This document shows positions 1 through 64,000 of a stretch of 64,000 nt of DNA, in pieces. How positions within the stretch are numbered: the stretch's first letter is position 1; the number at the start of each line of letters is the position of its first letter. Source of the stretch: Epilithonimonas hungarica (lineage in GTDB: Bacteria; Bacteroidota; Bacteroidia; Flavobacteriales; Weeksellaceae); contig NZ_FNBH01000001.1 of the NCBI RefSeq assembly GCF_900102265.1, forward strand, positions 1,426,001 through 1,490,000. Direction: 5' to 3'. The translations under genes and the position numbers were made by a program. The notes under the pieces are model-generated. The model was not told the DNA's origin. It did not search any database and worked only from the letters and a program-made list of their open reading frames with translations.

Positions 1-1850
1 TTAGCAAGAAAAAAGTGGCAACTGTTCTTTTGATTTTATTAAGTTTCGGAATCAATGCTCAGGAAATTGATATGCATGGAACAGACGGAAGCCACGAAGG
101 TCATTCCCATTCAACCGAAGCAAAAGCAACTTCTGCGAGTAAAAATCCGATGGTTTTGGATGCGGACGAAATGGTGAAAAATATTACAATCAACAAAGAA
201 CACGCAGACAAATTTGGTTCTCTATTGGTTCAAAATTACGAAGGTCGTATTGTTCCTGCTAACACACAGGCGCTTGATATTTTACATAAATTGACTTCAC
301 GTTCCAAATTCCAGGATCTGGATGCCAATCAGTGGTTCTTGGCTGCTACGATTGACCCGATGTTTTGGGCTCAGGTCAATATCATCAAAATTGAAACTGC
401 GGGTAAAGTTGGAAAAGACCTGAGAGCAAAAACAAAAGCTACGGACGAAGGTTTTACAAGTTTGATTAAATTATTCCCAGCCGATAAAAACGGAAATCTT
501 CGCTTTGTTTTGGAGGATGATTATAATGATGCATTTAGAAAAAAAGCCTCTGAAAGAACAAGATATGATGAAGCAGTTATTAAATTAAATGACAAAGTTC
601 AAGTATTGAATGGGATTATGTCCTACCAATATTTCCGAACAGTTCCGGTAAAAAATGACCCGAATCACACTTGGAATTCTGTAATGACACCGACTTTTGA
701 GCCGGATGAAAATGCACAGGCGGTTTTGGGACCATATTTGTCTAGTGTACTTTTGGCAACACAGGGTGGAAGCTGGGCAAAAGCTGATGCTGAACTTAAA
801 AAAGTAGAAGAATATCAACAGAAATGGGGCAAAAATGTAGTGCCTTCTGAAACCAAAGTCAAGCTTGAGGTTTTGATGAATACATTGGACATCAACTTCA
901 AATTGTTGATCTTCTACACAATTATTGGAGGATTGCTTTTAGTTTTAGGTTTTATAGAATTATTTAGATCCAATAAAATCCTTCATAATGTTATAAAAGC
1001 AATCATTTATATAGGTGCGGTTGGTTACACTTTCCATTTCTTAGGATTGGTTGCTAGATGGTACATCTCTGGACATGCACCTTGGAGCAATGGTTATGAA
1101 GCGATTATTTTCATCTCTTGGGTGGGGATTACTGCGGGTTATGCATTGTATAGAAACTCAAATGCTTTGATTCCCGCGGCAGGATTTTTAGTAGCAGTGA
1201 TTATGATGGGATTTGCGCACGGTGGTTCCGCACTTGACCCGCAGATCACACCATTAGTTCCTGTTCTTAAGTCCTATTGGTTAGTAGTTCATGTTGCGAT
1301 TATCACTTCAAGTTACGGGTTCTTCTCCTTGTCGATGTTGATTGCAATGATCTCTTTGATTTTCTATGTGATTTCAAACAAAGAGACATTCAAAAAACAT
1401 AATGATACAACGCTGAAAGAATTGGCAATCGTAAGTGAAATGTCTTTGAACATCGGACTGTTAGCGTTAACAATCGGAAACTTCTTAGGTGGAATTTGGG
1501 CCAATGAATCCTGGGGACGTTACTGGAGCTGGGACCCGAAAGAAACTTGGGCTTTCATCTCGATTATGGTCTATGCATTTGTGATCCATATGAGGCTCGT
1601 CCCGGGACTGAGAGGCAGATACACTTTCCACGTGGTGACGATGTTTGCTTTCTGTTCAATGGTAATGACATATTTTGGCGTTAATTATTACTTGTCAGGA
1701 TTGCACTCATACGCAAAAGGAGACCCGATCCCATTACCAACTTGGGTCTATATCAGTTTAGCGTATATGATTCTCCTTTCTGTGGCAGCTTGGTTTAAGT
1801 ATAAAAAGCTGAACCAGAAAAATGAAAAGAGAACACAGGTTGAGCCTTAA
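1..1850 (+). CDS. ccsA: Cytochrome c biogenesis protein, CcsA domain (5' end outside window)
   Basis: Haem-handling subunit of system II cytochrome c maturation, acting at the inner membrane. The reading frame is open to the left edge with no convincing start, so the gene begins before the window. A GTG at 15 is only the first internal start-like codon. A hydrophobic stretch and a His-rich linker near the left edge are followed by a periplasmic-type region (about nt 150-880) and a series of membrane helices (about nt 900-1800). The CcsA haem-binding signature WGxxWxWD is present near nt 1508-1545 (read as WGRYWSWDPKE), with conserved His residues in the helices. In Bacteroidota the CcsB (ResB) and CcsA parts are usually fused in one protein of about 1,000 residues, so the missing part is probably the ResB-like half (inference). 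A strong terminator follows the stop codon. Confidence 0.9.
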   Translation, partial: SKKKVATVLLILLSFGINAQEIDMHGTDGSHEGHSHSTEAKATSASKNPMVLDADEMVKNITINKEHADKFGSLLVQNYEGRIVPANTQALDILHKLTSRSKFQDLDANQWFLAATIDPMFWAQVNIIKIETAGKVGKDLRAKTKATDEGFTSLIKLFPADKNGNLRFVLEDDYNDAFRKKASERTRYDEAVIKLNDKVQVLNGIMSYQYFRTVPVKNDPNHTWNSVMTPTFEPDENAQAVLGPYLSSVLLATQGGSWAKADAELKKVEEYQQKWGKNVVPSETKVKLEVLMNTLDINFKLLIFYTIIGGLLLVLGFIELFRSNKILHNVIKAIIYIGAVGYTFHFLGLVARWYISGHAPWSNGYEAIIFISWVGITAGYALYRNSNALIPAAGFLVAVIMMGFAHGGSALDPQITPLVPVLKSYWLVVHVAIITSSYGFFSLSMLIAMISLIFYVISNKETFKKHNDTTLKELAIVSEMSLNIGLLALTIGNFLGGIWANESWGRYWSWDPKETWAFISIMVYAFVIHMRLVPGLRGRYTFHVVTMFAFCSMVMTYFGVNYYLSGLHSYAKGDPIPLPTWVYISLAYMILLSVAAWFKYKKLNQKNEKRTQVEP

Positions 1851-1852
1851 AT

Positions 1853-1884
1853 AAAAAAGCTGTCAGATTTTAGACAGCTTTTTT
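1853..1884 (+). terminator. Intrinsic terminator after ccsA
   Basis: A 12-bp stem (AAAAAAGCTGTC paired with GACAGCTTTTTT) with an 8-nt loop and a T-run lies directly after the ccsA stop codon. Confidence 0.85.
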
Positions 1885-1892
1885 ATTTTGTC

Positions 1893-2186
1893 CCTTTTTC
1901 TGACAAAATTACCGATGGCGAATATACTTTTAGCTTTGGCGGTTTCAAAGTTGTCGATGTCAATTATGATATTAGCCTTGGCGAGTATACTTTTGGCTTT
2001 GGCAAGTATAAAACTGCTCATGGCGTTTATGCTATTAGCCTTGGCGTTGACAAAGTTACCGATGACGGATATAAAACAACTGATGGCGATTATAATATTA
2101 TCCTTGGCGATTTCAAAACTACCCTTGATGGTTATAATATTATCATTGACAATTATAATATTCGCCTTGGTAAAAATAATTTTTAC
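1893..2186. repeat. Degenerate 21-bp tandem repeat array, 14 units
   Basis: Fourteen consecutive 21-nt units can be aligned without gaps from 1893. Most follow the pattern (c/g)(a/t)tGGCGattataatattacc. The core GGCG and the tail (a/t)TTACC or ATTAGC recur best. The array fills the space between the ccsA terminator and the convergent phosphatase gene. Because 21 is a multiple of three and the units lack stops, several frames on both strands stay open. In one frame the units read as heptads of the form x-G-x-Y-x-x-x, but that frame has no start codon after the terminator. Another frame gives a 105-aa ORF starting with TTG that is only a Leu/Ala-rich repeat artefact. I regard the array as non-coding, or as the remnant of a repeat-protein gene. 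Confidence 0.85.
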
Positions 2187-2218
2187 CCTTCTCCAATTAA
2201 ATTGAAAAATAACCAGGC

Positions 2219-3076
2219 CTACTTTAAAAACTTCTTAATATAAACCTCCCGTTGATTCTCAGAAATATCTAGGATGTGATGGATATAGTTATCCATAGAA
2301 CCATACTTTTTATCAATCTCATCAAAAGCAGACTGGAGATAATTACGCTCGACCCATCCTGTTTTTTCTAAAACACCAATGTCCAATTTTGGAAATATGA
2401 AATGTAAATTATTAGCCAAGTTTAACCGCTTCTGAATTACTTTTTGTCTCAGATTATTGGATTGTAGATATTCCTCGAAAATAACAGAACTATCAAATTT
2501 CAGAATTTTCAAGATCAGAGCTGTGATCATTCCGGTTCTGTCTTTTCCTGCAGTACAATGGTAAAGGACCGGCTGCTCAGAATCCAGGATTTCTGTAATG
2601 ATCTTCTTAATGACATCCGGATTTTCAGAAATATAATCTTTATAAAATTGCATCATTCTTGCGTCTGCATCATCTTTCTTAAACCTGCCTTTTAAAACTT
2701 GCTTTTTGGCATCTTTCAACTCTCCGTTTTCATCTTCGAAGGCGGGGTGATTTTGGTAAGAAATAGTCTTTGGGAAATGATCTGGTTCTTTTGTTATTTC
2801 CTGATGCGTTCTCAGGTCAATGATTTTATTGATCTTCAACGATTCGATTTCGTCGAAAGAAGAATTTCTAAGTTTGTGGAGATTCCCGCTTCTGTAGATC
2901 AGACTGTCTTTTAAAGACTTTCCTTCAGAGTTTTTAATTCCTCCTAAATATCGAAAGTTATTGACCTTCTTGATTTCAACTTGGTTTTTATTATAGTAGG
3001 TAGAGAACTCGGGTTGGGAATGATAAGTTTTACAGGAAACCAAAAATAGAAGGATCAAAAAATAGAGATATTTCAT
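2219..3076 (-). CDS. Tyrosine-phosphatase family lipoprotein (IphP-like)
   Basis: A 285-aa protein-tyrosine-phosphatase-fold hydrolase of the IphP/Tyr-Ser phosphatase type. The P-loop signature CX5R is read as HCTAGKDRTG at residues 173-182, which supplies the nucleophilic Cys and the phosphate-binding Arg. The N-terminus is a short signal peptide ending in a lipobox (LVSC, Cys15), so the protein is probably lipid-anchored in the periplasm or at the outer membrane. The substrate is unknown; relatives dephosphorylate phospho-Tyr/Ser or phosphoinositides. It stands alone between the 21-bp array and the PNGase-like gene, which has the same orientation. A terminator separates it from that upstream gene, so it is probably transcribed on its own. 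Confidence 0.85.
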   Translation of the reverse strand: MKYLYFLILLFLVSCKTYHSQPEFSTYYNKNQVEIKKVNNFRYLGGIKNSEGKSLKDSLIYRSGNLHKLRNSSFDEIESLKINKIIDLRTHQEITKEPDHFPKTISYQNHPAFEDENGELKDAKKQVLKGRFKKDDADARMMQFYKDYISENPDVIKKIITEILDSEQPVLYHCTAGKDRTGMITALILKILKFDSSVIFEEYLQSNNLRQKVIQKRLNLANNLHFIFPKLDIGVLEKTGWVERNYLQSAFDEIDKKYGSMDNYIHHILDISENQREVYIKKFLK

Positions 3077-3121
3077 TTTTTAAGAACGTTTTCTCATGCT
3101 TAAATATTTTTCGAGTTAAAT

Positions 3122-3147
3122 AAAAATTCCTGCCGATCAAGCAGGAA
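3122..3147 (-). terminator. Terminator of the PNGase F-like gene
   Basis: Seven-bp stem TTCCTGC/GCAGGAA with a 7-nt loop. On the minus strand it is followed by a T-rich run, just past the stop of the gene at 3159. Confidence 0.75.
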
Positions 3148-3158
3148 CCTTTATAATT

Positions 3159-4808
3159 TTATTGTTTGATGACCTTCTGGGTTTGGGATCTGCCATCTGC
3201 AAAATCTATTTTCATTAGATAAATACCTGATTGTAATTTAGAAAGATTGATCTTTGTGGAATTATCTTCCAGCAATATTTTACCATCAACATTATAAACA
3301 GACACTTTGTTCACTTTTGCGGTTGAATTGATGTTGATAAAATCCTTAACAGGATTTGGATAGATTGATATTTTCTTTGTGTCGATATCTTCTGTTCCAA
3401 GTTTTATTTGAGTAGAGTAAACGGGTCCGTACCAAACACTGCTTTGGTCATTCGAACATTTTGATTTTACATAGGTCTCATAGATCCAGTTAACGGTCAG
3501 GTCTGTTCTTGTATCTTTTGGATCGTTCTCTATGTCACGATAAACTTCGGCACCGGCAGTTGTGAAGACATTTCTTCTTCCCCAAAGTGTTTGCCATTGG
3601 TTAGAAGTTCCAGCTTCTTTCCATTCCGTGCTTACTGTGGTATCTATTTGGCTGGCGATTTTTAAATCATAGGGAGCAGGGCAAATGACATCTCCGTTTT
3701 TCTGATTTTGGATATACATAGAAATCGGGAAATAACCTTGCTGGCCAGTGAAGACGGCAGTAGGGACATCTATTTTGATGGTATGGGTTCCTGCAGAAAG
3801 ATTTCCAAGACCGACTTCACGATTCGGAATAACATCACCCGGACACCAGTTGTTCCAAGATATCCATCCTCTCAAAGTTTTAGCAGTTGTTCCGTAGATC
3901 CCGTTCCCTTGCGTGTTGTATTGTCTGTAATCTTCACAGTTTTTTCCACCTGGCATATATTGACTTACCAACTGGTCATCTAGATAGACGTTATGTACTC
4001 TTTTTACATATTCTTCACCTCCGGAATTTGATCCATGGTTAGAGGTGCTAAGATGTAGAATAGCATTTGGAACAGGCTGTTCAAGCATAAAAGTTACTAA
4101 TCTTGTTGTTTGTCCCGGAACATCTGTAGCATTATAATTATTTAGGTTTTGACGATAAGAAAGTGGTAAAAAGAAGTTTTGAGAAGGTGTTACGACTCCA
4201 CTTGTTACAAATTCCAGATTCCCACGGAAAACATCTGTTCTGTTCGCACATCCAGCAACCTGAGTATTGGCTGCGGCAGAGTAACCATCAGCTCGGAACT
4301 CGATCCAAAAATCATACATAGCAGATAGAGCTGTATCATGCAATATGTTAGAAATATTATCCACCTGAAAACTGTATGGAACCTGAGTTGGCGAAATGTT
4401 TTTGTTCATAAAAGGCGTGATAAAACGTCCAATCTCGATACGCTTGATGTCGCTTTGGTTATAAGTATAAGTTGTTGCTCCTTTTGGTACAAGGACAAGA
4501 TTGACACCAGCAAGTCTGTCATAGTTGTCACAAGCCGCTGTTAGAACGATATTCATTTTTACGCTGCTTCCTATCGATGCGATCTCTGATTCGGTCAGTT
4601 TCCTGGAAATGATGTCCTGTTCATAGGCGTGCAAACGGATTGCGCCTGAAGGGATCTGAGAATATGCTTCCGCAGGTAAAGACTCTCCCTCGCCCAGATA
4701 ATGATACATGCTGTAGAAAGGAACATCATTGAAAACCGATACATTTTGAGATTTAAAAAAAGGTGTTAATGCAAGTCCTGCAAAAACAAAAAGTAATTTT
4801 TTCTTCAT
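3159..4808 (-). CDS. Secreted PNGase F-like peptide-N-glycosidase with T9SS sorting domain
   Basis: A 549-aa exported protein resembling the flavobacterial PNGase F family, which cleaves the amide bond between Asn and N-glycans. A signal peptide (about 1-20) is followed by an N-terminal extension and the two jelly-roll PNGase domains. The segment CDNYDR (93-98) matches the region carrying the catalytic Asp of PNGase F. GGEEYVKR (263-270) matches the region of the active-site Glu. EIGRFITP (125-132) is also family-typical. The last 75 residues form a type A T9SS sorting domain that starts with the IYPNP motif near 478, so the protein should cross the outer membrane by type IX secretion. The N-terminal extension suggests the PNGF-II-like subgroup rather than classical PNGase F (inference). 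It has its own terminator and no obvious operon partners. Confidence 0.85.
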   Translation of the reverse strand: MKKKLLFVFAGLALTPFFKSQNVSVFNDVPFYSMYHYLGEGESLPAEAYSQIPSGAIRLHAYEQDIISRKLTESEIASIGSSVKMNIVLTAACDNYDRLAGVNLVLVPKGATTYTYNQSDIKRIEIGRFITPFMNKNISPTQVPYSFQVDNISNILHDTALSAMYDFWIEFRADGYSAAANTQVAGCANRTDVFRGNLEFVTSGVVTPSQNFFLPLSYRQNLNNYNATDVPGQTTRLVTFMLEQPVPNAILHLSTSNHGSNSGGEEYVKRVHNVYLDDQLVSQYMPGGKNCEDYRQYNTQGNGIYGTTAKTLRGWISWNNWCPGDVIPNREVGLGNLSAGTHTIKIDVPTAVFTGQQGYFPISMYIQNQKNGDVICPAPYDLKIASQIDTTVSTEWKEAGTSNQWQTLWGRRNVFTTAGAEVYRDIENDPKDTRTDLTVNWIYETYVKSKCSNDQSSVWYGPVYSTQIKLGTEDIDTKKISIYPNPVKDFININSTAKVNKVSVYNVDGKILLEDNSTKINLSKLQSGIYLMKIDFADGRSQTQKVIKQ

Positions 4809-4954
4809 ATTAGATTATTATTGCAACAAATTTAGAAAATCTTTGTGAATAGAGCCTTTTTGATAATTGTTTTTATGGATTTAATTTTTGTTTTTATCGA
4901 TTATGTTAAGATTTCGATAATTTAAGTTTCGAATACTTGCAACGGAATTTAAAC

Positions 4955-4985
4955 TTGTGATTCTCCTTGAAAAAAGTTATCTTTA
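4955..4985 (+). promoter_or_regulatory. Promoter candidate of the SPFH gene
   Basis: TTG at 4955-4957, a 20-nt spacer, then TATCTTTA at 4978-4985, close to the Bacteroidota -33/-7 consensus (TTTG, TAnnTTTG). It lies 15 nt before the ATG at 5001. Confidence 0.5.
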
Positions 4986-5000
4986 GAAAAAAAACAAATT

Positions 5001-5930
5001 ATGATATACATTGGATTTATAATATTTTTTGGGCTTATCACATTATTTGCTTCTTTCTTCACAGTAAAACAAGAAACGGCCGCACTTGTGGAACGTTTGG
5101 GAAAATTCCATTCGGCAAGACATGCGGGATTACATTTGAAAATTCCATTCATCGATCAGATCTCGAAACGGATGAATCTTCGTATCCAGCAATTGGATGT
5201 AATGATCGATACCAAAACACTTGATAATGTTTTTGTGAGAATGAAGATCTCGGTACAGTTTCAAGTGATCAGGACTCAGGTTGCAGATGCGTTTTATCGA
5301 CTGGAGAGTCCGCATGATCAGATCACATCCTATGTTTTTGATGTTGTGAGAGCAGAAGTGCCAAAATTGAAATTGGATGATGTTTTCCTTAAGAAAGATG
5401 ATATAGCGGTGGCTGTAAAAGCAGAACTTCAGGAAGCGATGCAAAGTTATGGATATGATATTATCAAAGCTTTGGTAACTGATATCGATCCGGATGAACA
5501 AGTAAAACATGCTATGAACAGGATCAATGCAGCAGAAAGAGAGAAAACTGCAGCGGAATACGAGTCTGAGGCACAAAGGATCAGAATTGTGGCAGTTGCA
5601 AAAGCGGAAGCCGAATCCAAAAAATTACAAGGGCAAGGTATTGCGGACCAAAGAAGAGAAATAGCAAAAGGTCTGGAAGAGTCTGTAAAGGTTTTGAACA
5701 ACGTTAATATCGAACCTCACGAAGCTTCAGCTCTTATCGTTGTGACACAGCATTATGATACTTTGCAGTCTATTGGGGCGAACAATCGTTCAAATCTTGT
5801 TCTTCTGCCAAACACGCCAACAGCTGCCAGCTCTATGTTGAATGATCTGGTTGCGGCAATGGCCGTTTCCAAAAAAATTGAAGATGATGAAACGCCGAAA
5901 CCAAATCGACAGAATCCGAAATTATTATAA
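5001..5930 (+). CDS. SPFH/Band 7 (stomatin-like) membrane protein
   Basis: A 309-aa SPFH-domain protein. Such proteins oligomerise on the inner membrane and organise membrane domains or associated proteases. One N-terminal membrane helix (about 1-20) is followed at once by the SPFH domain (about 22-205, including VKQETAALVERLGKF). An Ala/Glu-rich helical region follows (about 175-235, repeats such as AAEREKTAAEYESEAQRI), then a C-terminal oligomerisation segment. It looks like the short stomatin class (YbbK/QmcA) rather than HflK/HflC. No NfeD partner is adjacent. The gene converges on the AAA protein gene and shares a bidirectional terminator with it. Confidence 0.9.
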   Translation: MIYIGFIIFFGLITLFASFFTVKQETAALVERLGKFHSARHAGLHLKIPFIDQISKRMNLRIQQLDVMIDTKTLDNVFVRMKISVQFQVIRTQVADAFYRLESPHDQITSYVFDVVRAEVPKLKLDDVFLKKDDIAVAVKAELQEAMQSYGYDIIKALVTDIDPDEQVKHAMNRINAAEREKTAAEYESEAQRIRIVAVAKAEAESKKLQGQGIADQRREIAKGLEESVKVLNNVNIEPHEASALIVVTQHYDTLQSIGANNRSNLVLLPNTPTAASSMLNDLVAAMAVSKKIEDDETPKPNRQNPKLL

Positions 5931-5936
5931 AAAATT

Positions 5937-5963
5937 AAAGCCTGAATATTCAGGCTTTTTTTA
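5937..5963. terminator. Bidirectional terminator between SPFH and AAA genes
   Basis: Palindrome AAAGCCTGAATATTCAGGCT followed by a T-run. It lies between convergent genes and touches the stop codon of the minus-strand gene. Confidence 0.8.
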
Positions 5964-7307
5964 TTCTTCGTTAATATGGAATCCGATAGTTCTGATTGGT
6001 TCGTCTTTCGCTTTGTAGTTTTCAAGTTCTTGTTTCAGGTCTTCGATCCTAGCTGCAAAACGGTCATAAGAATTATCTTCTGCCTCGGATAAAAATTGTT
6101 GAACGCTATTTAGATATTCTCCTGTTAGTTTAGAGGCTGATTCTTTCAGACAAGCATCCAGAACCCCTTGACCGATTTGTATGTTTTCAGTTCTGTTTTT
6201 CAGATAGAGACTTCGGATCCGCTTTTTGAGACTTTGGGTGAAATCAATCAGCATTGTATTGGAGAAAACTTTCATTTTTTCTGCAGGCTCTTTCCAAAAT
6301 GGGATCTGATCAGCTTTGTTGTTTTTTAATATTTTAAGCAAAGTTGCATTTTCGTTCAGATTCTTTGTCATGTTGAAAAGCAGCATCTCAGCTCTTTCCT
6401 GTTTGTTTGGCGGGAAAACCGGAATCAAAACATCAAATCTTCCCGGCGCAAGAATCTCTGGTTCTATTCCGATCAGCTCTTTTGCAGAACCGATCATCAC
6501 AATGTTTTCTTTTTCGAATTTTTCGATGTTGTGGAGTGTACTTTCTTTTACGTCTTCATGATCAGAATTGATGATCTGCTTTTCCTGCCTTTGCATCATT
6601 ATCTCGTCAAAGTTTTCTAGGAACAAAATGACATTGTCCTTTTTGAGTATTTGAGAAAGGTATTCATCAAAGCTTGTTTTTTTATCATTGACCAGAATCG
6701 ATTTTAATTGAGATTTTCGGATTTCGAAAAAATCAAAATCGATCATCTCTGCAATTTTTTTAGCCCAGAAGATTTTTCCGCTTCCCGGAGGCCCATAAAC
6801 AATAATACCAGCAGCTTTCTGGATTCCCCAATTTTCAGATTGTTCCGGATTAAGGAAAGGTTCCAGCATGTCTGAAATATAAAAGAATAGATCTCTGTAA
6901 CCAATGAAATCTCTTTGTTTGAGCTCAGTTTTATCTCCAAAATAATTGTAAATGAACTGATAATTCCCACCAAGCTGATTATCTATCCCGAATGTTGATA
7001 TTGATGATTTGTAGATCCCGTTATCATAAATATTAGGGAATTGATCTTGAATGATCTGTTCTATTTTTTCTTTCGGTTGATGGATTCTTTTCGAAATATC
7101 ATCTGCAGTTTTTTCCTTATTCAGGTCTTCATCATATTTTTTTAGAAATTCCTGATTTTCTATGGCAAATCTTTCAAAATTTTGGGTAATATTGAGATTC
7201 GGAGAAAGACAATCAGAGATCTCAAGGTCAAAGTCCTGGATAAACTGTTTGATGCTTTCTTCGGAAACGTCCAGCTTTTTAGAAAATTCGGTGATATTTT
7301 GAATCAT
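5961..7307 (-). CDS. AAA-family protein with degenerate ATPase motifs
   Basis: A 448-aa protein with an AAA fold of the ARC/p97 type. The N-terminal 150 residues are helical and unassigned. The AAA core spans about 165-310. Walker A is read as GPPGSGKI (172-179): Lys178 is present, but Ile replaces the Thr/Ser that coordinates magnesium. The Walker B position reads ILFLEN (227-232) instead of hhhhDE, so the catalytic Glu is Asn. The sensor-1 Asn position is Lys276 and the first Arg of the RPGR motif is Ala287. A helical tail follows. The fold is clear, but ATP hydrolysis looks impaired or lost. It may bind nucleotide or act as a structural partner. It is monocistronic, convergent with the SPFH gene. 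Confidence 0.8.
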   Translation of the reverse strand: MIQNITEFSKKLDVSEESIKQFIQDFDLEISDCLSPNLNITQNFERFAIENQEFLKKYDEDLNKEKTADDISKRIHQPKEKIEQIIQDQFPNIYDNGIYKSSISTFGIDNQLGGNYQFIYNYFGDKTELKQRDFIGYRDLFFYISDMLEPFLNPEQSENWGIQKAAGIIVYGPPGSGKIFWAKKIAEMIDFDFFEIRKSQLKSILVNDKKTSFDEYLSQILKKDNVILFLENFDEIMMQRQEKQIINSDHEDVKESTLHNIEKFEKENIVMIGSAKELIGIEPEILAPGRFDVLIPVFPPNKQERAEMLLFNMTKNLNENATLLKILKNNKADQIPFWKEPAEKMKVFSNTMLIDFTQSLKKRIRSLYLKNRTENIQIGQGVLDACLKESASKLTGEYLNSVQQFLSEAEDNSYDRFAARIEDLKQELENYKAKDEPIRTIGFHINEE

Positions 7308-7397
7308 TTTTAAAATGTTTTTATGAATTTAAACAAAAACCGTACAAATCAAAGTAACAATGTTGTCAAGAATCAGACTTGTATATAAAATATTTCT

Positions 7398-8297
7398 ATG
7401 GAAAAAATTTTGGAAGTAAAAAACTTGACCAAAAAGTTCAAACATATTGCGGTCAACAATATTTCCTTCGATGTAGAAAAAGGTAATGTCTATGGTCTTT
7501 TAGGACCTAATGGAAGTGGGAAGTCAACCACTTTCGGGATGCTGCTTTCTACGATCAATCCAACTTCCGGCAGCTGGAAATGGTTTGGAAAAGAAGGAAC
7601 GGATACTCATACGCTCAAAAAAATCGGAGCAATTATAGAGCAGCCAAATTTCTATCCCTATCTAAGTGCGGAAAAGAATCTTGAAATTGTAGCAACGATC
7701 AAAGAGATTCCGTATTCAAGAATTGATGAGGTATTGGAAGTGGTCAACCTTTTGACGAGAAAAAAAGATGCATTTAAAACCTATTCTTTGGGAATGAAGC
7801 AACGTTTGGCGATTGCTTCTGCTTTGCTTGCAGATCCTGAAGTTTTAATTTTGGATGAGCCTACAAACGGACTTGATCCGGAAGGAATTATTCAGATCAG
7901 AGATATTATTAATTCAATTGCAAAATCGGGAACTACGATCATTGTTGCAAGCCATCTTTTGGACGAGATAGAGAAAATCTGTTCCCACGTTATCGTTCTG
8001 AAACAAGGAAATGCGATCTATTCCGGTTCTGTGGATGCCATGAGCAATACAAAAGGTTTCTTTGAACTGAAAGCGGATAATATTTCTGAGCTTGTTTCTG
8101 TTCTTGGATCTTTCGGGATTTTCTCTTCTGTAAAAGAACAGGATAACCTTATAATTGCCCAGATTTCTAGCGATATTTCTGCATCGGAACTCAATAAAAA
8201 ATTATTCGAAAAAGGAATTTCTCTTTCTCATCTCCAGAAGAAAAAAGAAAGCCTTGAAACCCAATTCCTCGAACTTGTAAAACAATCCAACTCATGA
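7398..8297 (+). CDS. ABC-2 type exporter, ATP-binding subunit
   Basis: A 299-aa ATPase of the bacitracin/lantibiotic-exporter-like ABC-2 class. Walker A is GPNGSGKST (36-44), the signature region is YSLGMKQRLAIA and Walker B is VLILDEPTNGLDP, followed by an H-loop (VASHLLDE). A C-terminal extension of about 80 residues is typical of this class. The stop overlaps the start of the permease gene by 4 bp (ATGA), so the two are translationally coupled and make one transporter. The cargo cannot be told from sequence. The start ATG at 7398 gives the usual domain beginning MEKILEVKNLTKKF. Confidence 0.9.
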   Translation: MEKILEVKNLTKKFKHIAVNNISFDVEKGNVYGLLGPNGSGKSTTFGMLLSTINPTSGSWKWFGKEGTDTHTLKKIGAIIEQPNFYPYLSAEKNLEIVATIKEIPYSRIDEVLEVVNLLTRKKDAFKTYSLGMKQRLAIASALLADPEVLILDEPTNGLDPEGIIQIRDIINSIAKSGTTIIVASHLLDEIEKICSHVIVLKQGNAIYSGSVDAMSNTKGFFELKADNISELVSVLGSFGIFSSVKEQDNLIIAQISSDISASELNKKLFEKGISLSHLQKKKESLETQFLELVKQSNS

Positions 8298-9139
8298 TAC
8301 GATTATTAAAATTAGAATATCTCAAGAATCTGAATTACAGACCTTTCAAGATTTTTTCAGGTTTGTATTTTGTTGTTCTTATTGTTCTGCTGTTTATTGG
8401 TTTGGTAGATTTTGATATTTTAGGGATGAAAATCAATCTTAAAGAGCAGGGGATGTATAACTTTCCGGGTGTTTGGAATTTCACGACTTATATTGTAGGA
8501 TTGCTGAAGATTTTCCTTGGTTGTATTATTGTTTTCTCTATATGTCAGGAGTTTAGCAATAGGATGTTCAAGCAGAATATAATTGATGGATTGAGTCGGG
8601 AAGAGTTTGTTTTTTCAAAGCTTTTGACCATCTTGGCTTTCACTGCTTTTTCAACATTATTGGTTTTTGTGATCGCTTTTATGCTAGGAAAGAGTTATTC
8701 GGTAACACAAGAGGGTGATCTGGTCACTAAAGAAATATATTTCATCTTCAATTACTTTTTGAAGTTATTTAGCTTCTTTTCGTTTCTAATGTTTCTATCC
8801 ATTCTTTTCAGAAAATCGATTTTTGTGTTTCTTGGATTTTTTATGTTTTGGTTTGTAGAGAAAATTTTAATCGGTATTGAGACTTTTAGAGCTCAACAAA
8901 ATATTACTGAATTGGAAAAAGCTAAAGTTTTGAGTACAACCACTTTCTATACAGATTATTTGCCTTTGGAAAGCATGTCGAATTTGATTCCTAATCCATT
9001 GATAAGAACTAATATGGCACAATTGTTAGGGATGCAGTTCAAATTTGAATATCCTTGGTACAGTGTAATTGCTTGTATTGTCTGGTCAACAATTTTTATA
9101 TTGGGAAGCTATTGGATACTTAAGAAAAAAGACTGGTAA
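8294..9139 (+). CDS. ABC-2 type transporter permease
   Basis: A 281-aa integral membrane protein with about six hydrophobic helices (near residues 20-38, 65-85, 105-130, 148-168, 175-190 and 250-272). This is the arrangement of ABC-2 permeases that pair with a separate ATPase. It overlaps the ATPase gene by 4 bp and is its obvious partner. A hairpin with a T-run about 105 nt downstream probably ends the operon. Confidence 0.85.
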   Translation: MIRLLKLEYLKNLNYRPFKIFSGLYFVVLIVLLFIGLVDFDILGMKINLKEQGMYNFPGVWNFTTYIVGLLKIFLGCIIVFSICQEFSNRMFKQNIIDGLSREEFVFSKLLTILAFTAFSTLLVFVIAFMLGKSYSVTQEGDLVTKEIYFIFNYFLKLFSFFSFLMFLSILFRKSIFVFLGFFMFWFVEKILIGIETFRAQQNITELEKAKVLSTTTFYTDYLPLESMSNLIPNPLIRTNMAQLLGMQFKFEYPWYSVIACIVWSTIFILGSYWILKKKDW

Positions 9140-9244
9140 TAATTACTTTAAATGAGATATTGTAAAGATAAATATATCAATAGTTTAATATTTCTTAATT
9201 AAAGTTAAATATAATTATATTTATAACTGAGATTAAGATATGAT

Positions 9245-9276
9245 CCAACCATCAAAACTGATTTTAGTGGTTTTTT
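9245..9276 (+). terminator. Probable terminator of the ABC operon
   Basis: Imperfect hairpin (AACCA/TGGTT plus AAAA/TTTT) followed by a run of T, 105 nt after the permease stop. Confidence 0.5.
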
Positions 9277-9283
9277 AATTTTC

Positions 9284-9303
9284 TTGTAGATTTTTATCTA
9301 CAA
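9284..9303. promoter_or_regulatory. Palindrome TTGTAGAT-N4-ATCTACAA upstream of batC
   Basis: A perfect 8-bp inverted repeat with a 4-nt spacer, 50 nt upstream of the batC -33 element. The same 16 fixed bases with the same spacer length recur at 39934-39953. It is a candidate protein-binding site; no regulator is identified. Confidence 0.5.
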
Positions 9304-9352
9304 AATTTCCTTATTTTAAAGGCTTTTTTAACCCAATTTTAACTTTTAAAGT

Positions 9353-9383
9353 GTTGGTTTTAACAATAAAACGGATAATTTTG
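9353..9383 (+). promoter_or_regulatory. batC promoter, -33 and -7 elements
   Basis: GTTG (9353-9356), a 19-nt spacer, then TAATTTTG (9376-9383), an exact TAnnTTTG -7 box. Only 5 nt separate the box from the batC ATG (9389), so transcription should start at or beside the start codon. Confidence 0.7.
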
Positions 9384-9388
9384 TAGCA

Positions 9389-10144
9389 ATGGATTTTAGA
9401 TTAATCATAGCTGTATTTTGTATTGTATTTTCTTCTCAGATTGTAAAAGCACAGAAGAGTTATAATGCTTTGGTCTATGAAGGAAACAAAAAATTTGATG
9501 CCAAGGAATATGAAGCTTCTTCCAGCAAATATCTGGAGGCAATTGCTGAAAAAGAGGGAAGCTATACAGCTCATTATAATCTTGGAAATGCCTTGTACAA
9601 AAGCAAAAAATATGAAGAAGCTGCTGCTGAATATCAAAAAGCGGCAAAGTTGACTAAAAGTAAGTATGAAAAGGCTGCGGCAATTTATAACCAAGGAAAT
9701 GTACAGATGCAGTCCAACAATCCGGAAAAAGCAGCTGAACTTTATAAACAAGCCCTGAAGCAGGATCCTTATAACGAGGCAATTCGAAAAAACTATGAGA
9801 TTGCAATGTTAAAAGACAAAGAAAAAAAAGACAAAGAAAAAAAAGACAAGCAAAAACAAAAACAGGATTCGAACAAAGGAAAAGGAGACGGCAAAGACCA
9901 GAAAAATAAAGACCAGTCCGATAAAGGAAATCAGAAAAAAGATCAACAAAACGGACAAGGTGATAAGCAAAAAGGAGAAAATCAAGGAAAACCTGATCAG
10001 CCTAAAAAGCAGGAAAACAAAATCCCTGAAGAAGCAGAAAAGATGATTTTGCGTGATATTGAAAATCGCGAGAGAGAGACTGCAAGAAGAATTTTAAACA
10101 AAAAAGCCAATTCGATGCCGCAAAGCAACGAAAAGGATTGGTAA
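9389..10144 (+). CDS. batC: TPR protein of the Bat (aerotolerance) system, BatC-like
   Basis: A 251-aa exported protein: signal peptide 1-21, then about three TPR motifs (24-135; for example AHYNLGNALYKSKKYEEAAA), then a Lys/Gln/Asp-rich low-complexity tail (about 140-215) and a short basic C-terminus. This layout is typical of BatC in the Bacteroidota Bat operon, where BatA-E form a membrane-associated complex linked to oxidative stress tolerance. batD starts directly after the stop codon. batA and batB, normally upstream, are not in this window; the gene has its own promoter. The start is fixed by the signal peptide, yet there is essentially no room for a 5' leader. Confidence 0.8.
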   Translation: MDFRLIIAVFCIVFSSQIVKAQKSYNALVYEGNKKFDAKEYEASSSKYLEAIAEKEGSYTAHYNLGNALYKSKKYEEAAAEYQKAAKLTKSKYEKAAAIYNQGNVQMQSNNPEKAAELYKQALKQDPYNEAIRKNYEIAMLKDKEKKDKEKKDKQKQKQDSNKGKGDGKDQKNKDQSDKGNQKKDQQNGQGDKQKGENQGKPDQPKKQENKIPEEAEKMILRDIENRERETARRILNKKANSMPQSNEKDW

Positions 10145-11884
10145 ATGATAAGAAAAAATTTATACATATTATTCACATTAGCATCGGTTTTTTCGTTTGC
10201 TCAGGTTAATCTTTACTCAGAAATCAACACAAAAGAGAGTAGGGTGAATTCTCCTTTTGTTTTTACTGTTGTTTTAGAGATCTTTGGGGAGGATCTGAAT
10301 ATGGAAACTCCCATTAAGCTTCCCGATTTCTCAAAATTCAATTACGAATATGCATCTGAACAAAATACATTTATCGATCCCGTAAAAAAAATCAGGATCA
10401 ATCAAATGGTTTATCAATTTGCTCTTGATCCCAAACAAGCCGGAAATTTTAAAATTGGTTCGGCCCTTGTAAAGATCAATGGGAAGATGTACAAAACTGA
10501 GCCTATTGATATCATTGTAAAAGAAGCTGAGAAAAAACCTCTTGCTATTGCTAATAATACTGCAAAAAATATGTATCTGAGCATGCAGGTGGAAGAGCGG
10601 GAAGTTTACAAAGATGAGCCCGCTATAGTCGTTTTGAAAGCATTTTCCAGGAACATTTCGAATTTCCGACATCTGGAACCTGCAAGATTTGAGCCTGCCA
10701 GGAACCTTGCGATCCGTTCTATCGCTAACTTTGATGAATCAATAGAAGACTCGGAGAATAATTATTCTTCACAGGTTATTGGGATGTTTGTAGTTGTACC
10801 AAAAGTAGTTGGTATAATGGATGTTCCTCCTATGGAAGTGCCTTTTGCCAATCATAAAACAGCTCTCATTTCCAATAAGGTAAAAATCAACGTGAAAAAA
10901 TTACCGGAAGGTGCTCCAGAGAATTTTAAAGATGCAGTGGGGAAATATGATGTGAAAATCGAAATGGTCGATAAAGGAAAAGAAAATTTTGAGATCAACA
11001 AGGCTTTTAATATTTCGGTAAAAGTATCAGGTTGTGGTAATCTTTCTCCATCGATTGTACCAAAAATTTTACCTTCCCGTGATTATGAGGTCTTTGAACC
11101 AAAAATTATCAACAATTCTGTTCCAACCGTCAAAGGAATTGAAGGAGATATAGAAGCGCAATATATTATCATTCCAAAGAAAAGGGGAGATTTGAAAATT
11201 GCGACTGAAGGGTTTTCATATTTTGATCCAAAGGAAGAGAAGTATGTTGAAGTTGGCTCTAAGTTTTTGGCACTGAACGCAGTTAATGCCCAAGACATCG
11301 CTAATGCCAAAACTACCTTACAAAAAGTAAACGAATATACTAACAATGTTCTGGAAAAAGTGGATTCTCCAGTTATTAACACTGAGAAACTGAAAGTAAA
11401 GGAACATAAGGGGATCCGCTGGTTTGCGATCTTTGGAAATCTTTTCATTGTCGGGATCGGGGCGTTGCTGTTTCTTTATTTTAACAAGAAGATCAAAGAC
11501 AAAAAGAAACTCCTTTTAGAAAAGAAAAACATGCCTGTTCAACCGATTGTCAATATCGAAGAAACTGAAGCTCTTTTGAGAAATAAAAAGAAATTTGAAA
11601 TAGATTCTTATTTCAATTATTTGAATAAAAAAATAAATGAAGGTCAGCCTTCAGGTTTTTTTGACGCATTTGAGGAATTGAAAATGGATGCTGACCAATA
11701 CTGCAAAGAGCATTATTCTTCGAATTTTTCTGATTATCTCCGAAATAATTTCGGATCGGGTCAATTTGAGAAGTATAATCAATTGATCACCAAGATCAAT
11801 ATCGAGAAATATTCTCCTTATTCATCTGTAGATAAGCAATTTGAAATATTGAACGAAATAGAGGATATCTATAAGATGCTTTAG
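10145..11884 (+). CDS. batD: BatD-like protein (Bat/oxygen-tolerance family)
   Basis: A 579-aa protein with a signal peptide (1-19), several beta-rich domains (about 20-420), one membrane helix (about 425-448, GNLFIVGIGALLFLYF) and a helical cytoplasmic C-terminus (450-579). This is the layout of BatD family proteins. It begins immediately after the batC stop with no gap, so the two genes are co-translated in one operon. BatD is thought to work with the von Willebrand factor A proteins BatA/BatB in the cell envelope, but these partners are not nearby. Confidence 0.85.
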   Translation: MIRKNLYILFTLASVFSFAQVNLYSEINTKESRVNSPFVFTVVLEIFGEDLNMETPIKLPDFSKFNYEYASEQNTFIDPVKKIRINQMVYQFALDPKQAGNFKIGSALVKINGKMYKTEPIDIIVKEAEKKPLAIANNTAKNMYLSMQVEEREVYKDEPAIVVLKAFSRNISNFRHLEPARFEPARNLAIRSIANFDESIEDSENNYSSQVIGMFVVVPKVVGIMDVPPMEVPFANHKTALISNKVKINVKKLPEGAPENFKDAVGKYDVKIEMVDKGKENFEINKAFNISVKVSGCGNLSPSIVPKILPSRDYEVFEPKIINNSVPTVKGIEGDIEAQYIIIPKKRGDLKIATEGFSYFDPKEEKYVEVGSKFLALNAVNAQDIANAKTTLQKVNEYTNNVLEKVDSPVINTEKLKVKEHKGIRWFAIFGNLFIVGIGALLFLYFNKKIKDKKKLLLEKKNMPVQPIVNIEETEALLRNKKKFEIDSYFNYLNKKINEGQPSGFFDAFEELKMDADQYCKEHYSSNFSDYLRNNFGSGQFEKYNQLITKINIEKYSPYSSVDKQFEILNEIEDIYKML

Positions 11885-11926
11885 AGAATTGTCAAAAATA
11901 TTTTATATTTTTGCGAAATCTTTAAA

Positions 11927-12538
11927 ATGGAATTTATGGGATTTTTAGAAGAGTTTTCAATCAAAGAAACAATGACCGCTTTTATGGTTTTGTTTGCTGT
12001 AATAGACATTTTGGGTTCGGTCCCGATTATTGTTTCGCTTCGTCAGAAATTTGGCAAAATTGAGTCTGAAAAAGCTGCAATTGTTGCTGGATTATTGATG
12101 ATTGCTTTTCTCTTTATCGGAAATAATATTTTGAAGTTCATTGGCGTGGATGTCAATTCTTTTGCGATTGCAGGAGCTTTCGTGATTTTCATCATTGCCA
12201 TAGAAATGATTTTAGGAATAGAAATCCATAAGACAAACCAACCACAAGCTGCATCCATTGTCCCGATTGCATTCCCTTTGATTGCGGGAGCCGGAACTTT
12301 GACAACGACTTTGTCATTAAGGGCAGAATACCACGATATCAATATCATTTGCGGGATTGTCCTTAATACAATATTGGTTTACATCGTTTTGAGATTAGCA
12401 CCGTGGATTGAGAGAAAAATGGGAGAGGGTTCTTTGCAGGTTTTACAAAAAGTTTTCGGAATTGTGCTTTTGGCCATTTCTATTAAATTATTTACCGCTA
12501 ACTTTGCACAACTATTTCAGAATTACATTCACTTTTAA
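11927..12538 (+). CDS. MarC family integral membrane protein
   Basis: A 203-aa polytopic membrane protein with about six helices. It shows MarC-family sequence features such as FAVIDILGSVPI near residue 26 and PIAFPLIAGAGTLTT near 108-122. MarC-type proteins were once linked to multiple antibiotic resistance in E. coli, but their transport function is not established. A second ATG three codons downstream (11936) is an alternative start. It is probably co-transcribed with the small membrane protein gene 12 nt downstream. Confidence 0.85.
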   Translation: MEFMGFLEEFSIKETMTAFMVLFAVIDILGSVPIIVSLRQKFGKIESEKAAIVAGLLMIAFLFIGNNILKFIGVDVNSFAIAGAFVIFIIAIEMILGIEIHKTNQPQAASIVPIAFPLIAGAGTLTTTLSLRAEYHDINIICGIVLNTILVYIVLRLAPWIERKMGEGSLQVLQKVFGIVLLAISIKLFTANFAQLFQNYIHF

Positions 12539-12550
12539 TATTATTAGAAA

Positions 12551-12745
12551 ATGAAGACATTTTATAAAGTATTCTTAATTCTTTTTATCATTTTTATTGG
12601 TATCAATGTTTACGCTATCGATTGGCGTTCAGGATTTTTTGATGATGAAAATACCAAATTCATATTCTCTATTTCATCAGGGATTTTAGGAATTATAGTA
12701 GTTTATATTCTGCATACTTGGAGTAAGTTGGCAGAGAGAAAATAA
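12551..12745 (+). CDS. Small two-helix membrane protein
   Basis: A 64-aa hypothetical protein with two hydrophobic segments (about 6-25 and 40-58). It lies 12 nt after the MarC-family gene, ahead of a shared terminator, so it is probably in the same transcript. I do not recognise the family. Confidence 0.7.
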   Translation: MKTFYKVFLILFIIFIGINVYAIDWRSGFFDDENTKFIFSISSGILGIIVVYILHTWSKLAERK

Positions 12746-12750
12746 TAAAA

Positions 12751-12777
12751 AAACGCTTCAGATCTCTGAAGCGTTTC
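12751..12777. terminator. Bidirectional terminator
   Basis: Inverted repeat AAACGCTTCAGA/TCTGAAGCGTTT flanked by an A-run on the left and T-rich sequence on the right, between convergent genes. Confidence 0.8.
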
Positions 12778-12785
12778 TTATTTTA

Positions 12786-13025
12786 CTAATTCAAATTCTG
12801 AAGTGCATTTTTCAAAAACTGAATACTTGTCTTATTGATTTTAGATTGAGTTTGCGCATTATCCCATTGTGACAGAATCTCTTCCACAACTTCATCTTCA
12901 CATTCATACTTATCTTCATCATCAAACATTACAGAGGTTGCAAAATGAATCAATTCTTCTTTGCTGACTTCATCAGAGAGGAATCTTTCGCAGATTTTTA
13001 TTAATTCTAATCGGGTTATGATCAT
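12786..13025 (-). CDS. Small acidic hypothetical protein
   Basis: A 79-aa soluble, acidic, mostly helical protein (clusters such as DDEDKYECEDEVVEEI) without signal peptide or membrane segment. Its size and charge resemble small immunity-type proteins of contact-dependent systems, but there is no toxin gene beside it, so this is only a possibility. It converges on the marC operon. Confidence 0.6.
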   Translation of the reverse strand: MIITRLELIKICERFLSDEVSKEELIHFATSVMFDDEDKYECEDEVVEEILSQWDNAQTQSKINKTSIQFLKNALQNLN

Positions 13026-13080
13026 ATTTGGTTTTCAAATAACGATGACAAAGATAAACTTTTAGATTTTGAAAATTATT

Positions 13081-13203
13081 TTTAGGGCAGCTTAATCCGC
13101 CTTCCGCTCCCAATCTTTTTTGCAGAAGATTTCAATTTAGATAGAACTTACTGTCCACGCAAAAAAGGATTTCCGCTCAAGTCGGGCTGCGAGTAATTCG
13201 ATG
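13081..13203. repeat. GC-rich intergenic element (suspected interspersed repeat)
   Basis: This stretch is clearly richer in GC than its AT-rich surroundings. It contains TTCCGCTC twice (about 13099 and 13171), and GCAGC near the left end pairs with GCTGC near the right end. No gene fits it. From memory of related genomes it resembles a short dispersed repeat of this bacterial group; that part is not verified. Confidence 0.4.
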
Positions 13204-13206
13204 TTC

Positions 13207-14967
13207 CTAATTTCTATCATAAAGCTTCTCATACAACTTGATAAAATGCTCTTTCACCGCTTTTCTTTTTAGTTTTAAAGTAGGGGTCAGCAATCCGTTG
13301 TCTTCAGTCCAGATCTCAGGTGTTAATTCAATTTTTTTGACTTGTTCCCACTTACCGAGATGTTGATTGATCTTCTCGATTTCCTTTTCGATTTCAGATT
13401 TTAAATCTTTAGAATTGGCAATGTCTTCAAGAGAAGTCCCGATATTGATATTATTTTTTGAGGCCCAGGTTTTAGCATGTTCAAAATCAGGTTGAATTAA
13501 TGCTGTAGGCATTTTTTCACCGTCACCAACGACCATGATCTGTTCGATGAATTGAGAGGCTTTTGCAAGATTTTCGATCACCTGAGGTGCAACATATTTC
13601 CCGCCGGAAGTTTTGAACATTTCTTTTTTTCTGTCCGTAATGAAAAGGAAATTATCCTCATCCAAAATCCCGATATCACCGGTTTTGAAGTAACCATCTT
13701 CTGTGAAGATCTGTTTTGTCTGTTCCTCATCTTTGTAATAACCCTGCGTTACAGTTGGACCTTTTACAGTAATTTCCCCATCTTCCTGGATTTTAACATC
13801 GATATTTTTGATTGGCCTGCCAACCGAACCGATTTTTGTAAATTCAAAACTGTTGACTGCGATCACAGGCGAAGTTTCCGTCAATCCGTAACCTTCCAAA
13901 ATCGGAATTCCGGCAGCATGAAACATGGTATTCAGACGTTTTGATAAAGCGGCGGAACCGGAAACCAATGTGATGAGATTTCCGCCCAAACCTTCCCTCC
14001 ACTTGCTGAAAACGATTTTATCCGCAATGATGTGAGCCAAAGATTTTGAACTTCCCAATTTGTAATTTTCAGCAACTTTCAGGGACCAGAGGAAGATTTT
14101 AGCTTTGATTCCGCCGGACTCGGTTCCTTTTTTATAGATCGCATCATAGACCTTTTCCACCATTCTCGGTACAACCGTCATATATTGTGGTTTTACTTCC
14201 TTTAGATTTTCACTGAGTTTTTCATTACTTTCAGCAAAATACATAGAAATTCCGTTGGTTGTGAAAAGATACAGAATCATTCTTTCGTAAACGTGACAAA
14301 GTGGAAGAAAACTCAATGCTCTGTTTTTGGAATCCTTGTGCGGGATTCTGTCTTCACAGCCAATCACATCGGAAACAATGTTTTTATGTGTCAGCATTAC
14401 GCCTTTTGGTTTCCCTGTCGTGCCGGAAGTATAAATAATCGAAGCCAGATCATCTTCAGAAATCGAATCTTTAATCGAATCAACTTCTTGCTGATTATCA
14501 TTTTCTTTTCCTAAATCAAATAGTTCTTTCCAGTTTTTAGCATTTTCAACATTGTCAAATGTAAAGATCTCCTGCAAATCCGGTAATTGATTTTTAACCG
14601 AATTGATCTTGTCATATAATTTTGCATCAGAAACAATACAGATCTTAGAATCCGAATTTTCCAGATTATAAACACAGTCTTCAGCCGAAATGGAAGGATA
14701 GACCGGAACGGTCACGATGCCGATCTGTAAAGCCGCTTGGTCAAAAAAACACCACTCGACCCGGTTGTTGGAAGAAGTGATGGCAATTTTATCTCCCTTT
14801 TTGAGACCGTATTTCAATAAAGCTCTGGATAGCTGGTTTGTGATTTTGATATAGTCATCCGTTGAGATTTTCTCCCATTTCCCGTTTCTCTTGTCACAGA
14901 TAAAATCATCTTTTTCGAAATGTTCTTTCGAATAATAAGGAATGTCGAAGATTCTTTTTACTTCCAT
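13207..14967 (-). CDS. Long-chain fatty acid--CoA ligase (AMP-forming)
   Basis: A 586-aa adenylate-forming enzyme that activates fatty acids to acyl-CoA. The P-loop YTSGTTGKPKGV lies at 179-190. The YGLTETSP motif and the late motif TGDIGxLDExxFLxITDRKK (A8 region) are present, with a C-terminal Lys-rich end typical of the FadD15/bubblegum-like branch. It is about 70% similar by eye to the next gene upstream (15059-16828), so the pair looks like a tandem duplication. A terminator in front of it and its own upstream region suggest separate transcription. Confidence 0.9.
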   Translation of the reverse strand: MEVKRIFDIPYYSKEHFEKDDFICDKRNGKWEKISTDDYIKITNQLSRALLKYGLKKGDKIAITSSNNRVEWCFFDQAALQIGIVTVPVYPSISAEDCVYNLENSDSKICIVSDAKLYDKINSVKNQLPDLQEIFTFDNVENAKNWKELFDLGKENDNQQEVDSIKDSISEDDLASIIYTSGTTGKPKGVMLTHKNIVSDVIGCEDRIPHKDSKNRALSFLPLCHVYERMILYLFTTNGISMYFAESNEKLSENLKEVKPQYMTVVPRMVEKVYDAIYKKGTESGGIKAKIFLWSLKVAENYKLGSSKSLAHIIADKIVFSKWREGLGGNLITLVSGSAALSKRLNTMFHAAGIPILEGYGLTETSPVIAVNSFEFTKIGSVGRPIKNIDVKIQEDGEITVKGPTVTQGYYKDEEQTKQIFTEDGYFKTGDIGILDEDNFLFITDRKKEMFKTSGGKYVAPQVIENLAKASQFIEQIMVVGDGEKMPTALIQPDFEHAKTWASKNNINIGTSLEDIANSKDLKSEIEKEIEKINQHLGKWEQVKKIELTPEIWTEDNGLLTPTLKLKRKAVKEHFIKLYEKLYDRN

Positions 14968-15028
14968 TTTGTGATATGTTTTAAACTATCGTTTAACGCA
15001 AATATAAATAAATATGGAAAACCCTCAG

Positions 15029-15054
15029 AAAAAAAGCTATCCATTGGATAGCTT
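15029..15054 (-). terminator. Terminator between the two acyl-CoA ligase genes
   Basis: Nine-bp stem AAGCTATCC/GGATAGCTT with a 3-nt loop and, on the minus strand, a run of T. It sits just after the stop of the gene at 15059. Confidence 0.8.
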
Positions 15055-15058
15055 GTCA

Positions 15059-16828
15059 TTATTCTTTGTACATTCTGTCGTATAGATCTTGAAATTCAGC
15101 TTTTATAGCCTTTCTTTTCAGTTTAAGGGTTGGCGTCAGAAGTCCGTCGTCGATCGTCCAGACTTTTGGGGTCAATTCAATTTTTTTGATCTGCTCCCAT
15201 TTCCCGAGATGCTCATTGATTTTCTCGATCTCTTTTTCGATTCTTGATTTTACGGCAGGGTTTGCTGCAATTTCTTTATGAGAATCAATGATTTTTACAT
15301 TATGCAGTTCTGCCCAGTTTTTTGCATAGGCAAAATCCGGCTGAATCAACGCACAAGGCATTTTCTCACCATCACCGACAACCATGATCTGTTCAATGAA
15401 TTTGGAAGCTTTTGCAAGATTCTCGATTACCTGAGGTGCAACAAATTTTCCTCCCGAAGTTTTGAACATTTCTTTTTTTCTATCCGTGATGAAAAGAAAA
15501 TTGTCTTCGTCAAGATGTCCGATGTCACCAGTTCTGAAATAACCATCATCAGTGAAAGCTTCTTTCGTTTTTTCTTCATCTCGGTAATAGCCTTCGAAAA
15601 CAGAAGGTCCTTTTACCACAATTTCGCCGTCAGATTCTATTCTAACTTTTACATTTTCTAGAGGAATTCCAACCGAACCAACTTTCACTTTACCAAAGCT
15701 GTTTACCGAAATTACAGGTGAAGTTTCCGTCAAGCCATAACCTTCTAAAATTGGAATTCCGGCAGCGTGAAACATGGTGTTCAAACGTTTTGAGAGGGCA
15801 GCAGAACCGGAAACAAGCGTGATGAGATTTCCTCCCAAACCTTCTCTCCATTTTTTGAAAACCAATTTGTCCGCAATGGTGTGCATAAATGACTTTGGCT
15901 TTCCTAACTCGTATTTCTCAGCAATTCCTAATGACCAAAGGAATATTTTTGATTTTAATCCGCCTGCAGCTGTTCCTTTGTTGTATATAGAATCGTAGAC
16001 TTTTTCCACCAATCTTGGAACAACCGTCATGTACTGAGGTTTAACTTCCTTTACATTTTCTCCGATTTTCTCGATGCTTTCAGCGAAATAGATAGAAATT
16101 CCATTACTTAGATATAAATAGAAGATCATCCTTTCGAAAACGTGGCAAATCGGAAGAAAGCTAAGCGCTTTCATATCCTTATAATCCAGACTTTTATCTT
16201 TCGGAATTCTTGGTGTACTTGCAGTAACATTAGAAACCAGATTGTTGTGGGTCAATTGAACACCTTTTGGTTTTCCTGTCGTTCCGGAAGTATAAATGAT
16301 TGTCGCAACATCTTCCGGATTGATAGATTTTGCCAGATCATCCACTTCAATTTGTGTCGCATCATTTTCTCCAAGGTCAAGGATCTCGTTCCAGTTCGGC
16401 GCACCATCAATATCATCAAATGTGAAAACCCCTACTAATGATGGGATATTAGGTTTTGCGTTTGTAATTTTTTTATAAAGGTCTGCATCGGAAACAAAGC
16501 AGTATTTGATTTCAGAATTGTTGAAGATATAAACATAATCTTCTTCGGAAATAGTAGGGTAAACCGGAACTGTAACCACACCGATCTGGGAAATTCCAAG
16601 ATCCATCACGGCCCATTCCGTTCTGTTGTTAGAAGATATCAGACCAATTTTGTCGCCAGGTTTTATCCCAAGCTTCAAGAGACCTCTGGAAATTTTGTTC
16701 CCCTGATTGATAAACTCAAGAGTAGATGTTTTGATCCAATTTCCGTTTTTCTTCGTGACAAGACAATCTTCTTTCGAGAATTTTTCGAAAGCAAGAGCAG
16801 AGAAGTCGAATATTCTTTTAACGTTCAT
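15059..16828 (-). CDS. Long-chain fatty acid--CoA ligase, paralogue
   Basis: A 589-aa adenylate-forming ligase with the same motif set as its neighbour: P-loop YTSGTTGKPKGV near 183-194, YGLTETSP, and a matching C-terminal TPTLKLKRKAI segment. The two proteins align end to end, with most differences in the N-terminal third. Differing substrate chain length is plausible but cannot be read here. It is followed by a terminator and faces away from the acyl-CoA dehydrogenase gene across a short intergenic region, which fits a fatty acid oxidation locus. Confidence 0.9.
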   Translation of the reverse strand: MNVKRIFDFSALAFEKFSKEDCLVTKKNGNWIKTSTLEFINQGNKISRGLLKLGIKPGDKIGLISSNNRTEWAVMDLGISQIGVVTVPVYPTISEEDYVYIFNNSEIKYCFVSDADLYKKITNAKPNIPSLVGVFTFDDIDGAPNWNEILDLGENDATQIEVDDLAKSINPEDVATIIYTSGTTGKPKGVQLTHNNLVSNVTASTPRIPKDKSLDYKDMKALSFLPICHVFERMIFYLYLSNGISIYFAESIEKIGENVKEVKPQYMTVVPRLVEKVYDSIYNKGTAAGGLKSKIFLWSLGIAEKYELGKPKSFMHTIADKLVFKKWREGLGGNLITLVSGSAALSKRLNTMFHAAGIPILEGYGLTETSPVISVNSFGKVKVGSVGIPLENVKVRIESDGEIVVKGPSVFEGYYRDEEKTKEAFTDDGYFRTGDIGHLDEDNFLFITDRKKEMFKTSGGKFVAPQVIENLAKASKFIEQIMVVGDGEKMPCALIQPDFAYAKNWAELHNVKIIDSHKEIAANPAVKSRIEKEIEKINEHLGKWEQIKKIELTPKVWTIDDGLLTPTLKLKRKAIKAEFQDLYDRMYKE

Positions 16829-16919
16829 AAAATATCTTTGTTAATATATTATTAAAATTGAGTTTACATTATCGTAAATATAATTTTTTTTTCTCAAACA
16901 ACAAAATGCGACAATTTTC

Positions 16920-16949
16920 TTTGATTTTTTGCCAAAAAGTTTATATTTA
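16920..16949 (+). promoter_or_regulatory. Promoter candidate of the acyl-CoA dehydrogenase gene
   Basis: TTTG (16920-16923), an 18-nt spacer, then TATATTTA (16942-16949), one base off TAnnTTTG. It lies 27 nt before the ATG at 16977. Confidence 0.55.
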
Positions 16950-16976
16950 CGAACGAAAAAAATAATAAAAAAACTT

Positions 16977-18119
16977 ATGGATTTCAATCTTACAGAAGAG
17001 CAACAGATGATTCAGCAAGCCGCAAGAGATTTTGCACAAGCAGAGCTTTTGGAAGGCGTTATCGAAAGAGATAATGAACAAAAATTTCCTTACGATGCCG
17101 TAAAAAAAATGGGCGAAATGGGATTCCTCGGGATGATGGTTGACCCAAAATACGGTGGTGCTGGACTGGATAGTGTTTCTTATGTTCTGGCAATGGAAGA
17201 GATTGCTAAAGTTGATGCATCTGCTGCAGTAGTAATGTCCGTTAATAATTCTTTGGTTTGCGCTGGTTTGGAAAAATTCTGTAACGAAGAACAAAAAATG
17301 AAATATCTGAAACCACTTGCAAGCGGGGAAGTGATCGGCGCTTTTGCCTTGTCTGAGCCGGAAGCTGGTTCTGATGCGACTTCTCAGTCAACAACGGCTG
17401 AAGATAAAGGTGATTATTACCTTTTGAACGGAACCAAAAACTGGATCACAAACGGTGGAAACGCCACTTATTATATCGTAATAGCACAAACCAATCCGGA
17501 GAAAAAACATAAGGGAATCAACGCTTTTATCGTGGAAAAAGGTTGGGAAGGCTTTGTTGTAGGAAAGAAAGAGGACAAACTGGGAATCCGTGGCAGTGAT
17601 ACACATTCTCTAATGTTTACCGATGTTAAAGTTCCAAAGGAAAACAGAATCGGGGAGGATGGATTTGGGTTTAATTTCGCGATGGCTGTTTTGAATGGTG
17701 GTAGAATCGGGATTGCTTCTCAGGCTTTAGGAATAGCTTCCGGAGCTTATGAACTGTCTTTGAAATATGCTAAGGAAAGAAAATCTTTTGGGACAGAGAT
17801 CATCAATCATCAGGCGATCGCTTTCAAATTGGCTGATATGCATACAAGTATTATGGCTGCAAGAATGCTGATCTACAAAGCGGCCGCTGAAAAAGATGAA
17901 GGCAAAGATATCTCGGAAAGTGGTGCAATGGCAAAATTGTACGCGTCTCAGGTTGCGATGGATACAACGATCGAAGCAGTTCAGATCCACGGAGGCTATG
18001 GCTATGTAAAAGAATATCACGTGGAAAGAATGATGCGTGATGCGAAAATCACTCAGATTTACGAAGGAACTTCAGAAATTCAAAAGATTGTGATATCCAG
18101 AGCTATCTCGAAAAAATAA
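16977..18119 (+). CDS. Acyl-CoA dehydrogenase
   Basis: A 380-aa FAD-dependent dehydrogenase that introduces the alpha-beta double bond in acyl-CoA. The N-terminal helical domain (MDFNLTEEQQ), the central beta domain (AFALSEPEAGSDA, then WITNGG) and the C-terminal helical domain are all present. The C-terminal hallmark YGYVKEYHVERMMRDAKI and the following EGTSEIQ are intact; this Glu region carries the catalytic base in short-chain enzymes. I chose the ATG at 16977 rather than an in-frame start at 16929, because family members begin at this point and the promoter lies between the two. With the ligases on the opposite strand it forms a fatty acid degradation locus. Confidence 0.92.
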   Translation: MDFNLTEEQQMIQQAARDFAQAELLEGVIERDNEQKFPYDAVKKMGEMGFLGMMVDPKYGGAGLDSVSYVLAMEEIAKVDASAAVVMSVNNSLVCAGLEKFCNEEQKMKYLKPLASGEVIGAFALSEPEAGSDATSQSTTAEDKGDYYLLNGTKNWITNGGNATYYIVIAQTNPEKKHKGINAFIVEKGWEGFVVGKKEDKLGIRGSDTHSLMFTDVKVPKENRIGEDGFGFNFAMAVLNGGRIGIASQALGIASGAYELSLKYAKERKSFGTEIINHQAIAFKLADMHTSIMAARMLIYKAAAEKDEGKDISESGAMAKLYASQVAMDTTIEAVQIHGGYGYVKEYHVERMMRDAKITQIYEGTSEIQKIVISRAISKK

Positions 18120-18127
18120 CTAACTTT

Positions 18128-18287
18128 GAGCCTGTTTAAAATTAATTATGTGAAAATTTGTAAGCACAAATAATTATCTAAGAAAATTATTTTTCTCTCA
18201 GATTAAGCTGATTTAGCAGATTTGTTTTGCGTATAAAATCTGCATAATTTGCCAAATCTGCGAGATTTTAAAATTTTAAACAGACTC
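18128..18287. mobile_element. MITE-like element with terminal inverted repeats
   Basis: A 160-bp non-coding stretch bounded by GAGCCTGTTTAAAATT (left) and the inverse of GAGTCTGTTTAAAATT (right), one mismatch in 16. TTT directly flanks both ends (18125-18127 and 18288-18290), a possible 3-bp target duplication. Inside it is a second imperfect inverted repeat built from AATCTGC/GCAGATT-like words. It encodes no protein and looks like a non-autonomous element. Confidence 0.6.
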
Positions 18288-18312
18288 TTTGATTCACTAA
18301 AAAACACAGAAT

Positions 18313-18678
18313 ATGAAATACCTTTGGATGACTTTAGCCGTAATTTTCTTATTTCTAGGCGTTTTCGTCTGGTGGAAATATTACTTTGTTTTCGGAGAAG
18401 GCGTTAAATCCGGATATCTCAATTATGCCGTCAACAAAGGAAATATTTTCAAAACTTACGAAGGAAAATTGATCCAGGAAGGCTTTGGAGCAGCAAAACC
18501 TGGCGCACCGATTGGCAGTAACCAATTCGAATTTTCTATTGAAAACGAAGCTGTTTTCAAACAATTGGAAATGAATAGTGGGAAATATTTTGACCTCCAC
18601 TACAAAGAATATCACGGGACTTTGCCTTGGCGAGGAAATACCGTTTATGTTGTCGACAAAGTCCTCAATATGAAATAA
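18313..18678 (+). CDS. Membrane-anchored hypothetical protein
   Basis: A 121-aa protein with one N-terminal membrane helix (about 4-23) and a small beta-rich extracytoplasmic domain containing YEGKLIQEGFG near 50-60 and a C-terminal YHGTLPWRGNTVYVV segment. Similar small proteins occur widely in flavobacteria. I do not know a function. It is followed by a strong terminator and stands alone. Confidence 0.75.
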   Translation: MKYLWMTLAVIFLFLGVFVWWKYYFVFGEGVKSGYLNYAVNKGNIFKTYEGKLIQEGFGAAKPGAPIGSNQFEFSIENEAVFKQLEMNSGKYFDLHYKEYHGTLPWRGNTVYVVDKVLNMK

Positions 18679-18680
18679 AC

Positions 18681-18712
18681 AATAAAACCTTTCAGATCTG
18701 AAAGGTTTTATT
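18681..18712. terminator. Terminator palindrome after 18678
   Basis: A perfect 32-bp palindrome centred on AGATCT, with arms AATAAAACCTTTCAGA and its complement. It lies just after the stop at 18678. Confidence 0.8.
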
Positions 18713-18738
18713 ATTTTAAATTAACAGTAATATTAATG

Positions 18739-18771
18739 AGCCTTGTCAAGGTTCAAAACCTTGACAAGGCT
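18739..18771. repeat. Perfect 15-bp stem hairpin
   Basis: AGCCTTGTCAAGGTT, loop CAA, then the exact complement. The stem arms themselves contain the palindrome CCTTGTCAAGG. There is no T-run, so it is more likely a REP-type palindrome than a terminator. Confidence 0.6.
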
Positions 18772-18780
18772 GAATACTAA

Positions 18781-19013
18781 TTAACCTGAATTCGGGATAA
18801 GGGACTTATTTAAATAATTGTATATCAAATACAAATGCACTATCAATAGCGTCGGGCTTTAGCCCGATGTAAAGATTGTAATTCAAAATCGGCTTCAGCC
18901 GAAATTTATGATAAGTTTTAGCTAAAGCTAATCTTCTTTTTCAATCTTTAAAATGGGCTAAAGCCCATTCCTATTGATATTATAAAACTTCTCTTATCCC
19001 GAATTCAGGTTAA
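18781..19013 (-). repeat. Hairpin-rich repeat, copy A (inverted relative to copies B and C)
   Basis: A 233-bp element with terminal inverted repeats TTAACCTGAATTCGGGATAA and their complement. Inside are four short palindromes with related cores: GGGCTTTAGCCC, GGCTTCAGCC, TTAGCTAAAGCTAA and GGGCTAAAGCCC. Read on the minus strand it matches copy C at 24332-24562 with about one internal difference. It abuts the stop codon of the TPR/AraC regulator gene. No ORF is present; it behaves like a MITE or a structured-RNA element. Confidence 0.85.
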
Positions 19014-20597
19014 TTATTCATTTCCAACAGTTTTCCTTCCCAAGAGACTAATGTATGACGATGGCGAAACTCCCGTGACGTCTTTGAACACTTTTGAGAA
19101 AGCATAAGCAGATGAGAAGCCGGTTTCTTCTGCCAGATAACTAACCTTGTATTTTCTGTATTCCGGGACATTTTCTATTTTTTCTACAATGTAGTTGATG
19201 CGCAGCGTGTTGATATAACTGCTGAAATTATCGGCTTTATGCTTTTTGATGACTATGGATAGGTATGTCGCATTGGTATTGAGCTGGGATGTGATTTCCC
19301 TTACTGCGATTCCTTTCTCGTTGTAGCGGTGCTCTTTTTCAAATTTTTCCAGCCCTTTTAGCAGCCTCATCTCTACATCTTCGCCCAGGTTTTCGTTTTT
19401 AGGCTCTTCTTCGTTATTTCCTGTGATGTGTATGTTTTCTGTATTTTTGGTTTCTACCGTATGTTGCTCTTCTGCGTTTCTGTTCTTTCGGAATGCTTCA
19501 AAAGCAGCTTTTTCTCTCAGCCGTTTCTTTCTTTGCCAGCTCAGTATGATGAGCAGTGCGATGATGACTGCGCTAAGTCCGATAGCAACTTTATAGAAAT
19601 TGGATGTTATTGATTTTTTCTCCTTATTTTCGTTTTTCAACAATTCGGTGGCAGTGCTGAGTCTTGATTTCTGCTGCCGGTTTTCCAGTTCCAGATAGGC
19701 AGATTTATATTCTTTCAGTTTATTTTTATCTCCTTTTAATTCGTACAGCTTTATAAATTGGGAGTAGAGCTCTTTTTCCTCATTTATATTGCCTTTTCCC
19801 AAGAAATTCTTTTCAGATCTTTTCAGATTGACCTCGGCAGAATCCACTTGCTTCTTTTCCAGAAAGAGCATTCCCTTTTGCAGGTAAGAGCTGCCGGACA
19901 TATAGGCATTCTTTCCTTTGTTGATGGCGAGTACCTTGTCCAGTGCTGCAATGGCAGAATCATACTGTTTCAGCTCAGAGTAGCACATTCCTACATTTCC
20001 ATATCCCAAAACGCTGGCCTTTTCCCGCAGCTCCTTATTTTCTATGGCCAGGTAGCTGGCGAGGGCCAGCTTTGCATACTTCAGAAAGATGCGGCTGCTG
20101 TCTTTGCCGGGTTCTTTGGTGTACAGGCGGTAGGTGTAGAGATTTCCCAGATGATGCTTTTCGGCATCGGTCTTTGGGTTTTTTATGATGTCGATGCCCT
20201 TTTGTATATGCTCTTTGGCAAGTTCATCCATACCCATTCTTCCATATTGCTGCCCGATAACGCCATACATCACGGCGGCTTCTGTCGGGTAGTTATATTT
20301 ATCTGAAAGGTCAATGGCCACTTGGGCATATTTTAGTGTGTTTTGAGTTTCGTCTGCAGTAGAATAGTGGTAGGCAAGCGCTTCATAAGCACGGATGCTC
20401 ACAAGATGGAGCTGTTTCTTTTCGGTTTCGTCTATCAGGGCAAGCAGTTTTTTCTGTGCTGCCTGCGGGCGGGTCTTCAGCTCTGTTTGATGCTGCTCCA
20501 GTTTTGCCTGGTAAGATTTTGGAATCTCCGGAATCTGGGCAAAGGACAAAGAGCAGATAAGCAGGAGTATAAAGAAAAAAAGGCGTTGTGTTTTCAT
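19014..20597 (-). CDS. Membrane TPR protein with AraC-type DNA-binding domain
   Basis: A 527-aa sensor-regulator. It has a signal peptide (about 1-20, ending SLSFAQ), a periplasmic TPR region (about 25-310) and one membrane helix (about 335-358, including IGLSAVIIALLIILSW). After a polar linker comes a C-terminal AraC/XylS double helix-turn-helix (about 420-520). The second helix pair contains ETGFSSAYAFSKVFKDVTG, followed by SPSSYI. Such one-component proteins sense in the periplasm and bind DNA from the membrane. I use the ATG at 20597, with an exact -7 box only 7 nt upstream. An upstream in-frame ATG at 20618 would spoil the signal peptide. The 3' half has higher GC than the core genes around it. 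It lies between repeat copies A and B. Confidence 0.85.
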   Translation of the reverse strand: MKTQRLFFFILLLICSLSFAQIPEIPKSYQAKLEQHQTELKTRPQAAQKKLLALIDETEKKQLHLVSIRAYEALAYHYSTADETQNTLKYAQVAIDLSDKYNYPTEAAVMYGVIGQQYGRMGMDELAKEHIQKGIDIIKNPKTDAEKHHLGNLYTYRLYTKEPGKDSSRIFLKYAKLALASYLAIENKELREKASVLGYGNVGMCYSELKQYDSAIAALDKVLAINKGKNAYMSGSSYLQKGMLFLEKKQVDSAEVNLKRSEKNFLGKGNINEEKELYSQFIKLYELKGDKNKLKEYKSAYLELENRQQKSRLSTATELLKNENKEKKSITSNFYKVAIGLSAVIIALLIILSWQRKKRLREKAAFEAFRKNRNAEEQHTVETKNTENIHITGNNEEEPKNENLGEDVEMRLLKGLEKFEKEHRYNEKGIAVREITSQLNTNATYLSIVIKKHKADNFSSYINTLRINYIVEKIENVPEYRKYKVSYLAEETGFSSAYAFSKVFKDVTGVSPSSYISLLGRKTVGNE

Positions 20598-20603
20598 AGT
20601 ATG

Positions 20604-20612
20604 GCAAAGATA
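20604..20612 (-). promoter_or_regulatory. -7 box of the TPR/AraC regulator gene
   Basis: TATCTTTG on the minus strand, an exact TAnnTTTG match, 7 nt before the ATG at 20597. I see no clear -33 element at the usual distance. Confidence 0.55.
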
Positions 20613-20936
20613 AAACATTAGGACAGAAAAATATCTTTTGATGGGTGTTTACAATAATTTAATATGGGCGTAAATTGCTTTTTAAGTGGCTGGTTATGAG
20701 TTTTATGTAAAGATTTTGGCTGCGGGTCTGTTTTGTAAAACACCCATATATAATTTCAAATTTTGTATGGTTTTTTTGGTTTTATGTATGCCAATTGGTT
20801 GTCTGTATGCGTGTAGTTGTTTCTCTTTGTTCTTTGAAAAAAGATTCTGGAAACACAAAAAAGAAAATTTATAATTGCCTGTTACAACATTTTAAAGTTA
20901 TGTCAGAAACCAGCAAAACAACAGATAAATACTTAA

Positions 20937-21168
20937 TTAACCTGAATTCAGGATAAGAGAAATTTCGTAATATCAATAGGAATGGGCTTTAGCCCATTTT
21001 TATTGTAAAAGAAAATGTATGGCTTTAGCCAAAACTTAGCCTAGATTTTGGCTAAAGCCTTATTATCTCTTTATTTATACATCGGGCTGAAGCCCGACGC
21101 TATTGATAATGCAACTATAGTTAATATACAATTACTTAAATAAATTATTTATCCCGAGTTGACAGGTG
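20937..21168 (+). repeat. Hairpin-rich repeat, copy B (diverged)
   Basis: Starts with TTAACCTGAATTCAGGATAA and runs in the same orientation as copy C. It shares the first 70 bp and the last 100 bp with copy C, apart from scattered changes. The middle hairpins differ (GGCTTTAGCC and GGCTAAAGCC in place of the AGCTAAAGCT pair). The right terminal repeat is damaged (ATCCCGAGTTGACAGG instead of ATCCCGAATTCAGG). Confidence 0.8.
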
Positions 21169-21400
21169 TAGTGTGACGCTGGAACCCCCCATTTATTACG
21201 TTCCGAACTCCACCAACGGGGTTGTACAACCTGAAAAATGGCGTTGCAGACCCCGGGTTCCACGTCCTGAACCCCAACAATGAGGTTGTATAACCCCGGC
21301 AATGGCGTTGCAGACCTCAAGTTTGGCGTTCCGAACCTATAGAATGACGTTGTATGACCCGGATGACGGACTTTGGAACGAGAAAAATGGCGTTAGCAGC
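21166..21400. repeat. GC-rich 21-bp tandem array with 64-bp higher-order period
   Basis: About eleven units can be aligned on a central GTT. Spacings run 21, 22, 21, 21, 22, 21, 21, 22, 21, so three units make a 64-bp super-unit. Within a super-unit the three types are GTTCCGAACC-like, GTTGTATAACC-like and GGCGTTGCAGACC-like, and each recurs at the same place in the next super-unit. Cores such as GTTGTACAAC are themselves palindromic. The array begins at the damaged end of repeat copy B and stops about 40 nt before the head-repeat protein gene. Its GC content contrasts sharply with the surroundings. ORFs across it on the minus strand are by-products. Confidence 0.8.
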
Positions 21401-21439
21401 AGATAATAATAAAAACAATAATAAAAAAAACAGAAAGAA

Positions 21440-23647
21440 ATGAAGAAAATTTTTACAAGTGTTGCCATGATCGGGGCAACAATGGCAATGGCCCAGGTGG
21501 GTATTAACAACGAAGACCCAAAGGCGACCTTGGATGTCACAGCAAAGACAACAAACGGGACCAAGCCCGAAGGTATCATAGCCCCAAGGCTTACCGGAGA
21601 CCAGATAAAAGCAGCAGATGCGCAATATCTTGCGGAACAAACAGGAACCATTGTCTATGCAACATCAGCTGTAAATGGAACGCCAGCCGGAAAAACCATC
21701 AACATTACAGCAGCGGGTTACTATTACTTTGATGGTGCCATTTGGCAAAAATTTAACAGTGGAGCTGCAGCGGCTGGCACAGAACCTTGGTACGATGTGG
21801 CTACAAACACCGGAGCTACTGCCAATACACAGAATATTTATCAAATGGGAAATGTGGGTGTTGGAATGACTACGCCAACGGCAAAATTAAATGTTGTAGA
21901 TACGATTACAACGGCTATTGGATCTGCAACGAGTTATGCTTCACAGGATAATATTTTAACATTAAATCATACTACCGACCCTAACCAAAGTTTTATGGGA
22001 GAACGTTCCCAAGTAGTTGTTGATCCTTCTAATTCGACTGCATATACAAGAGGAGCCCTCTCTGGATTTTATAGAACACTCGATTATAGTGGAGCGAGCT
22101 TTGGTAATGTTTCTTCGAGTAAATTTTCTGGACCGAGTCTTAAAGGATCGCAAAGTGAAGTTATAAAGGGCGGAACTGGATATGTGAATTATGGGTCAGG
22201 AATCTCTTCTGAATTCAGGGTAGAAGGAGGTGCTACTGTGGGAAGACTACAGGGGATTAGAAATATTACAACAGCTTTAAGTTCTGTAAAACAGCCATTG
22301 GTGATTGGAGTTGACAATTTTTTATACTTTGGTGAGACTGCCGGTGCAGGAATAGAAACATACAAAGGAATAAACCTGTCTTACTGGGGTAATATGCCTA
22401 CTTTTGCAACTACGGTACCTGTTGATAATTTTTATGGTATTTACCTTGATAACAGTCTGGCGAATGTTAATTCCAGTAATAAATGGGGTTTTTATGACGA
22501 CTTAGGATTCCCAAGTTATTTTAAAGGAAGAGTGGGTATCGGGACTAATGCGCCAAGCAATGCCTTACATATAAATGCTACAAATCCGGTTCGTCTGGAA
22601 GGTTTGCAGGCTGGTGCAGCTACAGATAATGTAGTAGTTGCAGATGTAACAGGTGTTTTGAAAACAGTGCCGGCAGCTTCATTAGGTGGTGGCTCATCAA
22701 CAGAACCTTGGTATAATGTGACTACTAGTGCAGGAGCTACAGCTAACAACCAAGATATTTACCAAATGGGAAAAATCGGGATTGGCACTAAACCTACAGA
22801 TGCCTATCTTCAGATTAATAATATTGCTGATTTTCCTGACAAAGTACAGTATCGATTTACACCAAATGGTTTGGGGCTTAGAGCTACCAATCCACAAAGG
22901 GCAGGGGTAATATTAAGCCAGGTAAATGATGTGACTGCAACTTTTAATGATGCCTCAACTTTAAGATTTGAGAGATATAGAGGCACCCAAACAAATTTAC
23001 TGCCTTTATTAAACGGAGATGCAATTGGGACTATTGATGCTCAGGGAACCGTAACTCCTAATGTTGGACAAACTGGAGCAAGAATAGCATTTGCGGCAGA
23101 TGGAGATTGGAGTACTACAAACCGTAAAACACATATTATTTTTGCAACAAATACTAACAATACAGACGTTACAGAAAAAATGCGTCTTTCCGGTCAGGGC
23201 TATTTGGGGATAGGTACAACAACGCCACAAAACCCATTGCATATTATTTCAAGCGGCAACACAGGAGGCATAAGAATAGACGATGCCAATGCTTGGAGTG
23301 CAAAACTGGAAACAAATTATTTAACATTCGACAGACCAGGTCCTGCTTTCGTACTAAACACTTCAACTGATGCAGCCGCTATGATGAGACTGGGTGTTGG
23401 CTCTAGTATCCCTTCTTCACCTAGGAAAGGGATTACAATATTGCAAAGTGGTTATGTCGGTGTTGGACAAGCAAGCCCACAAGCACCACTTCATATTGAA
23501 AAGGTAACCGCCTCAGACATCACTCCTGTGATTATTAAGGATTTACCAAGTTATGCATCGGAAGCTGCCGGAGCGGCAGATGCAGCATTGCCAAGCGGAG
23601 GTCTGTACAAAGTGACAGGAAGTAATGTTTTGTATGTGAAACCGTAA
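21440..23647 (+). CDS. Large secreted head-repeat (tail-fibre-like) surface protein
   Basis: A 735-aa exported protein: signal peptide 1-18 (ending AMAMAQ), then the motif VGINNEDPKATLDV (20-33). At least five copies of a VGIGTxxPxxxLHI-type head motif follow (near 139, 365, 456, 588 and 675). Two copies of a longer segment start with EPWY(D/N)V and end in NIYQMG or DIYQMG (about 115-137 and 419-441). These motifs are shared with trimeric phage fibre heads and with cell-surface proteins of flavobacteria. The C-terminus (ALPSGGLYKVTGSNVLYVKP) is not a T9SS domain. A fibrous adhesin or surface protein is the likeliest role; this is inference. It lies between repeat copies B and C, just downstream of the 21-bp array. 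Confidence 0.75.
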   Translation: MKKIFTSVAMIGATMAMAQVGINNEDPKATLDVTAKTTNGTKPEGIIAPRLTGDQIKAADAQYLAEQTGTIVYATSAVNGTPAGKTINITAAGYYYFDGAIWQKFNSGAAAAGTEPWYDVATNTGATANTQNIYQMGNVGVGMTTPTAKLNVVDTITTAIGSATSYASQDNILTLNHTTDPNQSFMGERSQVVVDPSNSTAYTRGALSGFYRTLDYSGASFGNVSSSKFSGPSLKGSQSEVIKGGTGYVNYGSGISSEFRVEGGATVGRLQGIRNITTALSSVKQPLVIGVDNFLYFGETAGAGIETYKGINLSYWGNMPTFATTVPVDNFYGIYLDNSLANVNSSNKWGFYDDLGFPSYFKGRVGIGTNAPSNALHINATNPVRLEGLQAGAATDNVVVADVTGVLKTVPAASLGGGSSTEPWYNVTTSAGATANNQDIYQMGKIGIGTKPTDAYLQINNIADFPDKVQYRFTPNGLGLRATNPQRAGVILSQVNDVTATFNDASTLRFERYRGTQTNLLPLLNGDAIGTIDAQGTVTPNVGQTGARIAFAADGDWSTTNRKTHIIFATNTNNTDVTEKMRLSGQGYLGIGTTTPQNPLHIISSGNTGGIRIDDANAWSAKLETNYLTFDRPGPAFVLNTSTDAAAMMRLGVGSSIPSSPRKGITILQSGYVGVGQASPQAPLHIEKVTASDITPVIIKDLPSYASEAAGAADAALPSGGLYKVTGSNVLYVKP

Positions 23648-23667
23648 TAGTTGATTTACCCGATAGC

Positions 23668-23720
23668 GCGGATTTGTAATCCGTGCTTGTTAATAGCATA
23701 GTCACGGATTGCAAATCCGC
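23668..23720. repeat. REP-like inverted repeat
   Basis: GCGGATTTGTAATCCGTG pairs with CACGGATTGCAAATCCGC across a 17-nt loop (17 of 18 pairs). Each arm also contains its own small palindrome (CGGATT-N3-AATCCG). It lies 20 nt after the surface protein gene and lacks a T-run. Confidence 0.65.
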
Positions 23721-23820
23721 GACATCAGAGATTTAGACGACTGATTGTAAGTCTTTTATCTTTTCTCTATTTTCTTTTCTCTACTCATTACATTTAAACA
23801 AATTCTAAAACCTACAATCT

Positions 23821-24315
23821 ATGCCCTTTACCAACTTTGATGCCCGCCATTTCTCAGCAACCGAGAAAACAGCCACCAATACCGCGATAACCAGTCTGGA
23901 AACAGCACTTGCCACCAAGCTAGCCAACCTCTCCCCGGAAGAGAGACAGCAGTACGGCAGCGTGAACGAGCAGAATAAGCTCATCATCAACAAAGTGAAA
24001 GACTTCCGCGATACCCAGCCGGCACTCAGCAGCCCGGATGTTGACTGGACGGAGTTTGCCAACGACCATGATACCAGGCTCTACATCCAGAACCTGATCC
24101 AGCGGTTGGAGAGCCTGCTGGATGGTCTCAAGAACTCAAAAATCCTGCACGACTGGGACAACTATCAGGCAGCACTCAACGATTATGAATTTGCCAAATA
24201 CAAGAACGGCACCAGTGCCACAGGCTATGAGACCAAGGTAAATGAGCTAAAGCAGTTCTTTACCGGCGGCCCCGTGGGTAGTACCACAGAACCGCCCAAA
24301 ACGACAGAAGAATAA
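23821..24315 (+). CDS. GC-rich soluble hypothetical protein
   Basis: A 164-aa protein with no signal peptide or membrane helix, predicted mostly helical, ending in a Pro/Thr-rich tail. It contains NLSPEERQQYGSVNEQNKLI near 40-60. Its codons favour G/C at third positions (many GAG, CTC, AGC, ACC), unlike the AT-rich genes elsewhere in the window, which suggests foreign origin or strong expression bias. It follows the head-repeat surface protein by about 175 nt, with a REP-like hairpin between. I do not recognise its function; similar small proteins may accompany such surface proteins in related genomes (recollection, unverified). Confidence 0.75.
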   Translation: MPFTNFDARHFSATEKTATNTAITSLETALATKLANLSPEERQQYGSVNEQNKLIINKVKDFRDTQPALSSPDVDWTEFANDHDTRLYIQNLIQRLESLLDGLKNSKILHDWDNYQAALNDYEFAKYKNGTSATGYETKVNELKQFFTGGPVGSTTEPPKTTEE

Positions 24316-24331
24316 AATCTAAATTTTTAAA

Positions 24332-24562
24332 TAACCTGAATTCGGGATAAGAGAAGTTTTATAATATCAATAGGAATGGGCTTTAGCCCATTTTAAAGAT
24401 TGAAAAAGAAGATTAGCTTTAGCTAAAACTTATCATAAATTTCGGCTGAAGCCGATTTTGAATTACAATCTTTACATCGGGCTAAAGCCCGACGCTATTG
24501 ATAGTGCATTTGTATTTGATATACAATTATTTAAATAAATCCCTTATCCCGAATTCAGGTTA
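24332..24562 (+). repeat. Hairpin-rich repeat, copy C
   Basis: A 231-bp element starting TAACCTGAATTCGGGATAAG and ending with the complement. It carries the same four internal palindromes as copy A and is almost identical to copy A read on the other strand (one difference seen, AAATCCC versus AAGTCCC near the right end). It begins 16 nt after the stop of the gene ending at 24315. Copies A and C therefore form an inverted pair around 5.3 kb. Confidence 0.85.
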
Positions 24563-24576
24563 AATAATTAGTATAG

Positions 24577-24609
24577 GCTGTCCCGAGATTTCGGGGCGGT
24601 TTTTTTTTA
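24577..24609 (+). terminator. Terminator after repeat copy C
   Basis: Hairpin GTCCCGA/TCGGGGC followed by nine or more T. It is suited to ending transcription from the accessory cassette. Confidence 0.75.
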
Positions 24610-24639
24610 AAATCTCACCGAAAACTATTCCCGTGCTTC

Positions 24640-24890
24640 ATTCCTCATAAACCAAATCTGCCGTAGGCGGGTTGCCACCAGTGCTTCGTCCTTTTTTTTA
24701 TTTTTAATGGAATCGGCGAATCTCGTTCCTCGATTTTCAAGGGAGGGGAATATATGTGTGCGTAGTTCCCCTCTCTTTCATGGGACGAAAATTCCCGTCT
24801 CTTAACCGGAGCGAAAATTCCCCTCCCTTGGAGGGGTGGCAAAAATTTTAATTTTTGACGGGGTGGTTTCTTTTGACGGAATGGTTTATA
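24640..24890. repeat. Non-coding region with CCCCTCCC-type inverted words
   Basis: No gene fits here. The stretch contains GGGAGGGG near 24761, CCCCTCTC near 24777, and CCCCTCCCTTGGAGGGG near 24816-24832, plus repeated gaAAATTCCC words near 24787 and 24811. The last item is a hairpin. The pattern resembles a dispersed intergenic repeat of flavobacteria (recollection). A 65-aa minus-strand ORF across it is not credible. Confidence 0.45.
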
Positions 24891-24992
24891 AACCCAACAT
24901 TAATACGTTCCGCAGTACTTATATCCCGGTACTGATGTATATTAATACGATGTAGTGCGTATAAAAAGTAGGTTAGGAAGGGAATAGACAAA

Positions 24993-25020
24993 TTTAAGAT
25001 TTTGGAAACAAAATCTTAAA
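24993..25020. promoter_or_regulatory. Perfect 12-bp inverted repeat upstream of XRE regulator (candidate operator)
   Basis: TTTAAGATTTTG, spacer GAAA, then the exact complement CAAAATCTTAAA. It ends 19 nt before the -7 box at 25040, so it occupies the -33 region. There is no T-run, and the upstream gene is over 650 nt away, so an operator is more likely than a terminator. Confidence 0.6.
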
Positions 25021-25039
25021 TCAAAACCAATTGAATCTG

Positions 25040-25047
25040 TAAATTTG
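25040..25047 (+). promoter_or_regulatory. -7 box of XRE regulator gene
   Basis: TAAATTTG, exact TAnnTTTG, 19 nt before the ATG at 25067 and exactly 19 nt after the perfect palindrome. Confidence 0.6.
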
Positions 25048-25066
25048 CTTTTTGTTATTATTACAG

Positions 25067-25654
25067 ATGTCGGAATTAAAGAAAATCAGAGAAAAACAAA
25101 ATCTAACTCAGGAAGAATTGGCTGAGAGATCCGGGCTTTCCGTGAGAACAATCCAAAGAATCGAAGCTGGAACAGAACCAAAAGGTTATACTTTGAAAAC
25201 TTTGGCCTCCAGTCTTGATGTTTCAGAAAATGATTTATTAGCTCCAGATGATCCGGTAGAAGGATCTGTTGCAGATATATCAATTGTTGAACAACCAATT
25301 TCAATAATAGAAAATGAACCAATTGAAAATCTCGGTTTAATTAAAATAATCAATCTTTCTTCGCTTCCGTTATGTTGGTTTCCGATTGCCAATTTTCTCC
25401 CACCTTTGTTGATAATGCTGATTTCAAAACACAGATCTCCAATCATCAAACAGATTATTTCGCTTCAGGTCATTCTGGCGATTATTGCCCCGATTATCTT
25501 TTTTCTTGTTGCTTTTTTAAAGCTTGGAAGTGAGTCTGTAATGGTGACGATGATTTCATTGGTCCTGGCAAATGTCTATATTATCCTTAGAAACGCTTAC
25601 GAGTTAGATAAAAAACAAAGTCTTTATTATAAATTGAATTTCAGTATTTTATAG
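25067..25654 (+). CDS. XRE-family regulator with C-terminal membrane helices
   Basis: A 195-aa protein. The Cro/C1-type HTH occupies residues 3-60 (LTQEELAERSGLSVRTIQRIE is its core, split around residue 20). After a linker of about 30 residues come three or four hydrophobic helices (about 90-115, 128-152, 157-175). This tethers the DNA-binding domain to the inner membrane, so the tail may sense an envelope signal. I start at the ATG at 25067 because it opens the HTH directly and lies 19 nt after a consensus -7 box; an upstream TTG at 25052 would add five hydrophobic residues. A 12-bp palindrome sits just upstream. The serine hydrolase gene follows by about 90 nt. Confidence 0.85.
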   Translation: MSELKKIREKQNLTQEELAERSGLSVRTIQRIEAGTEPKGYTLKTLASSLDVSENDLLAPDDPVEGSVADISIVEQPISIIENEPIENLGLIKIINLSSLPLCWFPIANFLPPLLIMLISKHRSPIIKQIISLQVILAIIAPIIFFLVAFLKLGSESVMVTMISLVLANVYIILRNAYELDKKQSLYYKLNFSIL

Positions 25655-25741
25655 ATCTGTCGGGAAGTTGTCGGGTTTTTGTCGGGCTGTTTTTTTGAAT
25701 TAAAATCAATTAATTCTGAACCTTTGTCAAAAATTAAAACA

Positions 25742-27208
25742 ATGACAAAACAACTCGGGATCATCGTCCTAATTCTATTATTCTCTGTCGAAAATCTTAC
25801 TGCCCAAATCGATAAAAGGTCACCTTTGTTTCTGGAACTCAAAAAACAGGACAGCATTTTCTTCGAACGTGGTTTCAACCTTTGTGATATCGCTTACTTG
25901 GAAAAGTCGGTGGATGATAATCTGAAATTCTATCACGATAATGGTGGCTTTCAGGATAAAAAATTATTCTTGGAAAGAACAAAACAAAATATTTGTGGAA
26001 ATCCCAACCAAAAACCGATCCGGAAAGTTATTGAAAACAGCCTGGAAGTTTTCCCATTGTACAACAATGGAGAATTATACGGCGCCATCCAAACCGGAGA
26101 ACATCGTTTTTATACCCGTGAAAAAGGTAAAGAAGATGTATTGGGCGGTCAGGCAAAATTCACATCGGTCTGGACAAAGAAAAACGGAAATTGGTTAATG
26201 AGTGACGTTCTGAGCTATGACCACGGCGAAGCTAAGTTAGACGGAACCGATGACAGCATCGAACAATTTTTGAAGGATAATCATATTCCGACTTTAGGCT
26301 TGTGCGTGATTGAAGATGGAAAATTGACACAAATAAAAGTTTATGGAACATTGAATGGTAAAACTTCTGCATCTTATAATAGTCTTTTCAATGTCGCTTC
26401 TTTAACCAAGCCTGTAACGGCAATGACAGTTTTACGTTTGGTAAGTCTCGGTAAATGGAATCTTGATGAGCCGCTTTACAAATATTGGACAGACCCGGAT
26501 ATCGCGAAAGACGCAAGACATAAAAAACTGACAACAAGATTGATATTAAGTCACCAGACAGGTTTCCCAAATTGGCGATGGATGAATAAAGACAATAAAT
26601 TGACCTTCGAATTTGAACCGGGGACAAAATACCAATATTCAGGAGAGGGTTTTGAATATCTGAGAAAGGCCATCGAAAATAAATTTCATAAAAGCCTTGA
26701 AGAATTGGCCAAAGAACTCATTTTCCAACCACTTGGGATGAATGATACGAGCTACATCTGGAATGAGAAAAAGGATGCTGACAGAATTGTTATCGGTTTT
26801 GATGAGAATTTAAAGCCTTATGACATTGTAAAAAATAAAACGGTCAATGCAGCAGATGATTTGACCACGACCGTAGAAGATTACGGAAAATTTTTGGTGG
26901 CTGTGATGAATAATGTATTGCTTTCCAATCCAATTTTTGAAGCGATGAAGACCAAACAAGTTGACACTAAAAAAGATAAATTTTTCGGTCTTGGCTTTGA
27001 GATCTATGATTTGGGAAACGGTGAAACTGCTTTGTCACACGGCGGTTCCGACAAAGGTGTGAATACAATTGTTTTTCTTTTACCAAAAACCAAACAAGGC
27101 CTCATCATTTTTACCAATGTGAATGACGGTTATAAAATTTATGGTCCGCTTCTCAAAAAATATCTTGGAGATAAAGGTGAAAAAATAATTGAAATCGAAA
27201 CCAGGTAA
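25742..27208 (+). CDS. NTF2-like domain fused to a serine beta-lactamase-like hydrolase
   Basis: A 488-aa exported protein. A signal peptide (about 1-21) precedes a DUF4440/NTF2-like domain (about 25-160), then a class C beta-lactamase/D-alanyl-esterase fold (about 175-480). The catalytic SxxK motif reads SLTK within FNVASLTKPVTAM (about 219-231). The second motif reads YSGEGF where class C enzymes have YxN, and the third is HGGSDKG in place of KTG. These variants are usual in the penicillin-binding-protein-like esterase branch, so an antibiotic-degrading role should not be assumed. The ATG at 25742 gives a proper signal peptide; an in-frame start at 25679 would not. It may share a transcript with the XRE regulator gene. 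Confidence 0.85.
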   Translation: MTKQLGIIVLILLFSVENLTAQIDKRSPLFLELKKQDSIFFERGFNLCDIAYLEKSVDDNLKFYHDNGGFQDKKLFLERTKQNICGNPNQKPIRKVIENSLEVFPLYNNGELYGAIQTGEHRFYTREKGKEDVLGGQAKFTSVWTKKNGNWLMSDVLSYDHGEAKLDGTDDSIEQFLKDNHIPTLGLCVIEDGKLTQIKVYGTLNGKTSASYNSLFNVASLTKPVTAMTVLRLVSLGKWNLDEPLYKYWTDPDIAKDARHKKLTTRLILSHQTGFPNWRWMNKDNKLTFEFEPGTKYQYSGEGFEYLRKAIENKFHKSLEELAKELIFQPLGMNDTSYIWNEKKDADRIVIGFDENLKPYDIVKNKTVNAADDLTTTVEDYGKFLVAVMNNVLLSNPIFEAMKTKQVDTKKDKFFGLGFEIYDLGNGETALSHGGSDKGVNTIVFLLPKTKQGLIIFTNVNDGYKIYGPLLKKYLGDKGEKIIEIETR

Positions 27209-27264
27209 ACCGACTTTTTGAAGTCTGAAAATGAATAAAACAGTTACAGTTAATAAATTTTAAA

Positions 27265-27283
27265 TGTAATTGTTTTTGTTACA
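27265..27283. promoter_or_regulatory. Candidate Rrf2 operator at its own promoter
   Basis: TGTAA-N9-TTACA, overlapping the -33 TTTG (27275-27278). With one mismatch the arms extend to 12 bp (TTTTAAATGTAA against TTTTAATTGTAA). The same motif with the same spacing occurs at 27738-27756. Confidence 0.65.
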
Positions 27284-27305
27284 ATTAAAATTTGTTCTAA
27301 ATTTG
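27275..27305 (+). promoter_or_regulatory. Promoter of the Rrf2 gene
   Basis: TTTG (27275-27278), exactly 19 nt, then TAAATTTG (27298-27305): a full Bacteroidota consensus promoter. The ATG follows after 4 nt, which predicts a leaderless or near-leaderless mRNA. Confidence 0.75.
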
Positions 27306-27309
27306 CACA

Positions 27310-27720
27310 ATGAACAACACAAGATTTGCAACCGCCATCCATATTTTGACGCTTCTTGCACAAAACGAGCAGGAATGGTTAACATCCGACTGGATTGCCG
27401 GAAGCGTAAACGTAAATCCTGTGATTGTCCGCAAAGAATTGATCAATCTGAAAAAATCAGGTTTGGTGGAAAGCCGGCAAGGAAAAGAAGGAGGTGTAAA
27501 AATTGCCAAAAATCCTGAACAGATCAATATTTCTGAAATTTATGAATCAGTAAAAAATACAGAAGTTCTAGGGAAGAAGAATCAAAATCCCAATCCGCTT
27601 TGTAGTGTTGGAAAAGACATTAACAAAAATCTGAGTCTTTTATTCAACGATACGGATGATCTGGTTCTCCAGTTTTTGAAAAAGAAGAAACTTTCAGATT
27701 TTAGTGATCAATTCAGGTAA
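27310..27720 (+). CDS. Rrf2 family transcriptional regulator
   Basis: A 136-aa winged-helix regulator of the Rrf2 family. The N-terminal HTH contains SDWIAGSVNVNPVIVRKELI (about 27-46) and the wing reads ESRQGKEGGVKIAK (about 57-70). There is no Fe-S cysteine triad. A single Cys in NPLCSVG (about 97-103) matches the position of the redox-active Cys in the YwnA/HypR-type thiol sensors, so oxidative or electrophile sensing is plausible (inference). The oxidoreductase gene follows by 59 nt. A shared inverted repeat lies before both genes, pointing to autoregulation and control of the neighbour. Confidence 0.88.
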   Translation: MNNTRFATAIHILTLLAQNEQEWLTSDWIAGSVNVNPVIVRKELINLKKSGLVESRQGKEGGVKIAKNPEQINISEIYESVKNTEVLGKKNQNPNPLCSVGKDINKNLSLLFNDTDDLVLQFLKKKKLSDFSDQFR

Positions 27721-27737
27721 AAATTTTTAATCCGAAA

Positions 27738-27756
27738 TGTAACAAAATATATTACA
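27738..27756. promoter_or_regulatory. Second candidate Rrf2 operator
   Basis: TGTAA-N9-TTACA in the 59-nt gap between the Rrf2 gene and the oxidoreductase gene, with the same half-sites and spacing as 27265-27283. Confidence 0.6.
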
Positions 27757-27779
27757 ATTAATTAAAATTTATTATAATT

Positions 27780-28433
27780 ATGAACAAAAAAGTAGCAGTA
27801 ATCGGAGCAACAGGCTTCGTAGGAAAACAAGTGGTGAATGAATTGTCAAACAGAGGTTACGCTGTAAACGCCATTGCAAGAGACAGCTCAAAAGTAGAAA
27901 AGAAAGACAACGTCACAGCAACCAGTGCAGATGTGAACAATGTTGAAGAATTGGCAAAAGTTCTTGAAGGAAGTGATGCTGTAATCAATACCTTCAACGC
28001 AGGCTGGACAAACCCAAATCTTTATGATGACTTTTTGAATGGTTCCAAAAACATCGAAAAAGCAGTTGAAAAATCTGGTGTTAAGAGATTCATTACCGTT
28101 GGCGGTGCAGGAAGTTTGTTCATCGATGGAAACCAATTGGTAGATGGCCCCGATTTTCCAGCAGATATCAAGCCTGGAGCAACAGCTGCCAGAGACTATC
28201 TGAACGAAATCAGAAAGAATGAGACTTTGGATTGGACTTTCTTTTCTCCCGCAATCGAGATGCATCCTGGAACAGCTGGTATAAGAAAAGGGACTTACAG
28301 AACGGCTTTGGAAAATCCGGTTTTTAATGAAGAGGGAAGAAGCATTCTTTCTGTGGAAGATGTTGCTGTGGCTTTGGTGGACGAATTGGAACAAAACAGA
28401 TTCGTCAGACAACGTTTTACGGCAGCTTATTAA
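27780..28433 (+). CDS. NAD(P)-binding oxidoreductase (YwnB/SDR-atypical family)
   Basis: A 217-aa Rossmann-fold protein. The dinucleotide-binding motif GATGFVG (9-15) follows the first beta strand, and a second segment reads DAVINTFNAGW (about 69-79). It belongs to the atypical short-chain dehydrogenase group with NAD(P)H-binding members such as YwnB, which in Bacillus also sits beside an Rrf2 regulator. The substrate is unknown; a role in quinone or electrophile detoxification is inference. A strong hairpin terminator ends the unit. Confidence 0.85.
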   Translation: MNKKVAVIGATGFVGKQVVNELSNRGYAVNAIARDSSKVEKKDNVTATSADVNNVEELAKVLEGSDAVINTFNAGWTNPNLYDDFLNGSKNIEKAVEKSGVKRFITVGGAGSLFIDGNQLVDGPDFPADIKPGATAARDYLNEIRKNETLDWTFFSPAIEMHPGTAGIRKGTYRTALENPVFNEEGRSILSVEDVAVALVDELEQNRFVRQRFTAAY

Positions 28434-28456
28434 AACTCGATTTTTATATGTAAGCG

Positions 28457-28487
28457 AAACCCTTTCAAAATTTTGAAAGGGTTTTTT
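28457..28487 (+). terminator. Terminator after oxidoreductase gene
   Basis: AAACCCTTTCAAAATTTTGA and complement form a 14-bp stem followed by six T. Confidence 0.85.
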
Positions 28488-28527
28488 ATGTTTTTTAATC
28501 TAAAGTCTGATGTCTAATATCTAGAAT

Positions 28528-29871
28528 CTATTTCTCATAAACCAAATAGCCATAAGCAGGAAGACTTACATCCGAGCCTTTTATGAACTCAGTTTTGCTA
28601 TTTGTAAATACATTTTTATAACCTCCTGTCGAATTGTCATCTTCCAGTTTGAAATTAACAGAATCTTTGGTTGTATTAATAATAACCAGAACCTCACGCT
28701 CTCCATTTTTTCTAAGATATGCTAAGATCTTATCATTAGCGGTGGTGTTGATCCAAAAGGTCGTAACAGCTGGGTCGCCACCTCTTAATGCAGGATTTTC
28801 AGATTTCAAAGCGAATAAGGTTTTGTAGAAATCTTCCAATTCATATTTTCCATTCCAAGGAATCGGGTCTTTTTCGAAGAACTCCAGACGCTTGGTTTTC
28901 ATAGGTAATTCCTGACCGTTGTAGAGTAGAGGAACGCCATTCCAAGTAGCAGAAAAAACAGCTAAAGCCGGTGCGAAATCTCCATATTTCTCATATTCTG
29001 TTCCGTTCCATGAGTTTTCGTCGTGATTGCTCGTAAACCAAGCTCTCATAGAATTATCTCCAATCTTGGAATATTGTTCCAAGAGGTTTTTGAGGTCAGA
29101 AAGCGGAAGATTTTTCTTGTAAAAATCCTCAGAAAGGTGCATCCATTTCCAGCTGTAACTTGCATCGAAAACTTTTCCATAATCCGGATTTTCCAACTCA
29201 TCGAATTCTCCTAAGAAGAAAAGTGGCTTCAGTTTTTCAACTTCCGGTCTTGCCTGCTGCCAGAAATCAACTTCTACCCAGCTTGCCAGGTCACAACGGA
29301 ATCCATCGATGTTGGTTTCTTTTACCCAATATTTCATCGCCTCTATCATCGCCAGACGCATTTCTTTATTAGAATAATCCAACTCGATGATATCATCCAT
29401 TCCACTGGCTTTGTGGAAGCTTCCATCTGCATCTTTCTGGTAATATTCCGGATGCGTTTTTGTCCAGACGTGGTCCCAACCTGTGTGATTTGCAACCCAG
29501 TCAATAATCACTTTGAATCCCATTTTGTGAGCTTCATTTACCAAATGTTTGAAGTTTTCCAATGTCCCGAACTCCGGATTGATGCTCGTATAATCATAAG
29601 CAGCATATTGGCTTCCCAAGCTTCCTTTCTTGTTGAGCTGGGCAATTGGTGTGATTGGCATGAACCACAGTGTTTCTACACCCATTTTTTTAAGTCTCGG
29701 AAGCTCTTTTTCGAAAGCTGCAAAAGTTCCTTCAGGAGTGTATTGTCTTACGTTAACTTCATAGATGTTGGTGGTGCGTTTCCATTCTTGTGGTAGTTCC
29801 ATTGTATGATTCTGGGTTTTACAGGATAATAATAATGCGGCGATTGCCGGTAAAAGAATCAGTTTTTTCAT
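28528..29871 (-). CDS. Alpha-amylase family (GH13) lipoprotein
   Basis: A 447-aa GH13 glycoside hydrolase with a lipoprotein signal (lipobox LLSC, Cys17). The (beta/alpha)8 barrel shows conserved region I (DWVANH, 124-129), region II (GFRCDLA with nucleophile Asp194), region III (FFLGEFDE with acid/base Glu222) and region IV (FTSNHDEN with Asp284). A short C-terminal beta domain follows (about 370-447). It lacks the long loops of branching enzymes, so it should hydrolyse alpha-1,4-glucans or maltodextrins at the cell surface or in the periplasm. It is monocistronic and about 30 kb from the glycogen genes. Confidence 0.9.
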   Translation of the reverse strand: MKKLILLPAIAALLLSCKTQNHTMELPQEWKRTTNIYEVNVRQYTPEGTFAAFEKELPRLKKMGVETLWFMPITPIAQLNKKGSLGSQYAAYDYTSINPEFGTLENFKHLVNEAHKMGFKVIIDWVANHTGWDHVWTKTHPEYYQKDADGSFHKASGMDDIIELDYSNKEMRLAMIEAMKYWVKETNIDGFRCDLASWVEVDFWQQARPEVEKLKPLFFLGEFDELENPDYGKVFDASYSWKWMHLSEDFYKKNLPLSDLKNLLEQYSKIGDNSMRAWFTSNHDENSWNGTEYEKYGDFAPALAVFSATWNGVPLLYNGQELPMKTKRLEFFEKDPIPWNGKYELEDFYKTLFALKSENPALRGGDPAVTTFWINTTANDKILAYLRKNGEREVLVIINTTKDSVNFKLEDDNSTGGYKNVFTNSKTEFIKGSDVSLPAYGYLVYEK

Positions 29872-29935
29872 TATAAAAAAAATTTCTCTTGAATTTGTAA
29901 ATCTTATAGTCTATTTTGTAAATGTAATGAAAATA

Positions 29936-29960
29936 AAAAAGCCCGAAAAATTCGGGCTTG
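29936..29960 (-). terminator. Terminator after 29983
   Basis: AAGCCCGAA/TTCGGGCTT with a 3-nt loop and an A-run on the plus strand, which is a T-run on the minus strand. Confidence 0.8.
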
Positions 29961-29982
29961 TTAATATTTTATAAAACTAGGA

Positions 29983-30567
29983 TCAATCTTCATCATCATC
30001 TTCGAAGATATCGTTGTATCCTTCATCTTCTTCGTCATCATTATAATCGTCATCTTCATCTTCGAAGCTTGTTTCTTTGAATTCTGCATCGAAATCTCCA
30101 AAATCATCATCCATAAATATGGCCGATCTTTTGGAAGATTTACCATTATCACTTCCGTTTTTGCTTGGCGCTTTCAATGGCACATTCCCGAATCTGTAAA
30201 CTGTAAGTGGATAATTGACTGCAGTCTTTTCATCTACGATCTCCAATAATTCGCAGAAAAATTCCCAAAGTTCTATAAACCCATACTGGAATCTCATTTT
30301 GCTCCCAACAGTGGGGAAACCTTCCGGCAAATAGATGTCTGACATTATTTCGCCATCGCCATCATCACTCATATCTTCCAGAGGAATAGCATTTCCTTCA
30401 TTCCATTCATCATCAGAAAAATAAAAAGAAGACAACTCCTCACCCGGTAGATTGAAGGCACTTTTTATACCCAGATGCAGATTCCAAAGTGTTTGCTTTT
30501 CTTTGACCTCGATGTCTCGGAAGATTGTCTCTTTGGCGTCTAGAATTACTCTTACCTTATAAACCAT
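29983..30567 (-). CDS. pRiA4b ORF-3-like (TnpR-passenger family) protein
   Basis: A 194-aa soluble protein. Its first 130 residues resemble the plasmid pRiA4b ORF-3 family (MVYKVRVIL, then TLWNLHLGIKSAFN and FYFSDDEW). The last 50 residues are extremely acidic, almost all Asp/Glu. Members are common in flavobacterial chromosomes as single genes without a transposon, and their role is not known. A TATATTTG -7 box lies on the minus strand near 30612-30619. It is followed by a terminator. Confidence 0.8.
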   Translation of the reverse strand: MVYKVRVILDAKETIFRDIEVKEKQTLWNLHLGIKSAFNLPGEELSSFYFSDDEWNEGNAIPLEDMSDDGDGEIMSDIYLPEGFPTVGSKMRFQYGFIELWEFFCELLEIVDEKTAVNYPLTVYRFGNVPLKAPSKNGSDNGKSSKRSAIFMDDDFGDFDAEFKETSFEDEDDDYNDDEEDEGYNDIFEDDDED

Positions 30568-30679
30568 TTTCGTTTTACTTTAAACTTTATATTACCTTGA
30601 TTAATGTTGCAAATATAAAACAAATGAAATTCCATAAAAGTTTATTGGAAATTTTTTTTCAAAAAAGTTTTTTTTAAAT

Positions 30680-31789
30680 TCAGCGCATCGGTTGATGTCT
30701 ATCGATGTATAAAAGCGGGTTTGTTCTTTTTGATTTTTCCAAGAAAGGTTTCGATAATTTGAATTTGAATTTTGTTCCGGAAAGATAAACGCTTTCTACG
30801 GAAATACTCTGCTTGTGGGCTTCCATAATGTGTTTCACAATTGCGAGACCAAGACCTGAACCGCCTTCTTTTCTGTTTCTACTGGATTCTACACGATAGA
30901 AACGTTCAAAGATTCTCGGTAGATTTTCTGGTTTGATTCCCATTCCGTTGTCTTCCACAGAGATATGTATGCTTTTCATTCCTTCTCTTGTTGAAACAAT
31001 GATCTGTGCTTCTTCTCGATTGGCGTATTTCACAGCATTAGAAATTAGATTGATCAAGACCTGAGAAATTCTTTGTTTGTCCGCAAACACAAAAAGCTGA
31101 GATTGTGTGGTCTGTAGCTGCATTGTCATAGAATGTTTTTCTGCATCCATTTCCAGAAGGTCAAAAACTTCCTGAATCAAATAATTAATATCAAAAGTAG
31201 AATATTTGAGCTCAATTTGTCCGGCTTCAAAACGATTGATCATATCCAGATCCTTTACGATATTAAGGAGTCTCTCAACAGACTTGTCAATTCTTTCAAG
31301 ATATTTGTCTCGTATGTTAAGGTCTTCCACACCACCTTCTCGTAATGTTTCTATATAACCTTGAATCGAGAATAATGGAGTTTTCAGTTCGTGGGAAACG
31401 TTTCCGATATATTCTTTCCGGTAGTCTTCCATTTCCTTCATCATATCGATCTCGGCATTTTTCTGATTCATCTCGTGAACTTTTTCGCCAAGTTCCTTGA
31501 ACCCAATATCTGTATCAAAATCGTGGATAATATCTTCAGGAAGAATATTTGTGATCCTCCTGATCTGATTCTTGCTATAAAAGCTGAATAGAAACTCTAA
31601 AACAAAATAGTTGAGAATGAATACAAACCATAAAGTAAATATCAGAAAATAATTGAAGTCCTTGGTTTTGAAATAGACATCATCCGTATAAAACTCGAAA
31701 AGCAAGACAACACCACCTACAACACCTACCAATAAGAATGATGCGGTAACAGATAACCAATTGATCTTTAAAGAATTCCTAAATCTCAT
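30680..31789 (-). CDS. Sensor histidine kinase (PhoR-like)
   Basis: A 369-aa membrane kinase with two closely spaced helices (about 10-32 and 47-70), a short extracytoplasmic loop, a HAMP-like linker and the HisKA domain. The phospho-acceptor His133 sits in GNVSHELKTPLF. The ATPase domain carries the N box (LINLISNAVKY), G1 (DNGMGI) and G2 (GGSGLGLAIVK). The response regulator gene lies directly upstream, as in PhoB/PhoR. The two genes are separated by a strong hairpin that starts inside the regulator stop region, and I see no good ribosome binding site before the ATG at 31789. Confidence 0.9.
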   Translation of the reverse strand: MRFRNSLKINWLSVTASFLLVGVVGGVVLLFEFYTDDVYFKTKDFNYFLIFTLWFVFILNYFVLEFLFSFYSKNQIRRITNILPEDIIHDFDTDIGFKELGEKVHEMNQKNAEIDMMKEMEDYRKEYIGNVSHELKTPLFSIQGYIETLREGGVEDLNIRDKYLERIDKSVERLLNIVKDLDMINRFEAGQIELKYSTFDINYLIQEVFDLLEMDAEKHSMTMQLQTTQSQLFVFADKQRISQVLINLISNAVKYANREEAQIIVSTREGMKSIHISVEDNGMGIKPENLPRIFERFYRVESSRNRKEGGSGLGLAIVKHIMEAHKQSISVESVYLSGTKFKFKLSKPFLEKSKRTNPLLYIDRHQPMR

Positions 31790-31792
31790 CTC

Positions 31793-31822
31793 AAAAAAAA
31801 GATTTTCTTTTTAGAAAATCTT
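31793..31822 (-). terminator. Intercistronic terminator or attenuator between regulator and kinase genes
   Basis: A perfect 10-bp stem AAGATTTTCT/AGAAAATCTT with a 4-nt loop, followed on the minus strand by eight T. It overlaps the stop codon of the regulator gene and ends 4 nt before the kinase start. Confidence 0.8.
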
Positions 31823-32498
31823 AAACTACTAATTTATAACCTATTCCTTTGAGGGTCTGTATCGTATTGATGCCGAGTTTTTCTCTTAATCTCCGGATGT
31901 GGACATCGATTGTCCTTTCTCCCACGATCACATCATTTCCCCAGACTTTTTCCAAGATCTCTTCTCTTTTGAAAACTTTCTCTGTGTTGGAAGCTAAAAG
32001 ATAAAGCAGATCGAACTCTTTCTTTGGTAGCAAAAACTCTTCCTTACCTTTCGATACTTTGAAATTATCTTTATCAATGATCAGGTCACCAAGTTCTATA
32101 TAATTTGAATTTTCCTGAGAATTAGCGCCCATCTGCAATAATGCAGCAACTTTTGAGACCAAAACTTTTGGCTTGATCAGTTTTACAATATAGTCATTGG
32201 CACCAGCCTGATAGCCTGCTAATTGAGAAAACTCCTCACTTCTTGCTGATAAAAATACGATCAAAGTTCTTTGTAATTCTTTGATCTTGCGAAGGTCCTG
32301 ACAAGTTTCGATCCCATCTTTTTCAGGCATCATCACATCAAGGAGAATAAGGTCTGGTAAGATCTCTTTTGCCTTTTCTATACCTTCGTTTCCGTTTCCG
32401 GCGGTAAAGACTTGATAACCTTCTTTTTCCAAATTATAAGAGATGATTTCCAGAATGTCCTGCTCATCATCAATTAAAAGGATTTTTTTACGATTCAT
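31821..32498 (-). CDS. OmpR/PhoB-family response regulator
   Basis: A 225-aa regulator with a receiver domain (1-120) and a winged-helix DNA-binding domain (about 130-225, ending in ERTIDVHIRRLREKLG and TLKGIGYKL). The acidic pocket (Asp10, Asp11) and phospho-acceptor Asp54 are present, as is Lys106. The residue after Lys106 is Leu107 where almost all receivers have the cis-Pro of the KP motif. The partner is the kinase downstream. A TAATTTTG -7 box lies on the minus strand near 32518-32525. Confidence 0.9.
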   Translation of the reverse strand: MNRKKILLIDDEQDILEIISYNLEKEGYQVFTAGNGNEGIEKAKEILPDLILLDVMMPEKDGIETCQDLRKIKELQRTLIVFLSARSEEFSQLAGYQAGANDYIVKLIKPKVLVSKVAALLQMGANSQENSNYIELGDLIIDKDNFKVSKGKEEFLLPKKEFDLLYLLASNTEKVFKREEILEKVWGNDVIVGERTIDVHIRRLREKLGINTIQTLKGIGYKLVV

Positions 32499-32703
32499 TT
32501 CGATTTATTAATTATCCCAAAATTAAAAAAAAATGAACTCTGTATCACTAAATGTTTAAAGTTCACACAAATTTAACATTTACAAAATAAAAAAGTTACG
32601 TTTTAAAAGAATTTTTGACATCAATATTTATCTATTTTTATAAGGTAAAATCGTTTTATTTTTTGAGGAAATTAAGTTAAATTTGCACTTCACGTTTCAG
32701 ATT

Positions 32704-34377
32704 ATGGAAGAAGAAGAAAAAAAATCACTCAATTTTATTGAGCAAATTATAGAAGACGATCTGGAAAACGGTTTAGACTCATCTAAGCTGCGTTTCAGAT
32801 TCCCACCGGAACCCAATGGTTATCTTCATATTGGTCATACAAAAGCCATCTGTATCAACTTTGGGCTAGGGCAAAAATATAATGCACCTGTCAACCTTCG
32901 TTTCGATGATACCAATCCTGCAAAAGAAGAACAGGAATTTGTGGATTCAATTAAAGCTGATATCGATTGGTTGGGTTTCAAATATGATCAGGAATTATAT
33001 ACTTCAGATTATTTTGAGCAATTATATATCTGGGCTGTTAAAATGATCAAAGAAGGGAAGGCCTATGTAGATGAGCAATCTTCCGAAGATATTACTGCGC
33101 AGAGGAAAAATCCTTTTGAGGCAGGAATAGATTCACCTTTTAGGAATCGTCCGATAGAAGAAAGCCTTGAGCTTTTTGAGCAAATGAAGAACGGAGAATT
33201 CGAAGAAGGTGCGATGAGTTTGCGTGCAAAGATCGATATGGCTTCTCCGAATATGAATATGCGTGATCCCGTGATGTACAGAATCCTGAAAAAACCGCAT
33301 CACAGAACCGGCGAAAAATGGAAGATCTATCCGATGTACGATTGGGCACACGGGGAATCTGACTATATCGAACAAATTTCGCATTCGTTATGCTCACTGG
33401 AATTCGAGAATCACCGTCCACTTTACGAATGGTATCTGGACCAGGTTTATGATAATGAAAGTGTTGCGCCAAAGCAGAGAGAATTCGCAAGGATGAACGT
33501 TTCCTATATGGTAACATCCAAAAGAAAACTTCAAAGATTGGTTGCAGAAGGAGTAACAACTGGTTGGGACGATCCAAGAATGCCTACCATTTCGGGACTT
33601 CGAAGAAAAGGGTACACTCCCACGGCGATCAAAAACTTTATCGAAAGGGTGGGTGTTGCAAAAAGAGAAAACCTGATTGACATCCAATTGTTGGAATTTT
33701 CAGTAAGGGAAGACCTTAATAAAGCGGCAACCAGAGTAATGGCGGTTGTAAATCCAGTTAAGCTGATCATCGAGAATTATCCTGAGGATAAGGAAGAATG
33801 GCTGGAGACGGAGAACAATCCTGAGGATGAAAATGCAGGAACAAGAGAAGTTCCTTTCTCAAGAGAGATCTACATCGAAAGAGAAGATTTCAAAGAAGAA
33901 GCTGATAAGAAATTTTTCCGATTGAAATTGGGTGGAGAAGTCCGATTAAAAGCGGGTTATATTATCAAAGCTGAAAGAGTTGAGAAAGATGCCAACGGCG
34001 AGATCACAACAATCTATGCGACCTATGATGAAGATTCAAAATCGGGAAGCGGAACAGAGGCAAGTCTTAGAAAAGTGAAAGGAACGCTTCACTGGGTTTC
34101 TGCAAAACACGCTTTACCGATCGAGATCAGAACTTACGAGAGATTGTTCACCACAGAACAGCCGGATGCTGAGAAAGAGGTAGATTTCATCCAATTCATC
34201 AATCCTCAATCGCTAAGAATTACTTACGGTTTTGCGGAACCAAGTCTGAAAAATGCTACTTTGGAAGACCATTATCAGTTCCAGAGAATTGGATATTATA
34301 TAAAAGACAGAGATTCTTCTGATGACACTTTAGTATTCAACAGAACCGTTACGCTTAAAGATGGTTATAAACCATAA
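32704..34377 (+). CDS. glnS: Glutaminyl-tRNA synthetase
   Basis: A 557-aa class I aminoacyl-tRNA synthetase that charges tRNA-Gln. The HIGH motif is read in PEPNGYLHIGH (35-45) and the KMSKS equivalent as VTSKRKL near 270. The C-terminal anticodon-binding beta-barrels are complete, with the usual GlnRS features rather than those of GluRS (for example RFDDTNP near 68 and the C-terminal VDFIQFINPQSLRITYG-like end). I use the ATG at 32704; an in-frame start at 32683 lies inside the promoter region (-7 box TAAATTTG at 32678-32685). Confidence 0.95.
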   Translation: MEEEEKKSLNFIEQIIEDDLENGLDSSKLRFRFPPEPNGYLHIGHTKAICINFGLGQKYNAPVNLRFDDTNPAKEEQEFVDSIKADIDWLGFKYDQELYTSDYFEQLYIWAVKMIKEGKAYVDEQSSEDITAQRKNPFEAGIDSPFRNRPIEESLELFEQMKNGEFEEGAMSLRAKIDMASPNMNMRDPVMYRILKKPHHRTGEKWKIYPMYDWAHGESDYIEQISHSLCSLEFENHRPLYEWYLDQVYDNESVAPKQREFARMNVSYMVTSKRKLQRLVAEGVTTGWDDPRMPTISGLRRKGYTPTAIKNFIERVGVAKRENLIDIQLLEFSVREDLNKAATRVMAVVNPVKLIIENYPEDKEEWLETENNPEDENAGTREVPFSREIYIEREDFKEEADKKFFRLKLGGEVRLKAGYIIKAERVEKDANGEITTIYATYDEDSKSGSGTEASLRKVKGTLHWVSAKHALPIEIRTYERLFTTEQPDAEKEVDFIQFINPQSLRITYGFAEPSLKNATLEDHYQFQRIGYYIKDRDSSDDTLVFNRTVTLKDGYKP

Positions 34378-34404
34378 TTATAAAAAAAATAAAATATTAA
34401 ATTG

Positions 34405-34430
34405 AAAATCAGGCTTTTGTCTGATTTTTT
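34405..34430 (+). terminator. Terminator after glnS
   Basis: AAAATCAG/CTGATTTT stem with an 8-nt loop and a long T-run. Confidence 0.75.
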
Positions 34431-34489
34431 TTGTTTCGATGTAATGAAAATTATTCTGCCGTTGTCTTATCTCCAAGTAAGATAAAACT

Positions 34490-36904
34490 ATGAAAACTAA
34501 ATTTGGAATTCTTCCATTGATCTTTTTCTGTGTGCAGTTATCCGCACAGAAAACTGTCGCTTCAGATAGTATTTCGAGGAAAAAATTACAAGCTATCAAG
34601 AAAGACCAGACTATCAAAATAGACGGAATTCTGGATGATGAGATCTGGAAAAATGTACCTGTTGCCAGCAATTTTGTAGAGCGCCAGCCTAACAACGGAA
34701 GACCACAGGCAGACAGTTTGAAAACCGAGGTCAAATTCCTTTACGATGATACTGGATTATACATTGCTGCTCAGATGTATGACCCAGAACCTTCCAAAAT
34801 TTTAAAAGAATTAACGGAAAGAGACAATATTGCCAATGATGATTTTTTTGGGATAATTATCAACGGATATAACGACCATCAGCAGAGTTTGGAATTTATC
34901 GTGACCGCAGCCGGAGTTCAGGTGGATGGAAAATTGACCACTGAAAATGAAGATATGTCTTGGAATGCCGTTTGGTACAGCGCGGTGAAAATCAATGATA
35001 AAGGCTGGACTGTAGAAATGAAAATTCCTTTTTTCGAACTGCGTTTTCCTAAAAAAGACATACAGGAATTTGGTCTTAATATGATCCGGAAAATCAAAAG
35101 GACCAATACGATGTACGACTGGAACCACGTGGACAATCAAAAAGGGAATTATACTTTGTATGATGGCGTTTTGAATGGCGTTACCGAAATAAAAACACCA
35201 ACCAGGCTCTCTTTCACTCCTTATTTTTCCACTTACGTCAACAGTTTTGATGGCAAAACAGAAATGAATGTGAACGGCGGAATGGATTTGAAATACGGGA
35301 TCAACGATGCTTTTACATTTGATATGACCTTGATTCCGGATTTTGGTCAAGCCAATTTTGATAACTCGATTCTTAATTTGACACCTTTTGAACAGCAATT
35401 TGCAGAGCAGCGTTCGTTTTTTATGGAAGGAACGGAACTGTTTAGCAAAGGCGATATGTTCTATTCCAGAAGAGTGGGAGGAAGTCCGTCAAGATATCCT
35501 GATACAACAGAAAATGAAACGGTTACTGAATATCCTTCAAAAGTCAAATTATTCAACGCCTTTAAAATTTCGGGAAGAACCAAAAAAGGTTTAGGAATTG
35601 GGATTTTCAATGGTATTACTGAGAAAATGGAAGCCACGATTCAAGATAATCAAACCAGAGCTATAAGAAAAGAAGTTGTAGAACCCTGGACTAATTATAA
35701 TGTTCTGGTTTTTGACCAGAGATTTGGAGGGAACTCATCGGTAACTTTGGTCAATACCAATACAACAAGAACCGGGGATTTCCGCGATGCCAATGCGACA
35801 GGATTGTTGTGGAATATTGCCAACAAAAATAATACTTACAATTATTATGGGAATTTCAAAGGAAGCTGGGTAATGGACGGTGATACTAAATTTGGCAATA
35901 GAGGAACCGTTGGAATTGGGAAATTTTCCGGCAAGAACAGATTTGAGGTTAATGCCAATTATGTGAGCAAGGATTGGGATATCAATGACCTTGGATTCTC
36001 CACAAAAACCAATTATGGAAATCATAACGTCTGGTACGGGTACAGAATTCTTCAGCCGACCGGAAAACTCAATAATATGTATCTGAATTTCAATTTGAAT
36101 TACTATCACAGATTAGAATCGTTTCTGAACCAAAAATTGATCTTCAATCACAACAACTCATTTACGAATAAGAAATTCCAGAGTTTCGGAGGTGGAGTAG
36201 AGTTCACGCCGTATGGTGAGAAAGATATCTATGAACCAAGAACTTTCGGAAGATATTTAAAAGTTCCGGGTTACTTTGACAGCTGGCTTTGGTTTGAGAG
36301 CGACAGCCGAAAAAAGCTTCAGTACAATATTACGCTTGATTATTATGCCTACGACCAAAAAGGAAGAAACTACGTTGTTCCATCATTATATCTACGTTAC
36401 AGAGCCTCGGATAAACTCAATTTGATTTGGAAGTTCAATCCGGTTTTCAGTAATAATGAAGTTGGATATTCCGGGAAAGATCCTGATAACATCTATATGG
36501 GAAGAAGACAGAGAAATACTTATGAGAATGCGATCACAGGTCAATATACCTTCAATGAGAAAATGACTTTGGCACTGGCTTTCAGACATTATTTTTCGGA
36601 CGTGACCTATAAGCAATTTTATATTCTGGATAATGACGGAAGCTTAAATGCCAACACAGCATATAATCCGAGCCTGAACGGAACGTACAATTCCTGGAAC
36701 GTGGATCTGCGTTATTCTTGGTGGTTTGCACCGGGTAGCCAGCTGACCTTGCTTTACAGAAATGCGACCAGCAATTATCTGGAAATTTCCAGAATGCGAT
36801 TCAAGAATAATTTTGACGAGCTTTTCAGCACACCTATGATCAACAATTTTTCACTTAGAGTTACTTATTTCTTAGATTATAACCGCATGAAGAGTTGGTT
36901 TTAA
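34490..36904 (+). CDS. DUF5916 outer-membrane-type protein with N-terminal CBM9-like domain
   Basis: An 804-aa exported protein: signal peptide 1-19, a CBM9-like sugar-binding domain (about 35-215, starting IDGILDDEIWKNVPVASNF), then a long region with alternating aromatic beta strands ending in Phe (DYNRMKSWF). This is typical of an outer-membrane beta-barrel of the DUF5916 family. The ligand and role are unknown; related genes occur widely in Bacteroidota. It has its own terminator and no functional neighbours. Confidence 0.8.
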   Translation: MKTKFGILPLIFFCVQLSAQKTVASDSISRKKLQAIKKDQTIKIDGILDDEIWKNVPVASNFVERQPNNGRPQADSLKTEVKFLYDDTGLYIAAQMYDPEPSKILKELTERDNIANDDFFGIIINGYNDHQQSLEFIVTAAGVQVDGKLTTENEDMSWNAVWYSAVKINDKGWTVEMKIPFFELRFPKKDIQEFGLNMIRKIKRTNTMYDWNHVDNQKGNYTLYDGVLNGVTEIKTPTRLSFTPYFSTYVNSFDGKTEMNVNGGMDLKYGINDAFTFDMTLIPDFGQANFDNSILNLTPFEQQFAEQRSFFMEGTELFSKGDMFYSRRVGGSPSRYPDTTENETVTEYPSKVKLFNAFKISGRTKKGLGIGIFNGITEKMEATIQDNQTRAIRKEVVEPWTNYNVLVFDQRFGGNSSVTLVNTNTTRTGDFRDANATGLLWNIANKNNTYNYYGNFKGSWVMDGDTKFGNRGTVGIGKFSGKNRFEVNANYVSKDWDINDLGFSTKTNYGNHNVWYGYRILQPTGKLNNMYLNFNLNYYHRLESFLNQKLIFNHNNSFTNKKFQSFGGGVEFTPYGEKDIYEPRTFGRYLKVPGYFDSWLWFESDSRKKLQYNITLDYYAYDQKGRNYVVPSLYLRYRASDKLNLIWKFNPVFSNNEVGYSGKDPDNIYMGRRQRNTYENAITGQYTFNEKMTLALAFRHYFSDVTYKQFYILDNDGSLNANTAYNPSLNGTYNSWNVDLRYSWWFAPGSQLTLLYRNATSNYLEISRMRFKNNFDELFSTPMINNFSLRVTYFLDYNRMKSWF

Positions 36905-36945
36905 GAAAGGGTTTTTAGAATCAAGATACAAGACTAAAAGACAAG

Positions 36946-36974
36946 ATCCATTTCAAAGCTGAAATGGATTTTTT
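36946..36974 (+). terminator. Terminator after DUF5916 gene
   Basis: Ten-bp stem ATCCATTTCA/TGAAATGGAT, 4-nt loop, T-run. Confidence 0.85.
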
Positions 36975-37006
36975 AATATCATTCATCATTTATAACTCAT
37001 CATTAA

Positions 37007-37288
37007 TTATAAAACATCTCTGATCTCCTCATTCTTTTGAAAAGTAGCTTTTGCAAAAGGACAAAGCGGGATGATCTTTAAATTGTTTTCCCGGGCAAAT
37101 TCCACAGCCTGATAAACCATTTCTTTCCCGACGCCTTTTCCATTGTAGGCGGGTTCTACTTCTGTATGGTCGATTATGAATTTATCTGTTCCAGCCCAAG
37201 TATAGGTCATCAGTCCTGCCTGTTTACCGTCAAAGAGTGCGATAAATTCACCATGCTTTTCTCCGTTGTTTTGTATTACCTCTAGCAT
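37007..37288 (-). CDS. GNAT-like N-acetyltransferase, YjdJ type
   Basis: A 93-aa minimal GNAT protein. The acetyl-CoA-binding segment reads VEPAYNGKGVGKEMV (about 51-65), and the C-terminal CPFAKATFQKN motif is typical of the YjdJ/Gtn1 group. It is the last gene of a five-gene operon and a short paralogue of the first gene (38454-38771). The physiological substrate is unknown. Confidence 0.85.
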   Translation of the reverse strand: MLEVIQNNGEKHGEFIALFDGKQAGLMTYTWAGTDKFIIDHTEVEPAYNGKGVGKEMVYQAVEFARENNLKIIPLCPFAKATFQKNEEIRDVL

Positions 37289-37290
37289 TT

Positions 37291-37692
37291 TTATTTGAGT
37301 TTTGTTAATATTTCTATATCATTGGTCAATATTTTATGAATGGGACAAGCGTCAGCGATCTTAAAAAGCCTGTCTCTTATATCCTCACTTACTTCCGTTT
37401 CTCCAAAATCTATGATCCTGCAAAATTGAGCTGTTTTGGTCTGCGGATAATTCTCCAGGTCTACTTCCACATTGATCATCGGGATTTCCCAGCCCTTTCT
37501 ATCAATGTACATTCTTAATGTTGCTGCAGTACAGCTTGCCAAAGATGTTGCAAGAATCTCAAAGGGGTTGAAGCCTTTGTTTCCGCCACCTTTATCAACT
37601 GGCTCATCTGTGATAAGCGTGTTTTCTCCGGCAATTACTTCAGTATAATATTTTTCCGCTCCCAGGCTTGCCTTGACTTTTACTCCCATCAT
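37291..37692 (-). CDS. OsmC family protein
   Basis: A 133-aa OsmC/Ohr-fold protein. The two redox cysteines are present (first in SLASCTAATL, about residue 53; second in ADACPIHKIL, about 113), consistent with hydroperoxide reduction. The start overlaps the stop of the YjdI-like gene by one base (TAATG); a second ATG directly follows, so the start could be 37689. It belongs to the YjdI/OsmC/GNAT operon. Confidence 0.88.
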   Translation of the reverse strand: MMGVKVKASLGAEKYYTEVIAGENTLITDEPVDKGGGNKGFNPFEILATSLASCTAATLRMYIDRKGWEIPMINVEVDLENYPQTKTAQFCRIIDFGETEVSEDIRDRLFKIADACPIHKILTNDIEILTKLK

Positions 37693-37904
37693 TAAGAATT
37701 TAGTTTATAGCTCAATGCACCAGAAGGACATTTTGATAATTGGTCTTTCAATTCTTCTGTGGTGGCATTTTCTGGTTTTATCCAAGGTCTGTCTTTCGGA
37801 TTGTAAACTTTCGGAAGCATTTTTACGCAAACAGCAGCATGAATACAAACTTTCGGCTTCCAAAGGATCGTTATTTCTCCTGTATTATATTCGTGGGTTT
37901 CCAT
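37692..37904 (-). CDS. YjdI-like (4Fe-4S) mono-cluster protein
   Basis: A 70-aa divergent ferredoxin-like protein of the YjdI (Fer4_19) type. Cys20 and Cys26 flank HAAV in the motif VCIHAAVCVKMLP, and Cys59 lies in KCPSGAL; only three cysteines are visible. It ends by sharing one base with the OsmC start. In other bacteria YjdI and YjdJ genes are neighbours or fused, as here. An electron carrier role is inference. Confidence 0.85.
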   Translation of the reverse strand: METHEYNTGEITILWKPKVCIHAAVCVKMLPKVYNPKDRPWIKPENATTEELKDQLSKCPSGALSYKLNS

Positions 37905-37906
37905 TA

Positions 37907-38434
37907 TTAGATCTGATCTTTAAAGTTTTTGATTTTAGTATTAAGTTCACTCAGTAATTTTGGTTCAATAACGCCATTGTCCGAATCAAAATTCTCATAG
38001 AATTTCGGAAGAGAAAATGTCTCTTTGATGTCTGCTCCAAATTGTGGGAAAAACTTGGAAGCCTCTGCCATTACATTCCCACCTCCAAAACCTCCGGGCG
38101 AAGTTGTCATCAGGAACATTGGTCTATCCTGAAAAACTTTCACGTTAATTCTAGAGGCCCAGTCAAATATATTCTTGAAAGCCGCACTATAAGAACGGTT
38201 ATTTTCTGCCAAAGAACATATGATGACATCAGAATCCTCTATATTTTTCAGAAATCTGTGTGCTTCTTCCGGAAATCCATTCTTCTCCAGATCTACTGAA
38301 AAAACAGGCATCAGAAAATCATTAAGGTCAATTAGATTAATTTCCTCATTGGGAAAACTCTTGAGGACAAATCTTACCAATTGTTTATTGATAGATGTCG
38401 AAGAATTGCTTCCTGCAAATGCGAATATTTTCAT
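37907..38434 (-). CDS. NADPH-dependent FMN reductase family protein
   Basis: A 175-aa flavodoxin-fold reductase. The phosphate-binding loop reads AGSNSSTSINK (about 6-16) and the flavin-contacting loop has SPGGFGGGNV (about 111-120). Members reduce FMN, quinones or azo compounds with NAD(P)H. I start at the ATG at 38434, which opens the first beta strand (MKIFAFAG); an in-frame start 33 codons upstream would overlap the upstream gene. The YjdI gene begins 2 nt after its stop, so they are co-transcribed. Confidence 0.88.
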   Translation of the reverse strand: MKIFAFAGSNSSTSINKQLVRFVLKSFPNEEINLIDLNDFLMPVFSVDLEKNGFPEEAHRFLKNIEDSDVIICSLAENNRSYSAAFKNIFDWASRINVKVFQDRPMFLMTTSPGGFGGGNVMAEASKFFPQFGADIKETFSLPKFYENFDSDNGVIEPKLLSELNTKIKNFKDQI

Positions 38435-38453
38435 AGTTTGAATTTTTAAATAA

Positions 38454-38771
38454 TTAAAGTTGGTCGTATCCACCGAATTTTTCGTCAACAATAGCTTTCC
38501 ATTCCGGATGTTTTTTGATGTATGCAAAAACATAAGGACAAAATGGCAAAAGTTTTTTTCCGCTTTTTTTGATGTATTCCAAGGTCTTTTCTACTACTGC
38601 AACAGCCGCTCCGGTTCCTGCCAATTCTGGTTCAGTTTCTGTGTGAACCAATGCGATCTGATGTTCTCTTTCACCATAATTGATAAAGGCAAAATGTCCG
38701 TCGATTTCTATTTCGAAACGTTTTTTGTTTTCGTTTTTTACTAGAGGAATAGCTTCGAATTCTGTTTTCAT
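38454..38771 (-). CDS. GNAT-like N-acetyltransferase, first gene of operon
   Basis: A 105-aa YjdJ-type minimal GNAT. It carries TETEPELAGTGAAVAVVEKT (about 45-64) and the C-terminal CPYVFAYIKKHPEW motif. It is the promoter-proximal gene of the operon: a TAATTTTG -7 box lies on the minus strand near 38805-38812, about 35 nt upstream. The operon then encodes the FMN reductase, YjdI, OsmC and the second GNAT, which suggests a redox or thiol-stress unit (inference). Confidence 0.85.
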   Translation of the reverse strand: MKTEFEAIPLVKNENKKRFEIEIDGHFAFINYGEREHQIALVHTETEPELAGTGAAVAVVEKTLEYIKKSGKKLLPFCPYVFAYIKKHPEWKAIVDEKFGGYDQL

Positions 38772-38875
38772 ATTTTATTTCTTTAAAGTTAGTAATTATT
38801 TGATTCAAAATTATAGAAACCAAAATTACTGTAAATTGATGTAGGATATTTTCGTGAAGAATTGATTTTGAACAT

Positions 38876-38911
38876 AAAAAAAATCCTGTGAAAATTAATT
38901 CACAGGACTTC
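38876..38911 (-). terminator. Terminator after 38959
   Basis: AATCCTGTGAA paired with TTCACAGGACTT, 6-nt loop, eight A on the plus strand (T on the minus strand). Confidence 0.8.
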
Positions 38912-38958
38912 AATCAAGGTTAAAATTAAATAATTATCTGTTCTTTGGTGTTTCTTGG

Positions 38959-39414
38959 TTAAGCTTCATTTATAGAAGAAGCTTTTATAATATCTTTTAT
39001 TTTTTCAAATTTTTCCGCTTCGGTATTGGAGATACTTCCGATCCTGTAATGGAAATTTCTGATTCCTCTTTTGGATTTGATACTTATCAGTAAAATACGA
39101 TCCATGATTTCTTTGTCTATTTTTAAGGAAACAACCTTGTGTAAAGGAACTTCCAGAACGGGTCTTTTTAATTGTGAAAATAGATTTCCATATTTTACAG
39201 AGATGATATGCTCGGTAATTTCCAAAGAGAAAAGCTTGAGAGTTATCAATCTCCATGATGCCAATAAAAAGATAATGAAGCAAATAACGTACAGTGTTGT
39301 ATCATTCATCTTTAAAAATCGGTCTGCGAAAAACAAGAAAATAAAGTCTAATAAGAGAATGAATGAAAATCCATACACCGCTAGGATGGTCTTTCTTCTG
39401 TTATTTATTTTCAT
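38959..39414 (-). CDS. Membrane protein with PH-like cytoplasmic domain
   Basis: A 151-aa hypothetical protein with two membrane helices (about 9-31 and 38-57) followed by a beta-rich domain (about 60-125) that resembles bacterial PH domains (EITEHIISVKYG, then VPLHKVVSLKID), and a C-terminal helix. The function is unknown. It has its own terminator. Its upstream region is the stem-loop array at 39434-39860. Confidence 0.7.
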   Translation of the reverse strand: MKINNRRKTILAVYGFSFILLLDFIFLFFADRFLKMNDTTLYVICFIIFLLASWRLITLKLFSLEITEHIISVKYGNLFSQLKRPVLEVPLHKVVSLKIDKEIMDRILLISIKSKRGIRNFHYRIGSISNTEAEKFEKIKDIIKASSINEA

Positions 39415-39433
39415 CTTTTGAATTGTGTTTTGT

Positions 39434-39860
39434 AAGTGTCAAAATTACAGAGCCGTTCGACTCTGTAACTTGAAACTTAGGATTTCTTCGTTTGTGTTTT
39501 TACTGTCATTTGTATTTTTAGAATCTTTCGATTTGTGTTTTTTTTAGTATCTCTTACAGAGCCTTTCGGCTCCGTAAAAAGATACTTGATTTCCATCAAT
39601 AGTGTTTATGAATGTGTTTTTGTGTTTTTTTAGTATAAATTGTAAAAGCTTTCGATTATATAATTTATACTTAAGATTTCATCATTTGTGTTTTTAGAAT
39701 CTTCTGAGCTTGTGTTCTTTGTAATTATTATAATTTTTAGTTCTTATAATAATTACTCAAAATTTCATCATTTGTGTTTTTTATTTTCGATAAATTAGTA
39801 ATTCATCATTTGTGCTTTTAGAATCCTATTTTCGATTTTTTTAACAATTATAATTGGCTC
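39434..39860. repeat. Array of different stem-loops joined by a conserved linker
   Basis: Four strong hairpins with unrelated stems follow each other: 39434-39478 (TTACAGAG/CTCTGTAA inside an AAGT/ACTT frame), 39546-39585 (AGTATCT/AGATACT plus GAGCC/GGCTC), 39632-39671 (AGTATAAATT/AATTTATACT) and 39721-39756 (a perfect 13-bp stem GTAATTATTATAA). Smaller ones with TTTCG loops lie nearby (for example 39781-39793). After each comes a linker close to ATTTCATCATTTGTGTTTTT, often then AGAATC and TTTCGA. It fills most of a 770-bp gap with no credible ORF. Structure is kept while stem sequence changes. Confidence 0.75.
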
Positions 39861-39933
39861 TTTTTGTTGGTACAAATTTACTAACATACAGAATTAGGGT
39901 AACTATAAAAGTCTTAGATATATATCGCTAAAC

Positions 39934-39953
39934 TTGTAGATATTTATCTACAA
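39934..39953. promoter_or_regulatory. Second palindrome TTGTAGAT-N4-ATCTACAA
   Basis: Same 8-bp arms and 4-nt spacer as the site at 9284-9303. It sits in the non-coding region beyond the stem-loop array, with no adjacent promoter visible to me. Confidence 0.45.
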
Positions 39954-40181
39954 TTAATAATGCATATTGAAATAATATTTATTTCTATTTGGTTATTTTC
40001 TTCTCTGCATTAGAAGTTTCGTTTTGAATACGGGTGAATAAAATTTTTAAATTCTGAGGTTTTTCCATAAATAAGTTGATAATCATGCATTATTAGTCAC
40101 AGAAATGTTATAGCAAAAAATGCCTAACAATTTTTTTGATTATCAGGACATTTATATTCGTGAACAATTTAAAACAATGGT

Positions 40182-40865
40182 TTATTCACCCATGTATGTA
40201 ACAGAGATATTAGATCCTGCTCCAAACTTGTATATTTGAGTAAAACTACCTCTAACACTTAGCCTGTCTCCTATGTTGAAATAGGCTGTAGTTGCCGGAC
40301 TGTGATAAATAGTGGGGGTTCTTTCACCATGTGCGGAAGTGAAACCTCCAACTATGCTGGTATTTTCATTTCTCATAATTGTTGTGATTGCTGTTCCATT
40401 GGTTTGGCCACTGGGGTTTGAATTGTTATCATACATTAAATAAACTAAAATTTGATAATAACCGGCTTTCTGAACTGTGAATACTCCTGTTGTAGAATTG
40501 TAGGTAAGATGCAACGGATTGATCTTTGGGACAGAATTAAAAACTAATGTTGTTGTGGCGAATTGGGCAAATGTACCCGTTACGGTTGTTCTTAATCCTA
40601 TTGCCGAAAGAGTAGGGATGAACTGGTCTTCCAGACCTACCCAGCTTGGCGCTGCACCCGGTCCGTTGGATTGTAAAAAGTTTCCTGTCTCTCCAGCACT
40701 TCCTGCAGTATCTTTATTTCCGCCTACATTTAATTCGTTTGTAATTTGGATGCTTCCATTTACATGTAATGTTTTTTGTGGGGTTTCGGTATTGATCCCC
40801 ACTTGAGCGAATGAGAATGTAGAAAATGTAATTGTAGCAATTATATAGAATGTATTTTTTTTCAT
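40182..40865 (-). CDS. Secreted C1q/TNF-like domain protein with VGIN head motif
   Basis: A 227-aa exported protein: signal peptide 1-20, the motif QVGINTETPQKTLHV (21-35), a Gly/Ser-rich linker (about 45-75), and a C-terminal domain of about 130 residues with the strand pattern of C1q/TNF-like jelly rolls (GVFTVQKAGYYQILVYLMYD near 128-147). The N-terminal motif is the same as in the large surface protein at 21440. The fold often trimerises; a surface or adhesive role is inference. It lies downstream of a small exported protein gene (40973) and of a TPR/LuxR regulator gene. Confidence 0.75.
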   Translation of the reverse strand: MKKNTFYIIATITFSTFSFAQVGINTETPQKTLHVNGSIQITNELNVGGNKDTAGSAGETGNFLQSNGPGAAPSWVGLEDQFIPTLSAIGLRTTVTGTFAQFATTTLVFNSVPKINPLHLTYNSTTGVFTVQKAGYYQILVYLMYDNNSNPSGQTNGTAITTIMRNENTSIVGGFTSAHGERTPTIYHSPATTAYFNIGDRLSVRGSFTQIYKFGAGSNISVTYMGE

Positions 40866-40972
40866 TTTGATTTGTTTTTGAGTTTTTAATTTATTGGAAT
40901 AGATTATCCTGTTCTTACATTGTAATTGATGAAGAAGTGTATTTTTTTCTTTTCGGAGATTTGAGTAATATT

Positions 40973-41608
40973 TTATACTAAAACCGGCGGAGGCCTAGTT
41001 ACTGAATAGTTATTATGAGATACATCAACCTTCTCCTTCAAATTTCTCAGGCTATAAGAAGAATTCAAATATAAATTCTCAAAAGAGTTTTTTATAACGC
41101 CTATAATGATGAAGAATTTTGAGAAAGGTTTATTACTAATAATTGTAATAACTACGTCAGCAAAACGATTACCGGATAAATTCTTATCTGCCGGTTTTCC
41201 TGAAAGTGTAACACGCGCATATTGTTCTCTGTAGAAATCGGTTTCCGGTTTTTTTTGTGATTTTTTCTTGTTGTGCTTGCGGGTGATTTTGGCAACTTTA
41301 GTTTTCTGTTGACTTTTCTCTGCTGAAATATAAATAATATCGGCGTTAGTGTTCTCAAGCTGATGAATAGATGTGCTTCTTATGAGGTAAATTTTTGGTT
41401 TATCTGTTGCAGCTGCCGGTTTTGTAACAATTGAATCGGAAGAATGAATAAAAGCACTTTGTTTTACCGAGAACGTAGTATTGTTTTTAATAAATACCTG
41501 AGCGGATAGAGGATAAAAAAGAAAAGATATAAATATCACTAAAGTCAACTTCCTGAAAAAGAAAACAGATTTTAATGAAAAATTTATATGGATTCTTTTG
41601 TTTAGCAT
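40973..41608 (-). CDS. Hypothetical exported basic protein
   Basis: A 211-aa protein with an N-terminal hydrophobic segment (about 18-37, ending PLSAQ) preceded by a basic leader, a Lys-rich middle (KITRKHNKKKSQKK near 105-118) and a C-terminus ending TRPPPVLV. I do not recognise a domain. It lies between the TPR/LuxR regulator gene and the C1q-like protein gene, all on the minus strand but with gaps of more than 100 nt. Confidence 0.6.
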   Translation of the reverse strand: MLNKRIHINFSLKSVFFFRKLTLVIFISFLFYPLSAQVFIKNNTTFSVKQSAFIHSSDSIVTKPAAATDKPKIYLIRSTSIHQLENTNADIIYISAEKSQQKTKVAKITRKHNKKKSQKKPETDFYREQYARVTLSGKPADKNLSGNRFADVVITIISNKPFSKFFIIIGVIKNSFENLYLNSSYSLRNLKEKVDVSHNNYSVTRPPPVLV

Positions 41609-41779
41609 GTTGAATTGTTTTCATATATTTTATAGTGACTCTAAATCTTGAAGAAGAACTATCCGGTCTAAACCTTAGTGATGAATGAACATGACAAAAC
41701 AAGGGAAATTCTCATTAGAAGTGAAAAATTCGCCTATCTCATAGATATCTAAAATTATAAATAATTGAAAATGAATTAA

Positions 41780-43240
41780 TTAATCCTTTGTTTTCTTATC
41801 TAAATTATTAATCCAAACATAAATGTCTTCCGAAGACGGAATGTTTAATTTTTTTCTAAGTCTGTTTTTGCGAAGCTGAATGGCTCTTATTGTGAGAAAG
41901 TTATAGTCTGCAATTTCTTTTGTTGAAAAATTCAGTTTAAGAAGCGCACAAAATTTTAAAGTTTCAGGAGGAATATCAGGATATAATTTTAAAAGAACCT
42001 GATAAAATTCTGGATATATCTCAATGAAACGCGTCACAAATTCAGGTTTGTTTTTGCGGGCAAGCAGAGTTACTTCTTCAAAACCGTCTTTGACCTTACT
42101 TTTAAGTTCATTTGTTTCTTGCTCTCTTTCTACAATTAGTTCTTCCTTATTTTTTAAAGTATTTTTCAGCTTCACAGCTTTTTTACGGTTTCTTATGAGA
42201 AAAAAAAGTAATACCAAAACAGATAATAAAGCCGTTGCAACAATCTTATATCTGGATATATTTTCCTGATGTTTATATTCTTTCTGGCTTTCTTTTATGT
42301 ATTGTTCTATTGGATAATTGAGTTGAATTTTCTGACTTCTCGAAAGACTGTCAGATAGAACATTATATTTTTTAAGAAACTTGGCTGCCATTTCCTTATC
42401 ATTACTCAATTCAGCGGCTTCGGAAATAAAGAGGTAGGCATTTTTCACATCGACGAGAATTTTTCTTTCGATTCCTATTTGTAAAAGTTTGTTGTAATAA
42501 ATAATTGCCGAATCGTATTCTTTTTTTTCTTTGTAATAATCTCCTAAGGTTCTATAAAATAAAGACAGTTCATAAGCATGCGGCTCCTTTGCTTTTATTT
42601 TACTCTCCGAATATTTTAGATAATATGCAGCGGAATCAAAATCATTTTTATAATAAATATAATAAAATGCCAGTCTATTGGATTGTTCTATATTGTCCTG
42701 CTCATAAAAAGCCTTTTTGCTATAATAAAATGATGAGTCCAATTTATTCAGATCATTATACATAATTGCCAGATAACCGTAACAAAATGCTCTCAAATTT
42801 TGTCTGGCTTTTTTATCCGTGATATGTGTGGATAATGCAAGCGATTTTTTAGAGTATGAGATAGATTGTTGGTAGAGATCAAGATAAGAATATAGGGCAG
42901 CCTTTTCTGAATAGATAATGGATTGTTCTCCTTTATCATAATTTCTTTCATTTTCTTTTTCCCATAATTCTACAAAGGCTAGGGATTCATGATACTTTCC
43001 ATTAACCCTCATAATGTAAGAAAGACTTTTGTAACCACTCATGATCCCTTTTATATATCCAACTTCTCTGGATTCTTTTATCAGCCTTTGATTGATTGCT
43101 ATAGCTTTATCATATTTTCCTTCGTCATATAAACTTATCGATTCTTTTTTGACTCTTTCAACTTCTTCTTTAGATTGCGCATAAGAAAATAAAGAGAAAA
43201 GGCAGCACAATAGTATGTGCAGGTAATGTGGATATCTCAT
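41780..43240 (-). CDS. Membrane TPR protein with LuxR-type HTH
   Basis: A 486-aa one-component sensor-regulator: signal peptide (about 1-22), periplasmic TPR repeats (about 25-300), one membrane helix (about 330-348), a coiled-coil linker with ELIVEREQETNELKSK, and a C-terminal HTH (about 420-480) reading FSTKEIADYNFLTIRAIQLR, of the LuxR/GerE-like class. It has the same overall layout as the TPR/AraC regulator at 19014. The genes downstream encode exported proteins (40973, 40182), which are possible targets (inference). Confidence 0.8.
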   Translation of the reverse strand: MRYPHYLHILLCCLFSLFSYAQSKEEVERVKKESISLYDEGKYDKAIAINQRLIKESREVGYIKGIMSGYKSLSYIMRVNGKYHESLAFVELWEKENERNYDKGEQSIIYSEKAALYSYLDLYQQSISYSKKSLALSTHITDKKARQNLRAFCYGYLAIMYNDLNKLDSSFYYSKKAFYEQDNIEQSNRLAFYYIYYKNDFDSAAYYLKYSESKIKAKEPHAYELSLFYRTLGDYYKEKKEYDSAIIYYNKLLQIGIERKILVDVKNAYLFISEAAELSNDKEMAAKFLKKYNVLSDSLSRSQKIQLNYPIEQYIKESQKEYKHQENISRYKIVATALLSVLVLLFFLIRNRKKAVKLKNTLKNKEELIVEREQETNELKSKVKDGFEEVTLLARKNKPEFVTRFIEIYPEFYQVLLKLYPDIPPETLKFCALLKLNFSTKEIADYNFLTIRAIQLRKNRLRKKLNIPSSEDIYVWINNLDKKTKD

Positions 43241-43480
43241 AGTAGCTGTTAATTAAAAAGAAAGCAAAAGAAAGGAAATCACACTAAGATAGCAAAGATG
43301 TAGCTATCTCACAACTATCTAAAATTATGAAAACCATAGAGATATAATAGATATCTCGATTCAATAAATAAAATAAGAAACTGTTAAGAACTTTCTAAAC
43401 TGTTTTGCTATGATCTACAGAACTATGGGTGTTTTTTTATTTCTTTGTCGGGGCCTTTATTGGAGAAACTATTTTCTGGT

Positions 43481-44122
43481 CTAATAATGATTTTTGATCA
43501 AATCTATAAGTTCTACTATATTTTCTATGTTTAGTTTTTCAAAAATCCTTTTCTTTAACGTGCTTACGGTATTTTGTTTGATATCCAGTTTGTTGGCAAT
43601 TTCCAGATTACCGTAGCCTTCTGCATACATTTCTGCGATCTGTAGTTCTCTGTCTGTTAAAGAAAATAATGGATTGATCAGATTTCTGTTACGTATAGAA
43701 TTCATTAATAGGGCCTGTGTGACAGGAGAGATGTATTCTCCGGTCTTTATCATTTTTGATATGGCGTATTTCACATCTTCTTCCTCACTCAACTTGCTAA
43801 GGAATCCATTTGCTCCGGCATTGATGAATTTTAAGGATTGTGTATTTTCATCTATTCCGGAAAATATCAATATTTTGATCTCGGGTCTTATATTTTTGAT
43901 ATCAGATAATATGCTGAGACTGTTTCCATCGGGAAAGTGAGCATCTATAATGGCAATATCAATAGGGTTGGATTGTATAGATTCCAATATCTTTTGTAGT
44001 GTTGAAGCATGAAAGATCTCACATTCCAGTTCCATTTCTTCCAAAAGAAAAACGATGCCCTGTCTTATTAGACTATGATCATCTGCAAGTAAGAAAGTGA
44101 TTGGTCTATCTAATTGATTCAT
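43481..44122 (-). CDS. NarL/LuxR-family response regulator
   Basis: A 213-aa response regulator with a receiver domain (about 8-125; acidic Asp14/Asp15, phospho-acceptor Asp60) and a LuxR-type HTH (about 145-210, with LTDRELQIAEMYAEGYGNLE, then IANKLDIKQNTVSTLKKRIF). Its start overlaps the stop of the kinase gene by 4 bp, so the two are translationally coupled and form a two-component pair. Confidence 0.92.
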   Translation of the reverse strand: MNQLDRPITFLLADDHSLIRQGIVFLLEEMELECEIFHASTLQKILESIQSNPIDIAIIDAHFPDGNSLSILSDIKNIRPEIKILIFSGIDENTQSLKFINAGANGFLSKLSEEEDVKYAISKMIKTGEYISPVTQALLMNSIRNRNLINPLFSLTDRELQIAEMYAEGYGNLEIANKLDIKQNTVSTLKKRIFEKLNIENIVELIDLIKNHY

Positions 44123-45852
44123 TTATTGATTTTCAAATTAACAGAGAAGCTTACTATTGTCCCATGATTCAGTTTGCTATCTACAGATATTTTTCCAGAG
44201 TACAATTCTACAATTTCCTTACAAAGACTCAGTCCTAGACCAGCTCCCAGATTTTCTACATCTTCAGACAGTACACCTTGATAGTAAGGTTCAAATATTT
44301 TCTCAAGGTCAGATTCTGAGATTCCTGCACCTGTATCTGTTATTTTTGTAACTAGCGAAATTGTATTTTCATCTACAGATTCTGTTTTGGTATCTACGGT
44401 TATTTGCCCGTTCTCTGTAAACTTGTTAGCATTTCCAAGGATATTCATAAAAACCTGATTGATCTTTGTGTTATCAGAATAAACGGTAATACTGGGGTCA
44501 ATATTTTTATTAACGACAAATTTATTATTTCTGGTTTCTATATAAGGCTCTATGGAGGTGAGAATAGAATCTATTTCATCGCTGATATTAAAAACTGTCG
44601 GGATTAGTTTGTTTTCAACCTGTTGGTTTTTTGTGTATTCCAAAATTTGATTAGCCTGCATCAATAGGGTGTTATTTGTAAAGCTTATCGATTTTAGATA
44701 TTCTTTTATACTTTCGTCTGTGGTTTTTTTATTAATTCTGTTGATGAAAATTCCAATGATCTTGAGTGGAGATCTTAGCTCATGGCTTAACATACCCAAA
44801 ATTCTATTTTTGAAATTAAGATTTTCCTTTATCTGATCATTAGCAATTTTCAACCTTTTCTCATATATGAAGGCAATTCTTGTCAGGAACATGATCAATA
44901 TAGAGACGATAAACATCAGGATCAGAGCTCCCAGAACCAAATAGTTTCTGATATGATTGCTTTTGGAAGTTTGTTTTTCATATTCCTTTTCAAGTTCCAA
45001 CTTAGAATCTTTGATGGCCATTCCATAGATGTTCATCAGGTCATTACTGTATATTAGGAGATTGTTGAAGGTCTTGAAAAACTTTTCATTATGGTTTTTA
45101 TTATTGGTAATGTTGACCTGTATCCTTTGGACCTCTTTGGAGTAGTGGTTATTGATCGTCCTCATGATACTGTCCATATCTGATTTTATTTTTTCGCCGG
45201 TGGTCTGTCCCCCGTTTTTAATTGTAATAATGGTGTTTTCTTTCTGTACATCAACTTTTCCGGCTATTGCATCACCGATCCTGCCGAGCAGTCCCTTCTT
45301 TTTCACGCTATCAGAAACAGTTTTTGTCTCTATATTGAATTTCTCATAATTATAATTGTTGAGATCAAATTTTTTAAGGGTTGGAGCATTGTTCTCTCGG
45401 ATCTTAAAGCTTGATCTGGAAGAAAATTGATAGGTAGAATCCGCCAGAAGTTTTAGTTTCCTGAATTCCGAAGAATCTTGTTTCTGAGGCAGGATAACGT
45501 TTTCTAATCTTGGATTTTTGTAGCTGTTGATACTGTCCAGGTTTTTAGTGAGTTTATCAACGGACTGGAAATAATACTCCAAATATTTTCGATCATTAGT
45601 AATAAGATATTTTTGGAAGTAGTCCTGAGAACTTACCAATTCTTTCTTGGAATCATCTGTCAGATTTTCGATGGAATGGATTTCATTCAATTGATTTTCT
45701 ATAAACTTCAGATTTTTTTTATTCCTGAACTCGTTGTAAAAAAAACTGCCTATAATGACTTGTATCAAAAGAATGCAGATAATAAGAAAATAATGGACAA
45801 TCTTTCTCGATCTAAAGCTCAATGGGCGTAAATGATTGTTCTTTGATTCCAT
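44119..45852 (-). CDS. Sensor histidine kinase with large periplasmic domain
   Basis: A 577-aa kinase with two membrane helices (about 19-39 and 304-326) bounding a mostly helical periplasmic sensor of about 265 residues. A coiled-coil linker leads to HisKA with phospho-acceptor His357 (GMLSHELRSPLKI). The ATPase domain has an N box (FMNILGNANKF), G1 (DTGAGI) and G2 (GAGLGLSLCKEIV). It partners the overlapping regulator gene. The signal is unknown. Confidence 0.9.
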   Translation of the reverse strand: MESKNNHLRPLSFRSRKIVHYFLIICILLIQVIIGSFFYNEFRNKKNLKFIENQLNEIHSIENLTDDSKKELVSSQDYFQKYLITNDRKYLEYYFQSVDKLTKNLDSINSYKNPRLENVILPQKQDSSEFRKLKLLADSTYQFSSRSSFKIRENNAPTLKKFDLNNYNYEKFNIETKTVSDSVKKKGLLGRIGDAIAGKVDVQKENTIITIKNGGQTTGEKIKSDMDSIMRTINNHYSKEVQRIQVNITNNKNHNEKFFKTFNNLLIYSNDLMNIYGMAIKDSKLELEKEYEKQTSKSNHIRNYLVLGALILMFIVSILIMFLTRIAFIYEKRLKIANDQIKENLNFKNRILGMLSHELRSPLKIIGIFINRINKKTTDESIKEYLKSISFTNNTLLMQANQILEYTKNQQVENKLIPTVFNISDEIDSILTSIEPYIETRNNKFVVNKNIDPSITVYSDNTKINQVFMNILGNANKFTENGQITVDTKTESVDENTISLVTKITDTGAGISESDLEKIFEPYYQGVLSEDVENLGAGLGLSLCKEIVELYSGKISVDSKLNHGTIVSFSVNLKINK

Positions 45853-46004
45853 ATTTGTGCTATTTATGTTTTTTTATTGATTTTCATTTTGTAAAAATGA
45901 CAACCATAATTTGTAAAATTAAACAATATTATAAAAATACCACTTTATAAATTTTCTTTTTATAAAAATTAAATAATATAAAACACTACTATATAAAATT
46001 ATTA

Positions 46005-46037
46005 AAAAATCCTATAAAACTTAATTTACAGGATTTG
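46005..46037 (-). terminator. Terminator after pheS
   Basis: AAATCCTATAAA paired with TTTACAGGATTT (one mismatch) and an A-run on the plus strand, just past the pheS stop. Confidence 0.7.
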
Positions 46038-46062
46038 ATTTTATTATGCAATATATAATTTA

Positions 46063-47073
46063 TTACATTGTTTTGAACTGCTCCAGCATTCTGATATCAT
46101 TCTCAAAGAACATTCTGATATCGCTCATTTGGTAAAGAAGCATTACAATTCTCTCGATTCCCATCCCAAAAGCGTATCCAGAGAATTTATCAGAATCGAT
46201 GTTTACATTTTTGAGAACTGCAGGGTCAACCATTCCACAACCCATGATTTCCAACCAGCCGGTTCCTTTTGTGATCCTGTAATCCGTTTCAGAATTCAGA
46301 CCCCAATAAACATCAACTTCTGCACTTGGCTCCGTGAAAGGAAAATAAGAAGGTCTCATTCTGATCTTCGACTTTCCAAAAAGCTCAGTTGTGAAAAACT
46401 GAATGGTTTGTTTCAGATCTGCAAAGCTCACATTCTCATCAATATATAAACCTTCAATTTGATGGAAAATACAATGTGAACGGGAAGACACCGCTTCATT
46501 ACGGAAAACACGTCCTGGTGAAAGAATTCTCATTGGCGGTTCGTTGTTTTCCATATGTCTGATCTGCACAGAAGAAGTGTGCGTTCTCAGTAAAACATCA
46601 GGATCTTGCTCGATGAAGAACGTATCCTGCATATCTCTCGCCGGATGATATTCCGGGAGGTTAAGTGCGGTGAAGTTATGCCAGTCATCTTCTATCTCAG
46701 GTCCGTCTGCAACAGCAAAACCGATAGATTTGAAGATGTCAATGATTTTATTTTTAACAAGGTTGATTGGATGACGAGAACCTAATTCCAAAGGAAAAGC
46801 AGGTCTTGTAAGGTCTTCTTTTTCAAGGGTAATTTTACTTTCCGAAGAAAATCTCAGTTCTTCCAGTTTCTCATTTACAGAATTTCTTAAGATGTTGATC
46901 TTCTGTCCAAAATCTTTCTTCTGCTCATTGGGGATTTGTTTCAAGGACTCATAGAAATCGTTCATGATTCCTTTTTTTCCATTGAATTTTAGTCGGAACT
47001 GTTCTATCTCATCCTTTGCAGAAGATTGGAAATTTTGCACTTCCAACAGCAGGTCATCAATTTTCTCTAGCAT
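46063..47073 (-). CDS. pheS: Phenylalanine--tRNA ligase alpha subunit
   Basis: A 336-aa class II synthetase subunit. The N-terminal coiled coil (about 1-90) is followed by the catalytic core with motif 1 (LELGSRHPINLV), motif 2 (RVFRNEAVSSRSHCIFHQIEG near 188-208) and motif 3 (GFGMGIERI-like, read as AFGMGIERIVML near 308). pheT is not adjacent, which is common when the subunits are unlinked. It is monocistronic with its own terminator. Confidence 0.95.
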   Translation of the reverse strand: MLEKIDDLLLEVQNFQSSAKDEIEQFRLKFNGKKGIMNDFYESLKQIPNEQKKDFGQKINILRNSVNEKLEELRFSSESKITLEKEDLTRPAFPLELGSRHPINLVKNKIIDIFKSIGFAVADGPEIEDDWHNFTALNLPEYHPARDMQDTFFIEQDPDVLLRTHTSSVQIRHMENNEPPMRILSPGRVFRNEAVSSRSHCIFHQIEGLYIDENVSFADLKQTIQFFTTELFGKSKIRMRPSYFPFTEPSAEVDVYWGLNSETDYRITKGTGWLEIMGCGMVDPAVLKNVNIDSDKFSGYAFGMGIERIVMLLYQMSDIRMFFENDIRMLEQFKTM

Positions 47074-47159
47074 TATTCTTTATAAAAAATAGACTGCAAA
47101 AATACGATTTTTAAACTAAAAATAAACTGCTTTTCGGTAAAACAATTTCATTTTAAAAA

Positions 47160-47197
47160 CAAAACCCTTTCAAAGTTTCAAACTCTGAAAGGGTTAA
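47160..47197 (-). terminator. Terminator after YceI-like gene
   Basis: AACCCTTTCA/TGAAAGGGTT stem with inner AGTTT/AAACT pairing, T-rich on the minus strand. Confidence 0.8.
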
Positions 47198-47222
47198 ATG
47201 ATTAAATTGAATATTAAATCGG

Positions 47223-47882
47223 TTATTTCTTTTCGATGGCTTTAACTTTCATCTGAACATTGATTTCATTCTTGATCAAGCCTTCTGCGGCAGGCATTTG
47301 AAATTTAATTCCGAACTCATCTCTGTTGATATCTTTTGGCTCTGTTGCAATGCTCAATTCGCCGTCTTTTAATTTTACGTTCGCATTAAAGGTAGCTGGC
47401 TTTGTGATACCTTTCAGGGTCAGGTTGCCGTCAAGAACGGTGTTGTAATCACTCCCGGCAGGAGCTTCTGTTACTTTTGTGATTTCGAAAGAAGCTGTCG
47501 GAAATTTTGCAGTGTCGAAGAAATCTGCACTTTTCAGATGTCCAAGCAGTTTTCCGTTGGATTCGGTGTCTTTCAGGTCTTCATTGGTCAAAGAATTCAT
47601 ATCAACCACGAATTGTCCGCTTTCCAATTTGTTGTCTTTTACAGTCACCTCGCCACTTTCGAATTTCAAATTTCCAATGTGGCTGGTATTATCAGATTTT
47701 ACAACTTTGAAACCTTTCCATTCAGCTTTACTATTCAATGTATCTACAACATAAACTTGCCCGTCTGTTGTTGTCAAAACCTCATTGCTTTCACTGGTCA
47801 CTGGTTTGTCTTTTCCGCAAGAAATAATAAATACCGAAGCGGAGATCAATAAAAATGCGGATATTAAAGTTGTCTTTTTCAT
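47223..47882 (-). CDS. YceI-like lipoprotein
   Basis: A 219-aa YceI-family lipocalin-like protein with a lipoprotein signal (lipobox IISC, Cys22). The domain begins YVVDTLNSKAEWKGFKV and includes DGNLTLKGITKPATFN near 158, a family signature. Relatives bind polyisoprenoids, but the physiological role is often unclear. Lipid anchoring places it in the periplasm or at the outer membrane. It stands alone. Confidence 0.9.
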   Translation of the reverse strand: MKKTTLISAFLLISASVFIISCGKDKPVTSESNEVLTTTDGQVYVVDTLNSKAEWKGFKVVKSDNTSHIGNLKFESGEVTVKDNKLESGQFVVDMNSLTNEDLKDTESNGKLLGHLKSADFFDTAKFPTASFEITKVTEAPAGSDYNTVLDGNLTLKGITKPATFNANVKLKDGELSIATEPKDINRDEFGIKFQMPAAEGLIKNEINVQMKVKAIEKK

Positions 47883-47953
47883 AAAGAAATTTTTAAATTA
47901 TATCTAAATTTGTGTTTTTGCTAAAATAATAAAATTATTACGATTTCAACCAC

Positions 47954-47961
47954 TAATTTTG
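47954..47961 (+). promoter_or_regulatory. -7 box of ABC ATPase gene
   Basis: TAATTTTG, exact TAnnTTTG, only 4 nt before the ATG at 47966; no clear -33 element. Confidence 0.5.
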
Positions 47962-47965
47962 CAAG

Positions 47966-48898
47966 ATGTTGTTAGAAGTTAAAAACCTGTATTTCAATTA
48001 TCAGGCCGATAAGCCGCTGTTCCAAAATCTTAATCTTAGTGTAGATGAAGGTCAAATTATTGCTTTGGCAGGGGAAAGTGGTTGTGGCAAATCTACATTG
48101 TTGGGTCTTATTTATGGTTTGATGGATTGGCAGGATGGCGAAATCATCTTTGAAGGACAAAAGCTATTTGGGCCAAAGGGAAATCTTGTTCCCGGCGAAG
48201 CGCAAATGAAATTCGTTGCTCAGAATTATGATTTGATGCCCTACGGAACGGTTTATGATAACGTTGGGAAATACATTTCTAATATTAACCTGAGATCAAA
48301 AAAAGAGAAGGTAGAAGAATTGTTGGACGTTGTGGGACTTACTGAATATGCCAAAGTAATACCGAAAAACCTGAGCGGCGGACAACAGCAAAGAGTTGCC
48401 ATAGCAAGAGCTCTGGCGATTCTTCCAAAAATGCTTTTGTTGGATGAACCTTTCAGTAATCTTGATTTTTCCCGCAAGTTTGAGTTGAGGGACAAACTTT
48501 TCAATTATGTAAGACAAAATAATATGAGCCTTCTTATTTCGACGCATAATCTGGAAGAGGTTTTGCCCTGGGCAGATAAAATTGTGGTTTTGCAGCAAGG
48601 ACGACTGATCCAAAATGACTCTCCAAAAGAAACTTATGAAAACCCTTACAACGATTATGTTGCGAAGCTTCTTGGCGAGGTCAACATTTTCTCGGAAGAA
48701 GAAAAAAATAAATTGAATTTAAAGAAAACCAATTACTTCCCTCATCAGATCAAAATCGCTGAAAGTGGGGTAGAGGCAAATGTTTCTGACAGTCGGTTTG
48801 CAGGTTCTCATTACAGAAATAAATTGATGATCAATGATAAATCGATCATTGTTTACACTGATGCATTTCTTGCAGGAAAAGTTTATCTGAAATTTTGA
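47966..48898 (+). CDS. ABC transporter ATP-binding protein
   Basis: A 310-aa ABC ATPase of the importer-like class. Walker A is GESGCGKST (35-43), the signature is LSGGQQQRVAIARAL and Walker B is MLLLDEPFSNLD, followed by an H-loop (STHNLEEV). A C-terminal extension of about 75 residues resembles a TOBE-like domain. No permease or binding protein gene is adjacent, so its partner must lie elsewhere. The start is only 4 nt after a -7 box. Confidence 0.85.
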   Translation: MLLEVKNLYFNYQADKPLFQNLNLSVDEGQIIALAGESGCGKSTLLGLIYGLMDWQDGEIIFEGQKLFGPKGNLVPGEAQMKFVAQNYDLMPYGTVYDNVGKYISNINLRSKKEKVEELLDVVGLTEYAKVIPKNLSGGQQQRVAIARALAILPKMLLLDEPFSNLDFSRKFELRDKLFNYVRQNNMSLLISTHNLEEVLPWADKIVVLQQGRLIQNDSPKETYENPYNDYVAKLLGEVNIFSEEEKNKLNLKKTNYFPHQIKIAESGVEANVSDSRFAGSHYRNKLMINDKSIIVYTDAFLAGKVYLKF

Positions 48899-49125
48899 TT
48901 TCGTCGAATCTGCAATTTGTGGATAAAATATGGATAAGTTATAGATTTTCAGTTTGTTGAATCAAGAAAAAATTCTAATTTTGATAAACGGAAAATACAT
49001 CAGGAAATTTTTGGTTAATTCTCTTTCTGCCTTAGAGACTGGAAATTAGTTTCGCTTCTGCGAACAATCAAGGTCTTTGAAAGTTTACCCTGCCAAATTT
49101 TTCCTTTTTTTGTAATATATTTGAA

Positions 49126-49190
49126 AGGCTTCGGCTCCGTTCAGCTTGACATCTAGTATTAAGTTTGTCTACTGGGCGGAGTCGAAGGTG
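49126..49190. repeat. Imperfect inverted repeat in 48899-49206 gap
   Basis: GGCTTCGGCTCCGTTCAG pairs imperfectly with CTGGGCGGAGTCGAAGGT across about 30 nt. The words look like a REP-type element of flavobacteria (recollection). The rest of this 308-bp gap shows no gene or motif that I can name. Confidence 0.45.
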
Positions 49191-49206
49191 TTTTAAAATT
49201 AAATTG

Positions 49207-49539
49207 TCAAGCTTTCTTCACAAACTCAGACTTCAAAGCCATAGATCCAAAACCATCAATTTTGCAATCGATATTATGGTCGCTGTCAGGTCTTAGTCTG
49301 ATATTTTTCACTTTTGTTCCTGCTTTTACAGGCTTTGGTGCGCCTTTTACGGGTAAATCTTTAATAACAATTACAGAATCTCCATCTTGCAATTCTTTCC
49401 CAAGAGAATCGAAGATTTTACCTTCCGAAGAAACCTCCGCAGGGTCCCATTCGTAGAAACATTGGGAACAAACTTGTAAATTATCCTGCTCGTAAGTGAA
49501 TTCGGATTGGCATTTTGGACAAAGGATCGTATCGCTCAT
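49207..49539 (-). CDS. YjdM/PhnA-like zinc-ribbon protein
   Basis: A 110-aa protein of the YjdM (formerly PhnA) family. The N-terminal zinc ribbon has CPKC and CSQC pairs (about 7-10 and 24-27), followed by the conserved [15 protein letters not shown] segment. The older name as alkylphosphonate utilisation protein is not supported functionally. I start at the ATG at 49539, directly before [10 protein letters not shown]; the upstream in-frame start at 49596 lies in the promoter region. Confidence 0.88.
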
Positions 49540-49593
49540 AATTGGTTTTTGGTTTATCGTTGCTAGTATTTGGTTTTTTAGACCAACAAATTG

Positions 49594-49624
49594 CAAAGAT
49601 AACCAAATTGCTAATCTACTTCAA
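49594..49624 (-). promoter_or_regulatory. Promoter of the YjdM-like gene
   Basis: On the minus strand TTG (49622-49624), a 20-nt spacer, then TATCTTTG (49594-49601), an exact -7 box. The leader to the ATG at 49539 is about 50 nt. Confidence 0.6.
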
Positions 49625-49686
49625 CCAAATATTTATCAGCTAATTTGAAAGTATAATATCTAGCATCTATTATCTAAAATCTTCTT

Positions 49687-49694
49687 TATATTTG
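49687..49694 (+). promoter_or_regulatory. -7 box of gcvT
   Basis: TATATTTG, exact TAnnTTTG, 31 nt before the gcvT ATG. Confidence 0.5.
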
Positions 49695-49725
49695 TGCGCA
49701 ACTAAAATAAATCTTTAAAATAAAA

Positions 49726-50805
49726 ATGAAAAAAACCGCTTTATACGATAAACACGTTTCTCTAGGCGCGAAAATCGTTCCGTTTGCAGGATTCGAAATG
49801 CCTGTCCAATATTCAGGAATTAATGAAGAACATTTTGCTGTCCGCGAAAAAGCGGGAATTTTCGATGTGTCCCATATGGGACAATTTTTCATCGAAGGTC
49901 CTTCTGCAAAAGACCTTTTGCAGTTTGTAACCTCTAACAATGTTGATGTTCTTGAAAACGGAAAAGCGCAATATTCTTGTCTTCCGAACGAAACGGGAGG
50001 AATTGTAGATGATCTGATCGTTTACAAGATCGATGATGAAAAATATTTTGTAGTTGTTAATGCGTCCAATATCGACAAAGACTGGAATCACATTGCAAAA
50101 TACAATGAAAAATTCAAAGCAAAAATGACGAATGCTTCCGATGAAATGTCATTGATCGCCATCCAAGGTCCAAAGGCTACCGAAATTCTTCAGAAATTAA
50201 CAGAAACAGATTTGTCAGCGATTCCTTATTATCACTTCACGATTGGTTCTGTTGCTGGTTTTTCTGATGTGATTATCTCCAATACAGGTTACACGGGAAG
50301 CGGCGGATTCGAAATCTATTTCAAGAACGAAAATGCAGAACAGCTTTGGGATGCCTTGTCAGAGGCCGGGAAAGAATTTGGAATGATTCCTTGTGGATTG
50401 GCAGCCAGAGATACTTTGAGATTGGAAAAAGGATTCTGCCTTTATGGCAACGATATTGATGATACGACTTCTCCACTGGAAGCTGGGTTAGGCTGGATTA
50501 CGAAATTCGATAAAGATTTTGTGAACAAAGCATTCCTGGAAAATCAAAAAGCTGAAGGCGTTTCCAGAAAATTAGTGGGCTTCGAAATGCTGGAAAAAGC
50601 AATTCCAAGACACGATTATGAAGTGGTGGATGCAGAAGGAAAGATCATCGGAAAAGTAACTTCCGGAACAATGTCTCCAATGAAGAAAGTAGGATTGGGT
50701 CTGGCTTATGTAGATAAACCAAACTTCAAATTAGGTTCAGAGATCTTTATCAGAATCAGAAATAAAGATATTCCTGCGAAAGTGGTAAAACTCCCTTTTG
50801 TTTAA
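49726..50805 (+). CDS. gcvT: Aminomethyltransferase (glycine cleavage T protein)
   Basis: A 359-aa tetrahydrofolate-dependent enzyme of the glycine cleavage system that releases ammonia and forms methylene-THF. The N-terminus has [12 protein letters not shown] and [10 protein letters not shown], with the catalytic Asp region near 45; the C-terminal barrel ends in the usual GxGLAYV segment. Length is typical. It is monocistronic; other gcv genes are not in the window and no glycine riboswitch was seen upstream. Confidence 0.95.
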
Positions 50806-50831
50806 AAATCAATTCTAAATTGATTATCATA

Positions 50832-50857
50832 TGAGCGGCTGTTTGGTCGCTTTTTTG
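50832..50857 (+). terminator. Terminator after gcvT
   Basis: Hairpin AGCGGCT/GGTCGCT (with two G-T pairs) followed by six T. Confidence 0.65.
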
Positions 50858-50896
50858 TTTCTGATATTTTTATTAAATTCAAAAAAATAATTTGTT

Positions 50897-51367
50897 ATGA
50901 AATTAAATAAACCAAGTCTTATCCTGATGTTCTCCGGAGTCTTGTTTGTTCAAGCTGTCGGGAAAAATGAAATCACTTTGAATCCGGATGTCAATTCAGT
51001 GAAATTTTCGGCACTTTATCAGGAAATGCCTGCAACAATTAAAAGCTTTCTTGCAAAGTATTATCCAAAAGCAACAGTTGTAAAATACGAAGCAAAATCA
51101 ACAGTTGTCGGAAAAAAATATGAAGTAAAGCTAAATAACGGTGCGGAAATCGATTTTGATAAAAATGGAAATTGGGAGGAAATAAGTGATAAGCAAGGTA
51201 TTGTGTCTGCCTTGATTCCTGCAAAGATCAAAGCTTATCTTGATCAGCATTACAAAGGTATAAAAGTAGAAAGCATTGATAAAGAACGAAACAAGATCAA
51301 AGTTGATTTACAAAACGACATCGATTTGGAATTTGATAAAAACGGAAAATTTTTAAGAGTTGACTAA
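50897..51367 (+). CDS. Exported PepSY-like (BLIP-fold) protein, two repeats
   Basis: A 156-aa protein with a signal peptide (about 1-22) and two similar halves (about 44-98 and 104-156). Each half has the pattern of a helix with IKxFLxxxYP or IKAYLDQHYK, then strands ending DFDKNGxW or EFDKNGKF. This is the putative beta-lactamase-inhibitor-like PepSY pattern common in Bacteroidota. Function is unknown. A shared bidirectional terminator separates it from the convergent peroxidase gene. Confidence 0.8.
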   Translation: MKLNKPSLILMFSGVLFVQAVGKNEITLNPDVNSVKFSALYQEMPATIKSFLAKYYPKATVVKYEAKSTVVGKKYEVKLNNGAEIDFDKNGNWEEISDKQGIVSALIPAKIKAYLDQHYKGIKVESIDKERNKIKVDLQNDIDLEFDKNGKFLRVD

Positions 51368-51372
51368 AGCAA

Positions 51373-51404
51373 AAAAAAGCGTTCGGAATATGAACGCTTT
51401 TTTT
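51373..51404. terminator. Bidirectional terminator
   Basis: AAAAAAGCGTTC/GAACGCTTTTTT, 7-nt loop, between convergent genes. Confidence 0.9.
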
Positions 51405-51436
51405 ATTTTCTAAAATTTAATTTTTAGATCCTAACA

Positions 51437-51970
51437 TCATTTAAGATATTTTGTAATACTTTCACTCATTGGATTGGTTGTGCTCGCGAAGCTGTCGATC
51501 ACATTTCCTTTTTCATCCAATAAGATCTTGGTAAAGTTCCAAAGGATCTTTGTGTTTTTCACACCGTTTTCTTTTTTGTCTGTCAGGAATTTGTAGATAG
51601 GGGCAATGTCGTCACCTTTTACAGAGATCTTTGCTGCCATCGGGAATTGCACACCATAATTTCTTTGGCAGAATGTCGCGATCTCATGATTGCTTCCAGG
51701 TTCTTGTCCTCCAAAATTATTGGCTGGAAAACCAACAACAACCAATTTGTCCTTGTAGGCTTCGTAGAGTTTTTCCAGATCTGCATATTGTGGTGTGAAT
51801 CCGCATTCGGAAGCGGTGTTTACAACCAATATTTTTTTGCCTTTGAATTTGGAAAAATCAATTGTAGAACCATCCAAAGCTTCTACTTTGAAACCATGAA
51901 TAGATTTTGCCTGAGCCTTATTTTTTGAAAATCCGAATAATGATAGCATAATGATGAATAAATATTTCAT
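51437..51970 (-). CDS. Glutathione peroxidase family protein (Cys type)
   Basis: A 177-aa thioredoxin-fold peroxidase with a signal peptide (about 1-20). The peroxidatic Cys56 lies in NTASECGFTPQY; selenocysteine is not used. The second hallmark FPANNFGGQEPG (about 86-97) and the late WNFTK segment complete the Gln/Trp catalytic set. The enzyme probably uses thioredoxin in the periplasm. Monocistronic. Confidence 0.92.
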   Translation of the reverse strand: MKYLFIIMLSLFGFSKNKAQAKSIHGFKVEALDGSTIDFSKFKGKKILVVNTASECGFTPQYADLEKLYEAYKDKLVVVGFPANNFGGQEPGSNHEIATFCQRNYGVQFPMAAKISVKGDDIAPIYKFLTDKKENGVKNTKILWNFTKILLDEKGNVIDSFASTTNPMSESITKYLK

Positions 51971-52144
51971 ATAAAGTTATTTAAATTTTTTTAAAAGCCA
52001 TATGCAGTCGCTATTTGTTTAATACTTCCTTTGAAGATTTATAGATAGCATTTAATTTTCAAATTTAAAACAAGTTTGTCAATTTCTCATCTGAATTCTT
52101 AAACTTATAAAACAATTAACTTTTGTTATCAAATCATCAAAAAT

Positions 52145-52939
52145 TTAAATATATCCTAATTCCAGAGATTTCTTCACGAGTTCGGAAACTTTCGTACATT
52201 CCATCTTACTGAAAATATTTTTGCGATGTGTGGTAGTTGTGTGGTAAGAAATGCCTAAAAGCGCTGATATCTGTTTTGCCGAGTTGCCTGATGCCAAAAG
52301 AGAGAGGATCTCCATTTCCCTTATAGTAAGATTGGTTTGTGGAAGTTTCTTCTTCTCATTGTCTTTATAATACATTTGGTAAAAATCATTTCTTCCGCCA
52401 ATGCCTGCAACTAATACAGAGTAAGGATTTCGCTGTGTAATGTGCTGAATATTAGTATGGATGTTTACGGCCTGTAATAATTTTCCTTCCTCGCTTTTGG
52501 CGATATGTAATGACTGATGATGGAACATTTCGTAATTACCTTTTCCTGTTTTCATTCGGAAGCAGTAGCTGCATTTAAGATTTTGCTGATGTTCCCAGCC
52601 AATTTCCTGCATTTTTTCAATGGTCATTTTTTCAGCCTCCATTACAAATTGTAGATCTTCGGGATGAATCAGATCGATGATCTCCTTAAGATATTTTGGT
52701 TTTTTCTTGAGTCCGTGAATCTTAAGGATATTTTGATGAGGATTGATAATAGTGCTGTCCGCAATATTAATGATGTAAAAATAAAATTCTCCCAAAGCGA
52801 ACATTTCACCAATTACCTTTTCAATTTTGGGATAACTAGAGGTGCTTTTTGAATTATTGCTTAGAGATTGAGGGAAAGCGTTCCATACTTCCAGTAATGG
52901 ATGCTTCATCTTTGAGCTTATTTGGTAATTTTCATTCAT
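52145..52939 (-). CDS. LuxR-family regulator with PAS-like N-terminal domain
   Basis: A 264-aa soluble regulator. The N-terminal two thirds (about 30-175) have the strand and helix pattern of a PAS-type sensor (LKEIIDLIHPEDLQFVMEAE near 83-102 is typical of PAS linkers). The C-terminal LuxR HTH (about 198-258) contains LTIREMEILSLLASGNSAKQ, then ISALLGISYHTTTTHRKNIF. The gene is divergent from the 576-aa exported protein gene; a short palindrome lies between them. Confidence 0.85.
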   Translation of the reverse strand: MNENYQISSKMKHPLLEVWNAFPQSLSNNSKSTSSYPKIEKVIGEMFALGEFYFYIINIADSTIINPHQNILKIHGLKKKPKYLKEIIDLIHPEDLQFVMEAEKMTIEKMQEIGWEHQQNLKCSYCFRMKTGKGNYEMFHHQSLHIAKSEEGKLLQAVNIHTNIQHITQRNPYSVLVAGIGGRNDFYQMYYKDNEKKKLPQTNLTIREMEILSLLASGNSAKQISALLGISYHTTTTHRKNIFSKMECTKVSELVKKSLELGYI

Positions 52940-52979
52940 ATTATTAGTTTTTTATAAAATTAACAAATATTCTCATTAA

Positions 52980-53001
52980 AAATACCTTTTTTGAGGTATT
53001 T
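52980..53001. promoter_or_regulatory. Palindrome in the divergent LuxR/576-aa intergenic region
   Basis: AAATACCT-N6-AGGTATTT, perfect 8-bp arms, about 40 nt upstream of the LuxR regulator start and 180 nt upstream of the divergent gene. Candidate operator. Confidence 0.45.
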
Positions 53002-53182
53002 ACTTGTATCTGATGTAAAATTTATATTTGCTTAAAACTAATAATCGTGAAAATTTCTCTTACTTAAGGTTTGTCTGTCAATTTGTTGAGAACCAATATC
53101 TAAAAAGCTGTTTCCAATAGTTTGTATAATAAGCTATAGTTTGAGATTTAAGATTATAACAATAATTTAAAAATATAAAACT

Positions 53183-54913
53183 ATGAGAACAAAATTATTA
53201 TTATTGCTTCTGCTTTGGACTGGGGTGGTTTGGGGACAGAATGATAGTTACAAAAAAGAAATTGAGTCCTTAAAAGAACAGTACAATGTTTCCAAAGAGA
53301 GAATCAGTAAGCTAGAAAAAGACTTTGAAAAATTAAAATCGAATCTTACTACAACATTTTCAGAAGATTTGAACACAAAAATAAAAAGCAGTCAACTGGA
53401 TATTCAGAAAGAAAAAGACATCTTTAAAAATACTTACTTGCTTGTTGAAAGCTATAAAAATGTATTGGAGAAAATCAAAAAAGAACAGAAAAAAACTATT
53501 GATAGCTTGTTTGTCTTTTCCAAAGAGGAAGATAAAGCCTATTTTCCGGAAGTAATAAAATCTGAGAAAGTAGAGACTAAGACTTATCTATATTTTGGTG
53601 AGAACAAAGTGATAGACAAAGATTTATTTTCTAATAAAAAAAGTACAGAAACAGAACTTCTCAAAAGCTTGTTGTTGGATGTTGGCAAAGAAAGTTACTT
53701 GGGAGATATAACAATTCCTAAAAAAGGACAAAAGTTTCCATTCTACAATTATGATATGATTCTTTGTGATGAACATTATAGCTTTCAAAAATTAGCAATA
53801 GAAATTAAAGACGGCTATTTTAATGATATTGTTGCTTATGTGACAGATGATTCTGGTGATGTTCATGTTTTTACAAACCAGGTTGGGATTAGTGTTTTGT
53901 TTTATTCAGTTTACGGTAAAACAAAATTGATGTATTATCTATATTCTATCAGAAAAGAAGATTTCACAAACAAAAATTTAAATCAACATTATCAAGATAA
54001 TGCCCTAAAAAAATTATATATAAAAGTTACAGATATAATGGGTTACAACTATAAAATTGGGAATCACTATATACCACATGACTTAGCTGTAGAACTTCCT
54101 CAAGATGATGTGGAGGGAAATAAAACCAATGATAGAAGTGGTGCAATCTACCAGATAAAACAAAACACTTATTTAGAAAAAATTGTAGAGCTAAGAGCTT
54201 ATACAGATTTTCTGGCATTATTTGGACAATCACAAAATGGATTAGCTCAAATCGAAGGTCGGGCAAAATTTTATTTGTTTCCATATCCTTTCAGATTTAT
54301 GTGGAGTAAAAAATATTTGGGACAAGTTGAATATCTACCAAGTGTTTCACCTTATGTTAATTATTCCAAGTTTGATGATAAATCAAAATATGTTAATATG
54401 AATAAAATAGATAGTATTCGTTTTGAATTGGTGGAAAAGCGTTTCCTTACCATGGGGCTTTATTTAGAAGCTTTCAAATGGCAACATAAAAATGCACCGG
54501 TTAGTCTTTCAGTTTTTGGTGTTGTAGATTATAATCTTACACAAACTAATTTCGGAACAGAGGAAATCCCTGAGGAAATTGCTATTAAAGCACTGAAATA
54601 TGGTATGGGAATTAATCTCAATGTTAAGAGATTTAATAATTTTGGGTTTAGTTATAAATTTGAGTATTCTGGTTTTAATTATGAAGATTTTAATAGTGAT
54701 AAAAGATTGTTAAATCTTCCAAGTTGGATTCCTGTAGTAAAACATGAAGCAGAAATATTTTATCATCCAAATGGAAACCCGAATCAAGCCATTTTTACGC
54801 GACTTTTAACATATAATGATGCTGGGAAAAGTAATAATCAAGCTTTTTACCAGTTCCAATTTGGCTATAAGTTTTCAATAGGTAGCAGAAGTGTCAAGCA
54901 AAATTTGGAATAA
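53183..54913 (+). CDS. Large exported protein of unknown function, coiled coil plus beta-rich region
   Basis: A 576-aa protein with a signal peptide (1-18, ending VVWGQ), a charged coiled coil (about 20-120), a middle domain, and a C-terminal half with alternating aromatic beta strands ending in FQFGYKFSIGSRSVKQNLE, which resembles an outer-membrane barrel. I do not recognise the family. Codon use is AT-rich, even for this genome. It lies divergent from the LuxR regulator gene. Confidence 0.7.
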   Translation: MRTKLLLLLLLWTGVVWGQNDSYKKEIESLKEQYNVSKERISKLEKDFEKLKSNLTTTFSEDLNTKIKSSQLDIQKEKDIFKNTYLLVESYKNVLEKIKKEQKKTIDSLFVFSKEEDKAYFPEVIKSEKVETKTYLYFGENKVIDKDLFSNKKSTETELLKSLLLDVGKESYLGDITIPKKGQKFPFYNYDMILCDEHYSFQKLAIEIKDGYFNDIVAYVTDDSGDVHVFTNQVGISVLFYSVYGKTKLMYYLYSIRKEDFTNKNLNQHYQDNALKKLYIKVTDIMGYNYKIGNHYIPHDLAVELPQDDVEGNKTNDRSGAIYQIKQNTYLEKIVELRAYTDFLALFGQSQNGLAQIEGRAKFYLFPYPFRFMWSKKYLGQVEYLPSVSPYVNYSKFDDKSKYVNMNKIDSIRFELVEKRFLTMGLYLEAFKWQHKNAPVSLSVFGVVDYNLTQTNFGTEEIPEEIAIKALKYGMGINLNVKRFNNFGFSYKFEYSGFNYEDFNSDKRLLNLPSWIPVVKHEAEIFYHPNGNPNQAIFTRLLTYNDAGKSNNQAFYQFQFGYKFSIGSRSVKQNLE

Positions 54914-55070
54914 ATTCGTTTTATTACAAAATACGGTAATTAAGAAGAATCTATTTCTCTTCAATACTGATTGATAATGATTTGTTTAATGGATAATAAA
55001 AAAAATTCATTTTACTTATTTATGATATGACGATTATTCTTTTATTTATTGCTATTGAAACTTTCGAATT

Positions 55071-55139
55071 ATGATAGAATTAATATGCTGTGGAATCAAT
55101 TTAAAAAATGATACCTTTAAAGAATTGAAAAATCAATAA
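55071..55139 (+). CDS. Possible 22-aa leader peptide coupled to the isomerase gene
   Basis: ATG at 55071 opens a 22-codon frame reading MIELICCGINLK at the start. Its TAA stop shares one base with the ATG of the next gene (TAATG). The arrangement suggests translational coupling, but there is no conservation data and I see no ribosome binding site. Confidence 0.25.
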   Translation: MIELICCGINLKNDTFKELKNQ

Positions 55140-56008
55140 TGAACAGAAAAGATTTTATAAGCTTGTCCGGATTGGGATTTTTGGGTTTATATGCTTGCGG
55201 AACTTCAAATCTTATGAATAACAGAAAACCTTTGGCCATACAACTTTACACGATTCGGGATGCTGTCTCTGAGAACTTGGAAAAATCCTTGGAACGATTG
55301 GCGGAAATGGGTTTTAAACAACTTGAAATCTATGGTTATAACGGAAAATTCTTCGGGAAATCCAGAACAGAATTTCAATCGATTCTCAAAAATGTTGGTT
55401 TAGAAGTTATCAGTTCTCATCATACAACCGGAATTGTTCATAATGAAAAAGGAACCTTACTCAACGATTGGGAAAGGTCTGTGGATGATCTGCATTTCAT
55501 CGGTTCAAAATATATGGTTTGCTCTTATCTTTTCGGGGAAGAAAGGACTTCGGAACATTACAGAAAACTTCCAGAATTACTTGATAAATCGGGCGAAATA
55601 ACAAGCAAAGCTAGAATCGGTTTTGCTTATCACAATCACGATTTTGAGTTTGAAAAAATGGATTCGGAACAAACTGTTTATGACTTCATTTTAGAGAATA
55701 CCGATTCCGAGCTGGTAAAAATGGAGCTCGACCTTTACTGGATTTCAAAAGCCGGATTCAATCCTTTGGATTATTTTGAAAAATATCCGAAAAGGTTTCC
55801 GCTGTGGCACGTGAAGGATATGAAAGCCGGAACCAGAGATTTCGCCGAGATAGGAAACGGAACCATTGATTTTAAAACAATCTTCGAAGCTAAAGAAAAA
55901 GCAGGTCTTCAATATTGGTTTCTGGAACAGGATTCCAGTGATAAAGATATTTTTGAAAGCATAAAAATAAGTAAAGATCACATCGGAAAGAATCGGTTTT
56001 TTAATTAA
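55139..56008 (+). CDS. Sugar phosphate isomerase/epimerase family TIM-barrel protein
   Basis: A 289-aa xylose-isomerase-like TIM barrel (AP endonuclease 2 superfamily). The N-terminus is a short hydrophobic leader with a lipobox-like LYACG (Cys20). Metal-ligand segments are recognisable: ISSHHTTGI (about 99-107), FAYHNHDFEFE (about 161-171), MELDLYWISKAG, and the late WFLEQDSS. Members act on sugars or inositols in many pathways; the substrate cannot be assigned here. Confidence 0.85.
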   Translation: MNRKDFISLSGLGFLGLYACGTSNLMNNRKPLAIQLYTIRDAVSENLEKSLERLAEMGFKQLEIYGYNGKFFGKSRTEFQSILKNVGLEVISSHHTTGIVHNEKGTLLNDWERSVDDLHFIGSKYMVCSYLFGEERTSEHYRKLPELLDKSGEITSKARIGFAYHNHDFEFEKMDSEQTVYDFILENTDSELVKMELDLYWISKAGFNPLDYFEKYPKRFPLWHVKDMKAGTRDFAEIGNGTIDFKTIFEAKEKAGLQYWFLEQDSSDKDIFESIKISKDHIGKNRFFN

Positions 56009-56172
56009 AATCTTATCTAAGCAAAACGCCTTTGTGAACTTAATATTTTCAATATTATAAAACTAAGACCTTTGTGAACTTTGTGTTCTAAAATACATTC
56101 TCTTAACAAAATTTTATGATTTGTAAAATAAATGCCTTTTCTTTGTCGTTCTTTTCTTTATGACAAAAATCG

Positions 56173-56976
56173 ATGAGTGTTTATAGTCAGCTTGCTGAGA
56201 ATCTCCAGTACATTTCGCCGTCTTATTATAAAAGCAGATTTTTCAAGAAGCTGAAAGGTCTTACTGCTCAAAATCTTTTGGAAAGAAAAGTTGAGCCGGA
56301 GTTTCTTTGGATTAAGGAGTTTTTGGCGAAAGATTCTGTCTTCATGGATGTGGGAGCCAATGTTGGCGCTTATCTCTATACTTTGGAAAATCATCTGGAT
56401 CCGGAAAATATTTTTGCTTTCGAACCTAATCAAAAATTGTTCAAAAGACTCAAACGGTTATTTCCAAAAGTCAATTTGTTTTCTGTTGCTTTGTCTGACA
56501 TTTCCACGATTGCGGAATTCAAAATTCCGGTAATTAATGGCGAAAAGATCCATACAAGAGGAACTTTGCAGACTTCTATCAGAGAAAAAAATGAAGAGAA
56601 AACCATTCTTCAGAAAGTAGAAGTCAAACCTTTGGACGAATTAGATCTTAATCTCAAGAACCTCGATTTCATCAAAATTGATGTAGAAGGAAATGAGATG
56701 CAGACGTTGCGAGGCGCCAAGAAAACAATTGAAAAATTCAAACCAGTTTTGATGGTTGAGATGGAGCAGCGCCATCACAAGGAAAATCTTTGGACGTTGA
56801 CTTCCGAGATTGCGGATTGGGGCTATTCAGTCAATTATCTGGATAGAGAAACTTTGCAACTGAAGATCTTGACAGAAGAATTTCTGAATCAACAAAATCC
56901 GGATAATGTGAAGAATTACAAAGATTACATTAATAATATTATTTTCCTGCCTAAGGCTTCTAGAGCCTCAGTCTGA
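56173..56976 (+). CDS. FkbM family methyltransferase
   Basis: A 267-aa SAM-dependent methyltransferase of the FkbM type. The SAM motif reads VFMDVGANVGAYLY (about 55-68), followed by IFAFEPNQ (about 79-86) and FIKIDVEGNEMQTLRGA (about 166-182). FkbM enzymes often O-methylate sugars in surface polysaccharides. The flippase gene follows by 42 nt, suggesting joint function in surface glycan assembly (inference). Confidence 0.88.
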   Translation: MSVYSQLAENLQYISPSYYKSRFFKKLKGLTAQNLLERKVEPEFLWIKEFLAKDSVFMDVGANVGAYLYTLENHLDPENIFAFEPNQKLFKRLKRLFPKVNLFSVALSDISTIAEFKIPVINGEKIHTRGTLQTSIREKNEEKTILQKVEVKPLDELDLNLKNLDFIKIDVEGNEMQTLRGAKKTIEKFKPVLMVEMEQRHHKENLWTLTSEIADWGYSVNYLDRETLQLKILTEEFLNQQNPDNVKNYKDYINNIIFLPKASRASV

Positions 56977-57018
56977 CAAAATCATTTATCAATCATCAAC
57001 TATCAATTATAATTAAAA

Positions 57019-58497
57019 ATGAGCGTTGTAGCAAGACAAGGTGTAAAATATTCGATAATCGGTTATCTCGGCTTTTTGTTGGGAACTTTTGCGTCTATTT
57101 TCATTTTCCCTTACGATATGGAGTTTTATGGAAAGCTCCGCTATATTTTGCCGACAGCTGAGATTTTGGTTCCGATCGTGGTTTTTGGCTTGAGCTTTTC
57201 TAACGTCAAATTCTTTAGCAAAGTCAATGCAGATGGCAAGCATCACAATATGCTGTCTCTGTCTTTACTAGCAGTCGTTATTAATTTCTTGATTTTCGTA
57301 GGCGGTTATTTTTTGATTAATTTCCTATTTCCGCAATTACAAACTTCTAAGTTGTGGGAAATGAAACTCCTGATCTTGCCAATGGTTCTGGTTTTGGCTT
57401 TATCTTCGGTTTTCAATAAGTTTTTGACCAATTACAAAAGAATCGTTGTCCCCAATATCTTCGAGAATTTCATTCCAAAGATTGCTAATATTGGTGCATT
57501 TTGCCTGTTTTTCTTTTTAGGCGTTGCGGATAAAATGGCCTACGGGTTTTTCTTTCTGATGTTTGTGATTTCGCTAATTGGTTATGGCTATTACACAAAC
57601 AGATTAGAGAAGATCAAACCGGATTTTGGTCTGGATTATTTCAAAAAAGATAATTTTTACCGCGAGATTTTCACTTACAGTTTATTCGGGTTTTTAGGAA
57701 ATATCGGGAATTATATTGCGATTAATATTGATAACTTGATGATTGGTGAGTTTATCAATTTTCGCGAGAACGGGATTTATAGTAATATTTATGCGATCAT
57801 TTCTTTAATAACGGTTCCACAGATGGGACTTTTCAATATTTCCGCGCCTATCATTAATAAAGAATTGGCTTCCGGAAATCACGAAGAATTAGACAGATTT
57901 CATAAGAAAACATCACTTAGTTTATTTTTTCTTGGTTTGGTTTTGTTCTGTTGTATTGTTGTAGGATTTCCGTATTTGGCGGACTTTATGAAGAACGGAG
58001 AAGACTTGCGTTCCTCAGAGCCTGTGGTTTGGGTTCTCGGATTTGCGATGTTGTTCGATTTGGCAACGGGTTTTAACGGACATATCATTTCGCTGTCGAA
58101 GTATTACAAATTCAATATTGTGGTGATGCTTATTTTGGCAGTTTTAACCATCACAACGAATATGATTTTCCTTAAACATACAGATTTGGGAATTCTAGGA
58201 ATTGCGATTGCTTATGCGATTTCATTGTCTTTATTTAATATCATCAAAATCGTTTTTAATTATATCAAATTCAAGGTTTTTCCTTTGGGAATCGAGATGA
58301 TTTATGCAATGATTTTAGGTTGTATCTCTATCAATGTCGCCATTTTTCTGCCGGATTTCAAACTCAATATTCTTAATCTGTTCTACAAACCTGCAGTGGT
58401 TTTGATATTGCTTTTCATTGGGAATTACTTCCTAAAGATCTATCCTTTAGACAAATATCTTAACAAGGCTTTTATTAAGAGTCTTTTCAAATTTTAA
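57019..58497 (+). CDS. Wzx-like oligosaccharide flippase
   Basis: A 492-aa polytopic protein with about 13-14 membrane helices in the polysaccharide exporter (MOP/Wzx) arrangement, starting VVARQGVKYSIIGYLGFLLG. It would translocate lipid-linked oligosaccharides across the inner membrane. No glycosyltransferase genes are next to it apart from the FkbM methyltransferase. Confidence 0.88.
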   Translation: MSVVARQGVKYSIIGYLGFLLGTFASIFIFPYDMEFYGKLRYILPTAEILVPIVVFGLSFSNVKFFSKVNADGKHHNMLSLSLLAVVINFLIFVGGYFLINFLFPQLQTSKLWEMKLLILPMVLVLALSSVFNKFLTNYKRIVVPNIFENFIPKIANIGAFCLFFFLGVADKMAYGFFFLMFVISLIGYGYYTNRLEKIKPDFGLDYFKKDNFYREIFTYSLFGFLGNIGNYIAINIDNLMIGEFINFRENGIYSNIYAIISLITVPQMGLFNISAPIINKELASGNHEELDRFHKKTSLSLFFLGLVLFCCIVVGFPYLADFMKNGEDLRSSEPVVWVLGFAMLFDLATGFNGHIISLSKYYKFNIVVMLILAVLTITTNMIFLKHTDLGILGIAIAYAISLSLFNIIKIVFNYIKFKVFPLGIEMIYAMILGCISINVAIFLPDFKLNILNLFYKPAVVLILLFIGNYFLKIYPLDKYLNKAFIKSLFKF

Positions 58498-58657
58498 ATC
58501 TGCATAACACTTTAGTCACTTAAGATTAAATAACACTAATATAATTTTAAGTTCACTATAGTTCAAAAATCGAAGATTTTCAAAACTAATGTGTTCTTAT
58601 GTGACTTTTGTTGTTTAAATTTTAAAAACTTAAGTGTTGAACATCAAAATATAAATT

Positions 58658-59278
58658 CTAATCATATCTCGGGAAAATCAGAGTCTCTTGCTTTTTACCA
58701 GTTTTATTAGACATTCTGGTTTCTTTTAAACAAGTTCCTTTCTCGTCTGTCTCTATACAATTGATTGATAATTCATCAATGATTTTGTGGTCTTTTCCAG
58801 TAATAACAATTTTGGAAAGCTCGTTATTAGAATAATGAAATTGACTCGTATTGAAAGTATTAAAGTTATCTACGATTTTATCAATACTGCCATTTTTGTT
58901 GTAATGGTAGATGCTTTCGTTCTGTTTGTATTGCTTTTTGGTGTAACAACTGATTCGTTCTCGCTGATTGGGCTTCCAGCGTGTTTTACAGTAGTAAGGG
59001 TCTTTGTCGGGATAGCGCTCTACAGTGAACCACAATTTCTTTTCGGTTTCCTGCAAAAGATTTCCATTGGAATCAAACGTTTTCGAATATTTGATACGAC
59101 CATTTTTGGTAAAGGTCATTTCCTTTTTATGAAGTAGCTTTTTCTGATTATTTGAAGTATCATAGACTTCTTCAGTCGCAGATTTTATACCTTCGGGAAG
59201 AAGTTTGGCTTTAGTGTACTTTTTTGTAGCACAAGATGTTAATGCTAAAAATAGAAATGAAAAATACAGAACCCTCAT
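58658..59278 (-). CDS. Hypothetical lipoprotein
   Basis: A 206-aa lipoprotein (lipobox LTSCA, Cys16). The body consists of short imperfect repeats of the type KxxxFxxxGxLxxE, such as YSKTFDSNGNLLQETEKK and YHYNKNGSIDKIVDNF, reminiscent of RHS/MORN-like antitoxin-type beta repeats. Function unknown. It ends next to a decayed-gene region upstream. Confidence 0.75.
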   Translation of the reverse strand: MRVLYFSFLFLALTSCATKKYTKAKLLPEGIKSATEEVYDTSNNQKKLLHKKEMTFTKNGRIKYSKTFDSNGNLLQETEKKLWFTVERYPDKDPYYCKTRWKPNQRERISCYTKKQYKQNESIYHYNKNGSIDKIVDNFNTFNTSQFHYSNNELSKIVITGKDHKIIDELSINCIETDEKGTCLKETRMSNKTGKKQETLIFPRYD

Positions 59279-59432
59279 AATCGTGATTTGAAAATGTGGA
59301 GCAAATTTCTTTCCAAGAATATGATTTTCGATAAGATAAATTAATATAATTTTAGAATTTTTCTGTTTTAATTAGTTTTTTTACTAAAAGCTAGATTTTT
59401 AAAATTAATATTCCCGATTTTTTCAAGATTCA

Positions 59433-59540
59433 TTATTGCTTATTTGTTAAAAAACAAGAAAATTTTGTTTGTGAAAAACAAAAATCCATCCCCAATATAA
59501 AGAATACCATAAACAAAAATATTGGAAGATTCTTTTTCAT
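59433..59540 (-). pseudogene. Short ORF with signal peptide, probable gene remnant
   Basis: A 35-codon minus-strand frame starting MKKNLPIFLFMVFFILGMDF, a convincing signal peptide, with FSQ just after, then stopping after eleven more residues. Together with the fragment immediately upstream (59559-59768) it looks like a region of decayed exported-protein genes, although a short secreted peptide is possible. Confidence 0.4.
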
Positions 59541-59558
59541 TTTGAAAAAGACCTAAGC

Positions 59559-59768
59559 TTATTTGTCAATAAATTCTGATTTTACTTCTGCGACAGTTTT
59601 ATTATAGCCTAAAGAAGAATTAAAATGGACGTATGAGAAATCAATAGCTTGAACTTGATTTTGGGATCACTATTCTGTATATTGTTGAAATAGATAGTTG
59701 ATGATTCTGCATGAGCTTCAAATTTATGGTCATTGCATTTATTCACCAGAAAACGTTTCCCCAGAAAA
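59559..59768 (-). pseudogene. Frameshifted gene fragment
   Basis: On the minus strand one frame reads VFLGKRFLVNKCNDHKFEAH and continues to IQNSDPKIKFK. A second frame then continues as QAIDFSYVHFNSSLGYNKTV and ends KSEFIDK before TAA at 59559-59561. Joined at about 59640-59655 they give one protein-like sequence of about 70 residues, so this is most likely the 3' part of a gene broken by a frameshift. No start or family identified. The rest of the 59279-59879 gap shows nothing I can name. Confidence 0.45.
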
Positions 59769-59879
59769 ACTTAAATAGGAGTTAATAAAAAATTTTTACT
59801 ATGTATCGATTAATTTCTTTATCTTGGTAATGTTGTAATATTTAAATATTCATCAATCATTATTCATCACGCATTATCT

Positions 59880-61826
59880 ATGACCGTTCAGCCATATTCT
59901 TTATTTTCCGATTTTGATATTTACCTTTTCCGTTCGGGAAAACACACGAGGCTTTACGAAAAGTTCGGCTCACAAAAGATTGAAGTGAACGGTGTCTCCG
60001 GTGTTTATTTTGCCGTTTGGGCACCTACGGCAACGGAAGTTTCCGTAATGGGGAATTTTAACAATTGGGATTCTTTTTCTCACCAGTTATTAGGGCGTTG
60101 GGACCAATCCGGGATTTGGGAAGGGTTCATTCCCGATTTGGATTTTGGAGAAGTTTACAAATACGGGATTAGAACAACTGAAGGGATTCTGTTGGAAAAG
60201 GCCGATCCTTATGGACTTTGTTTTGAAAATGCATTACAGGCGGGTTCTGCAGTTTGCACGACCTGGTACGAGTGGCAGGACAAAGACTGGATGGAAAAAC
60301 GCTGGCGTTACAACAGCCTCGAGTCGCCAATTTCTGTTTACGAGATGCATCTCGGTTCTTGGATGCGCGACCCGGGAAATCCGGAGCGTTTTCTTAGTTA
60401 TGGCGAAATAGCTGATAAATTGGTTCCTTATCTTAAAGCAATGAATTTTACCCACGTAGAATTTATGCCCGTTATGGAATATCCTTATGACCCAAGTTGG
60501 GGTTATCAGATCACAGGATTCTATGCGGCGACTTCAAGATTCGGAGGACCACAGGAATTGATGTACTTGATTTCTGAACTTCATAAAAATAATATCGGTG
60601 TTTTTCTGGACTGGGTTCCGTCTCATTTTCCGGGTGATGCCAATGGATTACATCGTTTTGATGGTTCGTTTTTGTATGAGCACGAAGACCCGAGAAAAGG
60701 TTTTCATCCCGATTGGAAATCCTATATTTTCAATTACGGAAGACCTGAGGTCAAATCATTTCTGATTTCGAATGCGATTTTTTGGCTTGACCGTTATCAC
60801 GCTGATGGATTGCGTGTAGATGCAGTAACATCAATGCTACATCTCGATTATTCCAGAAACGATGGCGAATGGGAACCAAATATCTACGGCGGAAATGTAA
60901 ACTTAGAAGCAAAACAGTTTTTACAGGATTTCAACACAGCAGTTTATAAAGAATTTCCTGATGCCCAGACCATTGCAGAAGAAAGTTCTGATTTTCCAAA
61001 ATTAACCAAACCTGTTCACGATAACGGGATCGGTTTCGGGATGAAATGGATGATGGGCTGGATGCACGATACATTGGATTATTTCAAAGAAGACCCGATC
61101 AATAGGAAATACCATCACAACAAGATCACGTTTACGAGCACCTATATGTATAATGAAAATTATATGATGCCATTGTCTCACGATGAGGTTGTGCACGGAA
61201 AAAGTAGTCTGATCTACAAAATGCCGGGCGACGAATGGCAAAAATTTGCGAATCTTCGGGCAATGTATGTATATATGTTTACGAATCCGGGAGCGAAACT
61301 CCTTTTTATGGGTGACGAATTTGCCCAAACCAACGAATGGAATTTTACAAGTTCCCTTGACTGGCATTTGCTGCAATACCCTGTTCATAAGAATCTTCAG
61401 GAGTTCGTTCGGGATTTGAATTTTCTATACAAAACACATCCATCTTTATATGAGCTTCAATTTTCGCCTTATGGTTACGAATGGGTTGACGGTGACGACA
61501 GGGATAACTCGATTTTTATTTATCTGAGGAAAAGTAAAAACGAGAAAGAAATCCTGATGACCATTCTGAATCTTACGCCTAACAGTTTTGATTACAGAAT
61601 CGGTGTTGATGAAAATACAGACTGGAAAGTCATCTTGAATTCTGACGAAGAAAAATACAGTGGCAGCGGAGTAGAAGCAGTTATTTCTCAAAGATTGGAC
61701 GAAGGCTGGAATAATAGAAAAAACTCGATTATTATAAGAGTACCGCCTTTGTCAGGACTAGTATTGAAACAAAGTAAATTGATCAAGAAATCTAAAATCG
61801 CAGATTTTTTAAAACGTAAAAAATAA
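59880..61826 (+). CDS. glgB: 1,4-alpha-glucan branching enzyme
   Basis: A 648-aa GH13 branching enzyme that introduces alpha-1,6 branches into glycogen. An N-terminal CBM48 domain (about 38-115, VWAPTATEVSVMGNFNNWD) precedes the barrel. Asp314 in DGLRVDAV is the nucleophile and Glu367 in TIAEESSD the acid/base. LSHDEVVHGK near 430 is the branching-enzyme-specific region IV. It lacks the extra N1 domain of the E. coli type. It is the first gene of the glgB-glgA-glgC cluster; glgA follows by 28 nt. Confidence 0.95.
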   Translation: MTVQPYSLFSDFDIYLFRSGKHTRLYEKFGSQKIEVNGVSGVYFAVWAPTATEVSVMGNFNNWDSFSHQLLGRWDQSGIWEGFIPDLDFGEVYKYGIRTTEGILLEKADPYGLCFENALQAGSAVCTTWYEWQDKDWMEKRWRYNSLESPISVYEMHLGSWMRDPGNPERFLSYGEIADKLVPYLKAMNFTHVEFMPVMEYPYDPSWGYQITGFYAATSRFGGPQELMYLISELHKNNIGVFLDWVPSHFPGDANGLHRFDGSFLYEHEDPRKGFHPDWKSYIFNYGRPEVKSFLISNAIFWLDRYHADGLRVDAVTSMLHLDYSRNDGEWEPNIYGGNVNLEAKQFLQDFNTAVYKEFPDAQTIAEESSDFPKLTKPVHDNGIGFGMKWMMGWMHDTLDYFKEDPINRKYHHNKITFTSTYMYNENYMMPLSHDEVVHGKSSLIYKMPGDEWQKFANLRAMYVYMFTNPGAKLLFMGDEFAQTNEWNFTSSLDWHLLQYPVHKNLQEFVRDLNFLYKTHPSLYELQFSPYGYEWVDGDDRDNSIFIYLRKSKNEKEILMTILNLTPNSFDYRIGVDENTDWKVILNSDEEKYSGSGVEAVISQRLDEGWNNRKNSIIIRVPPLSGLVLKQSKLIKKSKIADFLKRKK

Positions 61827-61854
61827 TTAGAAGAAAAGATAATAGGAATCTGAT

Positions 61855-63261
61855 ATGAAAATATTTCACCTCTCTATGGAATGTTATCCTGTCGCAAAGG
61901 TCGGTGGACTGGCAGATGTGGTAGGAGCTTTGCCCAAATATCAAAACAAAATGGGTCTGGATGCCAGCGTGATAATGCCTTGGTACAACAAACCGTTTTT
62001 CTACAACCACGATTTCGAGATCGTGTTTGATGGTTTTATTCATCAGTCGTTCCATATGTATCAGGTTCAGGTTTTCAAGGAGAAGAGCAATATTTTGGGA
62101 TTTGACCTTTATCTGGTGAAGATTCCGGGATTGTTGGATAGGGAAAATGTTTATGGTTATTGGGATGAGAGTCAGCAATTCATAGCTTTTCAGCACGGTG
62201 TTTTGCATTGGCTGAGTGCGATGCAGGTCCGTCCGGATATTTTGCATTGTCACGATTATCACACGGGACTTGTGCCTTTTATGATTGAGAATTGTTATGA
62301 ATTCAGCTTTTTGAAAGGTGTAAAAACCATCGGAACAATCCATAATGGAGAATATCAGGGAAGTATGGATTGGCAGATGTCAAGCTTTCTTCCACATTTC
62401 GAAGGGATAAGATCGGGTCTTTTGGACTGGAGCGGAAGAATCAACCCGATGGCGGCAATGATAAAATCCTGCAATGCCTTCAATGCAGTTTCCGGTGGTT
62501 ATCTGGAGGAATTATTTTACAGTTTCCAAGGATTAGAACCTTTGATGAATCAGGAAAGAAAAAAAGCTTTCGGCATTATCAATGGGATTGATACCGAAGT
62601 TTGGGACCCGCAGACCGACGACATGCTGAAATTCAATTATAATAAGGATTATGCAGAAGAAGGAAAATGGGAGAATAAAAAAGTCATCTGTGCAGAATAC
62701 GGACTTAATCCAAATCTTCCGCTTTTCGGATTCATAGGACGTTTTGCTGGAGAAAAAGGCGCAGACCTTTTGCCTGATATTGTTGAGAAAAGCATTCAGG
62801 AAACCAATGGTTCTCTTAATATCATGATTCTCGGTTCCGGAAATCAAAATATCGAAAATCAACTGAAGGAATTACAATATAAATTCAATGTGAATTTTGC
62901 TTTAGATTTAGGTTATAAGGAATATTTGTCGCATCAGATCTATGCTTCGGCAGATTTCTTGCTGATGCCAAGCCGGGTGGAGCCTTGTGGTCTTAACCAG
63001 ATGTATTCTATGCGATACGGAACTGTTCCGATTGTTAGGTATACTGGCGGTTTGAGAGATACGGTTCAGGATATCTCAACTGGCGGAAGCGGACTTAATT
63101 TCACCAATGCGGGTGCAGATGATACCGTTTTTGCAATCAAAAGGGCATTGCATATCTATAGTCAAAAAGATTTGATGAAAGGATTGATCTATAACAATAT
63201 GTCATTCGATTTCTCTTGGGAAAAATCGGCCAAGAATTATTTGGAAATGTATAATTATTGA
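61855..63261 (+). CDS. glgA: Glycogen synthase (ADP-glucose)
   Basis: A 468-aa GT5 glycogen synthase. The N-terminal ADP-glucose-binding motif KVGGLADVVGALP (15-27) is intact. The C-terminal domain has GRFAGEKGADLLP and the conserved PSRVEPCGLNQMYSMRYGT region with the catalytic Glu (about 375-395). It elongates alpha-1,4-glucan using ADP-glucose made by GlgC, encoded next door. Co-transcription with glgB is likely from the 28-nt gap. Confidence 0.95.
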   Translation: MKIFHLSMECYPVAKVGGLADVVGALPKYQNKMGLDASVIMPWYNKPFFYNHDFEIVFDGFIHQSFHMYQVQVFKEKSNILGFDLYLVKIPGLLDRENVYGYWDESQQFIAFQHGVLHWLSAMQVRPDILHCHDYHTGLVPFMIENCYEFSFLKGVKTIGTIHNGEYQGSMDWQMSSFLPHFEGIRSGLLDWSGRINPMAAMIKSCNAFNAVSGGYLEELFYSFQGLEPLMNQERKKAFGIINGIDTEVWDPQTDDMLKFNYNKDYAEEGKWENKKVICAEYGLNPNLPLFGFIGRFAGEKGADLLPDIVEKSIQETNGSLNIMILGSGNQNIENQLKELQYKFNVNFALDLGYKEYLSHQIYASADFLLMPSRVEPCGLNQMYSMRYGTVPIVRYTGGLRDTVQDISTGGSGLNFTNAGADDTVFAIKRALHIYSQKDLMKGLIYNNMSFDFSWEKSAKNYLEMYNY

Positions 63262-63369
63262 TTCAAAGTTCAAATAAGTAAATATTTTTGTTAACATTGG
63301 CTTAATATTTGGCGGGATTTCTTAGCTTTATAATAAATAATAGAAAATAATATATAACCAGCACATTTT

Positions 63370-64000
63370 ATGAAAGAAAGCGTAATCTCCATAGTTTTGG
63401 GAGGCGGGCGAGGAACGAGATTGTTTCCTTTGACTTACACAAGGTCCAAACCGGCAGTTCCTATCGCGGGAAAATATCGGTTGGTCGATATTCCGATCTC
63501 GAATTGTCTCAATTCCGGACTGAACAGGATTTTGGTTTTAACCCAGTTCAATTCAGCTTCACTGAATTCACACATCAAGAATTCTTACCATTTTGATATT
63601 TTCAGCAAAGGTTTTGTAGATATTTTGGCTGCAGAACAGAATGTTGAGAATGAAAATTGGTATCAGGGAACGGCGGATGCTGTTCGTCAGACAATGAAAC
63701 ACCTTGAAAAATATGAGTATGAATATATCTTGATTCTTTCAGGAGACCAGCTTTATCAGATGGATTTCCAGAAGATGATCAATTTCCATAAGGAGCAAGG
63801 CGGTGATATCACCATTGCAACTATTCCTGTAAATGCCAAAGATGCAACTGGATTCGGAATTATGAAGGCTGATGAGGAAGGCAATATTACAGCTTTCACA
63901 GAGAAACCAAGTTTGGATGTTCTTCCGGATTGGAAGTCAGAAACCAGCGAAGAAAGCAAAGCTCAAGGCAAGGAATATCTGGCGTCAATGGGTATCTATG
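63370..64000 (+). CDS. glgC: Glucose-1-phosphate adenylyltransferase (3' end outside window)
   Basis: The visible 210 codons begin MKESVISIVLGGGRGTRLFP, the nucleotide-binding start of GlgC, followed by SKPAVPIAGKYRLVDIPISN and the LSGDQLYQMD catalytic segment near 125. The enzyme makes ADP-glucose from glucose-1-phosphate and ATP, the first step of glycogen synthesis. The frame stays open to the right edge, so the C-terminal left-handed helix domain is missing here. It lies 108 nt downstream of glgA. Confidence 0.93.
   Translation, partial: MKESVISIVLGGGRGTRLFPLTYTRSKPAVPIAGKYRLVDIPISNCLNSGLNRILVLTQFNSASLNSHIKNSYHFDIFSKGFVDILAAEQNVENENWYQGTADAVRQTMKHLEKYEYEYILILSGDQLYQMDFQKMINFHKEQGGDITIATIPVNAKDATGFGIMKADEEGNITAFTEKPSLDVLPDWKSETSEESKAQGKEYLASMGIY

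Follow-up and report, generated by a model that had tools for sequence, protein, structure and literature searches.

CsrB and RsmZ are decoy RNAs with several hairpins and several binding sites that are driven by BarA-UvrY and GacS-GacA and bind protein through GGA motifs in their hairpin loops. The locus described here lies in the window, the 64,000-nucleotide stretch of Epilithonimonas hungarica DNA that was analyzed, and resembles these RNAs as a multi-hairpin, multi-site decoy that would also be driven by a two-component system. However, its sites lie between the hairpins and are antisense to small RNAs (sRNAs), whereas those of CsrB/RsmZ are protein-binding GGA motifs. GGA loops of that type were absent, by eye, from the four window hairpins, the loops of which are GAAA, CGAA or A-rich.

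The closest known system in logic is QrrX/QrrT of Vibrio cholerae, a likeness that concerns features and not sequence. QrrX acts as a sponge RNA by pairing with the base-pairing domain conserved among sibling sRNAs; the gene of its LysR-type activator, QrrT, lies immediately upstream, and the promoter block is kept in relatives (PMC9732341). A sponge for sRNA siblings, an upstream activator gene and a conserved promoter block would likewise make up the system in the window. As far as the cited part of that report describes it, QrrX has one predicted pairing region and works with Hfq and a LysR-type activator, whereas arrays of the window type have up to 12 sites between hairpins, a putative two-component regulator and site flanks that distinguish siblings (PMC9732341).

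For the sRNA family, the closest known counterpart is FopS of Bacteroides thetaiotaomicron, a set of paralogous sRNAs in which a common single-stranded seed is followed by a terminator and which pair near the start codons of surface-protein mRNAs; in the part of the paper cited here, their antagonist is the RNA-binding protein RbpB and not a sponge (PMC11697453). The sRNA family matched by the window array belongs to the same phylum, shares a seed, has the terminator after the seed and may also target start codons. In a scan of 4227 Rfam models, which include FopS according to the paper's statement of deposit (PMC11697453), loci L002, L003 and L007 gave no FopS match at E <= 1. Rfp18 of Flavobacterium psychrophilum is also a conserved flavobacterial sRNA with predicted exported-protein targets, but its predicted pairing region lies in its third stem-loop, unlike that of the sRNA described here (PMC9723704). 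As far as we have seen, none of QrrX/QrrT, FopS and CsrB/RsmZ combines all features of the window system. Among the matches listed, the open-licence literature gave no natural tandem sRNA sponge or comparable array, and open-licence PMC literature gave no title on sRNA studies in Weeksellaceae genera.

We propose, with a probability of roughly 0.78, that the minus strand of this locus encodes a multi-site sponge RNA that would be transcribed under a linked regulator and titrate a seed-sharing sRNA family. Complementarity, strand, copy number, conservation, promoter and terminator anatomy and synteny, on which this proposal is built, are read directly from the DNA.

Structure of the array in the window

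Between a 151-aa protein gene (38959-39414, minus strand) and approximately position 39953, the minus strand holds ATTTCATCATTTGTGTTTTT in several copies, together with four strong hairpins. The minus-strand RNA of 39415-39800 folded with an MFE of -77, compared with a mean of -38.2 (sd 4.0) for 100 dinucleotide shuffles, none of which reached the native value (z -9.75). The 19-nt core occurred four times in the 570-nt array at up to three mismatches, compared with 0.015 copies on average for 200 shuffles; the opposite strand had none. The linker TTTCATCATTTGTGTTTTT is exact at 39677-39695 and 39763-39781, has two mismatches at 39801-39819 and 39483-39501, and is weaker at 39524-39542, 39501-39519 and 39591-39609. 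The features, in the order in which the minus strand would be transcribed, are as follows.

39415..39868, minus: predicted sponge (decoy) RNA, running into the 151-aa gene with no recognised terminator
39801..39825, minus: putative sRNA-binding site 1, GATTCTAAAAGCACAAATGATGAAT; differs from the complement at two positions, with a G.U pair retained at one of them
39763..39781, minus: putative sRNA-binding site 2, AAAAACACAAATGATGAAA; exact seed complement lacking the GATTCT flank
39721..39756, minus: hairpin with a 13-bp perfect stem (repeat search and fold)
39677..39701, minus: putative sRNA-binding site 3, GATTCTAAAAACACAAATGATGAAA; 25/25 complementary to the sRNA, duplex -33.4 kcal/mol
39629..39674, minus: hairpin with 19-nt arms, 84% complementary (repeat search and fold)
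39591..39609, minus: degenerate site, four mismatches
39546..39586, minus: hairpin, ACGGAGCC/GGCTCTGT stem lengthened by AGTATC/GATACT (sequence and fold)
39524..39542, minus: degenerate site (AAAAACACAAAT, rest diverged), five mismatches
39501..39525, minus: degenerate site with GATTCT flank, five core mismatches
39483..39501, minus: site AAAAACACAAACGAAGAAA, two mismatches
39434..39478, minus: hairpin, TTACAGAGTC/GGCTCTGTAA stem (sequence and fold)
38959..39414, minus: gene of the 151-aa protein adjoining the array, membrane-protein-like by eye
43481..44122, minus: LuxR-type response regulator (Pfam Response_reg and GerE); in many relatives, the ortholog stands immediately upstream of the predicted sponge
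44119..45852, minus: sensor histidine kinase gene adjoining the response regulator (Pfam HisKA and HATPase_c)

The first-pass annotation had described at least four strong hairpins joined by a constant linker, and the fold and core counts above bear this out. It had called the stems unrelated, which holds for two of the four; the stems at 39434 and 39546 have TTACAGAGCC-like arms in common, and this hairpin type was found in 14 of 17 arrays of the genus, so that the description is only partly right. Its distinction from a CRISPR array, which would have near-identical repeats at regular spacing, was confirmed, as the constant part is degenerate and the start-to-start distance ranges from 38 to 153 nt. 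No terminator was found on either strand in 39300-40000, a simple scan for sigma-70 promoters and terminators gave nothing above chance, and an Rfam search of the window gave 0 matches.

At E <= 0.01, neither Pfam nor NCBIfam gave a match for the 151-aa protein, and a "PH-domain" label for its gene was dropped for that reason. Among 197 family genomes, its matches below 1e-27 were confined to the genus. A paralog with 37% identity is encoded elsewhere in the genome (L233, G000:C5:1064793-1065230), at a locus without the palindrome described below.

The putative partner sRNA and its siblings

The site sequence GATTCTAAAAACACAAATGATGAAA is exactly complementary to an sRNA encoded elsewhere in the genome, over its single-stranded seed and its first terminator arm. 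A lack of further linker copies had been named in the first-pass annotation as a sign of chance AT-rich sequence; the own genome (3.96 Mb) contains the linker at 24 places with up to two mismatches (reversed control, 0), so this objection falls. The 17-mer complement occurred at 33 places (control, 1). Thirty of these 33 loci were read and sorted by hand into four array copies, four sRNA-like loci (seed directly before a terminator hairpin), 11 ORF starts (frame of at least 60 codons), two pre-terminator loci in complement orientation and nine unexplained. In locus L175 (G000:C1:458583-458599), the seed of a sibling sRNA seemingly lies near the 5' end, directly after a TAGATTTG box. Lone sponge-like sites outside the array, such as GATTCTAAAAACACAAATAACGAAA, were seen just before a terminator-like hairpin in L197 (G000:C5:575255-575279), L278 and L277; they are possible one-site sponges.

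When 38 other genomes were searched by BLAST, the 25-mer TTTCATCATTTGTGTTTTTAGAATC was found at 100% identity in 21 of 22 same-genus relatives, and reading of the locus in the remaining one (G002) showed that it is present there as well (22/22). All 22 loci read have the same gene layout of a 5' hairpin, AATAAATTTTT, the 25-mer and a terminator starting inside the 25-mer, except that in G008 the 5' part is different and its hairpin is not recognisable. A promoter-like TTGTA(C/T)TTTTAC or similar sequence lies upstream of the gene. The 5' hairpins could not be aligned with MAFFT and were folded singly; in single-sequence folds of 34 sRNAs, the unpaired fraction of the seed was 0.81 on average and 0.33 at the lowest.

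At up to three mismatches, some match to the 25-mer was present in 97 of 148 family genomes, and the 18-mer AAAACACAAATGATGAAA was present in 29 of 196 order genomes, 28 of these within the family. Records of Chryseobacterium, Epilithonimonas, Kaistella, Cloacibacterium, Soonwooa and Cruoricaptor also contain the 25-mer, among the matches listed; identity in this named-genome scan holds by construction and is therefore no evidence of conservation. An Rfam search of eight loci (E <= 1) placed only a tRNA above its gathering score and gave no family for the sRNA. In 23 genus genomes, A/C-only leaders before ATGATGAAA were surveyed and counted by hand: AAAACACAA accounted for 114 of 150 among the matches listed and the next commonest for 4, a tally that includes sRNA genes and array sites and is thus no count of mRNA targets.

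The genus relatives carry sibling sRNAs that have the seed in common and differ in their terminators. A script sorted the 43 copies in 40 fetched regions into 26 sRNA-like copies, five open-frame starts and 12 others, and the sRNA-like copies had at least five terminator types (AGAATC, GCCCTC, AATTCC, CTGTC..GACAG and CTTCCC). Ten of the 12 others look, by eye, like one repeated coding sequence, of which the L383 copy resembles MobB relaxases below the curated cut-off. In this conjugative-type repeat element (L383 1618-3105; L381, L382), two exact AAAACACAAATGATGAAA copies stand approximately 624 bp apart in the MobB-like relaxase gene; the sRNA family may touch mobile elements too, or the relaxase-gene copies may be due to chance. 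Kaistella records L077, L084 and L122 carry two sRNA copies in tandem, approximately 170-177 bp apart, with different 5' hairpins.

Complementarity between sites and sRNAs

The window array is complementary to the seed of an sRNA that presumably acts in trans. A seed-duplex scan of the 64 kb placed all of the 12 strongest of 21,322 overlapping scan windows in the minus strand of the array, where they covered three sites. In predicted folds of this genome, the unpaired fraction was 0.76 for the sites and 0.54 for the array, and in all 15 site-bearing arrays pairing was lower at the sites than on average across the array, a comparison that carries no composition control.

The bases beside the core were also compared with the sRNA terminator arms, with the near-duplicate arrays G016 and G001 excluded here and from the wobble count below. 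The GATTCT flank, which is the complement of the sRNA 1 terminator arm, was found with at most one mismatch at 34 of 82 sites in 15 arrays. The GAGGGC/AAGGGC flank, which complements the sRNA 2 arm, was found at 5/82 sites (G003, G014, G020 and G021), and the sRNA 2 sibling itself was read in G003, G014 and G021. Two sites of the GAGGGC type gave -26.8 and -25.5 kcal/mol with sRNA 2 versus -10.5 and -11.4 with sRNA 1. A matching address was missing at 42 of the 82; these are counts at sites alone, since the background of the flank test was contaminated by degenerate real sites. The present genome has sRNA 2 (L003), and its array is without an sRNA-2 address.

GUG stands in place of some or all of the site AUGs in G078, G128 and G139, and pairing is still possible through G.U; the two such sites tested gave duplexes of -19.7 and -20.2. 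Among 84 changes in the wobble count, 34 were A>G, which per position was not clearly above the other changes.

Promoter region and linked regulator

Upstream of the predicted RNA, three elements were recognised.

39934..39953, minus: 20-bp palindrome TTGTAGATAAATATCTACAA, where an activator of the predicted sponge RNA may bind (regulator-ortholog loci)
39915..39927, minus: second conserved block CGATATATATCTA, centre approximately 22 bp from the palindrome centre (24-locus alignment)
39873..39880, minus: -7 promoter box TAAATTTG (24-locus alignment), with a predicted transcription start near 39866-39869

The palindrome, TTGTAGA-N6-TCTACAA, is laid out like the GacA box. The 24 aligned loci were picked by the palindrome and not by the second block, the consensus of which is CGA.aTatATCtA. 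TA..TTTG was found in 23 of them at a nearly constant distance, the remaining one, G078, having TACCTTTA; TAnnTTTG is the -7 promoter consensus and was applied as such to the box at 39873..39880. In the form TTGTAGAWWWWWWTCTACAA, the palindrome has zero to three exact copies per genus genome. Since it also precedes TPR-like, HU-like and other genes, the linked regulator is only its putative owner. Within the window, a second copy (TTGTAGATTTTTATCTACAA) lies at 9284-9303, upstream of a TPR-like gene or operon (9389 onward), and the palindrome stands before the same TPR-like gene in the three relatives read (L296, L302 and L307).

An ortholog of the response regulator was found in 60 of 148 family genomes (E <= 1e-60), and 1 kb downstream was read for the best 30 of these 60. 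The palindrome was present within that distance in 24 of the 30 loci (15 in the genus, nine outside), compared with 0.05/30 expected from mononucleotide shuffles. All 24 have a site at up to four mismatches in 17, and 19 have one at up to two. Across the 30 loci, a site at up to two mismatches occurred in 22, compared with 0/30 for the opposite strand and 0.0 expected from shuffles. The six loci without the palindrome include L420, L424 and L425, which keep a site at up to two mismatches, L428 with a weak site, L427 with none, and that of the window itself, where inserted genes stand between regulator and array. The second-best NCBIfam match of the regulator was the UvrY/SirA/GacA family, at 103 of 280 bits and far below the cut-off. 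Five same-genus genomes have the sRNA and lack a regulator ortholog at E <= 1e-60, indicating that the sRNA does not require this locus.

The array in relatives

Seventeen genus arrays were compared, of which 16 were cut at the palindrome and hence begin there, while G001 ends at a contig edge. The number of sites per array at up to three mismatches ranged from 0 (G009 and G019, with weaker sites only) to 12 (G012); six arrays had a single strict site, and no sites were found on the opposite strand of any of the 17. End terminators were found by script in G008 and G020 and by eye in G003, G014 and G021, which the script had missed, and in G009 and G019 a terminator sits between two promoter-site modules. 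No terminator before the 151-aa gene was seen, by script and reading, in 10 of the 17 arrays, including that of the window. In G008, G014, G020 and G021, the terminator is followed by what appears, by eye, to be a separate promoter before the 151-aa gene; in G003, the array is present and the gene is absent from the locus. By eye, each of five Chryseobacterium-type loci has one or two sites together with a hairpin and a strong terminator, and the next gene lies on the opposite strand. These short loci, together with the synteny, sites and palindrome in the regulator loci, mark the array as an enlarged form of a conserved element that is linked to the regulator.

Candidate targets

Of all steps in the proposed circuit, the weakest is the assignment of sRNA targets, which might be the start-codon regions of exported-protein genes. 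When 332 genes were sampled from 464 kb (the window plus 400 kb), five starts had at least 16/19 matches, compared with 1.9 for permuted leaders, a weak enrichment. The candidates in the own genome (L176, L181, L183, L185, L187, L188, L189 and L196) mostly have N-termini that resemble signal peptides by eye, and look-alikes of L176 and L181 in other species share the feature (L360, L384 and L365). In the Chryseobacterium-type records L269, L272, L273 and L274, a near complement of the seed marks the start of the gene that follows one recognised by eye as ssb-like, which makes the following gene a candidate conserved target.

Proposed mechanism and alternative explanations

In the proposed circuit, the histidine kinase and LuxR-type regulator (43481-45852) would activate the promoter through TTGTAGATAAATATCTACAA, and the minus strand would give a non-coding or 5'-leader RNA. 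The hairpins would hold the linkers apart and exposed as single strands, and these may base-pair with the seed of the conserved sRNA; in certain species they may pair with a sibling too, the siblings being told apart by six bases beside the core. Pairing would titrate or destabilise the sRNAs and free their mRNA targets; the released mRNAs would have AAACACAAATGATGAAA-like starts, with exported-protein genes as the best candidates. We infer transcription, pairing in the cell, titration, regulator binding and an effect on targets from the features described above, and the sponge is perhaps switched on by the linked two-component system. The fuller form of this proposal is a sequence-addressed bank, that is, a kinase-switched RNA with many antisense sites addressed by their flanks to sRNA siblings, in which lineages gain and lose sites (1 to 12). 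It can be likened to engineered multi-site microRNA sponges. We regard this form as conceivable yet somewhat doubtful, and its odds are slightly lowered by the present genome, which has sRNA 2 without an sRNA-2 address.

The array could instead be a regulatory 5' leader, in which sRNA binding serves to control the 151-aa gene in cis, with titration as a side effect. This is suggested by the missing terminator before the gene in the window and in 10/17 genus arrays, and the start of the 151-aa gene is itself site-like in several genomes. However, the G003 array stands without that gene, the Chryseobacterium-type loci end in a terminator with the next gene on the other strand, and four further arrays show a terminator and an apparent separate promoter before the gene, so we consider a leader unlikely. 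Still less probable is the reading of the sites as translation-start mimics, A-rich copies of a start-codon context that would bind ribosomes or an RNA-binding protein and not sRNAs. In its favour, the sites contain AUGAUG and resemble the starts of some exported-protein genes, and Bacteroidetes mRNAs lack a Shine-Dalgarno sequence and show an excess of A ahead of the start codon, as far as the cited part of the source describes them (PMC7366714). Against it, the GATTCT/GAGGGC flanks fit sRNA terminator arms and have no evident start-codon role, GUG variants lose the AUG but keep pairing, and the sampled genes showed no strong preference for the leader.

The remaining alternatives were raised in the first-pass annotation, which favoured none of its three options. 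Its small-RNA cluster was right in that the constant segment probably matters as single-stranded RNA, but the functional strand is likely the opposite one, which would act as a decoy that captures sRNAs instead of encoding a series of them. A plus-strand polycistronic sRNA cluster with a hairpin after each seed would explain why the linker on the plus strand equals the sRNA seed; yet 39300-40000 lacks a terminator on both strands, AGAATC lies outside any stem in the window array, and the conserved promoter block and the terminators of relatives point the other way, which leaves this reading very improbable. The least probable of all is an origin as stacked insertions of a mobile palindromic repeat or as attC-like recombination sites recognised by shape. 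Linker copies are dispersed in the genome and the stems are variable, which speaks for this origin, and the first-pass annotation had asked whether each copy sits beside a new stem; none of the 30 own-genome loci read, nine of them unexplained, looks like a copy of the whole unit. The syntenic position, the conserved promoter, the terminators in several relatives and the complementarity to separate sRNA genes all argue against inserted elements and attC sites.

Implications for Weeksellaceae

With the multi-site sponge RNA as the preferred reading, sequence alone predicts a full circuit for the Weeksellaceae, composed of a sensor kinase, a response regulator, a multi-site sponge, seed-sharing sRNAs and exported-protein mRNAs. 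Since sister species differ in how many sites they carry at a single syntenic locus, the family would allow a direct test of the dose response of a natural RNA sponge.
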